From positions 1 to 64,000 of the forward strand of contig JBFMCL010000007.1 in NCBI GenBank assembly GCA_040754395.1: a stretch of DNA of 64,000 nt, in the 5' to 3' direction. How positions within the stretch are numbered: the first letter of the stretch is position 1; every line of letters begins with the position of its first letter. Both the position numbers and the translations under genes were made by a program. Origin of the DNA: Nitrospirota bacterium. Lineage in GTDB: Bacteria; Nitrospirota; Thermodesulfovibrionia; Thermodesulfovibrionales; SM23-35. The notes beneath the pieces are model-generated. The model was not told the origin of the DNA. It did no database searches and worked only from the letters and a program-made list of their open reading frames with translations. This document shows, piece after piece, positions 1-64,000 of the stretch.

Positions 1-1084
1 TTCTCTTGCACTCTTCAGGATGATTCCAGAGCCATCTGACCTTTTCAGCAAGTTCACTCGTACTCATTGGAGTGAATAAAAGCCCGGTAACCTCATCTTT
101 CACAATGTCAGCCATCGCTCCGAGATTAGATGCTATCACCGGCTTGCAGTGCGAAAATGCCTCAATATTTGCAAGACCGAATGTTTCGTGGACAATAGAA
201 GGCATGACAAGAAATTTTGCATCATTGATAATCTTCCTGCATTCGAGATATGGTTTATAGCCAATGAAATCTATACTTTTTACATTTAGTTCATCAACGA
301 GGGATTTGAAAGTCCTCGCATCAGGCCCATCTCCCACAATTTTTAGCGGGATATCTGGCAGGTCTTTCCATGCACTGATGAGAGTCCGCAGCCCTTTCTC
401 TTCACCGAGCCTTCCAATGAAAACCGCATACTCACCATCGCGATATGTTTCCTGTTCGAACGTATCATCAACAAAATTGGGCTTTAAGAAGAGTTTTTGA
501 TCACCAAAGCCTGCATCGAGATAGATTTTCCTCTGTGATTCAGTCAGGCAGATATATCCGTCAATTTTTTTTTTGAAGGTTTGTAAATACCAATGCAGTT
601 TGAGCATAAATGCTATGGGAATCGATTGAAGTTTTGATCCCTTAAAGCACCCGTATGTGATACTTTGAAAATATCCTCCGTCTTTGCATTCATTACAAGT
701 AGTTCCATTCCTCATCATAAACGCCATGGGGCATAAATATCTGAAGTCATGAAGTGTCTGCACTACCGGGACCCCGGCCGTATCCGCCGCGTAGAAAACC
801 GATGGAGAGATGAAAGGGAAGAAATTATGCAAATGAACGATATCGGGTTTTTCATCATCAAGAACCCTTTTTATTTTTTTGTAGTAATTGAACGACCAGG
901 GCACCTGGAGGATGATGGAAAGCTTTTTAAGGGCGCCCGCTCTGTCGAACTCATCATTCGAAGGGTTTATTTTGATAACTTCGTGCCCGTGCTGCTCCAG
1001 CAGTCTTGATTCTTTGCTGAATACAATATCGTCGCCGCTCGAAGAGCCGGAACGGTGGGAGTTATGGATGAGAAGAAGCTTCAT
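1..1084 (-). CDS. Glycosyltransferase family 4, 3' end cut by the window edge
   Basis: A reading frame opens with ATG at 1084 and runs leftward without a stop to position 1, so the C-terminus is missing. The N-terminus (MKLLLIHNSH) is followed by a GT-B acceptor domain containing DIVHLHNFFPF and TLHDFRYLCPMAF. The donor domain has FIGRLGEEKG and an intact E-x7-E motif in HETFGLANIEAF. Family knowledge: such enzymes transfer a sugar from an NDP donor to a lipid-linked glycan at the inner membrane. It is the last visible gene of the minus-strand polysaccharide locus. The sugar and acceptor cannot be read from sequence. Confidence 0.9.
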   Translation of the reverse strand, partial: MKLLLIHNSHRSGSSSGDDIVFSKESRLLEQHGHEVIKINPSNDEFDRAGALKKLSIILQVPWSFNYYKKIKRVLDDEKPDIVHLHNFFPFISPSVFYAADTAGVPVVQTLHDFRYLCPMAFMMRNGTTCNECKDGGYFQSITYGCFKGSKLQSIPIAFMLKLHWYLQTFKKKIDGYICLTESQRKIYLDAGFGDQKLFLKPNFVDDTFEQETYRDGEYAVFIGRLGEEKGLRTLISAWKDLPDIPLKIVGDGPDARTFKSLVDELNVKSIDFIGYKPYLECRKIINDAKFLVMPSIVHETFGLANIEAFSHCKPVIASNLGAMADIVKDEVTGLLFTPMSTSELAEKVRWLWNHPEECKR

Positions 1085-1132
1085 TCAGAATAAAAGGATT
1101 CTGCTACCAGGGGACAGTGTCGGTTATCGGTC

Positions 1133-1348
1133 TTAATCTTTTTCGAGTTCTTCCTTAACTGCTCTGGAATGTACATTAAGATGTGTAACCGAAGCAATTA
1201 ATTCTCCCAGGACTTCTTCGAGCTGTTCATCCGAGAGAGTCTCAAGTTCAAGCTGGTTTATCAATTTAACGGTTGACAGGCATTCGTCCTTCAATTCATT
1301 CAGCAAAGTTGATAAAGTTGCGCTTATCTTGCTGCTGACTACCGGCAT
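1133..1348 (-). CDS. Small hypothetical protein, 71 aa, predicted helical
   Basis: ATG at 1348 follows a strong Shine-Dalgarno (GGGGGAGGTG, then AAAGA before ATG). The 71-residue product is acidic and probably all helical (repeated Leu spacing through LSTLLNELKDE and LEEVLGELIAS). It has no signal peptide or recognisable motif. It follows a second small gene, 1353-1544, by 4 bp, so the two are almost certainly co-transcribed and may be partners. I do not recognise the family. The strong ribosome site argues that it is translated. Confidence 0.55.
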   Translation of the reverse strand: MPVVSSKISATLSTLLNELKDECLSTVKLINQLELETLSDEQLEEVLGELIASVTHLNVHSRAVKEELEKD

Positions 1349-1352
1349 TCTT

Positions 1353-1544
1353 TCACCTCCCCCGCTTTAACCTTCTCCGGGCCTTTTCTATTTCCTCTGT
1401 ATAAATCATAATTTCTCTTTCCCAGTACCTTATCAAGCCTGTGTCAGGAACTGCCCTGGATTTTTCTTTAGCTATCTTTTCTGTATGTTCCACAACAAGC
1501 TTTTCAAAACTTCGAATCGATTTTAAAATACGTTTCTTGTTCAA
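1353..1544 (-). CDS. Small hypothetical basic helical protein, 63 aa, TTG start
   Basis: The start is TTG at 1544 with AAAGG 8 nt upstream; no ATG is available in frame near it. The product is lysine/arginine-rich (ends RRRLKRGR), with heptad-like spacing suggesting a short coiled coil. It lies 4 bp upstream of the acidic 71-aa gene, so a basic/acidic pair translated together is plausible. Function is unknown. It sits between two glycosyltransferases and beside a word-repeat patch. Confidence 0.5.
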   Translation of the reverse strand: MNKKRILKSIRSFEKLVVEHTEKIAKEKSRAVPDTGLIRYWEREIMIYTEEIEKARRRLKRGR

Positions 1545-1590
1545 ACTCCAATCCTTTTAAAGATATTATACTGTTTCTGAAGAAAAAGGT

Positions 1591-1637
1591 TACCCATCAC
1601 CTCTTACCCACCTATAACCTCTCACCCATCACCTCTT
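1591..1637. repeat. Degenerate short-word tandem repeat (CCCATCACCTCT type)
   Basis: Plus-strand words such as ACCCATCACCTCTT and ACCCACCTATAACCTCT follow one another with small variations. The repeat overlaps the last codons and stop of the glycosyltransferase at 1612-2865, whose C-terminus EVMGERL is written by these words. The same words recur at 3345-3372. Confidence 0.75.
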
Positions 1638-2865
1638 CATAAATTTTCTTTATAAATTCACCCTTTTTCTCCCAAGTATAATGCTCCCCGACTCTTTTTC
1701 TTCCAGCCTCGCCCATCTTTCTCCTCAGATCAGAGTCACTCGCCAATTTGATGATTGCGTCTGAGAGATCATGAATCGTCTGTTCAGGATTGACAGGCTT
1801 AATCTTTATGCCGCACTCTTCGGTTACGATTTCAGAAGCACCTGGCACATCAAGGCAAATAACGGGGAGTCCGATTGACAAGGCATCAAACAAAACAGTC
1901 ACACCACCTTCTTTTAGGCTTGGGTTCACAAAAATTGCACTTTTTCCCATATATTCAAGATATTCTGCAGCACTAACCTGACCTGCAAAATGTACGTTTT
2001 GTGATATGTTTTCCTCTTCACATATTTGCTGAAGTCTTTTCCTGTCCCCACCATCGCCGAGAATCAATAGTTTTGCACCTTCATATTTTTGTACAATTGC
2101 CGAGAATGCTTTCAGAAGCAGGTCGAATCCCCGCCATGTCTCCAGGCTGCCAACCGCAATAATCTGCATATTATTTTTTCTATCAGCATCAATATTCCGT
2201 GAACTGACTGCAACATCTGTTGTAACTAAGACTCTTTTTGAATATTGAAAGGGAATCCTACTTGCTGTATCGCCTGTCTTGGCTAAGATGCGATTTGCTT
2301 TTTTACACGTATGAAGAAATAACAAATTTGCTTTTAAAGAAAGCACCATGACATCTCTTAATGTTTCTCTTATTTTGGATTTACAATCAAACGACTGCCT
2401 GAACGCGGCCGGGATATGCTCGCCACCACCTAACGGCCCCCAGATAAATGGGATTACAAGAAAAGGCATTAAGGTTGGAAGCCAGATATTACCGAATGTG
2501 AGGTGGTGGACAATGGCAAACCGGTTCTGCCTATGACTTTTCCGCGCTAGCCTATATGCACCAAGTTGCCAGAGGGCATAATAGAGATGAACGCCCCTTT
2601 TCCCTCTTTTCCAAAAAGTGAGCCATTTAGGAACATCGTAATAAATAAAATGCAGATTCGGATCAGGGTTTTTCCGCAGTTCCTCCTCTATTACATTCCG
2701 ATTGTTCGCTCTCGTTATCACCCATGTATCGGCAAACCTCGCAATCTGCTTCGCCCAGTTCCACCCCACACCGGGCTCGGAGCCCTTGTTGGGTTCGCAG
2801 GCGTAAGCGCTGATTAAAACCTTCGGTTTTCGCTCTTGGCTCATAGTAATTAGCTCTTGGCTCAT
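1612..2865 (-). CDS. Glycosyltransferase family 4
   Basis: 417-residue GT-B glycosyltransferase. The N-terminal signature LISAYACEPNKGSEPGVGWN is typical of a GT4 subgroup in polysaccharide loci. The donor domain carries IIAVGSLETWRGFDLLL and KEGGVTVLFDALSIGLPVI, where the second Glu of E-x7-E is Asp. Two in-frame ATGs, at 2865 and 2844, are both encoded by a word repeat (MSQELITMSQER); the second is as likely a start as the first. Both ends of the gene are therefore written by repeat words. It probably adds one sugar to the lipid-linked repeat unit. Confidence 0.88.
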   Translation of the reverse strand: MSQELITMSQERKPKVLISAYACEPNKGSEPGVGWNWAKQIARFADTWVITRANNRNVIEEELRKNPDPNLHFIYYDVPKWLTFWKRGKRGVHLYYALWQLGAYRLARKSHRQNRFAIVHHLTFGNIWLPTLMPFLVIPFIWGPLGGGEHIPAAFRQSFDCKSKIRETLRDVMVLSLKANLLFLHTCKKANRILAKTGDTASRIPFQYSKRVLVTTDVAVSSRNIDADRKNNMQIIAVGSLETWRGFDLLLKAFSAIVQKYEGAKLLILGDGGDRKRLQQICEEENISQNVHFAGQVSAAEYLEYMGKSAIFVNPSLKEGGVTVLFDALSIGLPVICLDVPGASEIVTEECGIKIKPVNPEQTIHDLSDAIIKLASDSDLRRKMGEAGRKRVGEHYTWEKKGEFIKKIYEEVMGERL

Positions 2866-2922
2866 CGTTTATGGCTCATCGTTTATCGCCGCTATGATCT
2901 ATCAGCGATGAACTATGAGCTT
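2830..2922. repeat. Word repeat (GAGCYATGAGC / CTCATCGTTTATGG type)
   Basis: Near-repeats of TTGGCTCAT, CATCGTTTATGGCTCAT and AACTATGAGC run from the start of the glycosyltransferase, across the 10-bp spacer, into the 3' end of the four-helix-bundle gene, whose last residues (SSSLIDHSGDKR) are repeat-encoded. Similar words recur at 3318-3343 and near 12003-12030. Confidence 0.7.
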
Positions 2923-3286
2923 TTTTTATGGAATTAATAAGACTTGAAAGCATTTTTCCGATGCGATCCCCAAGGTCTTTAATCTCATTGAGTTGTGCAT
3001 CGCTAATCCACTCCCTATGAAGAAAAATGACAAGCAAAGTAATAGTTTCATATAATGATCCTCTGGCAATATAAAGAAACTGAATAAATTCTTTTTTAGA
3101 GTATCTGCCCTTGCCTTCTGCAATATTTAGAGCGACGGACGTAGATGCTGCTTCCAACTGCTCGATAAGCCTGTAATGTTTCCTTTCTGTCTTCATATCT
3201 TCGGTAAGATTTATTACCGTATTTGCAAACTCAACAGCCTTTTTCCATACTTCCAAATCCTCAAAAGCAAATTTAACTTTTTTCAT
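2876..3286 (-). CDS. Four-helix bundle protein (S23/IVP family)
   Basis: 136 aa with family hallmarks: FEDLEVWKKAVEFANTV near the N-terminus, QLEAASTSVALNIAEGKGR in the middle, and FLYIARGSLYETITLL. Family knowledge: first found inside intervening sequences of 23S rRNA genes; the DGR accessory protein Avd has the same fold, and most members have no known function. Here no rRNA or reverse transcriptase is nearby. Word repeats flank it on both sides (2830-2922 and 3318-3372), an arrangement repeated for the homologue at 12461-12814. The C-terminal ~12 residues are repeat-derived. Confidence 0.88.
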   Translation of the reverse strand: MKKVKFAFEDLEVWKKAVEFANTVINLTEDMKTERKHYRLIEQLEAASTSVALNIAEGKGRYSKKEFIQFLYIARGSLYETITLLVIFLHREWISDAQLNEIKDLGDRIGKMLSSLINSIKKAHSSSLIDHSGDKR

Positions 3287-3317
3287 ACGATTCTTTCTCT
3301 ATTATTTGGAATTTCTC

Positions 3318-3372
3318 CATGAGCTATGAACTATGAGCGCTCTCCTAATCACCCATCACCCATCACCTCTTA
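3318..3372. repeat. Word repeat upstream of the four-helix-bundle gene
   Basis: Contains GAGCTATGAACTATGAGC, then CACCCATCACCCATCACCTC. The second part overlaps the 3' end of the phosphotransferase gene and encodes its last residues (IRGDG and stop). It is the same word that ends the glycosyltransferase at 1612. Confidence 0.7.
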
Positions 3373-4549
3373 TTAACTCCATCATCCCGGCCCAGGTATC
3401 GAGCATGTGTTTGATATTACCTTCTATCCTGCCTTTTTCCCGCTCGATATAAAGAAGACTTATATCAAGGAGATAGCAAAGAAGCAGGGGCATTGATAAT
3501 TCGTCCCTAATCCCTACTAAACTACTATACTTACTCAACATTTTTTCATTCTTCATGACTCTTTTTAACAAGCCGGCCGGCTTAAGATGTCTGACCAGAA
3601 TTCCGTCCTGGACAATAAAGTGAAAGATATCAAGCATCGGTGGATATTCTCTTTCCGCGTATTCCCAGTCGAAGACGTACAATCTGCCGTCGTGAAAGAA
3701 TGTATTCCAGGGAGTAAAATCCCTGTGGCATAAGCCGAATGGAACCAATTCATTCCCGATTTTTTCTTCAATAAAATCTCTAATTTTCCCCAATTCTCTC
3801 AATCTCTCATCTTCTGAATTTCTCAACTTCTCAACCTCTAAATCTCTTACCCTCTCTTTCAGCCTCTTCGCAAACTTACTCTCCCTATATTTAATTACCA
3901 TCGAGGTCTTCAGAAAAATCTCGGCGAGGAAGTCGATATGAGCATCCGAGAGATTACTGTCATATTTTGAATGAGCGCTCTTCAATGTGTCGAGAACAAG
4001 AATATCTACCCCTTTCACGGGGCCGTGATAGAGGACTTCTGGAAATAACCCGTTATTAAGACTCAGGTTACGCATATCTTCTAATATGCCGGCCTCGTTC
4101 TTCAGGAGTTCGTCAACATCTTTATTGCCGGACACTTTGATATAGCCCAGGATATCGCCGCCTGAATTCATCACCTGAATTGTTATCTTTTTGTGGCATC
4201 CTTCAGTCCCCAAAAAAATAGCGTAGTAAAGGTCATCTCGCCCGAATATCTTTTTTATCGCATCGTCATTCTTTCGGAAATAAACGGCGGGCTTTTTGCC
4301 GATATTTGTGAATCCTCCTCTGGCTGTCAGGATAGCAAGTTGCTTAAGGATTTTAGCTCTCAGCAAACTCGGTTGATAGAGGGCAAGTGATGAGATAAAT
4401 AGTTTCTTATCGAAAACAGGGACTATCCAGCGCGGGTTCTTCACAGAAGGGAGAATTGAATATTTTTCATTCTTCGAATCGTGCGGAATGCCACCGGGAA
4501 GAAATTCTCCGAGAAAACCAACCAAGCTTGTAATGCTCTTAATCTGCAC
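3356..4549 (-). CDS. Phosphotransferase of the aminoglycoside/choline kinase fold
   Basis: 397 aa. The kinase catalytic loop is clear: CHRDFTPWN (about residues 274-282; Asp277 catalytic, Asn282 metal) followed by FDWEYAE (about 293-299). The N-terminal ~100 residues have no recognisable motif. Residues ~232-262 (VRDLEVEKLRNSEDERLREL region) are charged and encoded by CTCAAcTTCTCAAcCTCT-like words, so they look like an in-frame repeat insertion. Its start overlaps the stop of the upstream gene by 11 bp, implying translational coupling. It probably phosphorylates a sugar or small molecule for the polysaccharide; the substrate is unknown. Confidence 0.75.
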   Translation of the reverse strand: MQIKSITSLVGFLGEFLPGGIPHDSKNEKYSILPSVKNPRWIVPVFDKKLFISSLALYQPSLLRAKILKQLAILTARGGFTNIGKKPAVYFRKNDDAIKKIFGRDDLYYAIFLGTEGCHKKITIQVMNSGGDILGYIKVSGNKDVDELLKNEAGILEDMRNLSLNNGLFPEVLYHGPVKGVDILVLDTLKSAHSKYDSNLSDAHIDFLAEIFLKTSMVIKYRESKFAKRLKERVRDLEVEKLRNSEDERLRELGKIRDFIEEKIGNELVPFGLCHRDFTPWNTFFHDGRLYVFDWEYAEREYPPMLDIFHFIVQDGILVRHLKPAGLLKRVMKNEKMLSKYSSLVGIRDELSMPLLLCYLLDISLLYIEREKGRIEGNIKHMLDTWAGMMELIRGDG

Positions 4550-5897
4550 GCCGAAGAAGTCTCTTTGTCTGCAAGCTCTTTTCTTTCAGAATCAGATATG
4601 AGATATCTTTCACTACGTCTTCAACCGGCCTGTTCGTGGATACACGCCGGGCATTGGGGATTGCCGGCAGAACTTTCCGGAACTCGTGCACCTGTCTTTC
4701 GAGCTCGGGCAATGACAATTCCTGCTTCCTTTCATGCAACACTTCCGGCTCTGCATCGAGATATATAGTCAGATCGGGTGACGGTATGAACGGAAGGATT
4801 AGTTTTACCAGAAATCCTGGAATGTTAAACTGATACCGTTGCAGATCCACAAGGTAATCATAATAATATCTGTCAAAAATAATAATGTGTTTCCTGACTT
4901 TTGCCCAATATATTTTGACAGGATATCCTAATATATAATCGACAACATAATATAAAAACCTAATCGATGATTTTATAAAATTCTGTTTGGGATGTTTATG
5001 TGGGTTTGGATTAGTTGCAACCTCTTCTGATGGATTCCAGAACTTAAGCTTCCCCATCGAAGGCAATAAATAAGGTCTCCAGTATTGTATCCTGCCACCA
5101 TGAAAACTTCCTGAAACCCTTTCAAGGAGAAGATTTCCTATCGTTGATTTCCCGCTTCCGTCTGGACCTAACAAGACAATGCTGAACCCTACCGAATGCA
5201 ATAATCTTTGAATAATTCTCTTGAATTGTGCAATACCATATTGCAACATATATCCAAATGACGTATTTTTTTTTGACCATTTCCTTAACGCATTTCTGTA
5301 ATCTTTAATTTGATCCCGGAATTTGTTTTTGTCTTCTAATTTTGTTAATTCTCTTATCGAATCACTGATTGCTTCACCGAAAATACCTTCAAGGTTTTTT
5401 CTGATATTTGTCGAGGCCTGTTCGACCAAAATTTTCATTTTTTCTATATGGTCTTTTTTTAGATCATTTTTCAGTATTCTTCTCATAACAAGAAACGGAT
5501 ATTCAATTTCTGCTGTAGGAATGAAAAAATTCTTATATTGTTTCTTATTTTCAAGCAACAGACGACTCGGCAATAAATTTGGATACCCTTTTGCGCTGAA
5601 ATCTGTAAAAAAATCCAGTTGAAGCCTGAATCTCTCATCAATTTCTAAAGGTGATAATATGTAGGCGCATTTGTGATATCCGTGCCAGATTTTTTGAATA
5701 ATTTCAACGTTATGTCTCGAGGCAATTTGCAGTATCAGTGAATCCAGTTTTTCGAAAGCCTCTTTGTCAATTGCTATATCAACATCAGTCGGGATAATGT
5801 CAGGCATATTTTCATAATTATTCATCACGCAATACTCGATATTTAAATCATTAAAATAATCGAATAAATTCGATAATATAACCGAATCTAGTTTCAT
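4539..5897 (-). CDS. Nucleotidyltransferase-like plus thymidylate-kinase-like P-loop protein
   Basis: 452 aa in two parts. Residues 1-130 look like a nucleotidyltransferase fold: TDVDIAID (37-44) gives an Asp-x-Asp pair and LQLDFF (~92-97) a third Asp. From ~240 a P-loop kinase domain begins with LLGPDGSGKST (242-252) and continues with IIFDRYYYD, as in dTMP-kinase-like proteins. Such kinase-like proteins occur in surface-polysaccharide loci, usually with unproved function. It is coupled by overlap to the phosphotransferase gene. AT-rich like the following block. Confidence 0.65.
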   Translation of the reverse strand: MKLDSVILSNLFDYFNDLNIEYCVMNNYENMPDIIPTDVDIAIDKEAFEKLDSLILQIASRHNVEIIQKIWHGYHKCAYILSPLEIDERFRLQLDFFTDFSAKGYPNLLPSRLLLENKKQYKNFFIPTAEIEYPFLVMRRILKNDLKKDHIEKMKILVEQASTNIRKNLEGIFGEAISDSIRELTKLEDKNKFRDQIKDYRNALRKWSKKNTSFGYMLQYGIAQFKRIIQRLLHSVGFSIVLLGPDGSGKSTIGNLLLERVSGSFHGGRIQYWRPYLLPSMGKLKFWNPSEEVATNPNPHKHPKQNFIKSSIRFLYYVVDYILGYPVKIYWAKVRKHIIIFDRYYYDYLVDLQRYQFNIPGFLVKLILPFIPSPDLTIYLDAEPEVLHERKQELSLPELERQVHEFRKVLPAIPNARRVSTNRPVEDVVKDISYLILKEKSLQTKRLLRRAD

Positions 5898-5936
5898 TGA
5901 TATTTTGTTGACAAATATGGTGTCAGGGGCTAGATA

Positions 5937-7340
5937 TTAGGGATAAGGGCGGATAGTTTTTTCCCTAAAGGAATAATCATTATTTATGTAAAGCATCATA
6001 CCCACTATTACAAACAAGAATTCGAAATATCTTAGCAAAAACATTACAGATGCAATAATAAGAAAATGTATTAGTATTTTATCATTTGTGTTCAAAGTTC
6101 CATTTAATAATACTGACTTTTTCTTATTCGATTTAATCAAGCCAATTATTAGCATAAAAAGCATAGACATACCCAAAAAACCGACATCTCCAGACAATAA
6201 GAATAACCCGCTATTACCTTTAAAGGGGGTATCCCTGAATAGGGGGAATCTCGGAGGCAGATAATCATCGGCATAGAAATGGACATTCCCAAGGCCAAGG
6301 CCTGTAATAGCAAAATATGGTTCTTCCTTCAAAAAATCAAACACAGCCTCATCCTGTACTTCAAGCCCGGCTTTATTGATAGTTTTTGCTATGTATGTTT
6401 CAGGTTCTCCTCCTGTGCTGAAATGCATGACAAGCATCGTTATGCCAGCAGCAATCAGCAATCCTAGAATATTTCTTGACAATCTGACTCCATAGAGTAA
6501 TGTTATAAGTACCATTGCTACTCCATACCATATATACCCAGTTGTTGAATAAGTGGCAACAAGACAAATCAAAAATATTATGAGAAATATAAAATCGTAC
6601 CGTATAATTTTCTTCCCGTTTAATCTATGCAAGAGAATTATAATCATGCCGACTATAAGCGCTATCCCCAAATGCTTTGGCTCTCCGGCCAAAGAATTCA
6701 TCCTATGTCTCGTTTCTGCTTCCGGAATGACTAATGAACCTCCTTCATAATCAAACCCCGTTGGCCTGTGAATGGGGAACGGATCATAATTCATAAGCAT
6801 GATGGATAATTCCTGGACAATTCCAAATGCGCTTAAAACAACGACCGAATAAACCATGATCTTCAATATCCTGAAAAGTTCTTCTTCATTTTTTATCACG
6901 TAAATAGGCCAGAGAACCAAATTGAGAGTAATGAGAAAAAATCCAATCTGATACATAAACCTACCTTCATTTTTAAAAAACCCTCCCACCACTGTATGTT
7001 TGTCGTGCTCAGGAATCATGAATAGAAATAAAACAGTAAGAAAAAGCGCATAGAAAACATAAAACAGCAGCAAATGAAAAAACTTATTATCTTTAATTCT
7101 TCTATAGCTTTTCATAATTAATGTTGGCCCATAGACTATCAGCGTTACTGCACTCAATATTTTCCAGATTTCGATATTAGTACCGACCCAGAGATAGAGA
7201 CTTTTGAATGGCATTGTAAAAATGGCTATATAGAACGCATACAATGGATTTTTGAATAAATAGAATAAGCCTGCAATGATAATCAGAATAACAAAGACAT
7301 TAAGATAATTTAAGTATAGATATGATAGGATTGATAGCAT
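5937..7340 (-). CDS. Wzy/O-antigen ligase-like membrane protein
   Basis: 467 aa, strongly hydrophobic throughout with about 10-12 membrane segments. A longer periplasmic loop between late helices (GGEPETYIAKTINKAG to PPRFPLFRDTPFKGNSG) is typical of Wzy polymerases and WaaL-type ligases. Predicted role: polymerising or ligating lipid-linked repeat units on the periplasmic face. It is the second such protein in this locus (other at 34234-35577). The DNA is conspicuously AT-rich. Confidence 0.75.
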   Translation of the reverse strand: MLSILSYLYLNYLNVFVILIIIAGLFYLFKNPLYAFYIAIFTMPFKSLYLWVGTNIEIWKILSAVTLIVYGPTLIMKSYRRIKDNKFFHLLLFYVFYALFLTVLFLFMIPEHDKHTVVGGFFKNEGRFMYQIGFFLITLNLVLWPIYVIKNEEELFRILKIMVYSVVVLSAFGIVQELSIMLMNYDPFPIHRPTGFDYEGGSLVIPEAETRHRMNSLAGEPKHLGIALIVGMIIILLHRLNGKKIIRYDFIFLIIFLICLVATYSTTGYIWYGVAMVLITLLYGVRLSRNILGLLIAAGITMLVMHFSTGGEPETYIAKTINKAGLEVQDEAVFDFLKEEPYFAITGLGLGNVHFYADDYLPPRFPLFRDTPFKGNSGLFLLSGDVGFLGMSMLFMLIIGLIKSNKKKSVLLNGTLNTNDKILIHFLIIASVMFLLRYFEFLFVIVGMMLYINNDYSFREKTIRPYP

Positions 7341-7345
7341 TTATT

Positions 7346-8536
7346 CTATTTGCACAACATTGAGAACAATTCTCTAATTTTTCTTGATATATCCTCGACT
7401 GTATAACTTCTACTTACCTCAAGAATATTATTGCGTAATATATCTTTTTTTTCTAATGCCTTTTTGATTTTGTACGCAATATCTTTGTGATCTCTCCCAC
7501 TGGCTAAATAACCTGTCTTATCATTGAAAATAAGGTCGTGTACTCCTGTCACATCTGTAGATACAATGGGCAATCCGCACATTGCTGCCTCAATCAGGGC
7601 GATCGGAAAACCATTACCAAAGGAGGTATACACGTAGAGATCAGAAGCATTTAACCATAATGCAACTGCCTTTCTCTCCAACCTTCCCAACATCCTAACA
7701 TTTTCTGCAATTTGCATTGTTTTGATCTTCTGCTCTAGTTCATCTCTCAAATCACCGTCACCAATCAGAAAAAGGAGTGCATTACTATGCAATTCCTTAT
7801 TAAGGTATGCAAATGCGTCGAGCAACAAGAAAGGGTCCTTTTGAATATTCAACCTTCCTGTGTTTACAAGGATATCCTGGCCTATAGGCAATTGCAGCAG
7901 CTTTCTTGCTTCGATTTTGTCGTGCAATGTAAAAATACTTGGATCGGCAAAATTGGGAATGTAGTGTATCTTTTGTGATATCTCCTTATCAAATTTTACC
8001 AGCAAAGAATTATATGATTCCTTATCTGATGCAAGCAATATCATGTCGCTTTCTTTTATGACTTTATTTCTATATCTATCATACAGATTAATCATAAGGG
8101 CATTGTTAATAATCTTGTTTCTGTTCACCGCAAAGGGATTCGTTATGCCATGGACGTGATTCACAATCTTGGGAGTTGACTTCTCATTCTTTTTTTTCAG
8201 AAAAGGGAAGCTTAAAGGAATTCCATGGAAATAGAGAATATCATATCCTTCCTCAAGAATTTGTTTAGCTTTCAACTGTATGTCAAGTATCACTCTGAAT
8301 ATGTTCGGAATAATTTTTTTTGTTAGTTTTACTTTTGAAAATATCTTCAGTGGATATGTCCTACCGTATAAATTAATGTTCGACACTGAATCATTGTTAG
8401 TCGAAACTCCCCATAATGTAATTTCAAATTCCTTGGCCAAATAGGGCAGAATATCAACTATAAAGGACATCATTCCACCCATAGGATATGTCATATAATC
8501 CGTTGAACAGATAATCGCGACTCTTTTTTTATTCAA
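7346..8536 (-). CDS. Glycosyltransferase family 4
   Basis: 396 aa GT-B enzyme. The N-terminal MKKRVAIICSTDYMTYPMG-like opening leads to the acceptor domain; the donor domain has LVNTGRLNIQKDPFLLLDAF, LIGDGDLRDELE and YTSFGNGFPIALIEAAMCG. In the last motif the first Glu of E-x7-E is replaced by Asn while the second is kept. It sits 2 bp from the preceding GT2 gene, in the AT-rich serotype-like block between Wzy and GT2. The sugar specificity is unknown. Confidence 0.88.
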   Translation of the reverse strand: MNKKRVAIICSTDYMTYPMGGMMSFIVDILPYLAKEFEITLWGVSTNNDSVSNINLYGRTYPLKIFSKVKLTKKIIPNIFRVILDIQLKAKQILEEGYDILYFHGIPLSFPFLKKKNEKSTPKIVNHVHGITNPFAVNRNKIINNALMINLYDRYRNKVIKESDMILLASDKESYNSLLVKFDKEISQKIHYIPNFADPSIFTLHDKIEARKLLQLPIGQDILVNTGRLNIQKDPFLLLDAFAYLNKELHSNALLFLIGDGDLRDELEQKIKTMQIAENVRMLGRLERKAVALWLNASDLYVYTSFGNGFPIALIEAAMCGLPIVSTDVTGVHDLIFNDKTGYLASGRDHKDIAYKIKKALEKKDILRNNILEVSRSYTVEDISRKIRELFSMLCK

Positions 8537-8537
8537 A

Positions 8538-9515
8538 TTATGCTCTTACCCTCTCGAATAATAGCCTTAAATTATGCATGAGTTTAATTAAGCCTATTTT
8601 GAAAAATCCATAATCCCTGTAAGTTTTTAAAAAATACTGCCTTTGTCTGTAATGATTTTTCAAAATCCCGATTCTACTTTTATCTTTTCTTGGTGATTGC
8701 GCCCTTTTATGTATTATTTGAGTTAATGGCTGGAAATATATTGTTCCTTTATTTTTCAAAACTTTTTCAGCAACTATTGCTTCTTCACATGATAGCCACA
8801 CATTTTCATCTAAATATCCTGTTTCTTCTAAAAAAGAAGCTCTGAAAACCATACAAGCACCTGATATTTTATATACCGGGACAGGTTTTGTTGATAAAAT
8901 AGCATGCATATCAATATAGATAGGATTGCGTTTGAATAATTTATTAAACTGATTTCTTATAGTTAACAATAAAACTTCCCCCCAAAATGTTTCATATATA
9001 TAGGGACCGTCATAAGCACCGGACGGAGTCACAATTTTGGGACCTACTGCAAATACCTTTCCATCATATTCAAATACTTCAACCAATTTATTTATAAATT
9101 CATTTTCCAGGATAATAGTGTCATTATTGAGCAAACCTATATATTCACATCCTTTTTTGTAAGCATACTTTGCGCCAACATTATTCCCTCCAGAAAATCC
9201 AAGATTGGCATTATTTTTTATTAATACAATCTTTTTATCATTAGGATACTTCTGAAGTTCTTCTTCAAGCTCTTTTACTCCTCCCTGCTCGGCACACTCT
9301 CTTTCATATTCGACAATCGCTATCTTTCCTTCAGCCCACGCTTTTATTTTTTCAATGGAACCATCTGACGAAGCATTATCAACGACAATTATCAAAAAGT
9401 CGGGATACTCAATCTTCTGCAATGACTCTAAACATTCAATAGTGTCTTGCCAACCATTGAAGTTTAGTACTATTATTCCTACCTTTTTAAATCTAGCAGA
9501 GTTGTTTTTTATCAT
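8538..9515 (-). CDS. Glycosyltransferase family 2 (rhamnosyltransferase-like)
   Basis: 325 aa GT-A enzyme. VGIIVLNFNGWQDTIECLES opens the nucleotide-binding fold, IIVVDNASSDGS follows, and LLNNDTIIL supplies the D-x-D-like metal site. The chain SGACMVFRASFLEETGYLDE is typical of GT2 rhamnosyltransferase-like proteins. dTDP-rhamnose genes lie in the same locus (30-33 kb), so a rhamnosyl donor is plausible but not shown. It overlaps the methyltransferase gene by 4 bp. Confidence 0.87.
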   Translation of the reverse strand: MIKNNSARFKKVGIIVLNFNGWQDTIECLESLQKIEYPDFLIIVVDNASSDGSIEKIKAWAEGKIAIVEYERECAEQGGVKELEEELQKYPNDKKIVLIKNNANLGFSGGNNVGAKYAYKKGCEYIGLLNNDTIILENEFINKLVEVFEYDGKVFAVGPKIVTPSGAYDGPYIYETFWGEVLLLTIRNQFNKLFKRNPIYIDMHAILSTKPVPVYKISGACMVFRASFLEETGYLDENVWLSCEEAIVAEKVLKNKGTIYFQPLTQIIHKRAQSPRKDKSRIGILKNHYRQRQYFLKTYRDYGFFKIGLIKLMHNLRLLFERVRA

Positions 9516-10507
9516 GATTTCTTGGCAAAGACAATTATATTTTCGCCAAAACCAAATTTATTGAACGGAGTTAAAAAGATCATTAAAATTGTATTAATGA
9601 TTTTTATAAATTTACTGTTTTGAATATCTATGCTATTTCCCTGTTTTCTTGTTTTAATAGCTCGGACAGAATTAATGATTCCATTGCGCGAATTATTTGT
9701 TCTTAGACTATCTATAATAAAACCGCAATCTTTTAATAAAATATTCAATGATTTAATATTGAAGACCTGAAAATGTCTTGGACTGTCAATTTGCCAATAA
9801 TCAGCTTTGAATACTTTGGCAAGCAAAGAGGAAATATTGGGGGTTTCTAATAACAAAACTCCTCCTTCTTTCAAGAGCTTAAATGCTTTTTTTAATGTAT
9901 AAACAGGGTCAGGCAGATGTTCAATAACGTGGCTTATCTGTATAGCATCAAAATAATTTTCAGGAAAAGATATATTGTCTACTTCTGCCATGAGAACCTT
10001 ATGTCCTTTGGATTTCGCAATTTCAACTGCCTCGGAAGAAATATCAAATCCATAAGTCTTCCAGCCAAACTCTTTATATAGGTCCAGCTTCCAGCCTCCT
10101 CCGCATCCAATGTCCAATATTTTACTACCTTCTGGAAATTGTGCCGCCAGTCTCCAATAAGCAGGCACATAATTTGACAATATTTTATCAATCATTTCTT
10201 GATCTCTTTTTTTTAATATATCCTTTATTTTTATCTTAAATCTTCTCTTTAACAACCTCTCCATTCCAGTTTTCCTTGTAAATGAATGATATGAATTGGG
10301 AGGGTAATAACTGCCGATAATTTCTTTAGCAGGTCTTTCTTTCAGATAGGCGACATCACAATTTAAACACTTAACAAGAGGAAATTCTTTTAATGTTTTT
10401 GAAAATTGAACATCATAGGTATAAAAAAGAAACTGTCTATTCTCACTATAACATACTGGGCATCTTTCGATTTTTATTGAGACAGTATTCGTAGGTTCAC
10501 TTAGCAT
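9512..10507 (-). CDS. Class I SAM-dependent methyltransferase with N-terminal zinc ribbon
   Basis: 331 aa. Residues ~15-55 hold two cysteine pairs (CPVC near 17-20 and CLNC near 47-50), a small zinc-ribbon-like module common in sugar methyltransferases of polysaccharide loci. The SAM-binding motif ILDIGCGGGWKLDLYKEFGW follows, then FDAIQISHVIEHLPDP. Predicted role: methylation of a sugar or of the glycan end. Its start overlaps the flippase stop by 11 bp. Confidence 0.85.
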   Translation of the reverse strand: MLSEPTNTVSIKIERCPVCYSENRQFLFYTYDVQFSKTLKEFPLVKCLNCDVAYLKERPAKEIIGSYYPPNSYHSFTRKTGMERLLKRRFKIKIKDILKKRDQEMIDKILSNYVPAYWRLAAQFPEGSKILDIGCGGGWKLDLYKEFGWKTYGFDISSEAVEIAKSKGHKVLMAEVDNISFPENYFDAIQISHVIEHLPDPVYTLKKAFKLLKEGGVLLLETPNISSLLAKVFKADYWQIDSPRHFQVFNIKSLNILLKDCGFIIDSLRTNNSRNGIINSVRAIKTRKQGNSIDIQNSKFIKIINTILMIFLTPFNKFGFGENIIVFAKKS

Positions 10508-11915
10508 ATCTTATATTTCTCAAACTCTTAACCTCATTCTTCAGGAAAGTCATAGAAACAAACAGAACCATAAGGAAATAAAAGGCGACCTGTAAAACTA
10601 TTAATTCGATATACCATGAAATATAGAAAATTAAAGAAAAATATAAAATGATCAAGAGCCTTTTAAAAAGTGACTGCAACGAGTGTGCAATGTGCTTCAT
10701 AAGGAGCAATTCATTAATAATGAACCATATTAATAATATCCCCACCTTAACAACTGCTATTATCTTTAAATCATTTATAGTTCGCGCAACTATGAAAATA
10801 GCAACAAAACTAAGTAAAGATACAATCAAAGTTGACAAGAAATATTTTGTTTGCTGGAAATAAAGTTTATAATAATTATTGTGTAGTATCTGGATAGTTG
10901 TTATAAAAGCAACCGACAACATTAAAACTCTTATATATGGCAGTGTTCCTGAATAGTCCGGTAAAAAATAGCTTATAAATGCAACTGCAAATGGATATAA
11001 ACCAAGTATTATACCCCACATTAAAACTATCACTGATGCCGACAAACTAAAAGCTTTTTTTCTTATTTCTGTCGAAGCAGCTGCCAAGTGCGGAAAAATC
11101 ACCGTAGAAATAGTATTAGTAAAAACGCTGAAAATACCTAAAATAGTTATTGCAAAAGCATAGAATGCAAATTCCTTGATGGTAAAAAGTGCTCCTACAA
11201 TCATTACATCTGCATTGAGAATTAAGAATACAATAAAGTTACCAAATAGCAAAGACCATCCCGATGTAATATATTTTGTTAGAATATCGCGATACCGAAA
11301 TTTCTTTTTGCAGGGAAAACTTATATTTTCTTTTAGAGAATAAGTATAGATTGTGAATATAAACAGAGATGCACCGATATAACTATAAATCATTTTTTCA
11401 TAATCGAGTATCTTCAAAAAATATAGAATACCTACGCTGCTTAAAAAAAGTAGTGGTTTAAATAAATTTAAGATGCTTACTATTCTAAAGCGTCTAACCG
11501 CCTGAAACGTGAATTGGAAAAAAGTGATTATGTTGAGAGCAAATGCATATATTAGTGCTAGGATTAAAATGTTTTTGTTTGTAAAACCATAGAACAAAAA
11601 AACTAAAAGGAAAATCAATGCAACAATGGTCAAATGGATAAATAGCACCCAAAAAGTATCACCTATAATGGCACTTAACTCTTTCATTTGCTTTCCAGCC
11701 CATTGTAAATAAATACCATCCGTAAACCCAAGATGCAGCAAGCCACTAAACCCGGTGTAAAGGAGAAATAATTTCCAATAGCCATAATCTTCTACTGTCA
11801 ATATTTTTGGCACTATTAAACCCTGTACAAGACCTATAATGAATACACCAATATTAGCAGTGCCAACAATAGAAAGGTCATTAACAAATGTTGAAATGCT
11901 AAAAGAAGGCTTCAT
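10497..11915 (-). CDS. Wzx-type oligosaccharide flippase
   Basis: 472 aa with about 12-14 hydrophobic segments and the MOP-superfamily opening (VNDLSIVGTANIGVFIIGLV, then GLIVPKILTVEDYGYWKLFL). Predicted to flip the lipid-linked repeat unit across the inner membrane for Wzy-dependent assembly. It is the first gene of the AT-rich block after the toxin-antitoxin island; nothing resembling a gene lies immediately upstream, only repeats. Wzx, Wzy and glycosyltransferases together make an O-antigen/EPS-type cassette. Confidence 0.85.
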   Translation of the reverse strand: MKPSFSISTFVNDLSIVGTANIGVFIIGLVQGLIVPKILTVEDYGYWKLFLLYTGFSGLLHLGFTDGIYLQWAGKQMKELSAIIGDTFWVLFIHLTIVALIFLLVFLFYGFTNKNILILALIYAFALNIITFFQFTFQAVRRFRIVSILNLFKPLLFLSSVGILYFLKILDYEKMIYSYIGASLFIFTIYTYSLKENISFPCKKKFRYRDILTKYITSGWSLLFGNFIVFLILNADVMIVGALFTIKEFAFYAFAITILGIFSVFTNTISTVIFPHLAAASTEIRKKAFSLSASVIVLMWGIILGLYPFAVAFISYFLPDYSGTLPYIRVLMLSVAFITTIQILHNNYYKLYFQQTKYFLSTLIVSLLSFVAIFIVARTINDLKIIAVVKVGILLIWFIINELLLMKHIAHSLQSLFKRLLIILYFSLIFYISWYIELIVLQVAFYFLMVLFVSMTFLKNEVKSLRNIRYAK

Positions 11916-11970
11916 CGAATTTCGTATAAGAAGCGGTCAATGGGGTCAAATCTTCAATCTTCACAGGGTA

Positions 11971-12456
11971 TTTGGGGTCAGCCCTTGAATGTTGACAAAC
12001 AACATAGCTGATAGCTCATGGCTCATAGGAACAAACAAGGTACGAGGAACGAGGTACGAGGTGCGAGGAACGGGGAACGAGGATCGAGGATCGAGGTACG
12101 AGGATCGAGGTACGAGGTACGAGGATCGAGGTACGAGGATCGAGGTGCGAGGATCGAGGTACGAGGTACGAGGATCGAGGTACGAGGATCGAGGCACGAG
12201 GATCGGGAAAGCATTTGGGGTCAGCCCTTGAATGTTGACAAACAACATAGCTGATAGCTCATGGCTCATAGGAACAAACAAGGTACGAGGATCGAGGTAC
12301 GAGGTGCGAGGAACGGGGAACGAGGATCGAGGTACGAGGTGCGAGGATCGAGGTACGAGGTACGAGGATCGAGGTACGAGGATCGAGGTACGAGGATCGA
12401 GGTACGAGGGACGAGGCACGAGGATCGAGGAGCGAGGCACGAGGAGCGAGGTGCGA
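11971..12456. repeat. Two tandem copies of a ~243-bp composite unit
   Basis: Each copy begins TTTGGGGTCAGCCCTTGAAT, continues through GTTGACAAACAACATAGCTG and a GCTCATGGCTCATAGG word, and ends in a long run of GTACGAGG/GATCGAGG words. Copy 1 begins at 11971 and copy 2 at 12214, 243 bp apart. The 76-bp leading parts are almost identical; the word runs differ in detail. All six frames are open for long stretches, but only because the words lack stops. No real gene is seen here. Confidence 0.9.
12041..12205. repeat. GTACGAGG/GATCGAGG word array, first copy
   Basis: Units of about 7 bp alternate (GTACGAG, GATCGAG, GTGCGAG, GAACGAG), each ending in CGAG. The length is about 165 bp. The array is asymmetric: all words point the same way on the plus strand. 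Confidence 0.9.
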
Positions 12457-12460
12457 GGAT
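12284..12460. repeat. GTACGAGG/GATCGAGG word array, second copy
   Basis: Same word family as 12041-12205, about 175 bp, ending at the stop codon region of the four-helix-bundle gene. Late words drift to GAGCGAG and GCACGAG. Confidence 0.9.
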
Positions 12461-12814
12461 TCATTGGGAAAGAAAACTCCTTTTGGTTTTCATGAGGCCG
12501 CCGATCATCTGAGAGATTTCCTGTACTTCGCTCAACCATACATTACCTGTTTTTCTGTCGACATAACCAATTTCCATGCCAATATAAATTTGGGTTCTGA
12601 GTTCTCCGCATGAGCCTTTTGCATAAGACAAAAAACTCAGGCATTCTTTTTGTGAGGAGCGTTCGAATCCTTCTGCGATGTTACTCGGTATGGATAAGGC
12701 AGAGCGTGTAATCTGATCCTTGAAACCGTAATCTTTCAAGGCACGCAAACCTTTAAAGATGTTCACACAAAGGCTGGAAGCCCGCTTCCATACTTCCAGG
12801 TTTTCAAATTGCAT
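12461..12814 (-). CDS. Four-helix bundle protein (S23/IVP family)
   Basis: 117 aa with canonical family motifs: MQFENLEVWKRASSLCVNIF, RSALSIPSNIAEGFER, FLSYAKGSCGELRTQ and, near the end, EVQEISQMIGGLMKT. Word repeats of the CGAGG type abut it on both sides (12284-12460 downstream, 12834-12862 upstream). Immediately upstream in transcription is a stub of a DUF5615 toxin cut by those repeats, so gene plus repeats look like an inserted unit. Function is unknown; a nucleic-acid or scaffolding role is suggested only by the Avd relatives. Confidence 0.9.
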   Translation of the reverse strand: MQFENLEVWKRASSLCVNIFKGLRALKDYGFKDQITRSALSIPSNIAEGFERSSQKECLSFLSYAKGSCGELRTQIYIGMEIGYVDRKTGNVWLSEVQEISQMIGGLMKTKRSFLSQ

Positions 12815-12833
12815 AGCCGGTCTTCATTCCTGT

Positions 12834-12862
12834 TTCGAGGAGCGAGGGACGAGGTTCGAGGT
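12834..12862. repeat. Short CGAGG word run upstream of the four-helix-bundle gene
   Basis: TCGAGGAGCGAGGGACGAGG and a further TTCGAGG form four words of the same family as the arrays at 12041-12460. The run joins directly to the truncated toxin frame. Confidence 0.8.
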
Positions 12863-12863
12863 G

Positions 12864-12896
12864 GCTCTCCGGAATATTTTCATCCAGAATATACAT
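12864..12896 (-). pseudogene. DUF5615 PIN-like toxin, N-terminal stub cut by repeats
   Basis: Just after the DUF433 stop, ATG at 12896 encodes MYILDENIPES, the typical opening of DUF5615 toxins (L-D-E-N-I-P). After 11 codons the frame enters CGAGG repeat words (HLEPRPSLLE...) and stops at 12804, inside the start of the four-helix-bundle gene. The rest of the toxin is not found in the window. DUF433 antitoxins are normally followed by this toxin, so this is best read as a partner destroyed by insertion or recombination. Confidence 0.7.
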
Positions 12897-12900
12897 TCTT

Positions 12901-13143
12901 TCAGGCTACGGCAAGTTCAGGAGCACGGCTTATGAGGGCTTTCCTTGCAAGCTTTATCGCTTCAGCAATAGCTTCTCTGGACAAGGATCCCCTCCATTCT
13001 TCGATAATTGCATCCCATGACATGCCGTTTGCTACCTGTTCGAGCACATCAGCGACTAAAATGCGTGTGCCCCGAAAAACCGGGCTTCCATGACAAATTC
13101 TCGGATCAGTTACTATATATCTTCCTATCGTTTTTGCAGCCAT
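12901..13143 (-). CDS. DUF433 family antitoxin
   Basis: 80 aa: ITDPRICHGSPVFRGTRI-like motif (TDPRICHGSPVFRGTRI), then VLEQVANGMSWDAIIEEW, as in DUF433 proteins with a winged-helix-like fold. Family knowledge: antitoxin partner of DUF5615 PIN-like toxins. Its own partner immediately downstream survives only as an 11-codon stub. SD GGAGG lies a few bases before ATG. First of twelve toxin-antitoxin modules in the island. Confidence 0.85.
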   Translation of the reverse strand: MAAKTIGRYIVTDPRICHGSPVFRGTRILVADVLEQVANGMSWDAIIEEWRGSLSREAIAEAIKLARKALISRAPELAVA

Positions 13144-13256
13144 ATCTCCACCTCCATTCGTATTATGACTTTTCCCGAATTACATTACAAGTCGACAAGC
13201 TGGAAAGAGAATAAGCTCATAGCTTATTGTTGATAGTTGATGCAATATGTGCAATA

Positions 13257-13284
13257 TGGGGTCAGCCCTTGAATGTTGACAAAC
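13257..13284. repeat. GGGGTCAGCCC element, third full copy
   Basis: TGGGGTCAGCCCTTGAATGT plus TGACAAAC, matching the copies at 11971, 12214 and 14915. This copy and the one at 14915 also share the next ~55 bp (AACGATAACAACTGTTCATT and on), so they are duplicates about 1.66 kb apart. Confidence 0.85.
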
Positions 13285-13297
13285 GATAACAACTGTT

Positions 13298-13394
13298 CAT
13301 TGCGTTAATCGAGTTTGTAGAGTTCATTGAGTTTGTTGCGATAATGACGTTAATAGCGTTAATGGCGTTTATTGAGTTTGTAGGGTTCAATCTG
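13298..13394. repeat. 9-bp word array (GTTYATTGR family)
   Basis: Successive 9-mers: GTTAATCGA, GTTTGTAGA, GTTCATTGA, GTTTGTTGC, GATAATGAC, GTTAATAGC, GTTAATGGC, GTTTATTGA, GTTTGTAGG. Each keeps GTT at positions 1-3 and usually T at 6 and G at 8. Fills the spacer between the DUF433 module and the RelE module. Confidence 0.9.
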
Positions 13395-13420
13395 CGAACA
13401 AACTAAGAAGCTGAAAAGCA

Positions 13421-13681
13421 TTATTTATAAATATCTCCCCGGGGACCAATCGCTTCAACATAAACAATCTTTTCATCAACACTCACATAATAAATTATAC
13501 GGAGGTCTCCAATGTGATAACGATATCTCCCTTCCAGCCTCCCTTTTAGCTTTTTGATATGGGTGCCTTCCACCGGATTATGGATGATTTCCTGCATTGC
13601 CCTATTGATTCTTTTCTGAAGCTTTGCATCAAGTTTTTCATAATATCGAGCGGCCTGTTTATAGAAAACAGCCTTATACAT
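13421..13681 (-). CDS. RelE/ParE-family toxin
   Basis: 86 aa, the usual family size. YKAVFYKQAARYYEKLDAKL, HIKKLKGRLEGRYRYHIGDL and RIIYYVSVDEKIVYVEAIGP follow the RelE fold (helix hairpin then beta sheet, Arg-rich strands). Predicted ribosome-dependent mRNA endonuclease. The start overlaps the antitoxin stop by 8 bp, so antitoxin is made first. Complete. Confidence 0.88.
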   Translation of the reverse strand: MYKAVFYKQAARYYEKLDAKLQKRINRAMQEIIHNPVEGTHIKKLKGRLEGRYRYHIGDLRIIYYVSVDEKIVYVEAIGPRGDIYK

Positions 13682-13895
13682 GCTGTTTCACTTGCTCCCA
13701 TGGCATGAAAGCAGCTTTTTGTTTCTTCATTCGTGCAGTCTCGGCATTTTGAATTTGCTTCATAAGATTCTTGTCAGCCAATATCTCAAAAGTCTCCCGC
13801 CATGCTTCAATATCTTCAGCTATGCTTTCCTGTATAAGATGCTTGAATTCTTCTACTGTAAGATCTTTTACTTTTTTAGTCTGTGATCTTGACAT
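13674..13895 (-). CDS. RelB/Phd-like antitoxin of the RelE module
   Basis: 73 aa if started at the third in-frame ATG (13895), which has AAAGGAGG 8 nt upstream; the first ATG (13916) lies before that site. DLTVEEFKHLIQESIAEDIE resembles antitoxins paired with RelE toxins. Predicted to neutralise the toxin and autorepress. Its 5' end overlaps the extended 3' end of the HepT gene by 20 bp. Confidence 0.75.
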   Translation of the reverse strand: MSRSQTKKVKDLTVEEFKHLIQESIAEDIEAWRETFEILADKNLMKQIQNAETARMKKQKAAFMPWEQVKQHV

Positions 13896-14325
13896 GGACA
13901 TTACCTCCTTTTTCATTATACAAACTTCCTGGCGAAAATATTTGATATGGTCGTAGGGGGTCAGTGCTCCACATTTTCTGAACGGTTTGTTTTATTTCAG
14001 GAATACGTTCCTTGCAAACGGTAAATACTGTTTCCTCATCGATATCAAAATAATGATGAGTAATTATGTCTCTCATCCCCTTTGCTTTCTTCCAGTCAAT
14101 ATCAGGATAGCTTGCAAGAATACTTCCAGTAGTGAGTTTATCGATTTCTTTTAACGCCTCTCCTATATTGATCAACTGCATACAGATACTGTCCAGTTTC
14201 TCGAGCCCGGTGTCATCTTTCAAAAAGTCTTCACTCGATTGAATATGTTGGAATCTTTTTGTGATCTGTTCCAGAGACCATGAGATGTTTTTGAAGATGC
14301 TAATGATAAGAGACTTATCATACAT
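13876..14325 (-). CDS. hepT: HepT-family toxin (HEPN) with repeat-derived C-terminal extension
   Basis: 149 aa; HepT proteins are usually ~110-120 aa. The HEPN active motif R-x4-H-x-Y is present as RDIITHHY (R85, H90, Y92). Family knowledge: HepT is a predicted RNase neutralised by AMPylation from MntA. After IKQTVQKMW the frame enters a GGGGTCAGTGCTCC repeat and continues ~30 residues (STDPLRPYQIFSPG...) to a stop inside the next gene. So the original stop seems to have been replaced by repeat sequence. It overlaps the MntA stop by 8 bp. Confidence 0.85.
   Translation of the reverse strand: MYDKSLIISIFKNISWSLEQITKRFQHIQSSEDFLKDDTGLEKLDSICMQLINIGEALKEIDKLTTGSILASYPDIDWKKAKGMRDIITHHYFDIDEETVFTVCKERIPEIKQTVQKMWSTDPLRPYQIFSPGSLYNEKGGNVHVKITD
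13957..13976. repeat. GGGGTCAG element variant inside the HepT 3' end
   Basis: GGGGTCAGTGCTCCACATTT. It resembles the other GGGGTCAGGTCTCCACATT-type variants in the island and replaces the expected end of the HepT gene. Confidence 0.65.
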
Positions 14326-14608
14326 AAATGACGTCCTTCTCTATTCTTGAGCGCAATGATTGATTCATCTTGTCTCTCAGCCTTACAATGTCAACCTTAT
14401 TGCCCAACGCTTCCTCGATGGTCTGCTTAATGCCAATAAGGTAAAATAAATCCGGTTTTTCGATTTCAACTACAATATCTATATCACTCTGTTCCCTAAA
14501 CTCGCCTCTGGCATAACTGCCGAACAACCCTATCTTTTTTAAACCGAATTCCTTCTCAAATCGAGCCTTGTGTGCAGCAATAATCCTTATGATATCTTCC
14601 TGTCTCAT
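14318..14608 (-). CDS. mntA: MntA-family nucleotidyltransferase antitoxin
   Basis: 96 aa. Minimal nucleotidyltransferase signature GLFGSYARGEFREQSDIDIVVE (in two parts: GSYARGE at ~30-36, SDIDIVVE at ~41-48; Asp42 and Asp44 catalytic). Family knowledge: transfers AMP to the HepT tyrosine. It overlaps hepT by 8 bp. Intact and canonical. Confidence 0.9.
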   Translation of the reverse strand: MRQEDIIRIIAAHKARFEKEFGLKKIGLFGSYARGEFREQSDIDIVVEIEKPDLFYLIGIKQTIEEALGNKVDIVRLRDKMNQSLRSRIEKDVIYV

Positions 14609-14670
14609 CTTATTAGGAATATTTTAGCATTATATCGCAAATAAGCATGCAAGTTGGCAAACTCATGTCT

Positions 14671-14736
14671 AATAGCGTTAATTACGTTATTAAAGTGAAT
14701 AGAGTTTGTTGAGTTCGTTGGGTTTATAGCATTCTT
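14671..14736. repeat. 9-bp word array (GTTYATTGR family)
   Basis: GTTAATTAC, GTTATTAAAG..., GTTTGTTGA, GTTCGTTGG, GTTTATAGC. The right part also belongs to the duplicated segment shared with 22020-22050. Confidence 0.8.
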
Positions 14737-14786
14737 GTAACAAACGCAGATAAGGGAAATCGCGTACGCAGAACCGGATAATAAAG

Positions 14787-14907
14787 TTATTTTTTGTATG
14801 CATTGGTTTTATAATACTGCTTGTACCATTCGACAAACCTGCTGATGCCGTCCCTGATGTTTGTGGAAGGCGCAAACCCTGCATCGGCTGCGAGGTCATC
14901 GATATCG
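14787..14907 (-). pseudogene. Duplicated 3' fragment of the UDP-glucuronate epimerase gene
   Basis: The last ~40 codons of the epimerase gene at 22106-23149 appear here with few changes (ISRFVEWYKQYYKTNAYKK then stop against ...WYTQYYKTATSKK). The homology continues past the stop to ~14700, matching 22020-22105, so about 210 bp were copied. At the 5' side the match ends abruptly at GATATCG and is followed by GCATTTGGGGTCAGCCC. No start or cofactor domain is present; this is a dead fragment. Confidence 0.9.
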
Positions 14908-14912
14908 AGGCA

Positions 14913-14942
14913 TTTGGGGTCAGCCCTTGAATGTTGACAAAC
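14913..14942. repeat. GGGGTCAGCCC element, fourth full copy
   Basis: TTTGGGGTCAGCCCTTGAAT followed by GTTGACAAAC. It abuts the truncated epimerase fragment and shares ~80 bp with the copy at 13257. Confidence 0.88.
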
Positions 14943-14957
14943 GATAACAACTGTTCA

Positions 14958-15060
14958 TTGCGTTAATCGAGTTTGTAGAGTTTATTGAGTTTATAGCGTT
15001 CATTGTGTTTATAGAGAGTTTATTGGGTTTGTTGAGTTCTATCAAAAAACTGTTTGTTGC
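14958..15060. repeat. 9-bp word array (GTTYATTGR family)
   Basis: GTTAATCGA, GTTTGTAGA, GTTTATTGA, GTTTATAGC, GTTCATTGT, GTTTATAGA..., GTTTATTGG, GTTTGTTGA, GTTCTATC, then AAAAAACTGTTTGTTGC. It fills the spacer before the YafQ-like module. Confidence 0.88.
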
Positions 15061-15116
15061 GTTCAAAGTTCCGGGTTCACGGTGTATTTTTTCGATGAGA
15101 GTTGCTCCAGAAGCAA

Positions 15117-15386
15117 TCAGTACACTTCGTCATGTCCACCGATATCTATTAAAAGACCTTCATTCTTATCGATGAACTGGAATATTACCCTACAATCATA
15201 ATCAATACTTAATGCCCAGAGTCCTTCAAGTTGCCCGGTTAATTTGTGGGTTCTTAATCGTGGACTGAAAGGATTCTTCGAAAATGCTTCCATTGCATCC
15301 CAGAATCTCTTTTTCAATTCATTATTGTTTTTAATTTTCTTTATATATATTCGTTTGAACCCCTGATCCCAGATTATCTTAATCAC
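15117..15386 (-). CDS. YafQ/RelE-like toxin
   Basis: 89 aa. KIIWDQGFKRIYIKKIKNNN, then SKNPFSPRLRTHKLTGQLEG and LWALSIDYDCRVIFQFID, ending in IGGHDEVY. The LRTHKL-x-G-x-L-x-G-LWA-S-x-x-x-D-x-RV pattern marks the RelE/YafQ superfamily, with the terminal GGHDEVY motif of one subgroup. Predicted mRNA endonuclease. It overlaps its antitoxin by 8 bp. Confidence 0.88.
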   Translation of the reverse strand: MIKIIWDQGFKRIYIKKIKNNNELKKRFWDAMEAFSKNPFSPRLRTHKLTGQLEGLWALSIDYDCRVIFQFIDKNEGLLIDIGGHDEVY

Positions 15387-15594
15387 TCTCTAAATCCCTG
15401 TAGAAATCTTTTACCGTTCCCCGTTTCACCATCCCCTTTGTGAGATGAGATTGCACCTCTTTCACCCTTTTTGCAATCGCATTTCTTTTCGCTTCAATGA
15501 GCTGTTTCCTTATAATGTCTGCTGCAAATTCTTTATCATCAAGGGGCAAAAGATTGAATTCTTCGATTAATTTTGTTATCGTTGCACTACTCAT
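15379..15594 (-). CDS. Antitoxin of the YafQ-like module
   Basis: 71 aa with no enzymatic motif. TKLIEEFNLLPLDDKEFAAD begins a helical domain and the charged tail (KDFYRDLESD) fits toxin binding. ATG at 15594 has AAGGAGGAG 3-4 nt upstream. Position, size and overlap with the toxin identify it. Confidence 0.75.
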   Translation of the reverse strand: MSSATITKLIEEFNLLPLDDKEFAADIIRKQLIEAKRNAIAKRVKEVQSHLTKGMVKRGTVKDFYRDLESD

Positions 15595-15667
15595 ATTCTC
15601 CTCCTTGTAATAGTCATTGTATCATAAACAGCTCTTAATCCTCTTCACTGAAGTTGAACGTCTCACA

Positions 15668-15715
15668 GGGGCAAATCTCCACATTACACTTTTAAAAACT
15701 ACTAACGCGTTTATA
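15668..15715. repeat. Variant element: GGGGCAAATCTCCACATTACAC
   Basis: A segment beginning CTCACAGGGGCAAATCTCCA and running through ACTACTAACGCGTTTATAGG. It recurs at 19647-19697 and, less exactly, at 17192-17235. Each copy leads directly into a 9-bp word array. Confidence 0.75.
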
Positions 15716-15788
15716 GGGTTCGATTAAAAGACTGTTTGTAGGGTTTATAGGGTTCATTGGGTTTGTTGAGTTCATTGGGTTCAATATA
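15703..15788. repeat. 9-bp word array (GTTYATTGR family)
   Basis: GTTTATAGG, GTTCGATTAAAAGACTGTTT, then GTAGG, GTTTATAGG, GTTCATTGG, GTTTGTTGA, GTTCATTGG, GTTCAATATAAAACCGTTCC. This gives a good view of the composite order: 9-mers, then GTTCGATTAAAAGACTGTTT, then GTTCAA...AAACCGTTC. Confidence 0.88.
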
Positions 15789-15877
15789 AAACCGTTCCAT
15801 GTTCAAAGTTCACTTTCAACTACCGTTCTCTGCTCTCTGTTCCAGAGTCAACATAAAGACTGTTTATTACTAAGTTC

Positions 15878-16162
15878 CTATTTTCTTCTCCGCGCCTTTT
15901 TGTAAATTCCCTCTCGTGATCCGAGAAGTGTCACAGTAATTTCCTTGCCTTCTATAAAATAGATTATCCGGTATTCCGGTTTTCTTCCGAAATGGTAAGA
16001 ACGCTCACCGTGAAACGCACCTACCAGCGGTCGCCCAGCCTGAAAAGGGTTATCGCGGATTATAGGCAGATGTTTCATGACAATTTCTCTCTGGATATTT
16101 ATTGGCAACGATTTCAGGTCCCGGACTGCTGCGGGGGATAATTCCAGTTCATATCCAGGCAT
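15878..16162 (-). CDS. RelE/ParE-family toxin
   Basis: 94 aa. YELELSPAAVRDLKSLPINI, FQAGRPLVGAFHGERSYHFG and RKPEYRIIYFIEGKEITVTL follow the RelE fold; the end is basic (IYKKARRRK). Predicted mRNA endonuclease or gyrase poison of the ParE/RelE superfamily. It lies 8 bp after its antitoxin. Complete in length. Confidence 0.87.
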   Translation of the reverse strand: MPGYELELSPAAVRDLKSLPINIQREIVMKHLPIIRDNPFQAGRPLVGAFHGERSYHFGRKPEYRIIYFIEGKEITVTLLGSREGIYKKARRRK

Positions 16163-16170
16163 GAAGAATT

Positions 16171-16389
16171 CTATCGGTATTTTTTTTGGAGATTTTCCAG
16201 CTTCTGAAATGTTTTGCCGGCTTTCTTTGCAGACTTGGCATGCATGCCTCTTCTATTTACAAAATCAATAAACCACCGGTCTTCTCTGATTTTGAGATAG
16301 CTGATAAAATCTATGACTTCCTTCACCTGTTTTTCAGGAAGGTCTTCAATGTTTTCAATTAATTGCTCCTTCAAATTCGACCCAGGCAT
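16171..16389 (-). CDS. Antitoxin, DUF2281-like, of the RelE/ParE module
   Basis: 72 aa from ATG at 16389, chosen because GGAGG lies 6 nt upstream; a TTG 15 nt further up would place that site inside the gene. LIENIEDLPEKQVKEVIDFI then SYLKIREDRW resembles the amphipathic N-terminal helix pair of DUF2281/VapB-like antitoxins. Same orientation as the toxin. Confidence 0.7.
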   Translation of the reverse strand: MPGSNLKEQLIENIEDLPEKQVKEVIDFISYLKIREDRWFIDFVNRRGMHAKSAKKAGKTFQKLENLQKKYR

Positions 16390-16435
16390 TGCTTCCTCCA
16401 GCAAAATATTTTATTAGTCATAGTTTACCATAAGC

Positions 16436-16496
16436 ATTTATTGCGTTCATAGCGTTCATTAGGTTTATTGGGTTTATTGGGTTTATTGAGTTCAAG
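16436..16496. repeat. 9-bp word array, followed by GTTCAAAGTTC words
   Basis: GTTCATAGC, GTTCATTAG, GTTTATTGG, GTTTATTGG, GTTTATTGA, then GTTCAAGATGAAAACCGTTC. From 16505 to 16590 a second word type follows (GTTCCGAGTTCCGTGTTCAA, AGTTCACTTTCAACTACTG). Confidence 0.88.
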
Positions 16497-16676
16497 ATGA
16501 AAACCGTTCAACGTTCCGAGTTCCGTGTTCAAAGTTCACTTTCAACTACTGTTCAAGGTTCCGGGTTCAAGGTTCTCTTTTAAACTACTGTTCTTAGTAA
16601 GGTCAATTGGGATCAATTCTTCATTGTTTACAGGTATTTCGTCAGGCATAGGAAAATACAGGGGAAGGCCTCTTCC

Positions 16677-16901
16677 CTAAGCAACCTGGAGTCTCTTTTC
16701 CATCATCTTAATGACATCCTTGAACATTCCTGATGCTTTAAAAACCTCGACACCTATCAGGTTTCCTGACGAGTCGAGCTCAGCATGCACTCCCGGAGAG
16801 AGTTCAACAACTTCTGCCTCTTCTCCCTCTTTAGCCAAATAGAGAATATCTTCTTTTTCATCATAAAAAACTTTAAAATCTTCTATCATCCTTTCCTCCA
16901 T
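16677..16901 (-). CDS. DUF2283 family protein (putative antitoxin-like)
   Basis: 74 aa. FKVFYDEKEDILYLAKEGEE carries the DUF2283 pattern Y-D-x-E-x-D-x-L-Y, followed by VVELSPGVHAELDSSGNLIG and VEVFKASGMF. Family knowledge: these proteins are commonly encoded beside DUF4258-like proteins in toxin-antitoxin-like pairs; the biochemistry is not settled. It overlaps the preceding gene by 16 bp. Confidence 0.82.
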   Translation of the reverse strand: MEERMIEDFKVFYDEKEDILYLAKEGEEAEVVELSPGVHAELDSSGNLIGVEVFKASGMFKDVIKMMEKRLQVA

Positions 16902-17104
16902 CTTCCATTCCTTACCCTGTTCTCCTTCTGCCCTGCCTTAAGAGGATGAATGGTCAATAGCTTTACAATATCATCTTCATAATCAAATACGACCATCACA
17001 TCTCTTTTTTTATTATATAAATTCACTTCCATTATTGCGACATAATACTTTGTCTCCTCGTCATAATATCTCTCTGCAGATTGTTTGATGATTACAGCAG
17101 GCAA
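16886..17104 (-). CDS. DUF4258-like small protein paired with DUF2283
   Basis: 72 aa; the available start is TTG at 17104 and no ATG lies in frame upstream before a stop. YYDEETKYYVAIMEVNLYNK and VVFDYEDDIVKLLTIHPLKA are followed by the C-terminal motif ENRVRNGRWRK, characteristic of proteins upstream of DUF2283. The short N-terminus may mean a non-canonical start. Predicted toxin-like partner, unproved. Confidence 0.68.
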   Translation of the reverse strand: MPAVIIKQSAERYYDEETKYYVAIMEVNLYNKKRDVMVVFDYEDDIVKLLTIHPLKAGQKENRVRNGRWRKG

Positions 17105-17191
17105 GTCATAGTCGCTTTTTTTACTTTCAGTCTATTTTCTAAATGTTCAGAATATTTTATTTTCATCTTTATCTACTCATCATTAAAGAGG

Positions 17192-17222
17192 TCAGGTCTC
17201 CACATTACACATTGAAAAACAC
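17192..17222. repeat. GGTCAGGTCTCCACATTACA element variant
   Basis: AGGTCAGGTCTCCACATTAC followed by ACATTGAAAAAC. It is the closest in the window to the GGGGTCAGGTCT consensus that I associate with REP-like elements, and it leads into the next 9-bp array. Confidence 0.7.
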
Positions 17223-17395
17223 TACCGCGTCTATTGCGTTTATTGCGTTAATAGCGTTCATTGAGTTTATTGGGTTTATTGAGTTCAAGATGAAAACCGT
17301 TCTATGTTCCGAGGTCAAAGTTCAAGGTCAAGTCAGCTGGCAGCTCATGGCATTAATGACGTTAATAGAGTTCATGGGGTTTGTAGAGTCGACAG
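17221..17395. repeat. 9-bp word arrays (GTTYATTGR family), two runs
   Basis: First run 17228-17290: GTCTATTGC, GTTTATTGC, GTTAATAGC, GTTCATTGA, GTTTATTGG, GTTTATTGA, GTTCAAGATGAAAACCGTTC. Second run 17346-17395: CATTAATGAC, GTTAATAGA, GTTCATGGG, GTTTGTAGA. The second run is nearly the same as 21064-21113. Confidence 0.88.
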
Positions 17396-17400
17396 CGGGC

Positions 17401-17460
17401 ACATAAGGGCTCCGATCATCGGAGAGATTTTCTGTAATTCGTTCAAATATTGTCCATCAT
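17401..17460 (-). pseudogene. C-terminal fragment of a four-helix-bundle (S23-like) gene
   Basis: Read on the minus strand, this encodes YDGQYLNELQKISPMIGALM, matching the C-terminus of the intact gene at 12461 (VWLSEVQEISQMIGGLM). Nothing upstream of it is S23-like; on that side the match ends at GGGTCAGCG, a partial copy of the GGGGTCAG element. It is a remnant left beside the repeats. Confidence 0.7.
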
Positions 17461-17475
17461 AGGGTCAGCGAATAG

Positions 17476-17841
17476 CTAATGTTTCAATGATTTAATGACC
17501 AATTTAATATGTTTCTTGAATTCTGGGAGATTATTGTTGATCGTATCCCATACTGCTTCAACATCGACTCCAAAGTAATTATGAATAAGTATATCCCGGA
17601 AACCTGCTGCTTCTTTCCACGCTATTTCAGGATACTTATTTCTCACCTCTTTGGGTATATTTTTCACTGCTTCACCTATAATTTCGAAGTTTCTCATAAC
17701 AGCATCTACAACCAGCTGATTTCTTTTGAGATCACCCAGAGACATATTTTTAGTGTATTTCTCAATCTTTCTGATGCTGTCGAGGATGTCATGGAGGAAC
17801 AGCAAGGGATCTCTCTGCTTTTTAGACATATTCAACTTCAC
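17476..17841 (-). CDS. hepT: HepT-family toxin (HEPN)
   Basis: 121 aa, normal family length. The R-x4-H-x-Y motif is RDILIHNY (R82, H87, Y89). The N-terminus could start at GTG 17841 or at ATG 17829 ([10 protein letters not shown]), which fits the family better. It overlaps its nucleotidyltransferase partner by up to 20 bp. It makes a useful reference for the extended HepT at 13876, since this one ends where expected. Confidence 0.88.
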
Positions 17842-18115
17842 TGAGGATGCTTTTCTTTAATATTGGTTTGATGGCATTCTTCATGACCAGATCAACCTTT
17901 TTGCCGAGTAGGTTTTCGAGATAATATTTCAGTCGCATGAAATTAAAAAAATCTTTATGACCCCGTTGAAAATCAATGAGAATGTCTACATCGCTCTTAG
18001 CAGTATTAGAACTCTTCACAGACGAACCGAAAATTCCAATTTCTTTTACGTGGAATGTCTGTTCCATGTATGGCTTAGATTCCTCTAACGTTTCTTTCAA
18101 CCCAATGAGATTCAT
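17822..18115 (-). CDS. mntA: MntA-family nucleotidyltransferase antitoxin
   Basis: 97 aa. [20 protein letters not shown] keeps the GS...DVD core (Asp42, Asp44), but the usual Arg after GSxA is replaced (GSSVKSS), so activity may differ. C-terminus ILSEVEYV is typical of the family. Predicted to AMPylate HepT. Confidence 0.88.
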
Positions 18116-18157
18116 AAAATCATTTTACCATAAGGAACAAGGTTCGAGGCACGACTG

Positions 18158-18290
18158 TTAGTTGAGTTTATTGAGTCTATAGGGTTTATCGAGTTTGTTG
18201 CGTTCGGTTAAAAGACTGTTTGTAGCGTTTATTGGGTTCGATTAAAAGACTGTTTATAGGGTTTATTGAGTTCAATACAAAAACCGTTTC
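18158..18290. repeat. 9-bp word array (GTTYATTGR family)
   Basis: GTTAGTTGA, GTTTATTGA, GTCTATAGG, GTTTATCGA, GTTTGTTGC, GTTCGGTTAAAAGACTGTTT, GTAGC, GTTTATTGG, GTTCGATTAAAAGACTGTTT, ATAGG, GTTTATTGA, GTTCAATACAAAAACCGTTT. Two copies of the AAAAGACTGTTT word alternate with 9-mers. Confidence 0.9.
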
Positions 18291-18341
18291 CATGTTCAAG
18301 GTTTGACAGTCGTGAACTGTGAAGGGGGCATTTTATAGATA

Positions 18342-18542
18342 CTATTTCAACCCCGCCTGTTTCAATATCGAAAGAACTGTACCACGTGGCAGTTCTCTTT
18401 TATGATAGGGGACGGTTACTCTCTTTTTTGTGGTTTTATTGTAGTACACCCTGTGGCTACCTGTTTGATGATCGAGCTCAAATCCGTTTTGCAGCAATAA
18501 TCTGACGACTTGCTCAGCGGTGAGCGACGGAATCTTAGGCAT
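18342..18542 (-). CDS. hicA: HicA toxin
   Basis: 66 aa, normal length. IPSLTAEQVVRLLLQNGFEL then QTGSHRVYYN with the catalytic His30 in the GSH motif, and VTVPYHKRELPRGTVLSILK. Family knowledge: double-stranded-RNA-binding fold mRNA interferase. hicB precedes hicA and overlaps it by 8 bp. Intact. Confidence 0.94.
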   Translation of the reverse strand: MPKIPSLTAEQVVRLLLQNGFELDHQTGSHRVYYNKTTKKRVTVPYHKRELPRGTVLSILKQAGLK

Positions 18543-18777
18543 ATTTTAGGGTCAATACGCCTTCAAAAGTATTCGAGTCGTCGAGGATTTCTTCTCCCTG
18601 TTTTTCAACGCTTTTCAGGTACGCCTCAATTGCATCCTTAGCCATTTCTTTTGCCTCTTCAACTGTTTCTCCGTAGGTAATACATCCCGGCAAAGATGGC
18701 ACAATAACCGTATATCCTCCCTCCGGTTCAGGCCTTAACACAATCCGGTATGACAATTCTTTAGTCTTCATATGCAC
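18535..18777 (-). CDS. hicB: HicB antitoxin
   Basis: 80 aa. LSYRIVLRPEPEGGYTVIVP, SLPGCITYGETVEEAKEMAK and AIEAYLKS are the classic HicB degraded-RNase-H fold. No C-terminal DNA-binding domain is visible in this short form, so repression may rely on something else. Start ATG at 18777; an ATG 6 nt downstream is also possible. Confidence 0.92.
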   Translation of the reverse strand: MHMKTKELSYRIVLRPEPEGGYTVIVPSLPGCITYGETVEEAKEMAKDAIEAYLKSVEKQGEEILDDSNTFEGVLTLKYA

Positions 18778-18835
18778 CTCACAAGATTATTATACCATGC
18801 CGAACAGGAGAACAAACTCTGAGTTGATAGCTCAT

Positions 18836-18948
18836 AGCGTTAATGACGTTGATAGAGTTCATTGGGTTTATTGAGTTTATTGAGTTCATTGCGTTTGTTG
18901 GGTTCGATTAAAAGACTGTTTGTTGCGTTCATTGGGTTCAATCTGCGA
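18836..18948. repeat. 9-bp word array (GTTYATTGR family)
   Basis: GTTAATGAC, GTTGATAGA, GTTCATTGG, GTTTATTGA, GTTTATTGA, GTTCATTGC, GTTTGTTGG, GTTCGATTAAAAGACTGTTT, GTTGC, GTTCATTGG, GTTCAATCTGCGAGCAAAC. The last word matches the end of the array at 13298. Confidence 0.9.
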
Positions 18949-18968
18949 GCAAACGAACAAACCTGGTT

Positions 18969-19364
18969 TTATTCAATCTCATATGCGGGGCTGACGGTAA
19001 TCTCCTCAATGCGCTCAAAATGTTTCCTGTTTCTAGTAAGAAGCGCCAGATTTTTTGCCCATGCCGTAGCTGCAATAAGATAATCGATAAGCATGTCCTG
19101 TCTTTCACCATACTTCCTGATCAATGCAAAATATTTCCGGTTGATTTGGTCGTCTATTCTGAGCACTCTTGTTTTTAAGAGCAGATTCATTATTTTCTGT
19201 CTTTCAGAATCTTTCAGTCCTCGTTTCGACAGGAGTTCTTTTGTGGTAAGAATTGAACAGTGCAGCACAATATCTTTTGATTTGAATAATTCCCTGGCCG
19301 GTTTTACTTCCTTCAGTGCATCAATAAATATATCGGTATCTATCAGGAGTTTGATTTTTGCCAT
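18969..19364 (-). CDS. PIN-domain toxin (VapC-like)
   Basis: 131 aa. LLIDTDIFIDAL gives Asp9 and Asp11, TTKELLSKRG gives Glu43, and MLIDYLIAATA gives Asp94, the acidic set of a PIN nuclease; LLTRNRKHFERI closes the domain. Predicted RNA endonuclease. The start overlaps the antitoxin stop by 22 bp. Confidence 0.88.
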   Translation of the reverse strand: MAKIKLLIDTDIFIDALKEVKPARELFKSKDIVLHCSILTTKELLSKRGLKDSERQKIMNLLLKTRVLRIDDQINRKYFALIRKYGERQDMLIDYLIAATAWAKNLALLTRNRKHFERIEEITVSPAYEIE

Positions 19365-19588
19365 TCAATAAGTTCTGCAATGAATTTTTTCCCGGTCTTC
19401 ACTTTTTTCGCCTGTTTTTTTCTCAATTCTTTCACATATTCACTGCTGTCCGGGATATCCATGTATGAAAACTCTTCTTCTTTTTCTTTAAGAAACTGTG
19501 CGAAATTGACCAAGACTTTAAGCTTATCATTTGGCAAATCTCTGGTGATATTGAGTATCTCTTTCTTATAATCAACAGCAAAGCCCAT
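19343..19588 (-). CDS. Antitoxin of the PIN module
   Basis: 81 aa. YKKEILNITRDLPNDKLKVL then VNFAQFLKEKEEEF form an amphipathic helical N-terminus like DUF2281-type antitoxins, and the basic C-terminus (RKKQAKKVKTGKKF) fits toxin wrapping. ATG at 19588 has GGAGGG 4-5 nt upstream. Confidence 0.75.
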   Translation of the reverse strand: MGFAVDYKKEILNITRDLPNDKLKVLVNFAQFLKEKEEEFSYMDIPDSSEYVKELRKKQAKKVKTGKKFIAELIEWQKSNS

Positions 19589-19646
19589 AGTCCCTCCAAT
19601 GGTAAAAAGTTGTTATACTCCATTGTATCATATTCATTGCAGCATC

Positions 19647-19721
19647 TCACAGGGGCAGGTCCTCCACAGTACACTTTGAAAACTACTAACGCGTTTATTG
19701 GGTTTATTGGGTTTATTGCGT
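19647..19721. repeat. Variant element plus 9-bp word array
   Basis: CTCACAGGGGCAGGTCCTCC and ACAGTACACTTTGAAAACTA repeat the segment at 15660-15715. It runs into ACGCGTTTATTGG, GTTTATTGG, GTTTATTGC. Confidence 0.82.
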
Positions 19722-19769
19722 TAAATCAGTGAGCAGGCTATCAAGTGGAAAAGCCTGCAAGCGTCCAAA

Positions 19770-20133
19770 CTACCCAGCGGTTCGTATCCATTTGGCACGT
19801 TTTGCTGACAAAATCACGAGATAATCTCTGAATTGCTCCTGTGAATAAAGACGTAGGAAGGGCATCAGTATTTTCAAAACTTTTTCAGAGGTTGTTGGAT
19901 GAACTTTCAACCGAATAACTCCAAGATGCCTGCTCAGAGGCAAAATAACCCAATCGCCAAAATGCTCATCAAGCGTTATCAGAATGCGACTTTCAGATAT
20001 AGCCTTATTCAGAATCTGCCGGTCATCCGCCCTTGCCTGTCATGTTTCTGATGCACGAATGACATCGTGTCCCTTTTCGCGTAACGCTTGTGCTACCTCC
20101 CTGATCAAGATAAAGCCTTAAGCTTTCAGGCAT
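19770..20133 (-). pseudogene. DUF5615 PIN-like toxin, frameshifted and with an in-frame stop
   Basis: ATG at 20133 overlaps the DUF433 stop, as in intact pairs, and reads MPESLRLYLDQ. A small deletion near 20105 then shifts frame. The rest continues in another frame: EVAQALREKGHDVIRASET, a TGA at 20040-20042, then QARADDRQILNKAI, RILITLDEHFGDWVILPL and on to RAKWIRTAG with stop TAG at 19770. Family motifs are clear on both sides of the damage, so this is a toxin that has decayed while its antitoxin stays intact. Confidence 0.85.
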
Positions 20134-20368
20134 GTACGGCTTTGAGGTCTGTATGGTCTATTGTTGCTCTCGCATAGCTGAGAGCGGCATGAATATCGTC
20201 ACGGGTTAATTCGGGATACCCTGAGAGTATTGTATCCCAGGTTTTTCCCTCAGCCAGCTGCTCAAGAATCACGGTTATAGGAATTCTGGTTCCCTTAATC
20301 ACCGGTTTTCCGTTGCACACTCTTGGATCAAGTTCGATTCGTTTTTTTAAGTCCATAATATAATCCAC
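20126..20368 (-). CDS. DUF433 family antitoxin
   Basis: 80 aa from GTG 20368, or 76 from ATG 20356. IELDPRVCNGKPVIKGTRIP, ITVILEQLAEGKTWDTILSG and YPELTRDDIHAALSYA are the full DUF433 pattern. Its DUF5615 partner downstream is a pseudogene, so the antitoxin is now an orphan. Only about half its residues match the DUF433 at 12901, so the two are not a recent duplication. Confidence 0.9.
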   Translation of the reverse strand: MDYIMDLKKRIELDPRVCNGKPVIKGTRIPITVILEQLAEGKTWDTILSGYPELTRDDIHAALSYARATIDHTDLKAVHA

Positions 20369-20457
20369 TCACCAATCATTATAGCACAGCTGGCAAGGGA
20401 ACAAGCCAGCGGGCTGGAAAGCCGGCAAAATAGTTCATTAAGTCAAGGAAAAGAACA

Positions 20458-20489
20458 GAGTCAGGTCTCCATATTTCACATTTAATGAC
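20458..20489. repeat. GTCAGGTCTCCATATTTCAC element variant
   Basis: GAGTCAGGTCTCCATATTTC followed by ACATTTAATGAC. It precedes a CGTGAGTCGTGAACTGTGAA word that also occurs near 18307. Confidence 0.65.
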
Positions 20490-20535
20490 CGTAAAGCGTG
20501 AGTCGTGAACTGTGAAGAATTCTTCGCTGATACGC

Positions 20536-20802
20536 CTATGTTTTATAAATATTATCGTGGTGATCAAAATCAAAGAGTGTTACAATTTATTGTTTCTCGT
20601 CTGTTTCGTATACGAGAACAAACGAACCGCCGACAGGGACTCTCCGTTTGTTCTGCAAGGGCTTTCTGAGAGGTTTAAACCGATAGGGGTCGATAAGTAT
20701 ATCCTGCACTTTATTATGAATGAGGCGGAGGAGCTCCTTATCTTTTTTCTGGAGCTTCTTGAATTTCCTGTCAAGGCTTTCCTTGACGGCAAGCCTGTAC
20801 AT
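20536..20802 (-). pseudogene. RelE-family toxin truncated by a nonsense codon
   Basis: The open part (20587-20802) encodes 71 residues ending VGGSFVLVYETDEKQ, then TAA. In the same frame, the next 16 codons read IVTLFDFDHHDNIYKT before TAG at 20536. This is exactly the missing end of this RelE subgroup (D-F-D-H-H-D-x-I-Y-K). The restored length would be 88 codons, the family norm. So one base change made a stop and probably inactivated the toxin; a shortened protein could still be made. Confidence 0.82.
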
Positions 20803-20990
20803 TACTTCAGACCGTATCTTTTCCTAAAATCTTCTACCGGAATAGTCTTTTCCAGTCCAATATCTCGCATTCGCAGGATAAAATCTTCCCGCAGTTCGGG
20901 TTCATCAAGAAGCCCCTTTTTGATCTCCTTAACCTCCTGCTGCAAATCAACGACCTGTTTATAAATATCTTCAAGGGCAACGTTCTTCAT
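20802..20990 (-). CDS. Antitoxin of the RelE module
   Basis: 62 aa. ALEDIYKQVVDLQQEVKEIK is a short coiled coil and LREDFILRMRDIGLEKTIPV then EDFRKRYGLK is the typical C-terminus of antitoxins paired with the DHHD-type RelE. Stop and toxin start overlap by one base (TAATG-like junction). A GGAGGC site precedes the start. Intact although its toxin is truncated. Confidence 0.8.
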   Translation of the reverse strand: MKNVALEDIYKQVVDLQQEVKEIKKGLLDEPELREDFILRMRDIGLEKTIPVEDFRKRYGLK

Positions 20991-21063
20991 GTTTTATAGC
21001 CTCCTAAAACATATGATAGCATATCTTTGGAACGAACAAGCCGGCAAGCGGGCAAACGAATAG

Positions 21064-21130
21064 CTGATAGCTCATAGCGTTAATGACGTTAATAGAGTTC
21101 ATGGGGTTTGTAGAGTTTATATGGTTCTTT
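21064..21130. repeat. Word block: AGCTCATAGC then 9-bp array
   Basis: TGATAGCTCATAGC, GTTAATGAC, GTTAATAGA, GTTCATGGG, GTTTGTAGA, GTTTATATG, GTTCTTTGT, GTTTATGGA. About 50 bp are almost identical to 17344-17393. Confidence 0.87.
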
Positions 21131-21264
21131 GTGTTTATGGAATAAATATACCGTATGGTCTTTATCCATAAATAGCAACTGCTTCGAAGAATTCATGTTC
21201 GTACACAGCCAGAGATCAGGATCAGGCATCAACTTCACACACTGAAAAACGCAAAACGTACATC

Positions 21265-21579
21265 TTATGCTGTTTTTTTGTGCAGTTCCTTGTAGGGCCT
21301 GATTTTTGCCAGCAAAGTCTGTTTTTTTTGTCTTGCGGCATAGAGATCATGCTGATTCTGGAGGTTCAGCCACAGCTCTGGCGTTGTTCCGAAGTACCGG
21401 GAGAGCTTGATCGCCATTTCAGGGCTAATGTTTCTCTTTTCATTCACAATCTCATTGACAGTCCTGAATGTCGTATCGAGCTCTTTTGCCAGCTGCGACT
21501 GTGAAAGGCCGAGCGGATCAAGGAATTCTTCCTTTAATATCTCTCCCGGATGTGTCGGCTTCCTTGTCATGTTCGACAT
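21265..21579 (-). CDS. higA: HigA-type XRE antitoxin
   Basis: 104 aa. THPGEILKEEFLDPLGLSQS opens the VapI/HigA helix-turn-helix, followed by QLAKELDTTFRTVNEIVNEK, PEMAIKLSRYFGTTPELWLN and LQNQHDLYAARQK. Binds HigB and represses its own promoter (family knowledge). Second gene of a higBA module (toxin first), 17 bp after higB. Confidence 0.93.
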   Translation of the reverse strand: MSNMTRKPTHPGEILKEEFLDPLGLSQSQLAKELDTTFRTVNEIVNEKRNISPEMAIKLSRYFGTTPELWLNLQNQHDLYAARQKKQTLLAKIRPYKELHKKTA

Positions 21580-21596
21580 CCTGCTATCACTCCTCT

Positions 21597-21899
21597 CTAA
21601 TGATAATCGGAAATTTCAACTTCATATGCATCAGATTCTTTGAATCGGAATACTATCCGGTACTGGTCGTTGATTCTTATGCTATATTTCCCTCTATATT
21701 TTCCCTTTAGTGCCTCAAGCCGGTTGCCGGGAGGCGCTTTCAAATCCTCCAGAGTCCTTGCCGCATTCAAATAATCAAGCTTCCTCAAGCCTGTTTTGCA
21801 AACAGCTTGTGAGAATTTCCGGCTCCGCCCTGTCATGAACAACTCTTTGGTCTCTCTGTCTGCAAAAGACCGTATCACGAACTTGTTACAGTATAACAC
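21597..21899 (-). CDS. higB: HigB-type RelE-fold toxin
   Basis: The frame opens at GTG 21899 (100 aa); family members start at the equivalent of GTG 21878 (93 aa, MIRSFADRETKELF), which I prefer. DYLNAARTLEDLKAPPGNRL, EALKGKYRGKYSIRINDQYR and IVFRFKESDAYEVEISDYH complete the fold. Predicted ribosome-dependent mRNA endonuclease. Intact. The last toxin before the nucleotide-sugar genes resume. Confidence 0.92.
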   Translation of the reverse strand: MLYCNKFVIRSFADRETKELFMTGRSRKFSQAVCKTGLRKLDYLNAARTLEDLKAPPGNRLEALKGKYRGKYSIRINDQYRIVFRFKESDAYEVEISDYH

Positions 21900-21979
21900 A
21901 TAAGGTTATATACTTCAACCGAGCAAGCTGACAAGCCGATAGCACATAGCTGACAGGGGAAAATGCCATTAAAATGGGG

Positions 21980-22003
21980 CGCGTCTCAATATTTGACATT
22001 AAT
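21980..22003. repeat. Variant element: GGCGCGTCTCAATATTTGAC
   Basis: It resembles the GGGTCAGGTCTCAATATTTGAC form of the element, preceded by ARCAAGCTGACAAGCCGATA-type words at 21920-21945. It leads into a short 9-bp run. Confidence 0.55.
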
Positions 22004-22009
22004 TCTGTT

Positions 22010-22048
22010 CATAGCGCATTGCGTTTGTTGAGTTTGGTGAGTTTATAG
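22010..22048. repeat. Short 9-bp word run beside the epimerase 3' end
   Basis: GTTCATAGC, ATTGC, GTTTGTTGA, GTTTGGTGA, GTTTATAGC, then GTTCTTGTAACAGACGC. The right part was copied with the epimerase fragment to 14700-14760. Confidence 0.75.
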
Positions 22049-22105
22049 CGTTCTTGTAACAGACGCAGATAAGGGAAATCGCGTACGCAGAACCGGATAA
22101 CAGAG

Positions 22106-23149
22106 CTATTTTTTGGATGTGGCGGTTTTATAATACTGCGTGTACCATTCGACGAACCTGCTGATGCCGTCCCTGATGTTTGTGGAAGGCGCAAACCCTG
22201 TATCGGCTGTGAGGTCATCGATATCGGCATATGTTGCAGGAACGTCTCCGGGCTGGATCGGGAGGAGGTTTTTCCGTGCTTTTTTCCCAAGGCACTCTTC
22301 GAGCGTCTCAATGAACCTCATAAGCTCAACAGGATTGTTGTTGCCGATGTTATACAGCCTGTACCGTGCACAACTCGATGAGGGGTCAGGCTTGTTTCCG
22401 TTCCAGCGTTTGTCAGAACCGGGGATTCGCCGGATTATCCGCACAACTCCCTCGACGATATCATCGATGTAGGTGAAATCTCTCTGCATCTTCCCGAAAT
22501 TGAAAACGTCGATCTGCTTCCCCTCAAGAATAGCCTTAGTAAATATGAACAACGCCATATCCGGCCTGCCCCATGGGCCATACACCGTGAAGAACCGTAG
22601 CCCGGTTGCGGGTATTCCATACAGATAGCTGTAAGTGTGCGCCATCAGCTCATTCGCCTTTTTTGTTGCGGCATACAGGGAGATGGGGTGATCGACATTA
22701 TGATGCGTGGAAAAAGGCATTTTGGTATTCAGTCCGTACACGGAGCTTGACGAGGCGAACACAAGATGTCTCACTCCATGATGCCTGCACCCCTCGAGAA
22801 TGTTCAGAAACCCGTATATGTTGCTGTCCATATAGGCATAAGGGTTGATCAGCGAATACCTCACTCCCGCCTGGGCAGCGAGATTGACCACATAATCGAA
22901 TTTTTCTTCCCTGAAAAGTCTGAGAACCTTGTCCCTCTGTTCAAGTGCCATTTTATGGAACCTGAAATTCTCTTTATCCCGTATCTGTTTCAGCCGCGCC
23001 TTCTTGAGATTCACATCGTAGTAATCATTCATGTTATCGATGCCCACAACGTGATACCCTTTTTCGAGAAGCCTTCTGCTGAGATGGAAGCCGATAAACC
23101 CTGCAGCGCCGGTAACAAGAATCTTTGAGGCGGTTCTTTTTTTGTTCAT
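22106..23149 (-). CDS. UDP-glucuronate 4-epimerase-type NAD-dependent epimerase
   Basis: 347 aa extended SDR. ILVTGAAGFIGFHLSRRLLE gives the NAD Rossmann motif TGxxGFIG; NDYYDVNLKKARL is typical of UDP-GlcA 4-epimerases; the SSSVYG strand and YAATKKANE supply the catalytic Tyr-x3-Lys. Predicted reaction: UDP-glucuronate to UDP-galacturonate, or the N-acetyl equivalent given the dehydrogenase next door. The last ~40 codons plus 3' flank were copied to 14700-14907. SD and spacing suggest co-transcription with 23172-24479. Confidence 0.88.
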   Translation of the reverse strand: MNKKRTASKILVTGAAGFIGFHLSRRLLEKGYHVVGIDNMNDYYDVNLKKARLKQIRDKENFRFHKMALEQRDKVLRLFREEKFDYVVNLAAQAGVRYSLINPYAYMDSNIYGFLNILEGCRHHGVRHLVFASSSSVYGLNTKMPFSTHHNVDHPISLYAATKKANELMAHTYSYLYGIPATGLRFFTVYGPWGRPDMALFIFTKAILEGKQIDVFNFGKMQRDFTYIDDIVEGVVRIIRRIPGSDKRWNGNKPDPSSSCARYRLYNIGNNNPVELMRFIETLEECLGKKARKNLLPIQPGDVPATYADIDDLTADTGFAPSTNIRDGISRFVEWYTQYYKTATSKK

Positions 23150-23171
23150 AGAATGTATTTCCTTTCCACAC

Positions 23172-24479
23172 TCAGGCTTTCAGGATCTTTTTGCTCTTTA
23201 TTCCTGCGGTAGCGTTCCGCGTGTCCACAACCAGGCGACTGTTCTTCACAATCCATGAGTAGTTATACTGGGAATGGTTGGTGATGATCACTGTGCAGTC
23301 ATACTTCTTCAGCATCTTTTGCGACAGCGCAATGCTCTTCATCGAAAGGTGCGGATAATGACGCATACCGGAAATAGAGAGAATATGGGGGTCGTTGTAT
23401 TCCACCCTCGCTCCCTTATCTTTCAGGATGTCGATTATCTCGACCGCGGGTGATTCCCGTATGTCATCGGCGTCTTTCTTGTAGGCAACACCCAGAACAA
23501 GTATCTTTGCATGCTGCAGGCATTTGCCGTGTGTATTCAGTCCGTCTATGATTTTTGCGACCACGTAGTGCGGCATTGCCGTATTGATCTCACCCGCGAG
23601 TTCGATAAACCGGGTGTTAAAGTCGTACTCCTTCGCTTTCCATGTAAGATAGAATGGGTCGATGGGAATGCAGTGCCCGCCGAGACCGGGCCCCGGATAA
23701 AACGGCATAAATCCGAAGGGCTTGGTCGAGGAGGCCGCAATGACCTCCCAGATATCGATTCCCATCCTGTCGGCAAGCATCTTCATCTCATTCACCAGCG
23801 CGATATTCACCCCGCGGAAGATGTTCTCGAGCAGTTTCGTGAACTCGGCAACCTCGGGCGAAGAGACGGCGATAACAGTATCAATGGTCTGTTCGTATAA
23901 CGTTTTCCCGGCTCTGATACACGCAGGAGTCATCCCCCCGACGACTTTCGGGATGTTTTTTGTAGTGAAACTGGGGTTGCCGGGGTCCTCGCGTTCAGGA
24001 GAGAAGACGAGGAAAAAATCTTTTCCTGCCTTCAGCCTTTTGCGTTCGAATTTCGGCAGAAGGATTTCCCGCGTAGTGCCCGGATATGTCGTACTTTCGA
24101 GAGAGATGAGCTGCCCTTTCCGCAGATAGCGTGCTATCTCGTCAGAGGTCTTCTCCACATAGCTCAGGTCCGGCTCCTTGTTCTTCTTCAATGGGGTAGG
24201 CACGCAGATGATGATACAGTCCATTTCCGCGAGCTTCGAGTAGTCAGCCGTGGCCCGGAATCTCTTCTTTTCCTTTAACGCCTGTATTTTTACGGAGGGG
24301 ATATGCTTGATATAGCTCTCGCCCCGGTTCAGCCTGTCCACTTTTTTCCGGTCGATATCGAAGCCTGTCACCGGAAAGCCTTCTTCGGAATAGCGTATGA
24401 CCAGGGGAAGCCCCACATAGCCAAGGCCGATGATCCCGATCCGTGCGGTCCTCGATTGTATCTTGCCGATTAGGTCCAT
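23172..24479 (-). CDS. UDP-sugar 6-dehydrogenase (WbpA-like)
   Basis: 435 aa of the UDP-glucose/GDP-mannose dehydrogenase family. N-terminal IGIIGLGYVGLPLVIRYSEE NAD-binding motif; STTYPGTTREILLP; KLLENIFRGVNIALVNEMKM; and GLGGHCIPIDPFYLTWKAKE with the catalytic Cys. The GHCIPIDPFYL motif fits UDP-N-acetyl-hexosamine 6-dehydrogenases better than UDP-glucose dehydrogenase. Predicted product: a UDP-N-acetyl-hexuronic acid that the adjacent epimerase would act on. Confidence 0.88.
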   Translation of the reverse strand: MDLIGKIQSRTARIGIIGLGYVGLPLVIRYSEEGFPVTGFDIDRKKVDRLNRGESYIKHIPSVKIQALKEKKRFRATADYSKLAEMDCIIICVPTPLKKNKEPDLSYVEKTSDEIARYLRKGQLISLESTTYPGTTREILLPKFERKRLKAGKDFFLVFSPEREDPGNPSFTTKNIPKVVGGMTPACIRAGKTLYEQTIDTVIAVSSPEVAEFTKLLENIFRGVNIALVNEMKMLADRMGIDIWEVIAASSTKPFGFMPFYPGPGLGGHCIPIDPFYLTWKAKEYDFNTRFIELAGEINTAMPHYVVAKIIDGLNTHGKCLQHAKILVLGVAYKKDADDIRESPAVEIIDILKDKGARVEYNDPHILSISGMRHYPHLSMKSIALSQKMLKKYDCTVIITNHSQYNYSWIVKNSRLVVDTRNATAGIKSKKILKA

Positions 24480-24550
24480 ATTATCTCCTCTTTATAATCA
24501 ATGGCCGATTTTCGCGCATATACTTCAGGAGGCATCCCAAGATTTTCCCG

Positions 24551-25642
24551 TCAGGGTCTGAGATACCATGCATATGTCCTGCGTATGCCTTCTTCAAGGC
24601 TGATCTTCGGCTTCCAGCCGAGGGACTGAATCTTCGACACGTCAAGGAGCTTCCGGGGGGTGCCGTCCGGTTTCGATGAATCCCATACGAGTTCTCCGTC
24701 AAAGCCGATGATGTCTTTCACCATCATTGCAAGATCCCTGATAGTGGTGTCCGTTCCTGTGCCTATGTTCACAAACTCGCCGATCTCCCGGCTTCCGTAT
24801 CTCTCCATAAGAAACACGCATGCCTCTGCGAGGTCGTCGACATGCAGAAACTCCCTGTAGGGGTTTCCGGTTCCCCAGAGTTCCACACGCACCTGCATGT
24901 CACGAGAGACCGGGTTTTTCATTCCTTTCGAAAAAAGCCGAATCCCGTATCGTGAAAGGATTCGGAGAACATCGCGTTTATGAATATGATTTTTTCCGGA
25001 ACTGCCAAGAGGATATTTTTTCAGATCCTTCCCTGCTGCATCAAAATCGCCATTGCGGAGGCATTTGCCGAGATGCATTTTTCTGATAAGCGCGGGCAGC
25101 ACATGGGAGGTCATCAGGTTGAAATTATCATATGTGCCATAGAGATTTGTCGGCATGACGGAGATGAAGTCGGTTCCGTACTGCTCGTTGTAGTATCTGC
25201 AGAGTTTTATGGCAGATATCTTGGCTATCGCATATGGTTCGTTTGTTGGCTCAAGAAGACCGGTCAGAAGATACTCCTCTTTCAGGGGCTGCGGAGCGAG
25301 TTTCGGATAAATGCATGATGACCCGAGGTTGAGAAGTTTTTTCACGTTGCACTTATAGGCTGCATGAATAATGTTTGCTGCGATCATGAGGTTGTCATAG
25401 ATGAATTCAGCCTTGAAGGTGCTGTTCGCAATGATTCCGCCGACCTTTGCCGCTGCGAGGAAGACGAAATCCGGCCGTTCCTTTTCGAAGAACCGCTCGG
25501 TCTCCTTCTGCCGTCTGAGGTCAAGCTGCCGTGAAGTCCTTGTTACGAGATTCGTAAACCCATGCTCTACAAGTTTCCGGAGGATTGCTGAACCGACAAG
25601 CCCTCTGTGGCCGGCGACATAGATTCTGGAATCTTTTTTCAT
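24551..25642 (-). CDS. fcl: GDP-L-fucose synthase, with an internal insertion
   Basis: 363 aa; the E. coli enzyme is about 320. IYVAGHRGLVGSAILRKL is the NADP motif, GSSCIYPKLAPQPLKEEYLL and EPYAIAKISAIKLC give the catalytic Ser, Tyr and Lys. ELWGTGNPYREFLHVDDLAE confirms the family. Between GDFDAAGKDLKK and VRVELWGTG some 45 extra residues occur that the family lacks. Converts GDP-4-keto-6-deoxymannose to GDP-L-fucose, following gmd immediately upstream. Confidence 0.92.
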   Translation of the reverse strand: MKKDSRIYVAGHRGLVGSAILRKLVEHGFTNLVTRTSRQLDLRRQKETERFFEKERPDFVFLAAAKVGGIIANSTFKAEFIYDNLMIAANIIHAAYKCNVKKLLNLGSSCIYPKLAPQPLKEEYLLTGLLEPTNEPYAIAKISAIKLCRYYNEQYGTDFISVMPTNLYGTYDNFNLMTSHVLPALIRKMHLGKCLRNGDFDAAGKDLKKYPLGSSGKNHIHKRDVLRILSRYGIRLFSKGMKNPVSRDMQVRVELWGTGNPYREFLHVDDLAEACVFLMERYGSREIGEFVNIGTGTDTTIRDLAMMVKDIIGFDGELVWDSSKPDGTPRKLLDVSKIQSLGWKPKISLEEGIRRTYAWYLRP

Positions 25643-25681
25643 GATACGTCCAGATGAATACCGGAATTCAGCATGTGATTC

Positions 25682-26836
25682 TCAGCACCGTTCCCTTATC
25701 TTTTCGTATTTTGCGAAGTCGTGCCTGGTATATGTGAAGCCTTTCTTTTCGCATATCCTGATTCCGTCGCCGACCGGGGTAAGATGGATGAGTTTCATGT
25801 CATAGTCGACCATGATCTTGACCAGTTCACTGAAGGTCGTACGCGGCGTCCATCCAAGTTTCTTCCGCGCCTTCGTGATATCAGCCTTCAGAAAATCGAC
25901 CTCGGTAGGCCGGAAATATTTCGGGTCTATCTCTATTATGGTATCTCCGGCACGAAAGGTCGCGCATAATGACGGGTCCAGAGAACGGATCTTTCCCTTC
26001 TGCCTGACACCCTTGCCCTTCCATTCTATCTCGATACCCACATAGCTGAACGCTTCCTCAAGGAATTCCCTCACCGAATGACTTTCGCCTGTGCCGATCA
26101 CAAAGTCTTCGGGGCTGTCCTGCTGGAGGATCAGCCACTGGCATTCCACATACTCCGGCGCAAATCCCCAGTCCCTTTTGGAATCAAGATTGCCGAGATA
26201 AAGTTTCCTCTGTTTGCCTGCCAGCATGTTTGCGAGTGCGCGGGTGATCTTTCTCGTAACAAACGTTTCCCCCCTGCGGGGAGATTCGTGGTTGAAAAGA
26301 ATGCCGTTGCATGCGAACATGCGGTACCCTTCACGGTAATTCACTGTCATCCAGTAGGAATAGACCTTTGCTGCCGCATACGGGCTGCGCGGATAAAAGG
26401 GGGTGTGCTCATTCTGGGGCGGAGGCGAGGCGCCAAACATCTCGGATGAAGATGCCTGGTAAAACCGCGTCTTTATCCCGCTTCTCCTTATCGCATCCAG
26501 CAGCCTCGTGGTACCGATGGCGGTGATATCCCCGGTATATTCCGGCATGTCGAAGCTGACTTTTACATGGCTCTGCGCGGCAAGGTGGTAAATCTCCTCC
26601 GGCCTGATATTGTAAATGATGTCGGCAAGCTGCCCTGAATCAGAGAGGTCGCCGTAATGAAGGAAGAGCCGCGTGCCGGGGATATGGGGGTCTGTGTACA
26701 CATGGTCGATCCTTCCGGTGTTGAAGGCGCTCGACCTTCTGATTAAACCGTGCACCTCGTAGTTCTTCGATAAGAGCAGTTCTGCAAGATACGAACCGTC
26801 CTGTCCGGTGATGCCGGTGATCAATGCCCGTTTCAT
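25682..26836 (-). CDS. gmd: GDP-mannose 4,6-dehydratase
   Basis: 384 aa. [20 protein letters not shown], the [15 protein letters not shown] stretch and [20 protein letters not shown] (Tyr-x3-Lys), with [20 protein letters not shown], are diagnostic. Makes GDP-4-keto-6-deoxy-D-mannose. The operon then supplies fcl for GDP-L-fucose, and manC/manB upstream supply GDP-mannose. Slightly longer than the E. coli enzyme (373), with a C-terminal tail [16 protein letters not shown]. Confidence 0.95.
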
Positions 26837-26932
26837 GTCAATTCCCTTCCTTTGTATTTAGTATGTAATGCAAAATCTCTGCACAATCCTGAGAAGAAGG
26901 CGTACGGCAATCCAATTTTTATATTGATGCAT

Positions 26933-26966
26933 GAGATTGCTTCGTCGCTCTGCTCCTCGCAATGAC
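26933..26966. repeat. Half of a GTCATTGCGAG-type inverted-repeat element
   Basis: GAGATTGCTTCGTCGCTCTG then CTCCTCGCAATGAC. This is one arm of a widespread short intergenic element whose other copy, with both arms, lies at 48640-48720. It sits in the 166-bp gap between gmd and manC. Confidence 0.7.
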
Positions 26967-27002
26967 ACCAAAATGACAAGTTTTAGAATGTCTGATACTG
27001 CG

Positions 27003-28442
27003 CTATGCTTCGTTCCTGCCGTACACATCATCTATGCGCACGATGTCGTCTTCGCCGACATATTCCCCGTTCTGGACCTCAATGATCTCGAGCGGAACCC
27101 TGCCGGGGTTTTCGAGCCTGTGGCGGGTTGATTTCGGGATATATACCGACTCGTTTTCATGGACAAGTTTTTCGATCTCGCCGATCGTCACCTTTGCTGC
27201 TCCCCTGACCACAACCCAGTGTTCAGACCGGTGGTAATGCATCTGCAGACTCAGACGTGCACCCGAGTTCACCACGATCCGCTTGATCTTGTACCGCTCC
27301 CCCTCCTCGAGGACCGTATAGTTTCCCCACGGACGGTACGTGGTCACATGTTCCGATGCCTCTTTCCGGTCTTCCTGTTTCAGGAGTTCCACAACCTCGC
27401 GCACCTTCTGGGTCTCCCCCTTTCTTGCGACCAGCACCGCATCTTCCGTATCAACAATCAGGCACTCCTCCATCCCGATCGTCGATATGAGACGCTTGCC
27501 GCTGATGATGAGGGTGTCCCTGGTATCGATGGTCAGGGTGTCCCCCATCTTTATGTTGCCCTTCTCATCCTTGTCAACCACGTCGTAGAGCGAGTCCCAT
27601 GAGCCGATGTCGTTCCAGTAAATATCAAGCGGGAGTATCACCATCTTGTCTGATTTTTCCGCCACCGCATAGTCTATCGATATTGACGGCATCTGCCCGA
27701 AATCGGACAGCATGCTGTCAAAAGTCAGGTCGAGCATGTTCCTGATACCGGGCGCGAACCTTCTGAACTCGTCCGCCATGGTTCCGATGCTGAAGGCAAA
27801 CATTCCCGAATTCCAGTAGTAATCTCCTTCTCTGATATATCGTTCCGCGGTATCGATATCGGGTTTTTCGGCAAATTTCTCAACCCGATAATACACGGGG
27901 GGAAGGTCTCCCTCCGTCTTGCTCTGTGCTCTTTGCTTTTCGCTCTTCGCTTTGATATACCCGTAGCCTGTTTCAGGTCTTGTCGGCTGAATGCCAAACG
28001 TCACGATACTGCCCTTTCCCGCAATGTCTCCGGAAAGGCTTACATATTCTGCAAACCGTTCTGCAGGCCTGATGATGTGGTCTGCAGGAGAGATGAACAG
28101 CACCTCGTCTTTTTTGCATCTGAGTTTCTCGGTGCAGTATTTCATGCCGAGCGCAATGGCCGGCGCAGTATTCTTCCCGACAGGTTCGAGGATGATATTG
28201 CTGACTGCAGCACTGTTCCGGTCTTCAGCTATTGCGCTAAGGTCGGACAGGACGTGGAATTTGTATTCGCTGTTCGTCATGACCACAATGTCGCCGGGAG
28301 AAAAGACATGCAGGAGCCTCTCGATCGTCTCACGGAGCAGGGATTTCTCACTGTTGAGCTTCAGGAACTGTTTCGGGTAGTTCTTCCTGCTCAGAGGCCA
28401 GAGTCTTGTCCCGGAACCTCCTGCAAGGACAAGCGCTTTCAT
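27003..28442 (-). CDS. manC: Mannose-1-phosphate guanylyltransferase / mannose-6-phosphate isomerase
   Basis: 479 aa bifunctional enzyme. [20 protein letters not shown] is the nucleotidyltransferase signature, KFAEKPDIDTAERYI follows, and the C-terminal cupin holds RPWGNYTVLEEGERYKIKRI and SLQMHYHRSEHWVVVRGAAK. Supplies GDP-mannose to gmd. Residues ~170-185 (SEKQRAQSKTEGD) interrupt the usual GYIKA...YRVEKF spacing and are encoded by a CTCTTTGCTTTTCGCTCT word repeat (27916-27954). Confidence 0.94.
   Translation of the reverse strand: MKALVLAGGSGTRLWPLSRKNYPKQFLKLNSEKSLLRETIERLLHVFSPGDIVVMTNSEYKFHVLSDLSAIAEDRNSAAVSNIILEPVGKNTAPAIALGMKYCTEKLRCKKDEVLFISPADHIIRPAERFAEYVSLSGDIAGKGSIVTFGIQPTRPETGYGYIKAKSEKQRAQSKTEGDLPPVYYRVEKFAEKPDIDTAERYIREGDYYWNSGMFAFSIGTMADEFRRFAPGIRNMLDLTFDSMLSDFGQMPSISIDYAVAEKSDKMVILPLDIYWNDIGSWDSLYDVVDKDEKGNIKMGDTLTIDTRDTLIISGKRLISTIGMEECLIVDTEDAVLVARKGETQKVREVVELLKQEDRKEASEHVTTYRPWGNYTVLEEGERYKIKRIVVNSGARLSLQMHYHRSEHWVVVRGAAKVTIGEIEKLVHENESVYIPKSTRHRLENPGRVPLEIIEVQNGEYVGEDDIVRIDDVYGRNEA
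27916..27954. repeat. Word repeat inserted in frame inside manC
   Basis: GTCTTGCTCTGTGCTCTTTG then CTTTTCGCTCTTCGCTTTG, words of the GCTCTTTGCTTTTC type. It keeps the reading frame and adds charged residues in a loop between the conserved GYIKA and VEKF segments. Confidence 0.65.
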
Positions 28443-28548
28443 GCTGCTGCACCCGGGGTGAAGAGTTCCGTATCACCTGCACTGGTAAGGAATCCGAATC
28501 TTTCCATGCTTCCTCCTTCCGGTATTGCACATATCGTTATTGTCCGTC

Positions 28549-29967
28549 TCATACTTCGGCTTCAGCCTTTTTCAGTTCCGCCCTCAGAAAAGCCTCATAC
28601 CGCTTCAGGCTTTCTTCATCTTCCGCCTCGAAGCGGAGGACTATTACCGGCTGGGTGTTGCTCGAACGCACAAGTCCCCACCCCTTCTCGAACACAACCC
28701 TGGCCCCGTCTATGTCGTAGATCTTTTTTATCGGGAGAGGTCCGCTCCCTGATGAGGCGTAGTCCTTGCACCTTTGGACCAGCTTTGCGACTATCTCCCG
28801 TTTCTGATCGTCACGGCAGTCCATGCGTATTTCAGGGGTATAATGCATCCGTGGGATATCCGAGAGCAGTTCCCGGATGCCCATGCCAGAGATCTTCATG
28901 ATCTCGACGAGCCGGAACGTGGTATAAATGGCATCGTCATACCCGAAGTAGTCATCGGCGATAAAGATATGTCCGCTGAACTCCCCGGCGAGGAGCGCGG
29001 ATTCCTTTCGCATCTTGTCCTTCACAAGTGAGTGCCCTGTCTTCCACATGACCGGCACGCCGCCATTCTTCCCTATATCGTCAAACATAAGCTGAGAGCA
29101 TTTCACATCACCGATGATGACCGCGCCGGGTTTCTTCTTCAGGATGTCCCGTGAGAGAACGATCATTATCTGGTCTCCCCATATGACGTTTCCTGCCCTG
29201 TCGACAACGCCTATCCTGTCTGCGTCACCATCATATCCCACGCCAATATCTGCATTTTCATTTTTTGTCAGGTGTATGAGATCAGTAATATATTCAACAA
29301 CGGTGGGATCAGGATGGTGATTCGGGAATCTGCCGTCAGGTTCACAGTATAGCGGAAACACTGTGCACCCCATCGCCTCAAGAATATCAGGGGCGATGAT
29401 GCCGGCGGTGCCGTTTCCTGCATCAACGACCACTTTCAGTATCCTGTATTTCCTGTCTGCGAGATAGGAAAATCGTGCCGTCATGAAACTGCGGTATGCA
29501 GCGACAATATCAAACGTCTCAACTGTACCCGGCTCCCGGTTTTCCCGCCAGTCATGATTCCGGATGATCTGCCTGATCCTCTGGATCTCATCTCCGAAGA
29601 TCGTCTCCCTGCCAATGCTCAGCTTGAACCCGTTGTATTCAGGTGGGTTATGGCTGCCGGTCACCATGATGCCGCCGTCAAGATCCAGGTGATGGAGGGA
29701 GAAATACTGCAGGGGCGTCGGGCAGAGACCCACGTCGTATACATGTATTCCGCCTGCGGTAATTCCCCGGATAAGGGCTGCTGCCAGTGCGTCTGAACTG
29801 ACCCTCGCATCCCTCCCGATACTCACCCGTTTTGCCAAAGGATTCACCTGTCTGAGCCGCGTCACAAATGCCCTGCCGAGCATTAAGGCGAAGTCCTCCG
29901 AGAGTTCCTCTCCTGCAATCCCGCGTATATCGTATTCTCTGAATATCCTGTCTTCCATCGTCTGCAT
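28549..29967 (-). CDS. manB: Phosphomannomutase/phosphoglucomutase
   Basis: 472 aa alpha-D-phosphohexomutase. Active-site serine in GGIMVTGSHNPPEYNGFKLS, metal loop in GYDGDADRIGVVD, sugar loop GEFSGHIF, and phosphate loop RSSNTQPVIVLRFE. Converts mannose-6-P to mannose-1-P for manC, and probably glucose phosphates for rfbA as well. 106 bp separate it from manC downstream. Confidence 0.94.
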   Translation of the reverse strand: MQTMEDRIFREYDIRGIAGEELSEDFALMLGRAFVTRLRQVNPLAKRVSIGRDARVSSDALAAALIRGITAGGIHVYDVGLCPTPLQYFSLHHLDLDGGIMVTGSHNPPEYNGFKLSIGRETIFGDEIQRIRQIIRNHDWRENREPGTVETFDIVAAYRSFMTARFSYLADRKYRILKVVVDAGNGTAGIIAPDILEAMGCTVFPLYCEPDGRFPNHHPDPTVVEYITDLIHLTKNENADIGVGYDGDADRIGVVDRAGNVIWGDQIMIVLSRDILKKKPGAVIIGDVKCSQLMFDDIGKNGGVPVMWKTGHSLVKDKMRKESALLAGEFSGHIFIADDYFGYDDAIYTTFRLVEIMKISGMGIRELLSDIPRMHYTPEIRMDCRDDQKREIVAKLVQRCKDYASSGSGPLPIKKIYDIDGARVVFEKGWGLVRSSNTQPVIVLRFEAEDEESLKRYEAFLRAELKKAEAEV

Positions 29968-29977
29968 GCCTTCGGGC

Positions 29978-30943
29978 TTATGCCTTTACCTTGCTTTTCA
30001 CCCATTCCATGTTTTCCCGGTACCACTGCACCGTTCGTTCGATCCCTCCGGAAAAATGCGTCTTCACCTTCCATCCGAGGTGTTCGGTGATTTTATGCGA
30101 ATTGAGGGAATACCTGAAATCATGCCCCGGTCTGTCCTTCACGAATTCTATGAGGTCTTCAGGTTTTCCAAGTATCGCAAGAATACTTTTCACTACATCT
30201 ATGTTTCTCTTCTCCTCGCCGCTTCCGATATTATAGATCTCCCCGGCCCTTCCTTTTTCGAGTATCTCGAACACCGCACCCGCGCAATCGGACACGAATA
30301 GCCACTCTCTCACATTTTCCCCCTTTGCATACACCGGGACTTTTCTGTCGCTCAGCGCATTCATGATGATTACAGGGATGAGCTTTTCAGGATACTGCCA
30401 GGGGCCGTAGTTGTTCGAGGGCCTGACCGTGATCACCGGCAGTCCGTGCGTCCTGTGATATGCACGTCCGAGCATGTCAGCAGCAGCTTTGCTGACCGAA
30501 TAGGGGGAACTGGGGTTGAGCGGCGTGGTTTCATGGAACTGACCGTCTTTCCCGAGATCGCCGTACACCTCATCAGTCGACACATTGATGAATCTGCCGA
30601 TTCCATATGTTTTCGCGATATCAAGAAGCACCTGTGTGCCTTTCACGTTGGCGTCGATAAACGGGGATGCGTCATCGATGCTTCTGTCGACATGGCTTTC
30701 CGCCGCCCAGTGTACGACCGCTTCCGGCCTTTCCGTCGCAAAGATTCTCTCAAGGGACGTCCTGTCGGTGATATCCACCCTCTGAAAGGAGATGCTCTGC
30801 ATGACTTCCCGGACTCTTTGCATGTCACCGGCATAGCTGAGCGTGTCGATAACAGTAATGGCATATCCCCTCTGTACGCCCTGTCTCACGAATTCGCTGC
30901 CGATAAAGCCCGCCCCGCCTGTGACGAGGAGTTTCTGAATCAT
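29978..30943 (-). CDS. rfbB: dTDP-glucose 4,6-dehydratase
   Basis: 321 aa. KLLVTGGAGFIGSEFVRQGV; VSTDEVYGDLGKDG (Asp-Glu pair) and YSVSKAAADMLGRAYHRTH (Tyr-x3-Lys) are the catalytic set; RPSNNYGPWQYPEKLIP is diagnostic. Makes dTDP-4-keto-6-deoxyglucose, the second step to dTDP-L-rhamnose. It overlaps rfbD by 4 bp, and 11 bp separate it from manB downstream. Confidence 0.95.
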   Translation of the reverse strand: MIQKLLVTGGAGFIGSEFVRQGVQRGYAITVIDTLSYAGDMQRVREVMQSISFQRVDITDRTSLERIFATERPEAVVHWAAESHVDRSIDDASPFIDANVKGTQVLLDIAKTYGIGRFINVSTDEVYGDLGKDGQFHETTPLNPSSPYSVSKAAADMLGRAYHRTHGLPVITVRPSNNYGPWQYPEKLIPVIIMNALSDRKVPVYAKGENVREWLFVSDCAGAVFEILEKGRAGEIYNIGSGEEKRNIDVVKSILAILGKPEDLIEFVKDRPGHDFRYSLNSHKITEHLGWKVKTHFSGGIERTVQWYRENMEWVKSKVKA

Positions 30944-31797
30944 ACTTTCTCCTTTCCAAACACGCTATTTACATAATTATCTATGCCGAATTTCCAGTCC
31001 GGGATCTCGACGTTCAGATCTTCCGCGAGTTTCCGGTTTGCCATGGCAGAAAAAAAAGGCCTTCTGGCCGGAGAAGGGAAGTATTCTGAAGCCACAGGGA
31101 TAATGAGGTTGCGCATGCCGATTCTTTCCAAAAAATAACGTGCCACCTCATAGCGCGTGGCATATCCGCTGCTCGTAAGATGATAAAAACCCCTCAGGCC
31201 ACGGTTCACCGCAAACATCGTGAGGTTCACGATGTTCCTTGTATATGTAGGAACCGATATCTGGTCACAGACGATCTTCAGTACCCTGGTCTTCTTTGCC
31301 CATTCACACAGCTTGAAGAGAAAGTTCTGTTCGCCCTCTCCGAAAACCCAGCTGACCCTGAACAGCAAGAAGTTATCATAGTCCTCCCTGAGAAAGTTTT
31401 CCCCAAGCAGCTTTGTTTTCCCATAATTGTTTATTGGGTTTGTTGGATCTTCTTCTGTGTAGAAATCCTCTTTTTTCCCGTCAAATACATAATCGCTGCT
31501 GTAATGGACCAGAAGGGCAGCATTTCTCTTACATGCAAGGGCGAGGTTTCTCACCCCCTGCGCATTTACCTTGTATGCACTGTCGAAATCGTCCTCAGCC
31601 TTATCCACAAAATTGTATGAGGCACAATTCACCACAACATCAGGGCCATACTCTGCCAGCGCCTTTTTCACGCTTTCAGGGCTGGTGATATCCATGGCAT
31701 TTTTCTCAAGAGCTGTTACTTCATGAGCAAAGCTTTCGAGCGACTTCCGGAATTCCCTCGCGAGCTGGCCGTTTGCTCCGGTGATCAGGATTTTCAT
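30940..31797 (-). CDS. rfbD: dTDP-4-dehydrorhamnose reductase
   Basis: 285 aa. MKILITGANGQLAREFRKSL; VHYSSDYVFDGKKEDFYTEE; PINNYGKTKLLGENFLR (Tyr-x3-Lys); and FRVSWVFGEGEQNF. Final NADPH-dependent step to dTDP-L-rhamnose. Part of the rfbA-C-D-B run. Confidence 0.95.
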   Translation of the reverse strand: MKILITGANGQLAREFRKSLESFAHEVTALEKNAMDITSPESVKKALAEYGPDVVVNCASYNFVDKAEDDFDSAYKVNAQGVRNLALACKRNAALLVHYSSDYVFDGKKEDFYTEEDPTNPINNYGKTKLLGENFLREDYDNFLLFRVSWVFGEGEQNFLFKLCEWAKKTRVLKIVCDQISVPTYTRNIVNLTMFAVNRGLRGFYHLTSSGYATRYEVARYFLERIGMRNLIIPVASEYFPSPARRPFFSAMANRKLAEDLNVEIPDWKFGIDNYVNSVFGKEKV

Positions 31798-31904
31798 GAA
31801 ACTCCGGATTCAGGCAAATGAAGAGAGGAAGGGTACAGCCTGCAACAGGCCGATAGTATGATCCTGCTCTCTTTGCAGGGAGATACCTTTTGTATTTTCA
31901 CTGT

Positions 31905-32468
31905 TTATGATTTCCCGTACGTAAAGTTATTGTCTGCATCCTTCAGAAAAGGATGCCTGCTATCCTTGTCGGACAGCACAGGGTTTTCTACCGGCCATTG
32001 GATATTGATATCGGGATCGTTCCAGATAATTCCCCGGTCATTCTCAGGCGCATATTCCTGGGTGCATTTATAGAGCACACCGGCAGATTCATCCAGCACG
32101 ACAAACCCATGGGCAAACCCGGGCGGTATGTAGAGCATACGATTATTTTCTTCAGAAAGTTCGGCACCTGTCCATTTGCCAAAGGAGGGAGACCCTTTCC
32201 GGATATCTGCGGCAACGTCGAAAATCCTTCCCTGCACGCACTGGACCAGTTTCCCCTGTGCATGAGGATTCTTCTGGTAATGGAGGCCGCGCAACACCCG
32301 GCCGGATGACCGTGAAAAATTGTCCTGTACGAAGTATTCGCTGATTCCTGCCCGGGCAAATCCTGAGTACCTGTATGTCTCCATGAAAAATCCCCGTGCG
32401 TCTGCGAAGACCCCGGGTTCGATGAGAATGACTTCGGGAATTGTAAGGCGATGAAACGTAAAAGGCAT
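31905..32468 (-). CDS. rfbC: dTDP-4-dehydrorhamnose 3,5-epimerase
   Basis: 187 aa cupin. DARGFFMETYRYSGFARAGI, FVQDNFSRSSGRVLRGLHYQ with the catalytic His in RGLHYQ, RKGSPSFGKWTGAELS and IPPGFAHGFVVLDES. Third enzyme by order of reaction. 107 bp separate it from rfbD; no gene lies in that gap. Confidence 0.95.
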   Translation of the reverse strand: MPFTFHRLTIPEVILIEPGVFADARGFFMETYRYSGFARAGISEYFVQDNFSRSSGRVLRGLHYQKNPHAQGKLVQCVQGRIFDVAADIRKGSPSFGKWTGAELSEENNRMLYIPPGFAHGFVVLDESAGVLYKCTQEYAPENDRGIIWNDPDINIQWPVENPVLSDKDSRHPFLKDADNNFTYGKS

Positions 32469-32540
32469 GGCTATGTGTTTCTGTGCAGAGTATCGGGAAT
32501 CAGAATTACCAAATATCCGAATCCGTGCGAGTCACTCTGC

Positions 32541-33413
32541 TCATTTGATGAGCCGCAGGAGATATTTTCCGTATTCGTTATGGTTGAGGTTCTGGGCAAG
32601 TTTCGCAAGCTGCTCCTGATTGATATAGCCTTCTTTAAAGGCAATTTCTTCAATACAGGCTATCTTCAGGCCCTGTCTTTTTTCTATGGTAGCGATAAAT
32701 TCGCCTGCTTCAAGAAGGCTTTCATGGGTGCCGGTGTCAAGCCATGCATATCCCCGTCCCATAAGTTCGACCCAGAGTTTGCCCTTTGAAAGATAGTCCA
32801 GATTGACATCGGTAATCTCAAGCTCTCCCCGCCGTGAAGGCCTGATGCTTTTTGCAACCTCAATAACCCTGTTGTCATAGAAATAGAGCCCTGTTATGGC
32901 ATATTTGGACCTGGGATTTTTGGGTTTCTCCTCAATCGACAGGACATTCCCTTTTTCATCGAATTCGACCACGCCGTACCTTTCAGGATCTTTGACGTAG
33001 TACCCGAATACTGTCGCGCCCCCCTTTGTCCTGACGTCATGGGACGCCTTTTTGAGCATATCCGTAAACCCATGTCCGTAAAAGATATTGTCGCCCAGCA
33101 CAAGGCATACGTTGTCAGTTCCTATGAATTTCTCACCCAGGATGAACGCCTCTGCGATGCCTCCGGGATGAGGCTGTTCCCTGTAGGAAAAATTGAGTCC
33201 CAAATGGGACCCGTCACCGAATATGGCAATAAAACGGGGAAGGTCCTGGGGTGTGGAGATGATCAGGATATCCCTGATCCCGGCGAGCATGAGCACGGAA
33301 AGCGGGTAGTAGACCATCGGTTTGTCATAGATGGGCAGCAACTGCTTGCAGACACTGATCGTCACCGGATAAAGACGTGTGCCGCTGCCACCTGCAAGGA
33401 TTATTCCTTTCAT
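32541..33413 (-). CDS. rfbA: Glucose-1-phosphate thymidylyltransferase
   Basis: 290 aa. [20 protein letters not shown] with [20 protein letters not shown] is diagnostic; [14 protein letters not shown] and [20 protein letters not shown] follow. First step to dTDP-L-rhamnose. First of the rhamnose group, 197 bp after the NusG-like gene. Confidence 0.96.
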
Positions 33414-33610
33414 AATTGCGTTATTGTATCTGACAAACCCGTACGCTTACAAGCGAAAGAAGGCAGGCTACCGCCATTACATGTCCGGAAGGCATGTTCG
33501 GGTTACCTGCAGATACCCTAAACCGATACATTGTACCTGCTACTTTGCTTTCTGCTGCCGGCAGCTTACCGCGTGCTTCTCACGGCATGCTGCTCACGCT
33601 TCCTGTCGTG

Positions 33611-34093
33611 TCACGCCACAGCCAGGCAAAAGCTGTCGAGTTCCACCCTAATGTGAATCGTATTCAGCAGGATCATTACTCTCTCTGATCCTCTGATTTC
33701 CTTTTCAAATATTCCGCAGAATTCCCTGAATGGGCCATCCTTTATACGGACTGCGTCCCCTTTGGCAAACCTTTGCATTCCGACCACTACAAGGTTGTCA
33801 GATTGCATATTATCCCTGATCGTCTCCATCACTTCATCCTGCACAGCCACAGGACTGCGTTTGCCGACGATATACCTCACGCCACGGGTAAATGTAATAA
33901 GGTGGGAATACCTGTCCGCATCGAAATTGGCAAAAAGATAACAGGGGAAAAGATTCTCAATCACGTCAGCAAGCCTGTTGCGACGGAATTTCCTCATCCT
34001 GATTTTTGGATTGAGAACCTCGATTCCGATCATCTGAAGGCGGGAGGCTACCGAGTCTTCTTTTCCGTGTTTTGTATAGATGGCATACCACAT
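33611..34093 (-). CDS. Specialised NusG paralogue (RfaH/UpxY/LoaP type)
   Basis: 160 aa. MWYAIYTKHGKEDSVASRLQ and FPCYLFANFDADRYSHLITF are the NusG N-terminal domain; VGMQRFAKGDAVRIKDGPFR then EFCGIFEKEI is the KOW domain. Family knowledge: such paralogues are recruited to long surface-polysaccharide operons and suppress termination. It lies inside the operon, between the export/polymerase genes and the nucleotide-sugar genes, so it probably keeps polymerase going across ~30 kb of minus-strand genes. Confidence 0.88.
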   Translation of the reverse strand: MWYAIYTKHGKEDSVASRLQMIGIEVLNPKIRMRKFRRNRLADVIENLFPCYLFANFDADRYSHLITFTRGVRYIVGKRSPVAVQDEVMETIRDNMQSDNLVVVGMQRFAKGDAVRIKDGPFREFCGIFEKEIRGSERVMILLNTIHIRVELDSFCLAVA

Positions 34094-34190
34094 AATTTTA
34101 TTTAAACATAATTATAATATATTTTTCGTAACTTATTAAGATATTTTGATTCTTCGGACATTTCCCCGACCAGTTCCTCTTGCACCTTGA

Positions 34191-34209
34191 GAAGAATATG
34201 TTTCTTCTC
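34191..34209 (-). other. Short perfect hairpin upstream of the NusG paralogue gene
   Basis: GAGAAGAA, five bases, then the reverse complement: GAGAAGAATATGTTTCTTCTC is just longer than this span. No T-run follows on the minus strand, so it is not a plain terminator. Between the wzy stop and the NusG-like start, a second small palindrome TTTCCGTCGGAAA lies at 34214-34226. Confidence 0.4.
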
Positions 34210-34233
34210 ATAATTTCCGTCGGAAAAAGAAAT

Positions 34234-35577
34234 CTACGGTTCTTCCGGGGATTCGGCACCAATCCTTGAATTCGCAAAAGCCATGCCAGAGATGGCCGCA
34301 AGCATCAGCGCATTTGACGGGATATGGAGGTTGAAATCGAATGCACTATGGACAGATATTGTCACTATTGATGACAGAAAGGATATCTTCAGGAATCCGG
34401 TTTTTCCATCCCACTTTCCCCTTGTTATGCAGATCATGAGAAGGATCAGGACAGCAAGCAGCAGGACTCCGCCTATTGCCCCTGTTTCAAGTATGAATTC
34501 GAGATAATCGTTATGTGCGTGGTCATACAGCAGCACTATTGGTTCAGGGGAATAAAGCTGAAACACATCGAGGAATGTCCCGAGTCCGCTGCCGGTAAGA
34601 GAGAAATCACTGAACGCCCTGAGTGTCTCTGCCCAGACCGCAATCCGGGCCTCTCGCGTGATGTCAGTCCTGTAAAACCTGTCGATCACAGGGTCGATTC
34701 CGATATACAACAGATAGAGGAACACGACAAGGAGGAAAGATGCAAGCGCCCAAATCTTTTTGGCCTTGAATTTCTTCCAGAAGAAGAAAAGGGCGAATAC
34801 GGATATGCCGACCAGGAAACTGACAATTCCGGCCCTCGACAGCGAGAGAAAAAGGGAGACGGACATAATCACGCCGAAAAAGCCGAACAGCAGTTGCCTC
34901 TCGCGCCGCCGCCTGGTGAATGCGAGACCAAGGGTGAGGGGGACGAGCATGCCCATCAGCCCTGCATAATGATTTCTGTTCAGAAAAGGGCCAAAAGGGC
35001 TGCACTGGGGTATGTCCCTTATCCAGTAAATTTTTCCGTTCCATGCAGCCTTCTGGAGGATGGCGAATATGGCAAGTCCGAATCCGAAATATGCCAGTAT
35101 CATGAGCATCTTTTCAACCGCATGCCTGTCCCGCATGCTGTATGCAAGAAGGACAAAAAAGGCGGCATAGGTCGCCATCCGGGAGAATTCGACCTGCGTC
35201 CTGTAGACATGAAGGCTTATATGCCCCGGGGCATTCACATCAACCGCATAGAAAGAATACAGTTCTGAAGACCGTGGAGACAGGTATTCCAGAACTGCCT
35301 GAGGAAACGGTATCATCTGTACTGCCAGGAAACCAAACAAAAGCGCCAGGGAAATGAACAGGAGTTTCTCCTGTGTTCCTCCGGCAGGATTGACCGTTTC
35401 GCTCTCTTCCACGGCTGCCCTCCTCACGATGAGCTGGAACATGCAGAGGCTCAGGACCGATACCTGGAGGACTGTCGCAGACCACATTTCAACAGCGCCG
35501 AAGCTCAGCACTGAAAATATGATAAGCGACGGAGCAATGACCGCTATTTTTGTACCAGTATGATCCCGTCTATCCAT
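34234..35577 (-). CDS. Wzy/O-antigen ligase-family membrane protein
   Basis: 447 aa with about 10-12 membrane helices. The family region GLMGMLVPLTLGLAFTRRRR, LFLSLSRAGIVSFLVGISVF, then RIAVWAETLRAFSDFSLTGS and DHAHNDYLEFILETGAIGGV is the classic Wzy_C/O-antigen ligase signature (H-N-D-Y-L-x-x-x-x-E-x-G). Predicted polymerase or ligase on the periplasmic side. It overlaps the TPR gene upstream by 34 bp. Confidence 0.88.
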   Translation of the reverse strand: MDRRDHTGTKIAVIAPSLIIFSVLSFGAVEMWSATVLQVSVLSLCMFQLIVRRAAVEESETVNPAGGTQEKLLFISLALLFGFLAVQMIPFPQAVLEYLSPRSSELYSFYAVDVNAPGHISLHVYRTQVEFSRMATYAAFFVLLAYSMRDRHAVEKMLMILAYFGFGLAIFAILQKAAWNGKIYWIRDIPQCSPFGPFLNRNHYAGLMGMLVPLTLGLAFTRRRRERQLLFGFFGVIMSVSLFLSLSRAGIVSFLVGISVFALFFFWKKFKAKKIWALASFLLVVFLYLLYIGIDPVIDRFYRTDITREARIAVWAETLRAFSDFSLTGSGLGTFLDVFQLYSPEPIVLLYDHAHNDYLEFILETGAIGGVLLLAVLILLMICITRGKWDGKTGFLKISFLSSIVTISVHSAFDFNLHIPSNALMLAAISGMAFANSRIGAESPEEP

Positions 35578-36788
35578 GCGCTCCCGCTGATTTTATTGTC
35601 CAGTTTGTCTGATCGTTCCCTGCGTATTTTTACGGTCAGCATACTGCATTCTGGGGGAACCTCGAATTCAATGCTGACCTCCCGCCAGAAGTTAGTGCCG
35701 GTGACAATATCCGACCTCTTATGCAGGCCTTTGCAGTCATGGCCGTCTACTGACAGAAAAAGGCCGTTCTTTGTGGTAATTGCGTGCGACTTGATATTTC
35801 CCCTGAGCAGGTACTTCCTCCCCGGTGAAACCCTCACAACCTGCGAGGCAACCGAAATGTCGGGATTCTGCATTCCATCGAAGGTTACGCCGAGGGAACG
35901 GTCTCCGAGAATATGCACATCCCTGTCAACAAATACATCGACACCCTTTGTCTCACTGATTTTCCAGTCAAACCCGCCGTTCAGTATCGGATACTCAAAA
36001 CTTCCGTTCCACAGAGGTGCATTCATGCCACTGTCGTCCTCCTTGAATCTGCGCTCCCTGTATTCAGCCCAAATGCCTTCTGCCTCCTGATAAAAACGCC
36101 TTGATATCAGAAAATCAAGATACCGTATCAGCAGTTCATCTTCAACCTGTGTCCCTTTCATGGTATTCCATAGTTCTCCTGATTCACGTATCCTTTCTGA
36201 AGACATCAGGTACAGGAGATACCTTTTATAGTACTGATAGGAAGCGGGGATGAGATTCAAGAGGAGATACCGTGAATCCACGGGGATTTTCCAGAGCATG
36301 TCATATGCATCTTCCTGTCTCTCCGGCTTGAGAAGGACAAACTCCCTGAAGTGCTTCACTGACTTTTCGATATTGCCGTTTATCAGATGGAAAACCCCGG
36401 CTTCCCACATAACTGACGGGTTTTTTGGTATCAGTATGACCGCTCTTTCGATGGCGTATCCCGCTTCATCCGTCATTCCCGCGGTCTGATATGCCTTTGC
36501 GAGGTCAAGCCAGCACCCGCCCTGCAGCGGGCTGAGCCGCAGGGACTGCCGGTAATAGGCAATCGCCTTCTTTACCTCGGGATTCTCACGGTAATAATAA
36601 TAACGGCCGAGAAGGTAGTTGGGAGTGGCGTTCCATCCGTCGAAATATACCGCGGTGAGAAGACGCTTTTCGCTTATGTCACTGAGGTAAAGCTGACCGA
36701 TGAATGGTTTGGATATGAACCAGAGAGAGAAAAGATAGAGAGGGAAGACAAGAGAAACGATGAGAAGTCTGCGTTCATTTTTCTTCAT
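35544..36788 (-). CDS. Membrane-anchored TPR protein of the polysaccharide locus
   Basis: 414 aa. One N-terminal membrane helix (LLIVSLVFPLYLFSLWFISK) followed by TPR-like repeats: KKAIAYYRQSLRLSPLQGGC, EAGYAIERAVILIPKNPSVM and KSVKHFREFVLLKPERQEDA. The C-terminal ~130 residues, from FEYPILNGGFDWKI, look like a beta-rich carbohydrate-binding-type domain. Adjacent to the polymerase and autokinase, it may scaffold the assembly machine in the periplasm. I infer this from position only. Confidence 0.7.
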   Translation of the reverse strand: MKKNERRLLIVSLVFPLYLFSLWFISKPFIGQLYLSDISEKRLLTAVYFDGWNATPNYLLGRYYYYRENPEVKKAIAYYRQSLRLSPLQGGCWLDLAKAYQTAGMTDEAGYAIERAVILIPKNPSVMWEAGVFHLINGNIEKSVKHFREFVLLKPERQEDAYDMLWKIPVDSRYLLLNLIPASYQYYKRYLLYLMSSERIRESGELWNTMKGTQVEDELLIRYLDFLISRRFYQEAEGIWAEYRERRFKEDDSGMNAPLWNGSFEYPILNGGFDWKISETKGVDVFVDRDVHILGDRSLGVTFDGMQNPDISVASQVVRVSPGRKYLLRGNIKSHAITTKNGLFLSVDGHDCKGLHKRSDIVTGTNFWREVSIEFEVPPECSMLTVKIRRERSDKLDNKISGSAWIDGIILVQK

Positions 36789-39018
36789 TACTATAATAGT
36801 ATTTATAGTAATTGTAATAGTAGCTGTATCTCATTGCACCCTGGTCGACCGAATTAAGCACCACCCCCAGTATCTTTGCGTTTACGCTGAGAAGCAGTCT
36901 TTTTGCCTCCTGAACTGCTTCCTTCGACGTTTGTCCTGACCGCACGACCATGATGACACCGTCCGTCCTGCTGCTGATGATCAGGGGGTCTGCGATGCCG
37001 AGAACCGGAGGGGTATCGATGACTATAAAGTTATACAACGGATAGAGTCCGTGAAGCAGGTCCTGAAAACGATATGATGTAAGCAACTCTGCAGGATTGG
37101 GGGGGACCGGTCCGGCTGCAATGATATCGAGATTATCTATGGTCGTCGGCTGTATGAGGCCGTCATCGAATTCTGCATTCCCTGACAGGAAGGTTGAGAG
37201 TCCTTTTGTGGTTTCAAGTTCAAACACGCGGTGGAGCCTCGGCTTTCGCATATCGGCATCGATGAGCACGACCTTTACGTCCGATTTCGTGAGACTGATG
37301 GCGGTGTTGATACTGGTTGTGGTCTTGCCCGCAGACCTTTCAGGACTCGTTACCATCAATATTCTCGGAGGCTTTCCGCCCGTCGACAGGAGGATAAATG
37401 TTCTTATGGAACGGTAGGCCTCTGCAATGGGGCTCCTGCCATCCGAATGGGATATGTATTCCACCGGCAGACTTTCTTTGCTCCCGGGATAATGGGGCAC
37501 AAGCCCGAGCGGCGGAAGGGATACTTTTCTCTCGATGTCCTCGGGCGTTTTTATCGACCGGTCAAGGTATTCGGTAAAGAGTGCAAGCCCTATCCCGCCG
37601 AAAAGCCCGACAATGAGAGAAAGAAGGATATTCAGCGTTTTGTTCGGTTTGAAAGGATCTTTGGGAACTTCCGCATTGTCAAGGACCTGAATGTTGCTTG
37701 CGGTAAGGCTGGCCGACACGCCGGTTTCCTTGAGTCTCTGGAGGAGGCCGTTATAGAGTTCCTTGTTCGTATCCGCCTCTCTTTTCAGTATCTGATACTG
37801 GATTGCGCGCTGGTTGAGGTCAAGGGCCTCCTTCTTCTGGGAATCAAGTGTGACCATCAGCTGCTTCTCGCGTTTTACCGCAACCTCATAATCCTTCCTT
37901 ACACTTACTACAACTTTTTTTGTTTCCTGATCAATCTTCTTCTTTACCTGGTTTGCATGTTCCTTCAGCCTCACCATCTTCGGATAATCCGGCTTATATG
38001 TCTTTAACAGCTCATTGTATTCTGCTTCAAGCGCTGCGTAGCTCTTTTTCAGCTCCATGATGAGCGGATTGTTCATCACCACAGAGCTGGATTCCTGTTC
38101 TCCGCTGTGTATTTCCCGGTAAAGCGCCTCTCTGCTGATTCTTTCTGCGGTTGCAGCGGTCATCTCGGTCGAGAGCTCGGAGAGCTTTTTCGACACAATA
38201 CTTTCGCTGTCAGTGCCCTTGCCTTTGTCATCAGTTTTTTCGAGGAAGATGATCTGGTTTTTTGCAGCATACTCATTCAGCTTTTCTTCAGCCTGCTCCA
38301 CTTTTGCCTTCATTACCTCAAGCTGTTTTTCGAGCCAGGCCCTGGCCTGATGTGTTGCCTCAAACTTGGATTCGATATTCAGATCGATGAAGGCCTCTCC
38401 GATTGCATCTGCTGCCCTCGCCGACAGCTGAGGGTCATAGGATACAAAACTCACATTGACAAGCCTTGACTTCTGGAGAGGAACAACGTCGATCCTGTCC
38501 AGAAACCTGTCGATGAGTTGTGAGCTTATGCTCACATCTTCAAGAAGGCTGTCCTGAGCCAGAAGCTCGCGTGAAGCCAGTCTGTTTTCCTTTCTCTCTT
38601 CAGGAACTGAAAATTCCGGGTAAACCGCAAGGTTAAGCGTACGAATCACCCGTTTCGCAAGATTTCTGGATTTTAAGACCTTGTATTGCGTCTGATAGTA
38701 GTCTTCTTCCGTCCTTTCAAGCCCGACGACATCCTTGAAGGCAAGAATGTTCGGATTTTCTTTTTCGATCTTCACGGTAATTGCAGACTTGTACAGGGGC
38801 TTTTTCAGAAATGTGCCGATAGTCACAGTCGTGACTATCGCAATCAGGAACGTGAGGACAACCCATTTCCTTCTCAGGATAATATTCAGATAATCCCTGA
38901 GATGGACTTCCTCCTCAGATGTTCCGGAGGAATAATACACCGGCTGGGGAGACGTCAGGTCATACTGACGGGGTTTGTCAAGCGCCCTGCCCTTCTCTTC
39001 GTTGGTGCCCTGTGCCAT
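36775..39018 (-). CDS. Wzc-type chain-length determinant and tyrosine autokinase
   Basis: 747 aa. Two membrane helices flank a periplasmic coiled-coil Wzz domain (VHLRDYLNIILRRKWVVLTF; later KTLNILLSLIVGLFGGIGLA). The cytoplasmic kinase has Walker A TSPERSAGKTTTS, Walker A' VVLIDADMRKPRLH and Walker B FIVIDTPPVLG. The C-terminus is a tyrosine cluster (nine Tyr in RYSYYYNYYKYYYS). Family knowledge: phosphorylation cycles of this tail regulate polymer length and export with Wza. Confidence 0.93.
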   Translation of the reverse strand: MAQGTNEEKGRALDKPRQYDLTSPQPVYYSSGTSEEEVHLRDYLNIILRRKWVVLTFLIAIVTTVTIGTFLKKPLYKSAITVKIEKENPNILAFKDVVGLERTEEDYYQTQYKVLKSRNLAKRVIRTLNLAVYPEFSVPEERKENRLASRELLAQDSLLEDVSISSQLIDRFLDRIDVVPLQKSRLVNVSFVSYDPQLSARAADAIGEAFIDLNIESKFEATHQARAWLEKQLEVMKAKVEQAEEKLNEYAAKNQIIFLEKTDDKGKGTDSESIVSKKLSELSTEMTAATAERISREALYREIHSGEQESSSVVMNNPLIMELKKSYAALEAEYNELLKTYKPDYPKMVRLKEHANQVKKKIDQETKKVVVSVRKDYEVAVKREKQLMVTLDSQKKEALDLNQRAIQYQILKREADTNKELYNGLLQRLKETGVSASLTASNIQVLDNAEVPKDPFKPNKTLNILLSLIVGLFGGIGLALFTEYLDRSIKTPEDIERKVSLPPLGLVPHYPGSKESLPVEYISHSDGRSPIAEAYRSIRTFILLSTGGKPPRILMVTSPERSAGKTTTSINTAISLTKSDVKVVLIDADMRKPRLHRVFELETTKGLSTFLSGNAEFDDGLIQPTTIDNLDIIAAGPVPPNPAELLTSYRFQDLLHGLYPLYNFIVIDTPPVLGIADPLIISSRTDGVIMVVRSGQTSKEAVQEAKRLLLSVNAKILGVVLNSVDQGAMRYSYYYNYYKYYYSNEEK

Positions 39019-39028
39019 TCTCGGTCCT

Positions 39029-40027
39029 TCAGAATCCTTTTCCGAATGTGATAAAACCTTTCAGCGTACTGATGAACCCGCTGAAAAAGTTTTTCATCCC
39101 GCTCTCGGGCACAATGATAATATCGTTTTCCGAAAGCAGAATGTCCGGGAGTTCGCCCTTCCTGATCGCATCATAATCCGCGGTGATAATGTCCCTGTCA
39201 CCCCTTCCGTTGTCCCTGAATATCCTTATGTCACTCTGGTGCGCCTCCGGAGCAAGTCCCTGGGCCATCGTAATCGCCTGAATAAAGGTGGTCTTTCCTT
39301 TCATGGTAAACGCCCCCGGGGTTTTCACTGCCCCATCTACAAACACCACTCCGCCCTTGGGCAGATTGATAACATCCCCGGCAAAAACAGGCACGTTCAG
39401 GCTAAAATTACTGTTTACAAGGAGTTCATTGAGATCGATCACCATCGTCTCAGCCCTGCTGTTCGGCATGTCTTTTACTGACGGACGGATCACATAGCAG
39501 ATGTTTCCTGCATCTTCTTTCAGGCCGCCTGCGGTCATGAGCATGTCAATTAGATATCTCTGCCCGGTGACTGCATAGACCTGCGGATTGTTGACCGCGC
39601 CCACAACCGATATTCTCTGGCTGTGGTATTCCTTTACAAAGACATTGACCACGGTTTCCTGGACATACCTGTCGAGTCTTTTTGCTATCTCCTTTTCGAG
39701 TTCCGAAGTGGTCATGTTTTTTGCCCTGATGATGCCGACAAGCGGCAATGCGATATCACCCTGGGAATTGACCCTCACTGTTTTTTTGAGGTCTTCCACA
39801 TTGTATGCTTCGATCTCAAGGAGATCTTCCGGTCCGATGCGGTAGTCATCCGTTGCGCTTGTCCTGCTCGCCGCACTCACCATAATGGCTTCATTCAGTT
39901 TTTCGGTCTTCTTTTTTGCTGAAAGGTCAAGGGTCGGCGGGGTCTTGGATGCATGGTCAGAAGCGCACCCTGTGAAAAGCATGAACAATGCAATACACAA
40001 AGACAGAATAGGCTGTTTCCTGCACAT
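39029..40027 (-). CDS. Wza-type polysaccharide export lipoprotein
   Basis: 332 aa. Signal peptide with lipobox LFTGC (Cys21). Export domain YRIGPEDLLEIEAYNVEDLK, VNSQGDIALPLVGIIRAKNM and SRQRISVVGAVNNPQVYAVT-like SLBB repeats follow (first SLBB from ISVVGAVNNPQVYAV). Predicted outer-membrane channel for the polymer, working with the Wzc-type kinase. Next to it in the operon, 10 bp apart. Confidence 0.92.
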   Translation of the reverse strand: MCRKQPILSLCIALFMLFTGCASDHASKTPPTLDLSAKKKTEKLNEAIMVSAASRTSATDDYRIGPEDLLEIEAYNVEDLKKTVRVNSQGDIALPLVGIIRAKNMTTSELEKEIAKRLDRYVQETVVNVFVKEYHSQRISVVGAVNNPQVYAVTGQRYLIDMLMTAGGLKEDAGNICYVIRPSVKDMPNSRAETMVIDLNELLVNSNFSLNVPVFAGDVINLPKGGVVFVDGAVKTPGAFTMKGKTTFIQAITMAQGLAPEAHQSDIRIFRDNGRGDRDIITADYDAIRKGELPDILLSENDIIIVPESGMKNFFSGFISTLKGFITFGKGF

Positions 40028-40035
40028 GAAACAGT

Positions 40036-40788
40036 TTATTTTATAAACCCTGCAGGACTGTGAACCCCATCCCCACGATATGAATCTAAGGCAGTCACAC
40101 CTGCACCGGTAATGAATGCTCCTGTTATCATCAGCTGAATTGATGCGTCATTCAGTCCGTTTTCTGCCGGGGTATATCCCAATGCCTTGTCTTCTCCTTC
40201 AAGGGAAGCAAAAAGACGCTCACCGGTATTGAGGATTCTCGCTTCGAGCGCCGGACCGCTTACGGCAATCCCCCCATGGAGGCTTCTGATAAATGTGCCT
40301 TCGGGACCGCGAATGATCATGCCCTGGATATTCTTAAACGAAGGAGCGCCGGGACCAGCCACAAGGGAATAATATCCGCCTGTCTGCCGGGTGACAGAAA
40401 CGGTCGCTTCTTTTGTAGTTACCGTCAGGGAGGCAGATGGGGGTACCGCAAATAATACCGTGCCTTTCTCAAGCGCAACAGAGTAATTGCCCTGTGCTGC
40501 CTCAATAGAGACTTCGGTCGCCTGTGCAAGGTCAATCCTTGCACCATCTTTTGTGGTGATGAAGACAACCCCGTCACTTGTGCGAATCTTTGAAGATTTG
40601 AACAGCGGGTAGATATCAGGAACCCGGCTCCATTTTCCGGTCGACGAACTGATCTCAACACCGCCTGTAGACTTAATTTCCCCGAATGCCACGGTGTCCT
40701 GCGCTGAAGCGCCGGGAGAAAAGCATACCCCTGTCAGTACAGCAGCGAAGAGTGCACAGCATGTTATCAAGAAACAGTATCTTTCCAT
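40036..40788 (-). CDS. Secreted FecR-like domain protein
   Basis: 250 aa. Signal peptide with likely cleavage after GASA (about residue 29). The mature part begins VAFGEIKSTGGVEISS and contains FKSSKIRTSDGVVFITTKDG, a FecR-type repeat, and VALEKGTVLFAVP. A hydrophobic glycine-rich C-terminus (LMITGAFITGAGVTALDSY) could be a membrane anchor. Such genes often sit with exopolysaccharide operons; the role is not known. It is the first gene after the promoter at 40823-40851. Confidence 0.68.
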   Translation of the reverse strand: MERYCFLITCCALFAAVLTGVCFSPGASAQDTVAFGEIKSTGGVEISSSTGKWSRVPDIYPLFKSSKIRTSDGVVFITTKDGARIDLAQATEVSIEAAQGNYSVALEKGTVLFAVPPSASLTVTTKEATVSVTRQTGGYYSLVAGPGAPSFKNIQGMIIRGPEGTFIRSLHGGIAVSGPALEARILNTGERLFASLEGEDKALGYTPAENGLNDASIQLMITGAFITGAGVTALDSYRGDGVHSPAGFIK

Positions 40789-40822
40789 AAAAATTACTAA
40801 ATACTTAAACCACTACTTTACA

Positions 40823-40851
40823 CTTTTAGCGAATTTTCCAGAAAAAGTCAA
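40823..40851 (-). promoter_or_regulatory. Predicted sigma-70-type promoter of the polysaccharide operon
   Basis: On the minus strand, TTGACT (40846-40851), a 17-bp spacer, then TAAAAG (40823-40828). The start codon of the FecR-like gene is 35 bp downstream of the -10. This would drive the operon from 40788 leftward. The -10 is imperfect. Confidence 0.55.
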
Positions 40852-40990
40852 GTTTTATTTTTATATAATGCAGTTACTTTATTTAATAAAAGAAATGCTT
40901 GAAGTGTACGTGATAACCCAACGAACCTCAGTTCCCGCTGCGGACAAAAGGTTCTGACGGCCAGGCCTCCGGCCCGTGTTATCACACGAT

Positions 40991-41194
40991 TCAGGCTCCG
41001 CCGAAGCCGATGCTCACCTTCCCTTCCTCAACTATGACCGGCACTTTCCGTATGCCCCCTGAAAGCACCAGCATCTCCTCAAACTTCTCGCTGTCTTCAA
41101 TTACATCGAAATACTGTGCTGATTCTCCGAAAGCCGCAAGGGCCTTTCCGGTATAGGGTCAACCCTTTTTTCCATAGATGACTATACCTTCCAT
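40991..41194 (-). CDS. UXX-star-type selenoprotein, 67 aa, UGA at codon 12 read as Sec
   Basis: ATG at 41194 follows AAGGAGGAAGGGAG. The frame reads MEGIVIYGKKG-U-PYTGKALA, then AFGESAQYFDVIEDSEKFEE, MLVLSGGIRKVPVIVEEGKV and SIGFGGA with stop TGA at 40991. The TGA at 41159-41161 sits exactly where glutaredoxin/thioredoxin-like proteins carry the catalytic Cys, in a U-P-Y-T motif; a cis-Pro follows in VPVIV. A hairpin lies 7 nt after the TGA. Ordinary gene calls would miss it because the TGA splits the frame. No Sec machinery genes lie in this window. Confidence 0.85.
41127..41151 (-). promoter_or_regulatory. Putative bacterial SECIS hairpin
   Basis: Starting 7 nt after the in-frame UGA, CCG-G-AAAG-G-CC, loop CUUGC, GG-CUUU-CGG folds with CC/GG, AAAG/CUUU and CCG/CGG pairs and two bulged G residues. 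Its apex lies about 20 nt after the UGA, the usual bacterial distance. Confidence 0.6.
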
Positions 41195-41245
41195 TGTCGC
41201 TCCCTTCCTCCTTCATGAGATCCCTGATAACTGCTCTGTGTACTC

Positions 41246-42151
41246 CTATGCATTGAGATATCTCCGGGGGTTTTCTGTAATACACCTGTGCACCATCTGT
41301 CTCGCATAGCCTATGCGTATGAGTCTGCCGGCAGACTCGGTCACTGTCATGCTTCCGCCGAGAAGTCTGCCCTTTGCATCAGAAATGGCTTTTTCCGGAC
41401 GTTGAGAAGTGTTTGTCCCCTTCACCATATCCGACACGATGAGAATCCTTTTGTGATCTTTTGCGCGGAATATCAGGCCGAGCGTCTCCGGGTGAAGATG
41501 ATACGGGTCTGCGATAACCTCAATATACACATCCCTGTTTAGGAGCCCGAACCCGGCTATCCCGGGTTCCCGGTGATGCATCCCCCGCATGGCATTAAAG
41601 ATATGGGTAATCCCGCGTGCTCCCGCCCTGAACCCGGCCTCTGCTTCGGCAAACGTCGCATCAGAGTGTCCCATATTGACAATCACCCCCTTCTGGGAGA
41701 CTTCTTTTATCAGCCGCAGCGCTCCCGGCATTTCAGGAGCAATTGTAATAATCCTGACCACCTCTTCGAATCCCTCAGTGAGTCTCCTGTAGGTGTATTC
41801 TGCCGGATTGCTCAGAAATCGTTTTTTGAGCGCCCCGCACTGTACCGGATTCAGAAATGGGCCTTCAAGATGTATCCCGATAATTCTTGCTGCCCCTTTT
41901 CTGCTGCCCATTGCCTGCTGTACATCCATCGCCTTGGCAACTGTCAGCATGTGGTCTCTCATGGTGTGTATCGCAGACGGATACACCGAAAGGACTATTT
42001 CAGAGACCCCTTGCGCGCCATGGAGCTCAGCGATTTTCAGGATCTCCTCTGCCCTGGTCGTCTGCGTGTCATACCCGGCAATACCATGCGTATGGAGGTC
42101 GGTGGTTCTCATCTGAAAGTATGATACCACAGGAAGAACAGGCCTCCGCAC
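41246..42151 (-). CDS. Short NagA-like N-acetylglucosamine-6-phosphate deacetylase
   Basis: The frame is open from GTG 42151, but the conserved protein begins at MRTTDLHTHG (ATG 42112). Motifs: TDLHTHGIAGYDT, IGIHLEGPFLNP, MGHSDATFAEAEAGF, GITHIFNAMRGMHHREPGI and LIVSDMVKGT (catalytic Asp). At ~290 residues it lacks the N- and C-terminal beta-sandwich parts of the usual ~380-aa enzyme, leaving only the barrel. Predicted deacetylase of GlcNAc-6-P or an anhydro-sugar; its neighbours suggest cell-wall recycling. No clear SD is seen at either start. Confidence 0.8.
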   Translation of the reverse strand: MRRPVLPVVSYFQMRTTDLHTHGIAGYDTQTTRAEEILKIAELHGAQGVSEIVLSVYPSAIHTMRDHMLTVAKAMDVQQAMGSRKGAARIIGIHLEGPFLNPVQCGALKKRFLSNPAEYTYRRLTEGFEEVVRIITIAPEMPGALRLIKEVSQKGVIVNMGHSDATFAEAEAGFRAGARGITHIFNAMRGMHHREPGIAGFGLLNRDVYIEVIADPYHLHPETLGLIFRAKDHKRILIVSDMVKGTNTSQRPEKAISDAKGRLLGGSMTVTESAGRLIRIGYARQMVHRCITENPRRYLNA

Positions 42152-42204
42152 GAATTGTTACAGGGCAGTTGGAGTTTTCCGCGGAGAACTGTATTCTATA
42201 ATTA

Positions 42205-42954
42205 ATGACACACATGAACCGTGACCACATTACCCTGGGTAACTTCACCATGGATAGTCTTGATCAGCTCATCCGCAACGCTGCTGCGTTCGGCGATATT
42301 GGGAGCAGGATAGCATTTCTGTCCGCACATCTCATCGGTACGGAGTATGCGGAAGCAACTCTCGTGGGAAGCAGCGATATCCCCGAGGCATTTGTCATTA
42401 ATCTTCAGGGCGTGGACTGTTTTACCTTTCTTGAATATGTCGAGGCGATGCGCCTGTCAGGTTCTTTTCCTGAGTTCAGCGAGAACCTACAAAGAGTGCG
42501 GTACAGGGACGGAATAGTCGATTTCTCCCGCAGAAACCATTTCTTCACTGACTGGAAAGAATGGAATGCAGGGCATATCTCCGATGTGACAGAAAATGTC
42601 GGATCATCTGCGGTGCGGAAGGTCACGAAGAGGTTGAATGACAGGGAAGACGGGACGCTTTTCCTCCCCGGCATCATGCCCGTTCAGCGGGATATCCGCT
42701 ATATTCCTTCTGAGCGTATTGACGACGCGGTAAAGGCGTCATTAAGAACAGGAGACTATGCGGGGATATACACCGAACTCAAGGGACTGGACGTCTCGCA
42801 TGTCGGGATTGTGATCAGGGAGGGAGAAACTCTCCGGCTGAGACACGCTTCCTCGCAAAAACAGATGAAAAAAGTTGTTGATCAGGATTTCAGCAACTAC
42901 ATGTCGGACAAGCCCGGCATTCTCGTATTCAGGCCGGTGATGAATTCGGCTTGA
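42205..42954 (+). CDS. DUF1460 family, NlpC/P60-fold amidase-like protein
   Basis: 249 aa. The DUF1460 pattern is present: FVINLQGVDCFTFLEYVEAM with the catalytic Cys in VDCFTF, FTDWKEWNAGHISDVT, and GLDVSHVGIVIREGETLRLR with the catalytic His in SHVG. Family knowledge: these cleave the lactyl-L-Ala bond of anhydro-muropeptides or are predicted to. No signal peptide is seen, consistent with a cytoplasmic recycling role. It faces the AmpG gene convergently, 8 bp apart, and lies beside the NagA-like gene. Confidence 0.86.
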   Translation: MTHMNRDHITLGNFTMDSLDQLIRNAAAFGDIGSRIAFLSAHLIGTEYAEATLVGSSDIPEAFVINLQGVDCFTFLEYVEAMRLSGSFPEFSENLQRVRYRDGIVDFSRRNHFFTDWKEWNAGHISDVTENVGSSAVRKVTKRLNDREDGTLFLPGIMPVQRDIRYIPSERIDDAVKASLRTGDYAGIYTELKGLDVSHVGIVIREGETLRLRHASSQKQMKKVVDQDFSNYMSDKPGILVFRPVMNSA

Positions 42955-42962
42955 GCTTTCCG

Positions 42963-44216
42963 TTATGCATCAGACTTCAGATCAGCGATCGCCTGCCGCA
43001 GCCACCAGAGACACCCCAATCCCGGCAGGGCAATAAGAAATGTCACGAAGAAGAAACTTGCCCATCCGATGGATTCCACGAGAAACCCGGATGTGGGGGA
43101 CACAAAGATCCTCCCAAGGGCAGCGAGCGAGGAAAGAAGCGCATACTGAGTTGCGGTATAGCGCTGATTGCACATCGCCATGAGCAGCGACACAAATGCC
43201 GCAGTGCCCATGCCACCAGTCAGATTTTCGAAGGCTACGGCAAAGACAAGGATGCCGTAACTTTTTCCCGCCAGTGCAAGCATCATGAATGAAAGGTTCG
43301 AGACTGCCTGGAGGATGCCAAACACAAGAAGCGAGCGGAACAGCTTCAGGCGCACCATGAGAGCGCCGCCGAACATGGCGCCGATTATTAACGACGCGAT
43401 CCCGAGCCCCTTATTGATTGTGCCTACCTCACTGACGGAAAACCCGACCCCTTTGATGAGAAACGCCGTGGTGAGGGCACCCGCATAGGCATCACCCAGC
43501 TTATACAGGATGATCAGCAGCAACAGCCATAAGGCAAAGTTGCGCGAAAAGTAATCCTTCATCGGCCCCCAGACTGCTTCCGTCATGGTGGACGGAGGAA
43601 CTGCCTTCTTCTCTGGTTCCGGCCCGATGAGCGCGGAAAGAATACCAATCCCCATCACTGCCGCCATCAGCAGATAGGTCTGTCTCCATCCGAGATGATC
43701 GGAAAGGATGAGCGCAAGCGCGCCTGACACGAGCATGGCAATGCGGTAGCCCATGACAAACACTGCTGCCCCGACACCGCGTTCCTGTTCACGAAGAACA
43801 TCCGTGCGGTACGCATCAATCACGATATCCTGTGACGCAGACGCAAATGCCACTGTAAGGGCAAGCATCGCGAGCACTGCAGGGGCCTGCTGAGGAGAGC
43901 TGAATGCCATTGCGGTAATGCCCGCGACAAGACTCAGTTGAGTGATGACAATCCAGCCCCGCCGCCTGCCGAGCCACGGCGGCACAAAACGGTCCATAAA
44001 CGGCGACCAGAAGAATTTCAGCGTATAGGGGAGGCCGACCAGGGCAAAGAGTCCTATCGTGCGCAGATCGACCCCGGCAACTGTCATCCATGCCTGCAGG
44101 GTTCCTCCTGTCAGCGCCAGCGGAATGCCCGAGGAGAACCCGAGAAAAGTGATAACCGCAATCCGCTTGCTGGTAAATACCTTAATATATGGAGAGATAT
44201 CAAACGAAGCTTTCAT
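42963..44216 (-). CDS. ampG: AmpG-type muropeptide permease
   Basis: 417 aa MFS protein with about 12 helices. The family signature GFSSGIPLALTGGTLQAWMT and GLPYTLKFFWSPFMDRFVPP then LGRRRGWIVI are diagnostic. Imports GlcNAc-anhydro-muropeptides from the periplasm. With the DUF1460 amidase and NagA-like enzyme it forms a compact recycling group. Confidence 0.93.
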   Translation of the reverse strand: MKASFDISPYIKVFTSKRIAVITFLGFSSGIPLALTGGTLQAWMTVAGVDLRTIGLFALVGLPYTLKFFWSPFMDRFVPPWLGRRRGWIVITQLSLVAGITAMAFSSPQQAPAVLAMLALTVAFASASQDIVIDAYRTDVLREQERGVGAAVFVMGYRIAMLVSGALALILSDHLGWRQTYLLMAAVMGIGILSALIGPEPEKKAVPPSTMTEAVWGPMKDYFSRNFALWLLLLIILYKLGDAYAGALTTAFLIKGVGFSVSEVGTINKGLGIASLIIGAMFGGALMVRLKLFRSLLVFGILQAVSNLSFMMLALAGKSYGILVFAVAFENLTGGMGTAAFVSLLMAMCNQRYTATQYALLSSLAALGRIFVSPTSGFLVESIGWASFFFVTFLIALPGLGCLWWLRQAIADLKSDA

Positions 44217-44524
44217 CCCCTCAGCCCATTTTCGGCATACAATTCATTACGGTCACTATTATAGCAGGGAAAGCCACGGGCTTTTTTTTTGCGGAAAAAT
44301 CCCGTGACTTTGATATTCAATTTTCTTTACCGTGCGGTTCTTTAAAAGGGAAAAAGGCAGAATTATACATGGAGAGCTTTTTCTCATCGGTAAGAATTCC
44401 TGCTATTCGACTTATTTTCTGCGTTTTTTCAGATTCTCATGGACGTACAATGTTTCAGCGTAAAAAAATAATGCATATCAAAATAGTATAATAGAAAAAC
44501 ATAACCCGTAGACGGAGGTGTAAC
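44217..44524. other. 308-bp divergent spacer between ampG and the Smr gene
   Basis: Contains an extended -10 on the minus strand (TGCTATAAT at 44258-44266) suited to ampG, with no clear -35, and a TATAAT-like box near 44483 before the plus-strand gene. AAAGCCACGGGCTTTTTTTT near 44271 looks terminator-like but no plus-strand gene ends there. No coding sequence is seen. Confidence 0.45.
44258..44266 (-). promoter_or_regulatory. Extended -10 promoter element for ampG
   Basis: TGCTATAAT on the minus strand, 42 bp before the ampG start. No -35 is recognisable; an extended -10 can work alone. Confidence 0.4.
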
Positions 44525-45160
44525 ATGAAGGTATCGGAGTGGTCATTTACACCGTTTCAGGGCCTCGGGGAAGCTCTCAGAAAACATAACTGCACGCTCA
44601 ATCAGAAGCACATCCCTGTAAAGAAACCCGCCGAAAATAAAACAGATGAAGAAATATTCCGCGAGGCAATGGCTGATGTGAAGGAAATCAGTGAGTTCAG
44701 GGCAATGCCTCCGAAAAAGCCGCCTGAATATACCCCTTCCCCCCGGAAGGATGATACCCTCGAGATATTGCGCCAGATTGTTGACAGGGAAAAGAAGATA
44801 AAAATCTCGGATACCGGTGAATACATGGAATGGACAAATCCGAAAATCAGGAAAGACATTTCCGAAAAGCTGCATCAGGGCTGTTTTTCTGTGCAGGACT
44901 ATATTGATCTCCACGGCATGACCCTTACGGAAGCAGAAGAAGCCTTCAGTTCCTTTATCAGGCACGCAGTAAAGCATAATCTGTTCTGTATTAAGGTAAT
45001 ACACGGAAGAGGCCTCAGATCTCCCAGAGGTCCGGTGCTCAAAACAGCCCTCGAGAGATGGCTGCAGGGGACATTCAGGAAATGGGTACTCGCGTATACC
45101 ACTGCAAAGGACTGCGACGGAGGACTGGGCGCAACATATGTAATATTGAAAACAAAATAG
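44525..45160 (+). CDS. Smr-domain protein (MutS2 C-terminal-like nuclease domain)
   Basis: 211 aa. The first ~125 residues are charged and unfamiliar; then the Smr domain: DYIDLHGMTLTEAEEAFSSF (LDLHG-type motif), IKVIHGRGLRSPRGPVLKTA (HGxG motif) and GGLGATYVIL. Family knowledge: Smr domains nick or cut RNA or branched DNA. GGAGG lies 8 nt before ATG. Stand-alone gene. Confidence 0.92.
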   Translation: MKVSEWSFTPFQGLGEALRKHNCTLNQKHIPVKKPAENKTDEEIFREAMADVKEISEFRAMPPKKPPEYTPSPRKDDTLEILRQIVDREKKIKISDTGEYMEWTNPKIRKDISEKLHQGCFSVQDYIDLHGMTLTEAEEAFSSFIRHAVKHNLFCIKVIHGRGLRSPRGPVLKTALERWLQGTFRKWVLAYTTAKDCDGGLGATYVILKTK

Positions 45161-45309
45161 GCTGAGGATAGAGTATTTGCGCGGATTCTTTTGCTGATAG
45201 TCAACTACAATATATGAAAACAAAGAGGCAGAAGCCTTGCAGGAAGGAACGACCGAGAATGAGCAAAAATACTCTATCCTCTGGATAATCAGAAAAATAT
45301 TATGAATAA
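45161..45309. repeat. Inverted-repeat intergenic element
   Basis: Perfect 15-bp arms, GAGGATAGAGTATTT (45164-45178) and its complement (45267-45281), enclose ~88 bp. Its right part (GGAAGGAACGACCGAGAATG and AATAATATG downstream) is shared, with changes, by 48777-48853. It could be a mobile-type miniature element or a structured RNA. Confidence 0.6.
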
Positions 45310-45729
45310 TATGGGCTCAGAGGAGATCCGGATATCAATAATACGATCAGGGTAAAGATCTATTATGAGGACACTGATGCAGGCGGCATCGTTTACTATG
45401 CAAACTACCTCCGTTTCATGGAGCGGGCAAGGACAGAACTGCTCGCTGAAAAGGGGATCGATATCGCAGAGTATCACACAAAAGGATATTTCTTTCCTGT
45501 GGTGCACGTCGACATATCCTACAGAAGACCTGCAAAACTCGGAAATATTCTCGATATCAGAACCGAAGTCATTGAGATCAACAATGCATCCCTCCTCGTA
45601 AAACATGAGGTATACAGAGACGCCATGCTGCTTGTCGAGGCAACCGTGAAGCTCGCCTGCATTACCACGGAAGGGAAACCCCGGAGATTGCCGGAAGAGT
45701 TCCAGAGATTATCGCCTGCCGGCAACTGA
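45310..45729 (+). CDS. YbgC-like acyl-CoA thioesterase (hotdog fold), start unclear
   Basis: The frame is open from 45310 after a TAA. KIYYEDTDAGGIVYYANYLR with the catalytic Asp, then FMERARTELLAEKGIDIAEY, are diagnostic of the 4-hydroxybenzoyl-CoA thioesterase/YbgC family; the length (~130 aa) fits. The only ATG in frame (45418) lies after the catalytic motif. An ATG at 45312 in another frame encodes MGSEEIRIS, a YbgC-like N-terminus, suggesting a frameshift or sequencing error near 45340. In many bacteria ybgC sits with tol-pal; here it does not. Confidence 0.8.
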   Translation, partial: YGLRGDPDINNTIRVKIYYEDTDAGGIVYYANYLRFMERARTELLAEKGIDIAEYHTKGYFFPVVHVDISYRRPAKLGNILDIRTEVIEINNASLLVKHEVYRDAMLLVEATVKLACITTEGKPRRLPEEFQRLSPAGN

Positions 45730-45776
45730 ACACACACGCATACAGGATTATTTCATGGAAAGAAATCTGGTTTTTT

Positions 45777-46820
45777 TTATTTTCCCTGAATGATTACGGT
45801 TCCAGGGCAGCCGATCTTTCCCTCCACAGAATACCTGCATGCACGAAACAGACCGATCGTCCACAGATTCGTCATGAGATGTTCTGTGATGCAGGATGCG
45901 GTGAATACAGATTCCTCCTGACACAGTGACAGATACACCACAAGCTGGTCAGCCAGGTGCGGGTCAACCGCCGCACCGGTCGAATAGTACGCAAGGAATT
46001 CCTTTGCTGCATCTTCTCCCACAGTCTCAGCCCTTTTGCCCCGCTCACCGAGCGAAGTGAAGCCTGCGACCGCATTTGCAGACTCTGACTGAAGATAAAG
46101 AAACGTTCCCTGCCCGGGTGTCGGCACATTCTGCGTGCGAATGTCCACGGCACAGCGGAACTCTCCAGGGGTCGCATGTATCGCCTCCATCATGGCGTTT
46201 CCCTGTCTTTCTGCGATCGACAACGGGAGGTTGCCGACACCTGAATATCCCCGCAATGTGAGCAGATCTCCTCTTTCCCTGTTCCTGAAAGGAGCCACCG
46301 TTTTCACAGGAAAAATCTCTGCCCTCACCCTTCCTCCACCCTTCGGATAAAAACCATACGCATCAATCGCAAGGCGTGTTTCGATGCCGATCCGTCTCAA
46401 ACATGCGGCAAAGACTCCCTCGAGGTAATGGAAGGAAGGGCTGAAGGGGACATGGGTACCCCCTTTGAGCGTGAATACAGATATTGTGTCGGAAAAGATA
46501 AGAGAGGGAATGATTGTGTGAAGTACCAGAGAGGTCGAACCTGCGGTTCCCACATCCAGGAAGTAATCTCCGCTTTTCACCTTGCCCGGTGAGAACAGCA
46601 GTTCTGTCGAGCCTTTGGTATCGCCGGAAACCTCCGCACCAGATATCAGTTGCGCCGCCCTGACACAGGTAAGGTGCTGCGGCATAAGTCCCGGCTTTCT
46701 CCGTCCTCTTCTGATATTGAAGATCCTGAACGGTTTTCCGAAAAGGCAGGAAAGTCCCAGTGCCGTGCGCAGTATCTGGCCTCCTCCCTCCCTGTAGCTT
46801 CCGTCAATCTCTATCACCAT
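45777..46820 (-). CDS. rtcA: RNA 3'-terminal phosphate cyclase
   Basis: 347 aa. IEIDGSYREGGGQILRTALG and RRKPGLMPQHLTCVRAAQLI are diagnostic, with the C-terminal QLVVYLSLCQEESVFTASCI segment and His (CITEHLMTNLWTI) that is adenylylated in the family. Converts RNA 3'-phosphate to 2',3'-cyclic phosphate using ATP. No rtcB or rtcR is nearby. It is convergent with the YbgC-like gene. Confidence 0.95.
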   Translation of the reverse strand: MVIEIDGSYREGGGQILRTALGLSCLFGKPFRIFNIRRGRRKPGLMPQHLTCVRAAQLISGAEVSGDTKGSTELLFSPGKVKSGDYFLDVGTAGSTSLVLHTIIPSLIFSDTISVFTLKGGTHVPFSPSFHYLEGVFAACLRRIGIETRLAIDAYGFYPKGGGRVRAEIFPVKTVAPFRNRERGDLLTLRGYSGVGNLPLSIAERQGNAMMEAIHATPGEFRCAVDIRTQNVPTPGQGTFLYLQSESANAVAGFTSLGERGKRAETVGEDAAKEFLAYYSTGAAVDPHLADQLVVYLSLCQEESVFTASCITEHLMTNLWTIGLFRACRYSVEGKIGCPGTVIIQGK

Positions 46821-46930
46821 TGATACTTTATCAGACTCACCCTGCAGATTCCAGCGGGGTATGGTCTATACGCAGGCCCGTTATATTGACAGGCTCGCCA
46901 GATGTCTGATGATACTGAGAAGACACCATC

Positions 46931-46960
46931 CTCTCCTCTCCTCTCCTCTCCTCTCCTCTC
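46931..46960. repeat. Pentanucleotide microsatellite (CTCTC)6
   Basis: Six uninterrupted CTCTC units between the divergent rtcA and aldolase genes. A TTGACA/TGATAC pair at 46886-46915 on the plus strand would place this tract in the aldolase leader. Confidence 0.9.
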
Positions 46961-47110
46961 TTACTCCCCTCAATGGGGGGGGATAAGAACCGCCATGTAC
47001 AATGTACGGAAGACCAAAAAACAATAGAATATGATCCGAAATACTGCTACAATTAGTGAGTACGGCCAGACTCACCTGCGTGAAAAATATTCAAAGGGAG
47101 GACAAAAACC

Positions 47111-48457
47111 ATGGATCTGAAAAATATCATTGCGATCGGGAAAGAAGGAGTGCAAATAAAAGATATCAATGCCCTGAGACAAGGCATTGACAGCCTCGTA
47201 TATGAGGCAGTATTTTCGGACGGCGAGAAAAAAACCGCCCTCCTGGTGCTGATAAAGGAAATTGCCAAGGCAGCCGGCGCCATACCGTCTTCCATTCAGT
47301 CGCTCTACGAGGAAATGGGGAGGAGTTATCCGGGATTCACCGTCCCTGCCATAAATATCCGGGGGCTGACATACGATGTGGCAAAGGTCATCTTCAGGAA
47401 AGCAATGGAAATGAAGGTCGGGCCCTTCATTTTCGAGATCGCACGTTCTGAGATCGGATATACCAAGCAGAGACCGCTCGAGTACTCCGCACTCGTGCTT
47501 GCCGCTGCCGTCAGTGAAGGATACCTTGGACCAATATTCATTCAGGGCGACCATTTCCAGCTGGTAAGGAAATACTTTCTGGCTGACGCAAAACCCGAAA
47601 CGGATTATGTGAAGGGGCTGATACAGGAAGCGATAGAGGCCGAATTCTACAATATCGATATTGATACCTCGACCATTGTGGACATCGACCGGGAAACACT
47701 CAGGGAACAGCAGAAACCAAACTTCGAGATGACGGCAGAGCTGGCTGCGTACATCCGGAGCATTCAGCCTGAAGGAATCGACATCTCCATCGGTGGAGAG
47801 ATCGGGGAAATAGGCGGCAAGAACAGCACTCCTGACGAACTGAGGGCGTACCTTGAAGGCTTCAAGGAGACATTCACCTCAGGCAAGGGACTGAGCAAGC
47901 TCAGCGTCCAGACCGGCACCAGCCATGGCGGCGTGGTACTGCCTGACGGAACTCTCGCAAAAGTCAAAATTGATTTTGAAACACTGCGAACGCTCTCTGA
48001 CCTCGCGCGAAAGGAATTCGGCCTTTCCGGATGCGTGCAGCACGGGGCCTCCACGCTCCCTGAAGATGCCTTCCACATGTTCCCGGAAACCGGCACATCT
48101 GAAGTCCATCTCGCCACCGGGTTCCAGAATATCATGTACGACAGCGCTGCCCTTCCCGCAGAATTCAGGGAAGAAGTTTATAATTTTATCAAGCAGGAAT
48201 ATGCGAAGGAAAAGAAGGAAAACCAGACCGAGGAGCAGTTTATCTACAGCACGAGGAAGAAAGGCTTCGGCCCACTGAAAAAGAAATGGTGGGATCTTCC
48301 CGCCTACGTGAAAGATCCTATCATGGATGAGCTCGGGGCGAAGTTCGCGCTTCTCTTCGAGAAACTGAAAGTAACCAATACCACCGAGATCGTCAAAAAG
48401 ACGGTAAAACCTGTAGTGGTAAAGAAGGAGATAGACAGGGGACTCATCGGGCTGTAG
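47111..48457 (+). CDS. Class II aldolase of an FBP/tagatose-bisphosphate-related subgroup
   Basis: 448 aa, longer than the usual ~300-350. The zinc-ligand region is FIQGDHFQLVRKYF in place of the textbook LHLDHG, with FYNIDIDTSTIVDID as the second metal strand, ISIGGEIGEIGGKN (catalytic Glu/zinc) and SVQTGTSHGGVVL. The late GCVQHGASTLPEDAFHMFPE block and the basic C-terminus are unfamiliar. Predicted C-C bond cleavage in sugar-phosphate metabolism; the exact substrate is uncertain. SD AAAGGGAGG precedes ATG. A rho-independent terminator follows. Confidence 0.75.
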   Translation: MDLKNIIAIGKEGVQIKDINALRQGIDSLVYEAVFSDGEKKTALLVLIKEIAKAAGAIPSSIQSLYEEMGRSYPGFTVPAINIRGLTYDVAKVIFRKAMEMKVGPFIFEIARSEIGYTKQRPLEYSALVLAAAVSEGYLGPIFIQGDHFQLVRKYFLADAKPETDYVKGLIQEAIEAEFYNIDIDTSTIVDIDRETLREQQKPNFEMTAELAAYIRSIQPEGIDISIGGEIGEIGGKNSTPDELRAYLEGFKETFTSGKGLSKLSVQTGTSHGGVVLPDGTLAKVKIDFETLRTLSDLARKEFGLSGCVQHGASTLPEDAFHMFPETGTSEVHLATGFQNIMYDSAALPAEFREEVYNFIKQEYAKEKKENQTEEQFIYSTRKKGFGPLKKKWWDLPAYVKDPIMDELGAKFALLFEKLKVTNTTEIVKKTVKPVVVKKEIDRGLIGL

Positions 48458-48482
48458 ATAGTTTTTCTGTTTGATGGTGACC

Positions 48483-48513
48483 AAAAGGGCAGACAACCTC
48501 TGCCCTTTTTTCG
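48483..48513 (+). terminator. Rho-independent terminator after the aldolase gene
   Basis: AAAAGGGCAGA, loop CAACC, TCTGCCCTTTT followed by TT: an 11-bp stem and T-run 26 bp after the stop codon. Confidence 0.92.
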
Positions 48514-48639
48514 TGCATTGTTCGGATTTAAAAATCAGAACCGGTTAGCCCTTCACCTGTTTTCCTGTAGACACGTGCACGAATTACTTCTTACGCCCGA
48601 CAACGGTAAAGCTGTAGCAAAATCCAGCAATATGCTATA

Positions 48640-48720
48640 GTCATTGCGAGTGTAACGACGCAATCCCGTCTTGTCATCTAAGATTGCCACGTCCCGAAAG
48701 CTTTCGGGACTCGCAATGAC
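48640..48720. repeat. GTCATTGCGAG inverted-repeat element (81 bp)
   Basis: GTCATTGCGAGT at the left and ACTCGCAATGAC at the right are perfect 12-bp inverted ends. Inside is CCCGAAAGCTTTCGGG, a perfect palindrome, and GCAATCCC/GATTGCC. This is the familiar MITE-like or REP-like element found in many bacterial phyla; a half copy lies at 26933. Confidence 0.88.
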
Positions 48721-48776
48721 CTGGTTACCAAACGCTTAAGTTACGTATCGATGGATCCGGGCATATATGAAAATGC

Positions 48777-48853
48777 CTCGCGGGAAGGAACAGATGAGCG
48801 AAAATGCTCCGTCCTCAGCATAATCAGAATAATTTATGAATAATATTGACTGA
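48777..48853. repeat. Partial copy of the 45161-45309 element
   Basis: GGAAGGAACAGATGAGCGAA, then CATAATCAGAATAATTTATG and AATAATATTGACT align with the right part of the first copy. Confidence 0.55.
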
Positions 48854-48925
48854 ACGGCACTTGAAAAATACATACGATTGATGCATATTAATACATATAA
48901 AATATATTGACAGCAGGGGGAATTT

Positions 48926-49123
48926 ATGAAGACTACACTCAACATAGAAGACCGGCTGCTTGACAAGGCAGCAAAGTTAACCGGCATTAAGGAAAAAACA
49001 TCCCTTGTCAGACTTGGACTCGAAGCACTTATCGCGAAAGAAAGCAGCAGGAGACTCGCAAAACTTGGCGGAACTGAAAAGAAATTAGGAAGTATTCCTC
49101 GCAGAAGATCAGCAGGCAAATGA
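48926..49123 (+). CDS. vapB: VapB-type antitoxin
   Basis: 65 aa. MKTTLNIEDRLLDKAAKLTG with SLVRLGLEALIAKESSRRLA is a ribbon-helix-helix DNA-binding module of the DUF2191/VapB type; the basic C-terminus binds the toxin. It lies one base before vapC and is the only toxin-antitoxin pair outside the island, without 9-bp words around it. Confidence 0.9.
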   Translation: MKTTLNIEDRLLDKAAKLTGIKEKTSLVRLGLEALIAKESSRRLAKLGGTEKKLGSIPRRRSAGK

Positions 49124-49124
49124 A

Positions 49125-49481
49125 ATGGTTCTTGTTGACACTTCGGTGTGGGTTGCACATCTTCGGTCCGGCGACATCGGACTTGAAAACCTGTTGAATG
49201 ACGGCCATGTTGTTTGTCATCTCTTCATCGTCGGTGAACTCGCATGCGGCAATCTCTCAAACAGGTCTGAAATTCTTTCTCTCTTGCAGGCCCTGCCTCT
49301 GGCGAATCATGCAGAACATGAAGAGGTGATGCGTTTTATGGAGAATTACTCACTTATGGGGAAAGGATTAGGGTACATTGATATGCATTTGATTGTTTCG
49401 GCTCTCTTGACTGGAGTTCCAATCTGGACACTCGACAGAAAACTTAAAGAGGTTTCTTCAAAGCTGGGGTTAGGATTATAA
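49125..49481 (+). CDS. vapC: VapC PIN-domain toxin
   Basis: 118 aa. VLVDTSVWVAHLRSGD gives Asp5, IVGELACGN gives Glu38, and GLGYIDMHLIVSALL then WTLDRKLKEVSSKLG give the later acidic residues. Intact tRNA/rRNA endonuclease by family. Overlap-free pair with vapB. Confidence 0.92.
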   Translation: MVLVDTSVWVAHLRSGDIGLENLLNDGHVVCHLFIVGELACGNLSNRSEILSLLQALPLANHAEHEEVMRFMENYSLMGKGLGYIDMHLIVSALLTGVPIWTLDRKLKEVSSKLGLGL

Positions 49482-49513
49482 GGTTGTCCCGATAGTTTGA
49501 GAAAGGAAAACAT

Positions 49514-49669
49514 ATGAAACAATGGTATGAGAAACCCTTTGAGAACTATGCAGACAGATACGACAAAGAAGAATTCACAAGATGTGGCAATACCATCACT
49601 GGAATTGATTTATCAGAATCAATGCTGGTAACAGCGAAAAAGCCTGTTCTGTGCAGGATAGTATCCTGA
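49514..49669 (+). pseudogene. Remnant of a SAM-dependent methyltransferase
   Basis: 51 codons: MKQWYEKPFENYADRYDKEE, FTRCGNTITG, then IDLSESMLVTAKK and a short tail. The start and the IDLSESML acidic strand belong to a class I methyltransferase, but the SAM glycine loop and everything between and after are gone, consistent with an internal deletion and 3' loss. It lies convergent to the PiT gene, 5 bp before its stop. Confidence 0.65.
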
Positions 49670-49674
49670 ACGCA

Positions 49675-50607
49675 TCACACAACCGCTTTCAGGATGAGGA
49701 AACTGATGAGAAATGCCAGTGAGGGGGCGATGACCCAGTTTGCCATGATCTTCCTGATCAGGCCAAACTTCACCGTCTCCATACCCTTCGACATTCCGAC
49801 TCCGCTGATTGCCCCGATAATGCAATAGGTCGTCGAAACAGGCATGCCGAGAAAGGTGAAGAAAAGCACGCACATCCCTGCCCCGAACTGCGCGGCAAAC
49901 CCGGAATAAGGGTCGAGGGTGGTAATCCCTTTGCCTATCGTCTCAATGACCCGGTGGCTTAAGATGACCGCTCCGAGGAATACGAACAGAGACCCCGCAA
50001 GAGATGCCCGCAGCTGTTCGATCAGCCCTGAATGGATGACCGGTCCTAGAATTGTTGCAAGTTCATTCGCGCCGGTGTTGTAGGAGATGAGAATACCGCT
50101 GAAAAGCAGGAGGGATCTCAGGATTTTTTCGATCCGGAAGAGGGACAGTTTCGAGATGGTCTTTTCCATCGCTCTGTACAGCAAAAGGGCAGTAAAAAAA
50201 GCAATCACCGGGGAAATGATCCATGAGATTATGATTTCAAAGAGTGCGGTAAAGTTCACCGCTGTCCCTGCGGCAACCCCTGCCCCTGCCAGACTGCCGA
50301 TGATAACCTGGTGTGTTGAGAGGGGCAGTCGCTTCCAGTTGGAAACAATGATCAACAGTGCAGCCACTGAAAGGGATACGCTGAGAATGGGGAGGGTAAT
50401 CTCCACGAGGTCCTTACCGACCGTCTCCATCACTTTTTCCCCCTGCACCAGAATGCCGATCAGCACAAAACACCCGAACAGCAGCACAGCCCTTCGCAAT
50501 TTAATGATCCCGCATCCGATACATATTCCGAGGGCGTTCGAGGTATCGTTTGAACCTATGCCGAAGGCGATAAGAAAGCAGGCTGCAACAGGGATGAGTT
50601 CAGTCAT
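49675..50607 (-). CDS. PiT-family inorganic phosphate transporter
   Basis: 310 aa with about 9 helices. FGIGSNDTSNALGICIGCGI is the PiT GANDVANA-type motif, and a second copy is seen in LISYNTGANELATILGPVIH; FTFLGMPVSTTYCIIGAISG is the conserved late segment. Short bacterial form. It forms an operon with DUF47 and CBS genes, so metal-phosphate uptake with a dedicated regulator is likely. Confidence 0.93.
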   Translation of the reverse strand: MTELIPVAACFLIAFGIGSNDTSNALGICIGCGIIKLRRAVLLFGCFVLIGILVQGEKVMETVGKDLVEITLPILSVSLSVAALLIIVSNWKRLPLSTHQVIIGSLAGAGVAAGTAVNFTALFEIIISWIISPVIAFFTALLLYRAMEKTISKLSLFRIEKILRSLLLFSGILISYNTGANELATILGPVIHSGLIEQLRASLAGSLFVFLGAVILSHRVIETIGKGITTLDPYSGFAAQFGAGMCVLFFTFLGMPVSTTYCIIGAISGVGMSKGMETVKFGLIRKIMANWVIAPSLAFLISFLILKAVV

Positions 50608-50639
50608 TGAGCAGGATAATCACGCAGGGTATCATGACA

Positions 50640-51269
50640 TCATCTCATGCTCAGGTTTATGATATGGAGATAGTCGCTCGCATCTTCGATCACATCACTG
50701 ATATGGGTAAGATACGAAATGAAATCCGAGAGTATTCTGCCTTCCCAGAAGTCTTTTACCTCTTTCTTCCTCAGTTTGCTGATCAGATCGAATTTCAGGT
50801 CATCAATCTTTTTCTCAAAGATCCTGATGGCGAGGGTCTTTTCCCGCAGATCTCCCTTATCGAACAGGGTATCAAAGGCGATCATGAGCATCTCGCACAT
50901 CTGCCGGTTGATATCCGCGATCTTCACACAGTCTTCCCTGACCTCGCGGTCAATCTCTGGCCCAAGGTATTCAAATTCAAAGGCGGCGTCTTTCAGCGCA
51001 TCAAACGCCTCGTCGACGATCTCGACAAACCTGCAGATGTTCGTCCGGAGAAATGGCAGGAAGGCACCCTCATAGATAGTGGAAATGATCTCCCTCCTGA
51101 CACTGTCCCCCTCCCTTTCGAGATCAGCAACACAATACATCTGTGCCTTATCCCATGCCTCCAGCCCGTTTCTGAAACACCCTGAGGCAGAAAAGAGGAT
51201 CTGCATGTGTTTCCTGATGTTATCGATAACCTTCTGCTCCGTATTGCCCCCAAAGACATTTTTAAGCAC
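50640..51269 (-). CDS. DUF47 (PhoU-like) regulator of the phosphate transporter
   Basis: 209 aa, all helical. DLEREGDSVRREIISTIYEG carries the PhoU-type E/D-x3-D metal motif and FVEIVDEAFDALKDAAFEFE the second. DUF47 proteins are the usual partner of PiT transporters. It overlaps the CBS gene by 8 bp. Confidence 0.92.
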   Translation of the reverse strand: MLKNVFGGNTEQKVIDNIRKHMQILFSASGCFRNGLEAWDKAQMYCVADLEREGDSVRREIISTIYEGAFLPFLRTNICRFVEIVDEAFDALKDAAFEFEYLGPEIDREVREDCVKIADINRQMCEMLMIAFDTLFDKGDLREKTLAIRIFEKKIDDLKFDLISKLRKKEVKDFWEGRILSDFISYLTHISDVIEDASDYLHIINLSMR

Positions 51270-51666
51270 CGTGTCCCTCTCTTGCCTTTTTGATCAGTTC
51301 TGCAGACATGACATCCAGCAGTGAGATAATCCCGCTGATTTCCTTGCCTTCACACACAAAAACCCTGCTGATATTGAATTTTGTCATGAGACTGACCGCA
51401 TGGTCCAGCTCCACTCCTTTATTGATGCAGACCAGCGGTTTTGAAGTAATTTCGCCTACCTTTGTCTTATTGAGGTTCAGGTTCTTCACGAGCACCTTGA
51501 AAACAATGTCCCTGACTGTGATCACACCGTAGACATCGTTTTCGTCTCCGGGCTTCACAAGCAAGGAACGGATTCTTTTATCGATCATCCTCTCGATGGC
51601 ATCATAAATAGAAGCTTTGCCATCGATCATTTCCACCTTTTTCGTCATTACCTCTTCAACCTTCAT
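51262..51666 (-). CDS. Two-CBS-domain protein
   Basis: 134 aa, two CBS repeats: KVEEVMTKKVEMIDGKASIY through VYGVITVRDIVFKVL, and VGEITSKPLVCINKGVELDH through EGKEISGIISLLDVMSAELI. CBS pairs bind adenine nucleotides. First gene of the phosphate-transport operon, 83 bp after the promoter -10, probably sensing energy state for the transporter. Confidence 0.9.
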   Translation of the reverse strand: MKVEEVMTKKVEMIDGKASIYDAIERMIDKRIRSLLVKPGDENDVYGVITVRDIVFKVLVKNLNLNKTKVGEITSKPLVCINKGVELDHAVSLMTKFNISRVFVCEGKEISGIISLLDVMSAELIKKAREGHGA

Positions 51667-51748
51667 GGTTCACCCCCTGCACGGATTATTGTCAGCAGTG
51701 TTTTTGGGGATATTCTCCCCGGCGCATATGACTGTCTGATTTCCTGAA

Positions 51749-51777
51749 ATATTATGAGAACTTCGTGGCATTGTCAA
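51749..51777 (-). promoter_or_regulatory. Strong sigma-70-type promoter of the CBS-DUF47-PiT operon
   Basis: Minus strand: TTGACA (51772-51777), 17-bp spacer, TAATAT (51749-51754). Near-consensus. No Pho-box-like direct repeats were noticed. Confidence 0.75.
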
Positions 51778-51886
51778 TGAAAATGTGCACTGTATGGCCG
51801 TCTTCAGGCTTTCCGGGGAAGTGATGATAGCAATTACTCTCTGAAGTTTGATAGAGTAGAAGAGTATGTGTGTACATGGAGGTCCT

Positions 51887-52477
51887 ATGCGCATTCTCTC
51901 AATCATGGCTGCAGTATTCATCATGCTCTCCTCCTCTTTTGCATCCGGAGAGGTGAGCCAGAAAACCTTTACGGAAAAGGAGATACGGAAAATGGCGGAA
52001 ACAAAGGCAGTAATCGAGACAAAATTCGGCAACATGGAAATCAGATTCTTTCCTGAAGTCGCACCGAATCATGTAAACAATTTCATCGATCTCGCCAAAA
52101 AGGGATTCTATGACGGGACGACCTTCCACAGGGTTATTCCCGGGTTCATGATCCAGGGCGGGGATCCCAATTCAAAAAGTCCTGACAGGTCCAGGCACGG
52201 AATGGGAGGTCCCGGCCATACAGTGAAGGCAGAATTCAATGACAAACCTCACAAAAGAGGAATCCTCTCCATGGCACGGTCTGCAAATCCCGACAGCGCA
52301 GGATCGCAGTTCTTCATCTGCGTGGCTGATGCACCTTTCCTTAACAGGCAGTACACGGTGTTTGGAGAGGTTGTGTCAGGCATGGAAACGGCTGACAAGA
52401 TCGTGAACGCGCCGAGAGACCCGAAGGACAATCCTCTCGAACGCATAGAGATGAAGGTCACTATTACTGAAAAATAA
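51887..52477 (+). CDS. Secreted cyclophilin-type peptidyl-prolyl isomerase
   Basis: 196 aa from ATG 51887, chosen because GGAGG lies 4 nt upstream; an earlier in-frame start at 51866 would put that site inside the gene. A signal peptide (RILSIMAAVFIMLSSSFASG) is followed by the cyclophilin core: FHRVIPGFMIQGGDPNS, GILSMARSANPDSAGSQFFI and FGEVVSGMETADKI. Catalytic Arg, Phe and Gln positions are present. Folds proteins in the periplasm. Confidence 0.94.
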   Translation: MRILSIMAAVFIMLSSSFASGEVSQKTFTEKEIRKMAETKAVIETKFGNMEIRFFPEVAPNHVNNFIDLAKKGFYDGTTFHRVIPGFMIQGGDPNSKSPDRSRHGMGGPGHTVKAEFNDKPHKRGILSMARSANPDSAGSQFFICVADAPFLNRQYTVFGEVVSGMETADKIVNAPRDPKDNPLERIEMKVTITEK

Positions 52478-52496
52478 GAGAGGAGGCTGCGACCGT

Positions 52497-53384
52497 ATGC
52501 GCATGAATACGGCAATATCACTGCATATTCTTGCCCTGTGCAAAGTGCTGCTGCTGGTCCCTGCAGTGTTTCTTGCCCTGCAGACCTTTTCGCAGCAGGA
52601 GGTCGGCGCCGAAACCAGGGTCTTCCGGCTGAAAGACCGCAAGAACATCAGCTATACACAGATGATACAGGAAATCAGGAATGCCGATCTTGTCCTCATC
52701 GGCGAGGTGCATACGCAGGCATCCCATCACCGGAATCAGCTTCGCATCATAGAGGCGCTGCACGGCACAAAAACCCCTCTGGCTGTCGGGTTTGAGATGT
52801 TCACCGCAGAAAACCAGAAAATTCTCGACAGATGGGTAGCCGGCACGCTCTCATCAAACGCCTTTATTGACAGTTACTACAGAAACTGGAATTACCCGTG
52901 GACACTTTACCGGGATATCTTTCTTTATCTGAGGAAAAAGAAAATCCCTGCAATCGGCCTGAATCTGCCCCCTGAGATCACCCGCAAGGTCTCCACCTCC
53001 GGGTTTGCCTCCCTCACGAAAGAAGAGCTTGCAAAACTTCCTCCCGAAACAGGCTGTGCGGTGGACGAGAAATATATGAAGTTTATCCGGAGGGCGTATG
53101 CGATGCACGGACATGGCGGCAAGGAATTCATCTATTTCTGCGAAGCGCAGCTTCTCTGGGACCAGACGATGGCGCGGAATCTCCTGAAGTTCAAAAAGAA
53201 AAACCCGAAAAAGACGGTCGTTGCGCTGACAGGGAACGGGCATGCTTGGAAACGCGGCATCCCCGAACAGGTACGCGCGCTGTCTCCCGGGACCAAATAC
53301 CGGGTAATTCTGCCGTATATCCCCAATTACATCGAGCCCCGGCTTGTCAATGCCGAGGACGCTGATTATATTGTGCTGCAGTAA
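52497..53384 (+). CDS. ChaN-like (DUF399) family protein
   Basis: 295 aa. N-terminal membrane or signal segment (LHILALCKVLLLVPAVFLAL), then DLVLIGEVHTQASHHRNQLR (the G-E-x-H-x4-H-H motif), AVGFEMFTAENQ and IPAIGLNLPPEITRKVS, with TVVALTGNGHAWKRGIP near the end. ChaN-type proteins bind haem in some species. Predicted periplasmic or membrane-anchored; the role is not certain. 19 bp after the cyclophilin gene. Confidence 0.85.
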   Translation: MRMNTAISLHILALCKVLLLVPAVFLALQTFSQQEVGAETRVFRLKDRKNISYTQMIQEIRNADLVLIGEVHTQASHHRNQLRIIEALHGTKTPLAVGFEMFTAENQKILDRWVAGTLSSNAFIDSYYRNWNYPWTLYRDIFLYLRKKKIPAIGLNLPPEITRKVSTSGFASLTKEELAKLPPETGCAVDEKYMKFIRRAYAMHGHGGKEFIYFCEAQLLWDQTMARNLLKFKKKNPKKTVVALTGNGHAWKRGIPEQVRALSPGTKYRVILPYIPNYIEPRLVNAEDADYIVLQ

Positions 53385-53429
53385 CCGTATTCCGGGAACG
53401 ATACTCTGGCAGACGTTTTTAAAAGAGAC

Positions 53430-53459
53430 TTGACTTTATAGCCTGCTGATTTTTATTAT
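53430..53459 (+). promoter_or_regulatory. Predicted promoter of the tRNA-Pro gene
   Basis: TTGACT (53430-53435), 18-bp spacer, TATTAT (53454-53459), 8 bp before the tRNA. Confidence 0.6.
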
Positions 53460-53467
53460 TGGTATTT

Positions 53468-53544
53468 CGGGGCGTAGCGCAGCCTGGTAGCGCACACGGT
53501 TCGGGACCGTGGAGTCGAAGGTTCAAATCCTTTCGCCCCGACCA
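53468..53544 (+). tRNA. tRNA-Pro (anticodon CGG), CCA encoded
   Basis: 77 nt cloverleaf: acceptor CGGGGCG pairs with CGCCCCG, D-arm with AGCCTGGTAGC, anticodon stem CACGG/CCGTG around loop TTCGGGA, T-loop GTTCAAATC, discriminator A and CCA. Confidence 0.96.
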
Positions 53545-53550
53545 GCTTTT

Positions 53551-54564
53551 TTATCCCCCGATTTTCGACATGGTGCGGGAAGACGCTTTCCCTGCATTCA
53601 TGATCGCCCTGAGTCCGGCGTTCTGTATATGCACCCTGTGCCCTTCGGGTTTCACCGCGATAGAAAGCCTGAGAAGCCGCTCTATTTCATGATCCGGCGC
53701 ATCACTGCGCAGCGCGGGTTTCAGGTCTATCTCGGATTCCGAGAAGAGGCAGGGTCTGAGCTTGCCGTCGGCGGTCAGCCTGAGGCGGTTGCATTCCCCG
53801 CAGAAATGGTTGCTGAGCGGGCTGATGAAGCCGAGAACTCCCGGTGCGCCATCGAACCTGAAATAGCGGGCAGGGCCTGATTTCCGGACGGAAACGGGGC
53901 TGATGCGTCCGACCTTGTGAATGATGTTCTTGATCTCTTCCACAGGGATAAATTTTTCAGGCTTCCAGATGCCCTGTGCGCCGAACGGCATGAACTCGAT
54001 GAATCTTACCTGATAGGGATGTTCGAAGGTCATACGCGCAAAATCGGCAATCTCATCATCATTGAGTCCCTTAATGGGGACCATATTGATCTTAACCGGC
54101 AGAAGGCCTGCCTTTTCTGCAGCGCCAATCCCCCTGAAAACCGCATCGATATCCCCTCCCCTCGTGATCTCCCGGTACCTGTCAGGCCTTAATGAATCGA
54201 GGCTGACATTCACCCTGAACAAACCGGCGGCAGCAAGCTCTTCCGCAAGGGGCTCAAGCAGTATGCCGTTTGTCGTTACACTGAGATCGCTGAGTTCCCG
54301 AATGCTCTTTATTAAGGAAATAAGGCGGCTGACATTTTTTCTTATGAGGGGTTCCCCGCCGGTTATTCTGACCTTTCTGACGCCGCTTCCGGCTGCGATT
54401 CTGAGGACCCTGTAAATCTCCTCATAGCGGAGGATTTCTTTATGCTCAATCGGGACGATGCCGTCCGAAGGCATGCAGTAGGAGCACCGAAGGTTGCATC
54501 TGTCGGTAATGGAGACGCGCAGATAGTCTATCGTGCGCGCAAAATTATCCCTGAGACTGTTCAT
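53551..54564 (-). CDS. moaA: GTP 3',8-cyclase (molybdenum cofactor biosynthesis)
   Basis: 337 aa radical-SAM protein. N-terminal cluster Cys23-x3-Cys27-x2-Cys30 in DRCNLRCSYCMP; VRITGGEPLIRKNV; C-terminal cluster in HFCGECNRLRLTADGKLRPC; and terminal GG. First step of Moco synthesis. It follows cpoB with a 4-bp overlap, so it rides on the tol-pal operon, an uncommon neighbour. Confidence 0.96.
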   Translation of the reverse strand: MNSLRDNFARTIDYLRVSITDRCNLRCSYCMPSDGIVPIEHKEILRYEEIYRVLRIAAGSGVRKVRITGGEPLIRKNVSRLISLIKSIRELSDLSVTTNGILLEPLAEELAAAGLFRVNVSLDSLRPDRYREITRGGDIDAVFRGIGAAEKAGLLPVKINMVPIKGLNDDEIADFARMTFEHPYQVRFIEFMPFGAQGIWKPEKFIPVEEIKNIIHKVGRISPVSVRKSGPARYFRFDGAPGVLGFISPLSNHFCGECNRLRLTADGKLRPCLFSESEIDLKPALRSDAPDHEIERLLRLSIAVKPEGHRVHIQNAGLRAIMNAGKASSRTMSKIGG

Positions 54565-55511
54565 TGTTTCTTTTTTACATTCTTCTTTTCTGATTCCTCT
54601 ATCTTCTTCTTCGCAAGCTCTGCCTCCCTCGATTTCGGGAAACGCTCCACGAGCTGCTCAAGGAGCACTTTCCCCGTCTTCCGGTCTCCTATCTCGAGGA
54701 ATGAAAGGCCCTGCTTGTAGAGGGCGCCGGGCGCCTTCTGGCTGTTCGGATACTTTTTCAGGAGTGTCTCATAGGCAAGGATCGCTCCCTCGAAATCCTT
54801 TTCATTATAATATGTCTCCGCTATCCAGAAATATGCATTGTCTGTAAGATCATCCTTCGGGAAGTCCTTAATAAACTCTTCGAATTTGGACCTCGCCTGC
54901 CGGTAATTCTTGTTCTTGAACGTTGCATATGCGTCCTCATACCGCGCAGCCTTATCGGCAGGCTTTGCCGATTTCTCCGTCGGCATTTCCTTCCGTGGCT
55001 CTCCTGACACTGCCTCTTCCTTCTGCTGTTCTTTCAGGGCTTCACGCTGCTGCTTCACCTGCTCTTCAAGCGCGGCAAGCCTGGTTTTGATCTCCTTGAA
55101 CTGTCCTTCCATGCCCGTGATCTGCACTTTCAGGAGGTCCATTTCGGATACGGAGGTTTTCAGCGTCTTCTCCATAAAATACTTGTTCTCTTCGAATTTG
55201 CCGCTCAACTGCTGGAGGTCACGTGAAAGCCCCGAAAGCGTGGACTGAATCTCGGCCTGGCTTTCCCGCATCACGTTTACAGACTCCTCCCTCGCAACCC
55301 CCGTCGTCCTGTCTTTCAATTTGTTCAGGTCATCCCGCGCAGAGAGCGTATCCCTCTGCAGTTTGCTGACATCCTGCCTGACAAGCATCAGATCATCCGT
55401 GGTCGCACAGGATGAGGAGAACAGGACGACAAGACACATGGCACACAACAGGGCACGCGTCCGGTTATTCCGCTGCATCTGATGACATCGCGGCATTCTC
55501 TTTCCGTTCAT
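54561..55511 (-). CDS. cpoB: CpoB/YbgF-type Tol-Pal system protein
   Basis: 316 aa. N-terminal lipobox SSSC (Cys35) rather than the plain signal peptide of E. coli; long coiled coil 40-150 (VRQDVSKLQRDTLSARDDLN and on); linker; then TPR repeats YATFKNKNYRQARSKFEEFI, AYFWIAETYYNEKDFEGAIL and PGALYKQGLSFLEIGDRKTG. Coordinates peptidoglycan synthesis with outer-membrane constriction. It overlaps pal by 4 bp. Confidence 0.92.
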   Translation of the reverse strand: MNGKRMPRCHQMQRNNRTRALLCAMCLVVLFSSSCATTDDLMLVRQDVSKLQRDTLSARDDLNKLKDRTTGVAREESVNVMRESQAEIQSTLSGLSRDLQQLSGKFEENKYFMEKTLKTSVSEMDLLKVQITGMEGQFKEIKTRLAALEEQVKQQREALKEQQKEEAVSGEPRKEMPTEKSAKPADKAARYEDAYATFKNKNYRQARSKFEEFIKDFPKDDLTDNAYFWIAETYYNEKDFEGAILAYETLLKKYPNSQKAPGALYKQGLSFLEIGDRKTGKVLLEQLVERFPKSREAELAKKKIEESEKKNVKKKQ

Positions 55512-56095
55512 CTCAGCACGACAAAATGATCACGCCTGTTCTTTGCCCAGCAGGCTTCTGTTGCCTCAGTGCACATGGGCTTCTCCTCACCATAGCTGAC
55601 CATCTCGATACGGCTGGATGCGATTCCCAGGGCGATAAGATAGTCCCTTGCTGCCTTTGCCCTCCGGTCGCCGAGTGCGAGGTTGTATTCGCTTGTTCCC
55701 CTGTCATCGCAATGGCCCTCTATCGAGAGCTTTGCTGAGGTGTTTTTCAGAAGCCATGACGCAACATTCTGCAGGACAGCTTTTGCCTCGGCAGAAATAT
55801 CATACTGATCATAGTCGAAATAGATATCCTGGAACAGTCCTCTTTCCTCCCTGTACCGGGGGGCTTCCTCCTTTGTCTCCACCTTTGCCATCTGCTGTTC
55901 GGTAATCCTTTCCTCGGGCCTGAACACCCCCCGCCTCTCATCAGTGGCTTCGGGTGCAACAGACCGCGGCTGCATCTGCGGTTGTTGCGCCTGTTCAGCC
56001 GCTCCCGGCTGAGTCGGCTGCACGACCTTCTTTTGCGCGCACCCGGCAGCAATAAGCGCCGCTGCGAGGAGCGCACATACAAAAAGCTTTTTCAT
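55508..56095 (-). CDS. pal: Peptidoglycan-associated lipoprotein Pal
   Basis: 195 aa. Lipobox IAAGC (Cys19), a Gln/Pro-rich linker, then the OmpA C-terminal domain: FDYDQYDISAEAKAVLQNVA, LSIEGHCDDRGTSEYNLALG, DRRAKAARDYLIALGI and MVSYGEEKPMC. Anchors the outer membrane to peptidoglycan and binds TolB. Confidence 0.95.
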   Translation of the reverse strand: MKKLFVCALLAAALIAAGCAQKKVVQPTQPGAAEQAQQPQMQPRSVAPEATDERRGVFRPEERITEQQMAKVETKEEAPRYREERGLFQDIYFDYDQYDISAEAKAVLQNVASWLLKNTSAKLSIEGHCDDRGTSEYNLALGDRRAKAARDYLIALGIASSRIEMVSYGEEKPMCTEATEACWAKNRRDHFVVLR

Positions 56096-56174
56096 GAATC
56101 CTCCTTTTTTCTGCAGCGTAGTATTTGCCCTCTTCCTTCCCCCCCGTCTGAATCCCGCGGGAAAGAAGATGATC

Positions 56175-57461
56175 CTATTTCGGAGACCACCTCGGATTAT
56201 AGGCCCTGATACTTCTTGATATAACTCTTTTCTGCGATTCCCCGTTTGCCCTCATTATATAGACGCCCTTCATTCCGTCACGGTCAGAGGAAAAAGTGAT
56301 ATACCTTCCGTCCGGAGAGAACGAGGGCTCCTCATTGTTCCCGCTGGTCGTCAGCTGCATTAAGTCAGTGCCGTCGGGGCTCACAGTAAATATCTGGTTT
56401 GTTCCCCGCCTTCCCGAAAACACAAGCTTGTCGCCTTTCGGCGACCAGGCAGGCGACGTGTTATATGCGCCTTCAAAGGTAACCCTCTTCACCTCTGTGC
56501 CGTCCCTGCGCATCGTGTAGACCTGGGGGCTTCCGCCTCTGTCCGAAACAAACGCGATATATCTTCCGTCAGGAGAAAACGACGGTGACACATCGATGCC
56601 ATAGGATGATGTAAGCTTTGTCGCCGCGCCGCTCTTTATTTCAACGGAATAGAGGTCCGGGGTTCCGTCCCGTGAAGACGAAATGATAATATCATTGCCA
56701 TCCGGATAAAAATCTCCGGCCATATTGGTGCCTTTCGCTGAGAAGACCTTCCTCTCAACCATGCTGGTAAAGTCTAACAAATATATTCCCCATTGTCTAT
56801 TTCTTTCGAGGGAATAGAGAAGCCTTGAGCCGTCGCGGGCCCAGCGGGGAGAGAGGATGATATTCCCCTGCAACCCTGTCTTCGTCACCCTGTGCCCGTC
56901 CCAGTCCATGAGGTAAAGCGACTTCTCGCCCTTCGTGTCTCCCACAAACGCGATTCTCGACCTGAAGATCCCCGCTTCCCCGGTAAGCGCATGGTAAATA
57001 TCGTTTGCGATTGCATGGGAAACCGGCCTGATCAGTCCTTTCGCTGCCTTGTACTCTTTCCGCAGTATCTCTTTCCCTTCGAACACATCATACAGCGTCA
57101 CGGATACGACGATCTCCTGCCCTTCCCTTGCAGACCCCTTCACCACTGCCTCCGCACCCAGGGGGGTCCAGTTTTTCGGATTGAACGGCTGGGACGCGGT
57201 TTCTATATGGGCATTCTTGTCGATGTATGCAAAAAGCCCGGTAAAATCAAGATCGTCCCTGATCGTGTCCGATATTTCTTCGCCAAACGGGCCGGAGAAT
57301 TCCTGGACCGCAATCGGGAGTTTTTTCGAGGCAGGCGATGAGATGTCTATATAGACCTTCGCCTCGGCAACAGTACACGGCAAGCAGCAGACAGCAACCA
57401 GCAAGAGAAGAACTCGCCAGAATCCGCAGACTGAACCGTGAATATCACATGCGTTCGTCAT
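56175..57461 (-). CDS. tolB: Tol-Pal system beta-propeller protein TolB
   Basis: 428 aa. Signal peptide, N-terminal domain (KVYIDISSPASKKLPIAVQE; LDFTGLFAYID), and six-bladed propeller repeats such as FSPDGRYIAFVSDRGGSPQV, WSPKGDKLVFSGRRGTNQIF and FSPDGRYITFSSDRDGMKGV. Overlaps tolA by 4 bp. 79 bp of spacer precede pal. Confidence 0.95.
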   Translation of the reverse strand: MTNACDIHGSVCGFWRVLLLLVAVCCLPCTVAEAKVYIDISSPASKKLPIAVQEFSGPFGEEISDTIRDDLDFTGLFAYIDKNAHIETASQPFNPKNWTPLGAEAVVKGSAREGQEIVVSVTLYDVFEGKEILRKEYKAAKGLIRPVSHAIANDIYHALTGEAGIFRSRIAFVGDTKGEKSLYLMDWDGHRVTKTGLQGNIILSPRWARDGSRLLYSLERNRQWGIYLLDFTSMVERKVFSAKGTNMAGDFYPDGNDIIISSSRDGTPDLYSVEIKSGAATKLTSSYGIDVSPSFSPDGRYIAFVSDRGGSPQVYTMRRDGTEVKRVTFEGAYNTSPAWSPKGDKLVFSGRRGTNQIFTVSPDGTDLMQLTTSGNNEEPSFSPDGRYITFSSDRDGMKGVYIMRANGESQKRVISRSIRAYNPRWSPK

Positions 57462-58120
57462 GGGGAAAACCTTACGCCGATTTCCATTTCATAGGGAGGA
57501 GGGGAAAGCGGGCTTGCCTTTGCCAATGCCTTCAGTGCAGACCTGTCAAAGAGCGCGTTCCCTGAGCTTTTCTCAATGTTCTGCACAAGGGCTGTCCCGT
57601 CTTTCAGTATCCTCACCGCGACGATCGCCTCGACGGTCTTTTTCCCGGTATCCGGATATACCCACTGCTGCCAGATCTCCCTGGTGATTTTGGCGTAGTA
57701 GTCATCGAACATGGTGCTCTTTCCCTGGGGCGCAGGCGGGGTACCTGAATGGCTCGGGCTTTTGGTCCCTGCAGCTTTCAGGGATATCACGGAACGCAGC
57801 CTGGCGATCTTTTCGATCTTCTTCTTTGCGGCGATGGCAGATATTTTTTTCTCGATCAATGCCTTTTCCGCGTCCGTGTCCCTGCGGGCTGTCTTTGCAG
57901 GTTCCGGCGGCAATGCAATTTTTTCGGCCTCTTTGCTCTTTTCGGCGATTGCCTTTGTCCCGGCGTTGGTCTGCATGTCAGGACTGACAAGGCTGACCGT
58001 ATAGGGAGGCGGGATGATCACATGATTTGTCTGTCGCAAGACAAGAAACCCGATGAGGAATGCGGTCATGTGGAGGGCAAGGGATATTATGGCCGTTTTC
58101 TGGAGGCTGGGTCCCCTCAT
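57458..58120 (-). CDS. tolA: TolA/TonB-type energy transducer
   Basis: 220 aa. One N-terminal membrane helix (AIISLALHMTAFLIGFLVLR), a charged Lys/Glu/Ala helical region (IEKKISAIAAKKKIEKIARL), and a TonB/TolA C-terminal domain (ITREIWQQWVYPDTGKKTVE, RILKDGTALVQNIEKSSGNA). Position between tolR and tolB identifies it as TolA. Shorter than E. coli TolA because the central helix is short. Confidence 0.9.
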   Translation of the reverse strand: MRGPSLQKTAIISLALHMTAFLIGFLVLRQTNHVIIPPPYTVSLVSPDMQTNAGTKAIAEKSKEAEKIALPPEPAKTARRDTDAEKALIEKKISAIAAKKKIEKIARLRSVISLKAAGTKSPSHSGTPPAPQGKSTMFDDYYAKITREIWQQWVYPDTGKKTVEAIVAVRILKDGTALVQNIEKSSGNALFDRSALKALAKASPLSPPPYEMEIGVRFSP

Positions 58121-58518
58121 TTAAGACTGATTTTTGGCTCCGTAATCATACCAAGCTTTTCTATGCCCGCATCCTTTATCTCTCCCATTACCTCCACCAC
58201 AAACCCGTACTGCACATCTTTGTCAGCTTTCAAAAAGACATTCGGATTGAGCTTGCTGAGGGCTTCAAGTTTCCTTCTCATCTCCTGCAGGGAAACAGGG
58301 TTGTCGTTCATATAGATAACCCCTCCCTTCTTGACGATGAGGGTTATCCTTTCCTCCGGGGGAAGATCCTTGCCCTTCGCCTTGGGAAGGTTCACATCGA
58401 TTCCCTGCTGAAGCAGGGGGGCGGTTACCATGAAGATGACCAGAAGCACGAGCATCACATCAACGAACGGGGTAACGTTTATCTCAGAGAGCACGTTCCG
58501 TTCCCTGTTGAATTTCAT
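58117..58518 (-). CDS. tolR: TolR/ExbD-family protein
   Basis: 133 aa. [20 protein letters not shown] with the proton-path Asp in FVDVMLVLL, then the periplasmic domain [20 protein letters not shown] and [20 protein letters not shown]. 4-bp overlaps with tolQ and tolA. Confidence 0.94.
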
Positions 58519-59144
58519 GCGCTGTCCCCGGTAAAGAAATCGAGCAGTTCCTCAGAAAAGTCCTCCATCTCGATGATCATCCGCCTCGCCATGCTGAGGT
58601 AGTAGTTGTAGGCGATAACCGCAGGGATGGCGGCTGCAAGTCCGGCTGCGGTTGCGATGAGGGCCTCTGCGATGCCTGGCGCAACGACCGCAAGTGATGC
58701 AGCTCCGGCTGACCCGATGTTCCTGAAAGAATTCATGATGCCCCAGACGGTGCCGAACAGGCCGATAAAGGGCGTTGTTGAGCCGGTCGTCGCAAGGAAG
58801 TTCAGATACTTCTCGAGCTTTGCGGATTCGAGGGCTCCGTACCGTTTCAGGAGGCGCTTCGTATCCCTCTTTTCCTTCCTGATTTCGTCTGAATATACCG
58901 CCTTGAAAAGGTTCGCGATCGGACTGATCATAAGGCTTTTCGTCGCCTGATACAGTCCCTTTGCATCCCTGCTCGACCTGTACGCCCGCAGGAACTGTTC
59001 TGTCTCTTTATTCGCCCGCGAAAAATATCTCTGTTTAAAGAAGATGATCGCCCAGGATACTATGGAGAAAAACAGGAGGATGAGCATCACCACCTTCACC
59101 ACATACCCCGCCTGCAGGATCAGCTGAATGGCAGAATCTTTCAT
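58515..59144 (-). CDS. tolQ: TolQ/ExbB-family proton channel protein
   Basis: 209 aa with three helices. [40 protein letters not shown] with [10 protein letters not shown], and [20 protein letters not shown] are diagnostic. First gene of the tol-pal operon, 36 bp after the promoter -10. Confidence 0.95.
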
Positions 59145-59179
59145 AGCAACCTCATGATAGTAAATTTAAATCAATTTTT

Positions 59180-59208
59180 ATTAAAATGAATTCAGCCCAA
59201 AAAGTCAA
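59180..59208 (-). promoter_or_regulatory. Predicted promoter of the tol-pal operon
   Basis: Minus strand: TTGACT (59203-59208), 17-bp spacer, TTTAAT (59180-59185). Confidence 0.65.
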
Positions 59209-59269
59209 ATGAAACAATTCCGCTGCGCCGGAGATGAAGGCAGTTCGCAATATTTTCAGGACAGGTTTC

Positions 59270-59278
59270 TGGTATAAT
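59270..59278 (+). promoter_or_regulatory. Extended -10 promoter of the tRNA-Ser gene
   Basis: TGGTATAAT, with TATAAT at 59273-59278, 58 bp before the tRNA. No good -35. Confidence 0.55.
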
Positions 59279-59336
59279 ATCACGCGGATGTATTCTGCAT
59301 GCTTTCCGCTGCTCGCTTTCTTTATTCAATAACGCC

Positions 59337-59426
59337 GGAGGGGTTGCCGAGTGGTTTAAGGCGACGGTCTTGAAAATCGTTGTAGGGGTGACTCTACCGT
59401 GAGTTCGAATCTCACCCCCTCCGCCA
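59337..59426 (+). tRNA. tRNA-Ser (anticodon TGA), CCA encoded
   Basis: 90 nt class II tRNA: acceptor GGAGGGG/CCCCTCC, D-arm with GAGTGGTTTAAGGC, anticodon loop CTTGAAA, long variable arm (GTAGGGGTGACTCTAC), T-loop GTTCGAATC, discriminator G and CCA. Confidence 0.96.
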
Positions 59427-59454
59427 TTCTACTTCTTGATCTATATACCCAACT

Positions 59455-59506
59455 CCAGCGATACATAACGCAAACGTTTGGTAAACCGGTCATTCCGTAT
59501 CGCTGG
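59455..59506. other. 10-bp inverted repeat just downstream of tRNA-Ser
   Basis: CCAGCGATAC (59455-59464) and GTATCGCTGG (59497-59506) enclose 32 bp that also contain ACCGGT. No T-run follows. It might be a processing or termination structure, or the scar of an integration next to a tRNA. Confidence 0.45.
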
Positions 59507-59564
59507 ATTTTGGATCTACATTTCCTCCGGGACACGACAACATTGGAAAGAACAACCTGCTACA

Positions 59565-60623
59565 TTATCCTTTATTTTTTGGCAGGGTGAAGCTGAAAGT
59601 GCATCCCTTTCCCGTCTGACTTTTTACCCATATCTTCCCACCGTGTGCTTCAACAATCGCCTTAGCGATGGAAAGTCCGAGACCCGAGCCTTCTGAGTCT
59701 CTGTGAACACGGAAAAAGGCATCAAAGATATAAGGAATGTGTTCTGCAGATATACCAATCCCCGTATCAATCATCTGTACCAGAACTTCCAGATTCCAGT
59801 CAGCAAGTTTAACTGTAATTGAGGAACCGCCCGGGGAGTATTTGATTGCATTATCAAATAAATTTGTGATAACCCTTTCTATCATTTTTCCGTCAACGCT
59901 AATCACGGGGATCAAATTCTCGGGATATTCAAAAGAGATTCGGATGTTTTTCTTATCTGCCTCATGTTTAATTATTTCTATCTGATGGTTTATGGCTTCT
60001 TCTATGTTAAATGCACTTTTCAGGGGTCTGTATTGCGTCGCCTCAAAACGGGAAAATTCAAGGAAATCGCTTATCAAGTCTTCAATTTTTGTGAGCTCAT
60101 CTTTCATCATGTGCAGATAATTTAACTGGGGTTCTGTAAGCGAACCCACTTTGCCTGCAATCAATCTTGATAAAAACCCGCTCACCGTAATAACAGGATT
60201 TTTCATATCATGAGCAAACATGGGAAGAATATTATTCCGTTCTCTTTCCAGCTTCTTGATTTCTGTAATATCTCTGAATATTTCAACGCCTCCGATAAAA
60301 TTCCTATCTTCATCAAAAATAGGTGCTATTGAGGCAAGGATAGTGATTACTTCACCGTTCTTTTGCTTTATATTTGTCTCTGCTGCAGCTGTCTGTTGCT
60401 TTTTATCAAGAGCAAACCGAAAGAGCGGACAGGCCTCCCTGTCGGTTGTGCCATGGAACATCTCGAGGTGAGATTCACCAAGCACCTCGCTTTTTGAGAA
60501 GCCAGTGATTAACTCGGCCTGAGCATTGAAGTCGATAATCATACCTGCCTCATCAACCAGCATAAACCCCACAGGAAGACTGTTTTTCACTGCCTCATAA
60601 ATTTGACATTCTTCAATTTTCAT
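59565..60623 (-). CDS. PAS-domain sensor histidine kinase
   Basis: 352 aa, no membrane segments, so cytoplasmic. PAS domain ~10-120 ([33 protein letters not shown]); HisKA with phospho-acceptor His138 in [12 protein letters not shown]-box [17 protein letters not shown]-boxes MIDTGIGIS and [18 protein letters not shown]. Cys65 in the PAS region ([10 protein letters not shown]) recalls a known cofactor-binding PAS subtype. No response regulator is adjacent; the diverging GGDEF-EAL gene is the closest partner. Confidence 0.93.
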
Positions 60624-60691
60624 CGTCTTCCGATATTGCCATTCAAATCACATTATTGATTATTTTTCCACCAAAGAACCCCTTTGCCTCC

Positions 60692-60720
60692 ATTATAGCA
60701 AAAGCATTTTTTCATGTCAG
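60692..60720 (-). promoter_or_regulatory. Predicted promoter of the histidine-kinase gene
   Basis: Minus strand: CTGACA (60715-60720), 17-bp spacer, TATAAT (60692-60697) within an extended TGCTATAAT. Confidence 0.72.
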
Positions 60721-60893
60721 TAATTGTGATGATAAATGGAACTTTCGAGTGCAGGGGAAAGGGGGAGGCAGAGCAGGGGTATTTAAAGACCTTCACTCGT
60801 TCACTCATTTGCAAACAACATGAAGACAATTACCATGAAATATTGTATATTCATTAATAATAAGCATCGGCTTTAAAGGGAGACAGATGACTG

Positions 60894-62768
60894 ATGACTG
60901 ATACAAATAAGACAAAAAGGCAGCTTATTAATGAATTGGCGGAACTGCGTCACCGTTTTACCGAGTTCAAAGAATCAGCAGAAGAAGAACTGGATCGGAC
61001 ACATAACGACTTTGAATTAGAGATGAATGTTCGAACTGCCGAACTGAAAAAACGAACGGGGGAGTTACTGGAGGAAAAGGCATTTACTGAAAATGTATTG
61101 AATGCTCTCAAAGATATATTCTTTGTTTTTGATCTGGAGGGCAGATTTCTCAGATGGAACAAGGCAATGAATGATGTCTCAGGATATAGCGACGAGGAAA
61201 TATCCTCAATGAAACCGACCGCGTTTTTCCTCAAGGAGGACGTTCAGCAAATTGAGGAAGCTATCAACAGAATAACAAAGGAAGGCTATGCCAGCATTGA
61301 GGCTTCAGCCGTTACCAAAGACGGGAGGCAAATCCCCTATGCATTTATTGGCAGTATATTAAAGGATTTTAAAGGTAACCCATTGGGTATTTGCGGAATT
61401 GCCAGGGATATCACCGAACGCAAGATGTTCGAAGAAAAAATAAAATATTATATCTCTTATGATTTTCTCACTGAACTGCCTAACCGGGCTCTGTTTTTAG
61501 ACCATCTCAAAGCATCAATGGCCAAAGCAAGAAGAAAAAAGGATTATAAGTTTGCTGTTATCATCATTAACATCGACAATTTCAGGAAAATCATTAAAAG
61601 CTTGAACCATGTTGCCGGGGATCAACTGCTGATAGAAGTGGCAAACAGATTGAAAAAGCACGTACGTCCTTATGATGGAGTATCAAGGTTCGAATATGAT
61701 GCGGTTTCACGCATTGGAGGAGATGAATTTGCGGTTTTGTTGGCAGACATCAAGACGGTCAGGAATGTGATAAGTGTGACTGAACGCCTTCACAACCTGC
61801 TCAAAGTTCCCATAAACATAAACAGCCATATTGTAAATATCACGGCAAGTTTCGGGATCGTCATAAGTACGCCGGAGTATACAAATCCCGAAGATATTCT
61901 TCGGGATGCTGACACCGCCTTGTACAGGGCCAAAAAGCTTGGCAAGGGATGCTATGTGATATTTGATGAAATCATGCACACCCAGGCAGTCTCGTATTTG
62001 CAGTTGGAAAGCAGCATGCAGCAGGCAATTCAAAAAAATCAGTTTCTGCTAAATTATCAGCCTATAGTTTTGTGTGAGACTAACGAAATTGCAGGATTTG
62101 AAGCCCTCCTGCGATGGGATTCTCCGGAGAGGGGCCTGGTTGCCCCGAATGAGATCATTCCGATAGCCGAGGAAACAGGCTTAATCATCCCTATCGGCAG
62201 ATGGGTTCTTCATGAAGCATGCAGGCAGATGCGTGAATGGCACAGGCTTTTCCCTGCATATTCACACTTAACAATAAGCGTAAATATCTCCATCAAACAG
62301 TTTACAGTCGACCTCGTGAAGATGACAAAACAGATTCTGAGCACAACCGGTCTCAATCCAGACTGTCTGAAACTGGAAATTACTGAAAGCGTTATCATAA
62401 ACAATCCTGAAATTGCTGCTAAAGTGTTTTCAAAGTTAATGGCAATGAATATAAAGATCCAGATCGATGATTTTGGGACCGGTTTCTCCTCTTTAAGCTA
62501 TCTTCACAAATTCTTGTTCGATAATCTCAAGATTGACAAGTCTTTTGTACAGTCTATGTGTACCAACAAACCGACAATGGAAATCGTCAAAACTATTATT
62601 ACAATGGCTCATAACATGAAAATGAAGGTGATTGCAGAAGGGGTTGAAACAATTGGGCAACTCGAAGAATTGAGAAAATTGAAATGTGATTATTATCAGG
62701 GCTACTGGTTCTCAAAACCTTTGGGCTGGCAAGATGCTGAAGCATTGATAGCAACGAATATTCAGTAA
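60894..62768 (+). CDS. PAS-GGDEF-EAL cyclic-di-GMP signalling protein
   Basis: 624 aa. N-terminal coiled coil (~10-65), PAS (~70-180, with ARDITERK), GGDEF ~190-360 with intact IGGDEF (275-279), EAL ~380-620 with EALLRW (403), LEITES, DDFGTG, KIDKSF and AEGVET all present, so both activities are possible. An 8-residue near-duplication (YDGVSRFE/YDAVSRIG) lies directly before GGDEF and moves the RPYD inhibitory-site motif away from its normal place. Cytoplasmic. Divergent from the histidine kinase, with a 270-bp spacer. Confidence 0.93.
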   Translation: MTDTNKTKRQLINELAELRHRFTEFKESAEEELDRTHNDFELEMNVRTAELKKRTGELLEEKAFTENVLNALKDIFFVFDLEGRFLRWNKAMNDVSGYSDEEISSMKPTAFFLKEDVQQIEEAINRITKEGYASIEASAVTKDGRQIPYAFIGSILKDFKGNPLGICGIARDITERKMFEEKIKYYISYDFLTELPNRALFLDHLKASMAKARRKKDYKFAVIIINIDNFRKIIKSLNHVAGDQLLIEVANRLKKHVRPYDGVSRFEYDAVSRIGGDEFAVLLADIKTVRNVISVTERLHNLLKVPININSHIVNITASFGIVISTPEYTNPEDILRDADTALYRAKKLGKGCYVIFDEIMHTQAVSYLQLESSMQQAIQKNQFLLNYQPIVLCETNEIAGFEALLRWDSPERGLVAPNEIIPIAEETGLIIPIGRWVLHEACRQMREWHRLFPAYSHLTISVNISIKQFTVDLVKMTKQILSTTGLNPDCLKLEITESVIINNPEIAAKVFSKLMAMNIKIQIDDFGTGFSSLSYLHKFLFDNLKIDKSFVQSMCTNKPTMEIVKTIITMAHNMKMKVIAEGVETIGQLEELRKLKCDYYQGYWFSKPLGWQDAEALIATNIQ

Positions 62769-62981
62769 ACCGTCTATCGACCTGTCTCCCACCCTTTTCA
62801 AATATACGGGGAAAAAGGACAATAATTATGATTTTTCTCGTACGGAAGGTTTTTTTAATAGGCACAAGGGCAATACCAGTTTCTCCTGCGCTTTTGCATC
62901 TTGCGCATTGAAATGCCTCGTTATCTCTCCCCTATTCCGAATTTCCCCATTTCTTTTTCGTATCTCGCGCTCTTCTTTTGT

Positions 62982-63617
62982 TCAAGCAATGAAATCAATC
63001 ACAACCTCTTTGATATCCCAGAGGGGCTCAATCTTTTCCCTGATCTCCTCCCTGATCGAATTGGAAAACTGATGATCGGGAGGCAGGTCTATCGCTATAC
63101 GAACGCTGCCATCCTTCAACTGTACTTCCTTTACCAGGTTGGTCCGCTCCAAATCAAGCCCTGACAACGGATTCATCACCTTCCTGAGTCGCCTGTGTAT
63201 TTCGTCTTCCGTTGTCGGTTTTTTCTCCCTGACCAGTCCATGGCGCTCCTCGTAGTTCTGTATTGCTGAACGCAACCCCTCCACCGCGAGCACAGAACAG
63301 TGGGCTTTTATTTTTGGCAAGCCTCCAAGCGCTTCCGAAGCAGTCTTCCAGTTGATCTTCCTGGCTTCATCAAGCGTTTTTCCCTTTGCAAGTTCAGTGA
63401 TGATAGATCCGGTCGCAATATTTGATGCACAGCCGTAAGATTCAAATTTGATGTCACTGATAGTTTTGCTCTCAGGATCAACTTTTATATAGACGGACAC
63501 CATGTCTCCGCAGGAAGGACTCCCTTCAGTCGCTTTCCCATCGGCATCCTCGATTTGTCCTACGTTTCGCGGGTGGCGAAAATGTTCCAGCACTATTTCA
63601 CTGTAAGGAAATTTCAT
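62982..63617 (-). CDS. IscU-type scaffold fused to a MIP18/DUF59-like domain
   Basis: 211 aa. Residues 1-130: IscU fold with three ligands (PSCGDM at ~36, YGCASNIATGS at ~62, AHCSVLA at ~106). Residues ~140-211: EDEIHRRLRKVMNPLSGLDL, ERTNLVKEVQLKDGSVRIAI and REEIREKIEPLWDIKEVVID resemble MIP18/DUF59, not the CxxC NifU C-terminal domain. The usual DUF59 cysteine is not seen. It is 4 bp from nifS; predicted Fe-S scaffold whose second domain may dock partners. Confidence 0.85.
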   Translation of the reverse strand: MKFPYSEIVLEHFRHPRNVGQIEDADGKATEGSPSCGDMVSVYIKVDPESKTISDIKFESYGCASNIATGSIITELAKGKTLDEARKINWKTASEALGGLPKIKAHCSVLAVEGLRSAIQNYEERHGLVREKKPTTEDEIHRRLRKVMNPLSGLDLERTNLVKEVQLKDGSVRIAIDLPPDHQFSNSIREEIREKIEPLWDIKEVVIDFIA

Positions 63618-64000
63618 TTCATATCCTCCGTTTTTTCTTTTCCAAGCGGGCTGATCATTCTTAGTTCCTTCACGATCTCTGCCAGTGTCCCGACTATTTC
63701 GTCAATTTCGCTCATTGTATTGTAGCGACCAAAGGTGAAGCGTATAGAGCCATGTGCCCTTTCGTGGTCTCCGCCAATACCCATGATGACATGACTGCTT
63801 TCCAGAGAACGGCTGAAGCACGCAGAGCCAGTGCTTACAGCATAACCGTGCATGTCCAGATGCAGGGTAATAGACTCGCCTTCGACAAAGTGAAAGGTGA
63901 TATTGGCATTCTGCGGCAGCCGTTTCCAGCGATGCCCGTTCAGTGTGGTATCCGGTATTTCTGCGAGTACGCGGTCAATAAGCCGGTCCCGCATAGCCTG
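63614..64000 (-). CDS. Cysteine desulfurase NifS/IscS, C-terminal part only
   Basis: The frame is open to the window end (64000), so the N-terminus with the PLP lysine lies outside. The visible ~129 residues include FHFVEGESITLHLDMHGYAV and STGSACFSRSLESSHVIMGI with the catalytic Cys, then GSIRFTFGRYNTMSEIDEIV. Supplies sulfur to the scaffold protein next to it, with a 4-bp overlap. Confidence 0.93.
   Translation of the reverse strand, partial: QAMRDRLIDRVLAEIPDTTLNGHRWKRLPQNANITFHFVEGESITLHLDMHGYAVSTGSACFSRSLESSHVIMGIGGDHERAHGSIRFTFGRYNTMSEIDEIVGTLAEIVKELRMISPLGKEKTEDMK

Follow-up and report, generated by a model that had tools for sequence, protein, structure and literature searches.

The UXX-star gene and its reading frame

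The window, by which we mean the whole 64,000-nt stretch of DNA analysed here, carries on its minus strand a gene of UXX-star selenoprotein family 1 (40982..41194, 70 codons plus stop) and, 51 nt upstream of it, a NagA-like gene (41246..42151). The frame of the UXX-star gene opens with an ATG at 41194, preceded by a purine-rich ribosome binding site region (AGGAGGAAGGGAG, 41200..41212) with AGGAGG at 41212-41207 and GGGAG at 41204-41200, in agreement with the good ribosome site noted in the first-pass annotation of this DNA. With TGA read as selenocysteine (Sec), the frame runs from MEGIVIYGKKG-U-PYTGK to KVPVIVEEGKVSIGFGGA and reaches a second TGA at 40993-40991, which the first-pass annotation had taken as the terminator of a 67-residue protein containing a single Sec. 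The readthrough frame from 41194 to 40991 held up, but this codon is a second Sec codon and the protein is 70 aa long, reading MEGIVIYGKKG-U-PYTGKALAAFGESAQYFDVIEDSEKFEEMLVLSGGIRKVPVIVEEGKVSIGFGGA-U-I-V. The first Sec codon (Sec12, UGA, 41159..41161) lies at the glutaredoxin active-site Cys position in U-P-Y-T and the second (Sec68, UGA, 40991..40993) in the tail GGA-U-I-V-stop. The tail codons (GGA-GCC-TGA-ATC-GTG-TGA-TAA) end in Sec68, I, V and a stop, an exact match to the orthologue layout described below. The true stop is a UGA (codon 71, 40982..40984), 9 nt from the Sec68 UGA and followed directly by a UAA (40979-40981); its position is fixed by the orthologues.

Between both UGAs, the window gene differs from its orthologues at 24% of first, 25% of second and 60% of third codon positions, and this concentration at third positions is a coding pattern. 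The gene on the minus strand is genuine; after correction it spans 40982-41194 and holds one Sec more than first proposed.

The 301-aa NagA-like protein aligns with no more than the central part of the NagA model (N-acetylglucosamine-6-phosphate deacetylase; TIGR00221, 171 bits, below the cut-off of 225.65), and a Pfam search gave no family at E <= 1e-5. Six other loci of the same family have a similar NagA-like gene upstream of the orthologue. The protein is probably a deacetylase that has diverged and that is linked with the UXX-star gene in this family; the neighbours differ in other relatives, so that it says little about function.

Orthologues and the second selenocysteine codon

A tblastn search gave matches in 36 of 149 related genomes (the window's own included), with a stop codon inside every match. 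Orthologues of the UGA-containing gene thus occur, at 48-69% identity, in 35/149 related genomes besides the window's own, with one copy that has UAA, which argues that the match of the UGA-containing frame is not due to chance. We read 30 of the orthologous loci through both in-frame stops. Position 12 is encoded by UGA in 29/30 and by UAA in the remaining one. The second UGA is present in 30/30, after GG[A/S/T] or a near variant, and is never UAA or UAG. In all 30, one variable residue and a V or I come next, before a stop for which all three codons are used (13 UAA, 9 UGA, 8 UAG). A real stop at 40993-40991 would vary in the same way, and the codons after it would not be conserved; we therefore read this UGA as a Sec codon. 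The single Sec of the first-pass annotation consequently falls short, as it missed both the C-terminal Sec68 and the hairpin past the true stop.

The same layout extends beyond these genomes. NF041212, NCBI's independent subfamily model, aligns through two TGAs ("2 TGA") in most of its best matches across the phylum. Of the 30 Uxx-star loci fetched across the phylum, all those read (L136 not among them) carry the tail UGA, followed by x-V/I-stop with the exception of L135, which has UGVR-stop.

The copy with UAA for UGA at position 12 (L022:1495-1710, related genome G064) is intact elsewhere and lies on the same contig as the UCA tRNA-Sec of that genome, about 0.7 kb away. A Sec encoded by UAA was considered and rejected for this copy: the genome has a UCA tRNA-Sec and a GCA selC-like tRNA, with no UUA version among the matches examined. 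The UAA may reflect decay, a consensus error or something odder.

The frequency of Sec relative to Cys at position 12 cannot be read from the scan of 84,980 species genomes for Cys-containing homologues, as its pattern required Cys12. The scan returned 18 relatives, of which 16 are UXX-star proteins with Cys12, from Pelotomaculum, Desulfotruncus and various metagenome-assembled genomes. The remaining two are unrelated glutaredoxins and were set aside. The occurrence of Cys at this position in other organisms supports the first-pass annotation. In all 16 Cys12 homologues the C-terminal UGA is retained, with two residues and a stop behind it, and no homologue examined has Cys at the C-terminal Sec position. 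At the level of sequence, Sec12 is exchangeable with Cys, and the C-terminal Sec is never replaced in the sequences examined.

Family membership and predicted fold

The assignment as a UXX-star selenoprotein gene with an in-frame UGA at 41161-41159 on the minus strand was confirmed by NF041114 (UXX-star selenoprotein family 1), which matches over model positions 1-70 with 97.5 bits against a cut-off of 72. The family has been listed as "distant Grx-like protein 1", with UxxT and two Sec (PMC13188914). Besides its full-length, above-cut-off match, the window gene has UxxT at Sec12 in the active-site position and a C-terminal Sec-X-X-stop, here Sec-x-V-stop. It differs in its tail, U-I-V instead of the common U-G-V, and in its hairpin loops, CUUGC and GGA versus the relatives' AGGUC and GUU. 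A known and already catalogued selenoprotein family therefore gains a member. The first-pass annotation was right that UXX-star is a recognised family, but the name very probably refers to the Sec-X-X-stop at the C-terminus and not, as it had been understood there, to the UxxT motif. Its expectation that standard gene calling drops the gene fits general gene callers, but NCBI has a curated model for the family. Families 2 and 3 (NF041211, NF047338) and the HUGP/GUXX-star fusion (NF045501) have their fold in common with the window protein by profile; membership in them was rejected at approximately 42-44 bits against cut-offs of 97-325.

The proposed position of the UGA at the redox Cys of a glutaredoxin-like fold was supported by structure prediction. 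AlphaFold2, run on 29 orthologues with Sec entered as Cys, gave a pLDDT of 94.9, and the best PDB matches of the predicted fold are glutaredoxins and NrdH-redoxins (4tr0, 3qmx, 1h75; TM-score of 0.67-0.75 by query length). The VPVIV cis-Pro strand is as previously described. The protein resembles glutaredoxin 3 and NrdH (TIGR02181, TIGR02194) in its fold, the cis-Pro VP strand and the GG motif. In contrast to them, it has UxxT instead of CxxC, without the second active-site Cys, and its chain ends after the GG motif with a C-terminal Sec added. As the chain ends just after this motif, Sec68 stands in place of the last part of a normal glutaredoxin. A classical glutaredoxin with a CxxC/CxxS site was excluded on the basis of the UxxT and of the profile scores (25 bits versus 90 for TIGR02181; TIGR02194 also far below its cut-off).

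SECIS-like hairpins after each UGA

Each UGA is followed by a hairpin that shows compensatory changes across relatives. Hairpin 1 (AAGGCC-CUUGC-GGCUUU, 41130..41146, minus strand) has its loop 18 nt after the Sec12 UGA. The first-pass annotation had placed a hairpin 7 nt after this UGA; a start there is possible and the pairing covaries in relatives, but the window copy alone is no more stable than shuffled sequences (z = -0.40, 59/200 shuffles as good) and lacks an early loop G. Since folding of the single sequence was not significant, we relied on covariation. In 27 sequences, a 5-bp stem at a fixed distance has 94.1% of its cells paired, and 13 cells are changed on both sides. None of 500 shuffles equalled either of these values or the covariation score; the pairing was lost when the partner was slid. 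Counts of pairs changed on both sides (374/500 shuffles) and of pair types (76/500) were unexceptional. The consensus loop is AGGUC, with CUUGC in the window and CUUGA in two loci of the same family (L018 and L021). In these three genes, the CUUG(A/C) loop comes with stem changes that preserve pairing.

Hairpin 2 (CGGGCC-GGA-GGCCUG, 40962..40976, minus strand) is 20 nt after the Sec68 UGA and lies wholly 3′ of the stop; an alternative, overlapping hairpin (GGCCGG-AGGC-CUGGCC) can form at 40959-40974. A strong hairpin past the stop codon is found in most loci, for example CCGAUA-GUU-UAUCGG, CAGACA-GUU-UGUCUG and CCGGUG-GUU-CACCGG, and the loop is GUU in the relatives' consensus versus GGA in the window. 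Because the spacing varies, no consensus structure came out of a plain MAFFT alignment of the 3′ regions, and the loci had to be anchored on the loop. With 18 loci anchored in this way, 99% of arm cells were paired in register, versus 79% with permuted arms. As anchoring leans towards pairing, we quote beside it a separate test with mononucleotide shuffles, in which the mean number of Watson-Crick pairs was 6.07 versus 2.74 in shuffles (shuffle maximum of 3.33). The window's own hairpin 2 segment is more stable than its shuffles (z -2.11).

The bacterial SECIS model specifies a loop of 3-9 nt, a stem of 4-16 bp, a UGA-to-loop distance of 16-37 nt, an MFE <= -7.5 and a G among the first two loop positions (PMC13188914). 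Both hairpins lie within the numerical limits, hairpin 1 with a 5-nt loop, 6 bp, 18 nt and -10.0, and hairpin 2 with a 3-nt loop, 6 bp, 20 nt and -17.3 for the whole segment, whose MFE structure is the overlapping alternative hairpin. The early loop G is present in hairpin 2 (GGA, and also in the alternative AGGC) and absent in hairpin 1 (CUUGC). Bacterial SECIS elements have been described as lying inside coding regions (PMC13188914, review).

Selenocysteine machinery of the host genome

The first-pass annotation had supposed that the organism makes Sec. The genome has a tRNA-Sec (selC) with anticodon UCA (contig C1, C1:231988, 71 bits) and a selD (C11:63923, L046:1492-2535, 344.9 bits), which is a selenoprotein gene itself with an in-frame UGA at its SGU active-site motif. 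To this extent the organism is equipped for Sec, but model searches gave no match for selA or selB in the 99.96%-complete assembly. The first-pass annotation had named a genome without selA, selB and selC as evidence against its claim; on this point the picture is mixed, with selC there and the other two missing from the assembly. Seven matches to the SelB model were obtained, none at cut-off; the best is IF-2 and the others resemble other elongation factors, as judged by frame length and place only, and all were discarded. The near-universal gene purF also has no match above cut-off in the assembly. The sole match to the PurF model (108 bits to the first half of the model, in a 609-aa frame) was taken to be GlmS, given the cross-match of real PurF to GlmS.

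Among the related genomes, selA scores above cut-off in 130/149, and the gene order in two relatives of the same family is selC ... selA ... purF ... selB. In one of these two relatives, as on C1, selC comes after a carbon-nitrogen hydrolase and endonuclease V. About 1.3 kb past selC, contig C1 breaks off within a transposase element (insertion sequence), the terminal sequences of which are found again at or close to the tips of other contigs. A missing contig would explain the absence of selA, purF and selB at once. Hence, selA and selB were probably not lost and are most likely to lie in the unassembled part of the genome.

A second selC-like tRNA, missed by ARAGORN, is found at C16:80860-80959 (L009:1501-1600; RF01852, 58.5 bits). 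Its anticodon is GCA (Cys), which fits the described selC* tRNA-Cys (PMC7609411), and a related genome (L098) has a similar tRNA.

Discussion

The locus is, with high confidence, a functional gene for a 70-residue selenoprotein of UXX-star family 1, with a truncated glutaredoxin/NrdH-like fold and two Sec. Translation would start at 41194, and SelB, guided by the hairpin after each UGA, would bring Sec-tRNA to UGA12 and UGA68, the hairpin for Sec68 sitting beyond the stop codon. The ribosome would then terminate at the third in-frame UGA, two codons past Sec68. Sec12 would take the site of the nucleophilic Cys of glutaredoxins, with Sec68 in a GG-x-U tail that would replace the end of the normal fold. 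Sec insertion itself at UGA12 and UGA68 is what we infer from the sequence.

A protein of 67 residues with Sec12 only would result if translation ended at the TGA at 40993-40991. In its favour, the standard code has TGA as a stop, and by this point the frame already makes a complete glutaredoxin-like core. This reading is nevertheless very improbable, since the codon is UGA in 30/30 orthologues and is followed by two codons, the second for V or I, before any of the three stops; in addition, there is a second covarying hairpin, and NF041114 extends to position 70. Hardly more probable is a relic: selA and selB would be gone from the lineage, leaving both UGAs to serve as stops in a decaying gene. 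The lack of both genes in a 99.96%-complete assembly is in line with such a loss, as is the deviation of both window hairpins from the relatives' loop consensus. Against it, purF, located between selA and selB in relatives, is also missing, and the selC contig breaks off 1.3 kb on in an insertion sequence whose ends recur at other contig tips. Moreover, selC and the UGA-containing selD are intact, and so is the frame of the UXX-star gene, whose differences from relatives are concentrated at third codon positions. The second selC-like tRNA (C16:80860-80959) could also suggest that an unusual tRNA reads the UGAs as another amino acid, such as Cys, but its GCA anticodon would read Cys codons rather than UGA, and the tRNA that does read UGA is a standard tRNA-Sec, so that we give this idea almost no weight.

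On the preferred reading of a double selenoprotein gene, it is possible, if somewhat doubtful, that two SECIS elements serve the gene, one of them wholly past the stop, and that its three in-frame UGAs have two meanings; both loops would then have left the usual G(G/U) pattern in this lineage, perhaps with a matching change in SelB. As to function, the two selenols may cooperate, forming a redox pair or binding a soft metal(loid) or electrophile as a two-selenol ligand. This is a guess from the fold and the placement of the residues, to which we give a little less than an even chance; UXX-star family 1 has been suggested to be a metal(loid)-binding selenoprotein (PMC13188914).

Genes of this kind tend to escape gene callers, and a reader who spots the first UGA may still cut the protein short at the next one. 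The family offers a compact natural case of UGA used as Sec and, two codons on, as stop (9/30 orthologues), as well as a test case for a bacterial SECIS placed past the stop codon. Position 12 can be Sec or Cys, whereas the C-terminal Sec is invariant, which suggests that the functional core of this uncharacterised family is its tail.
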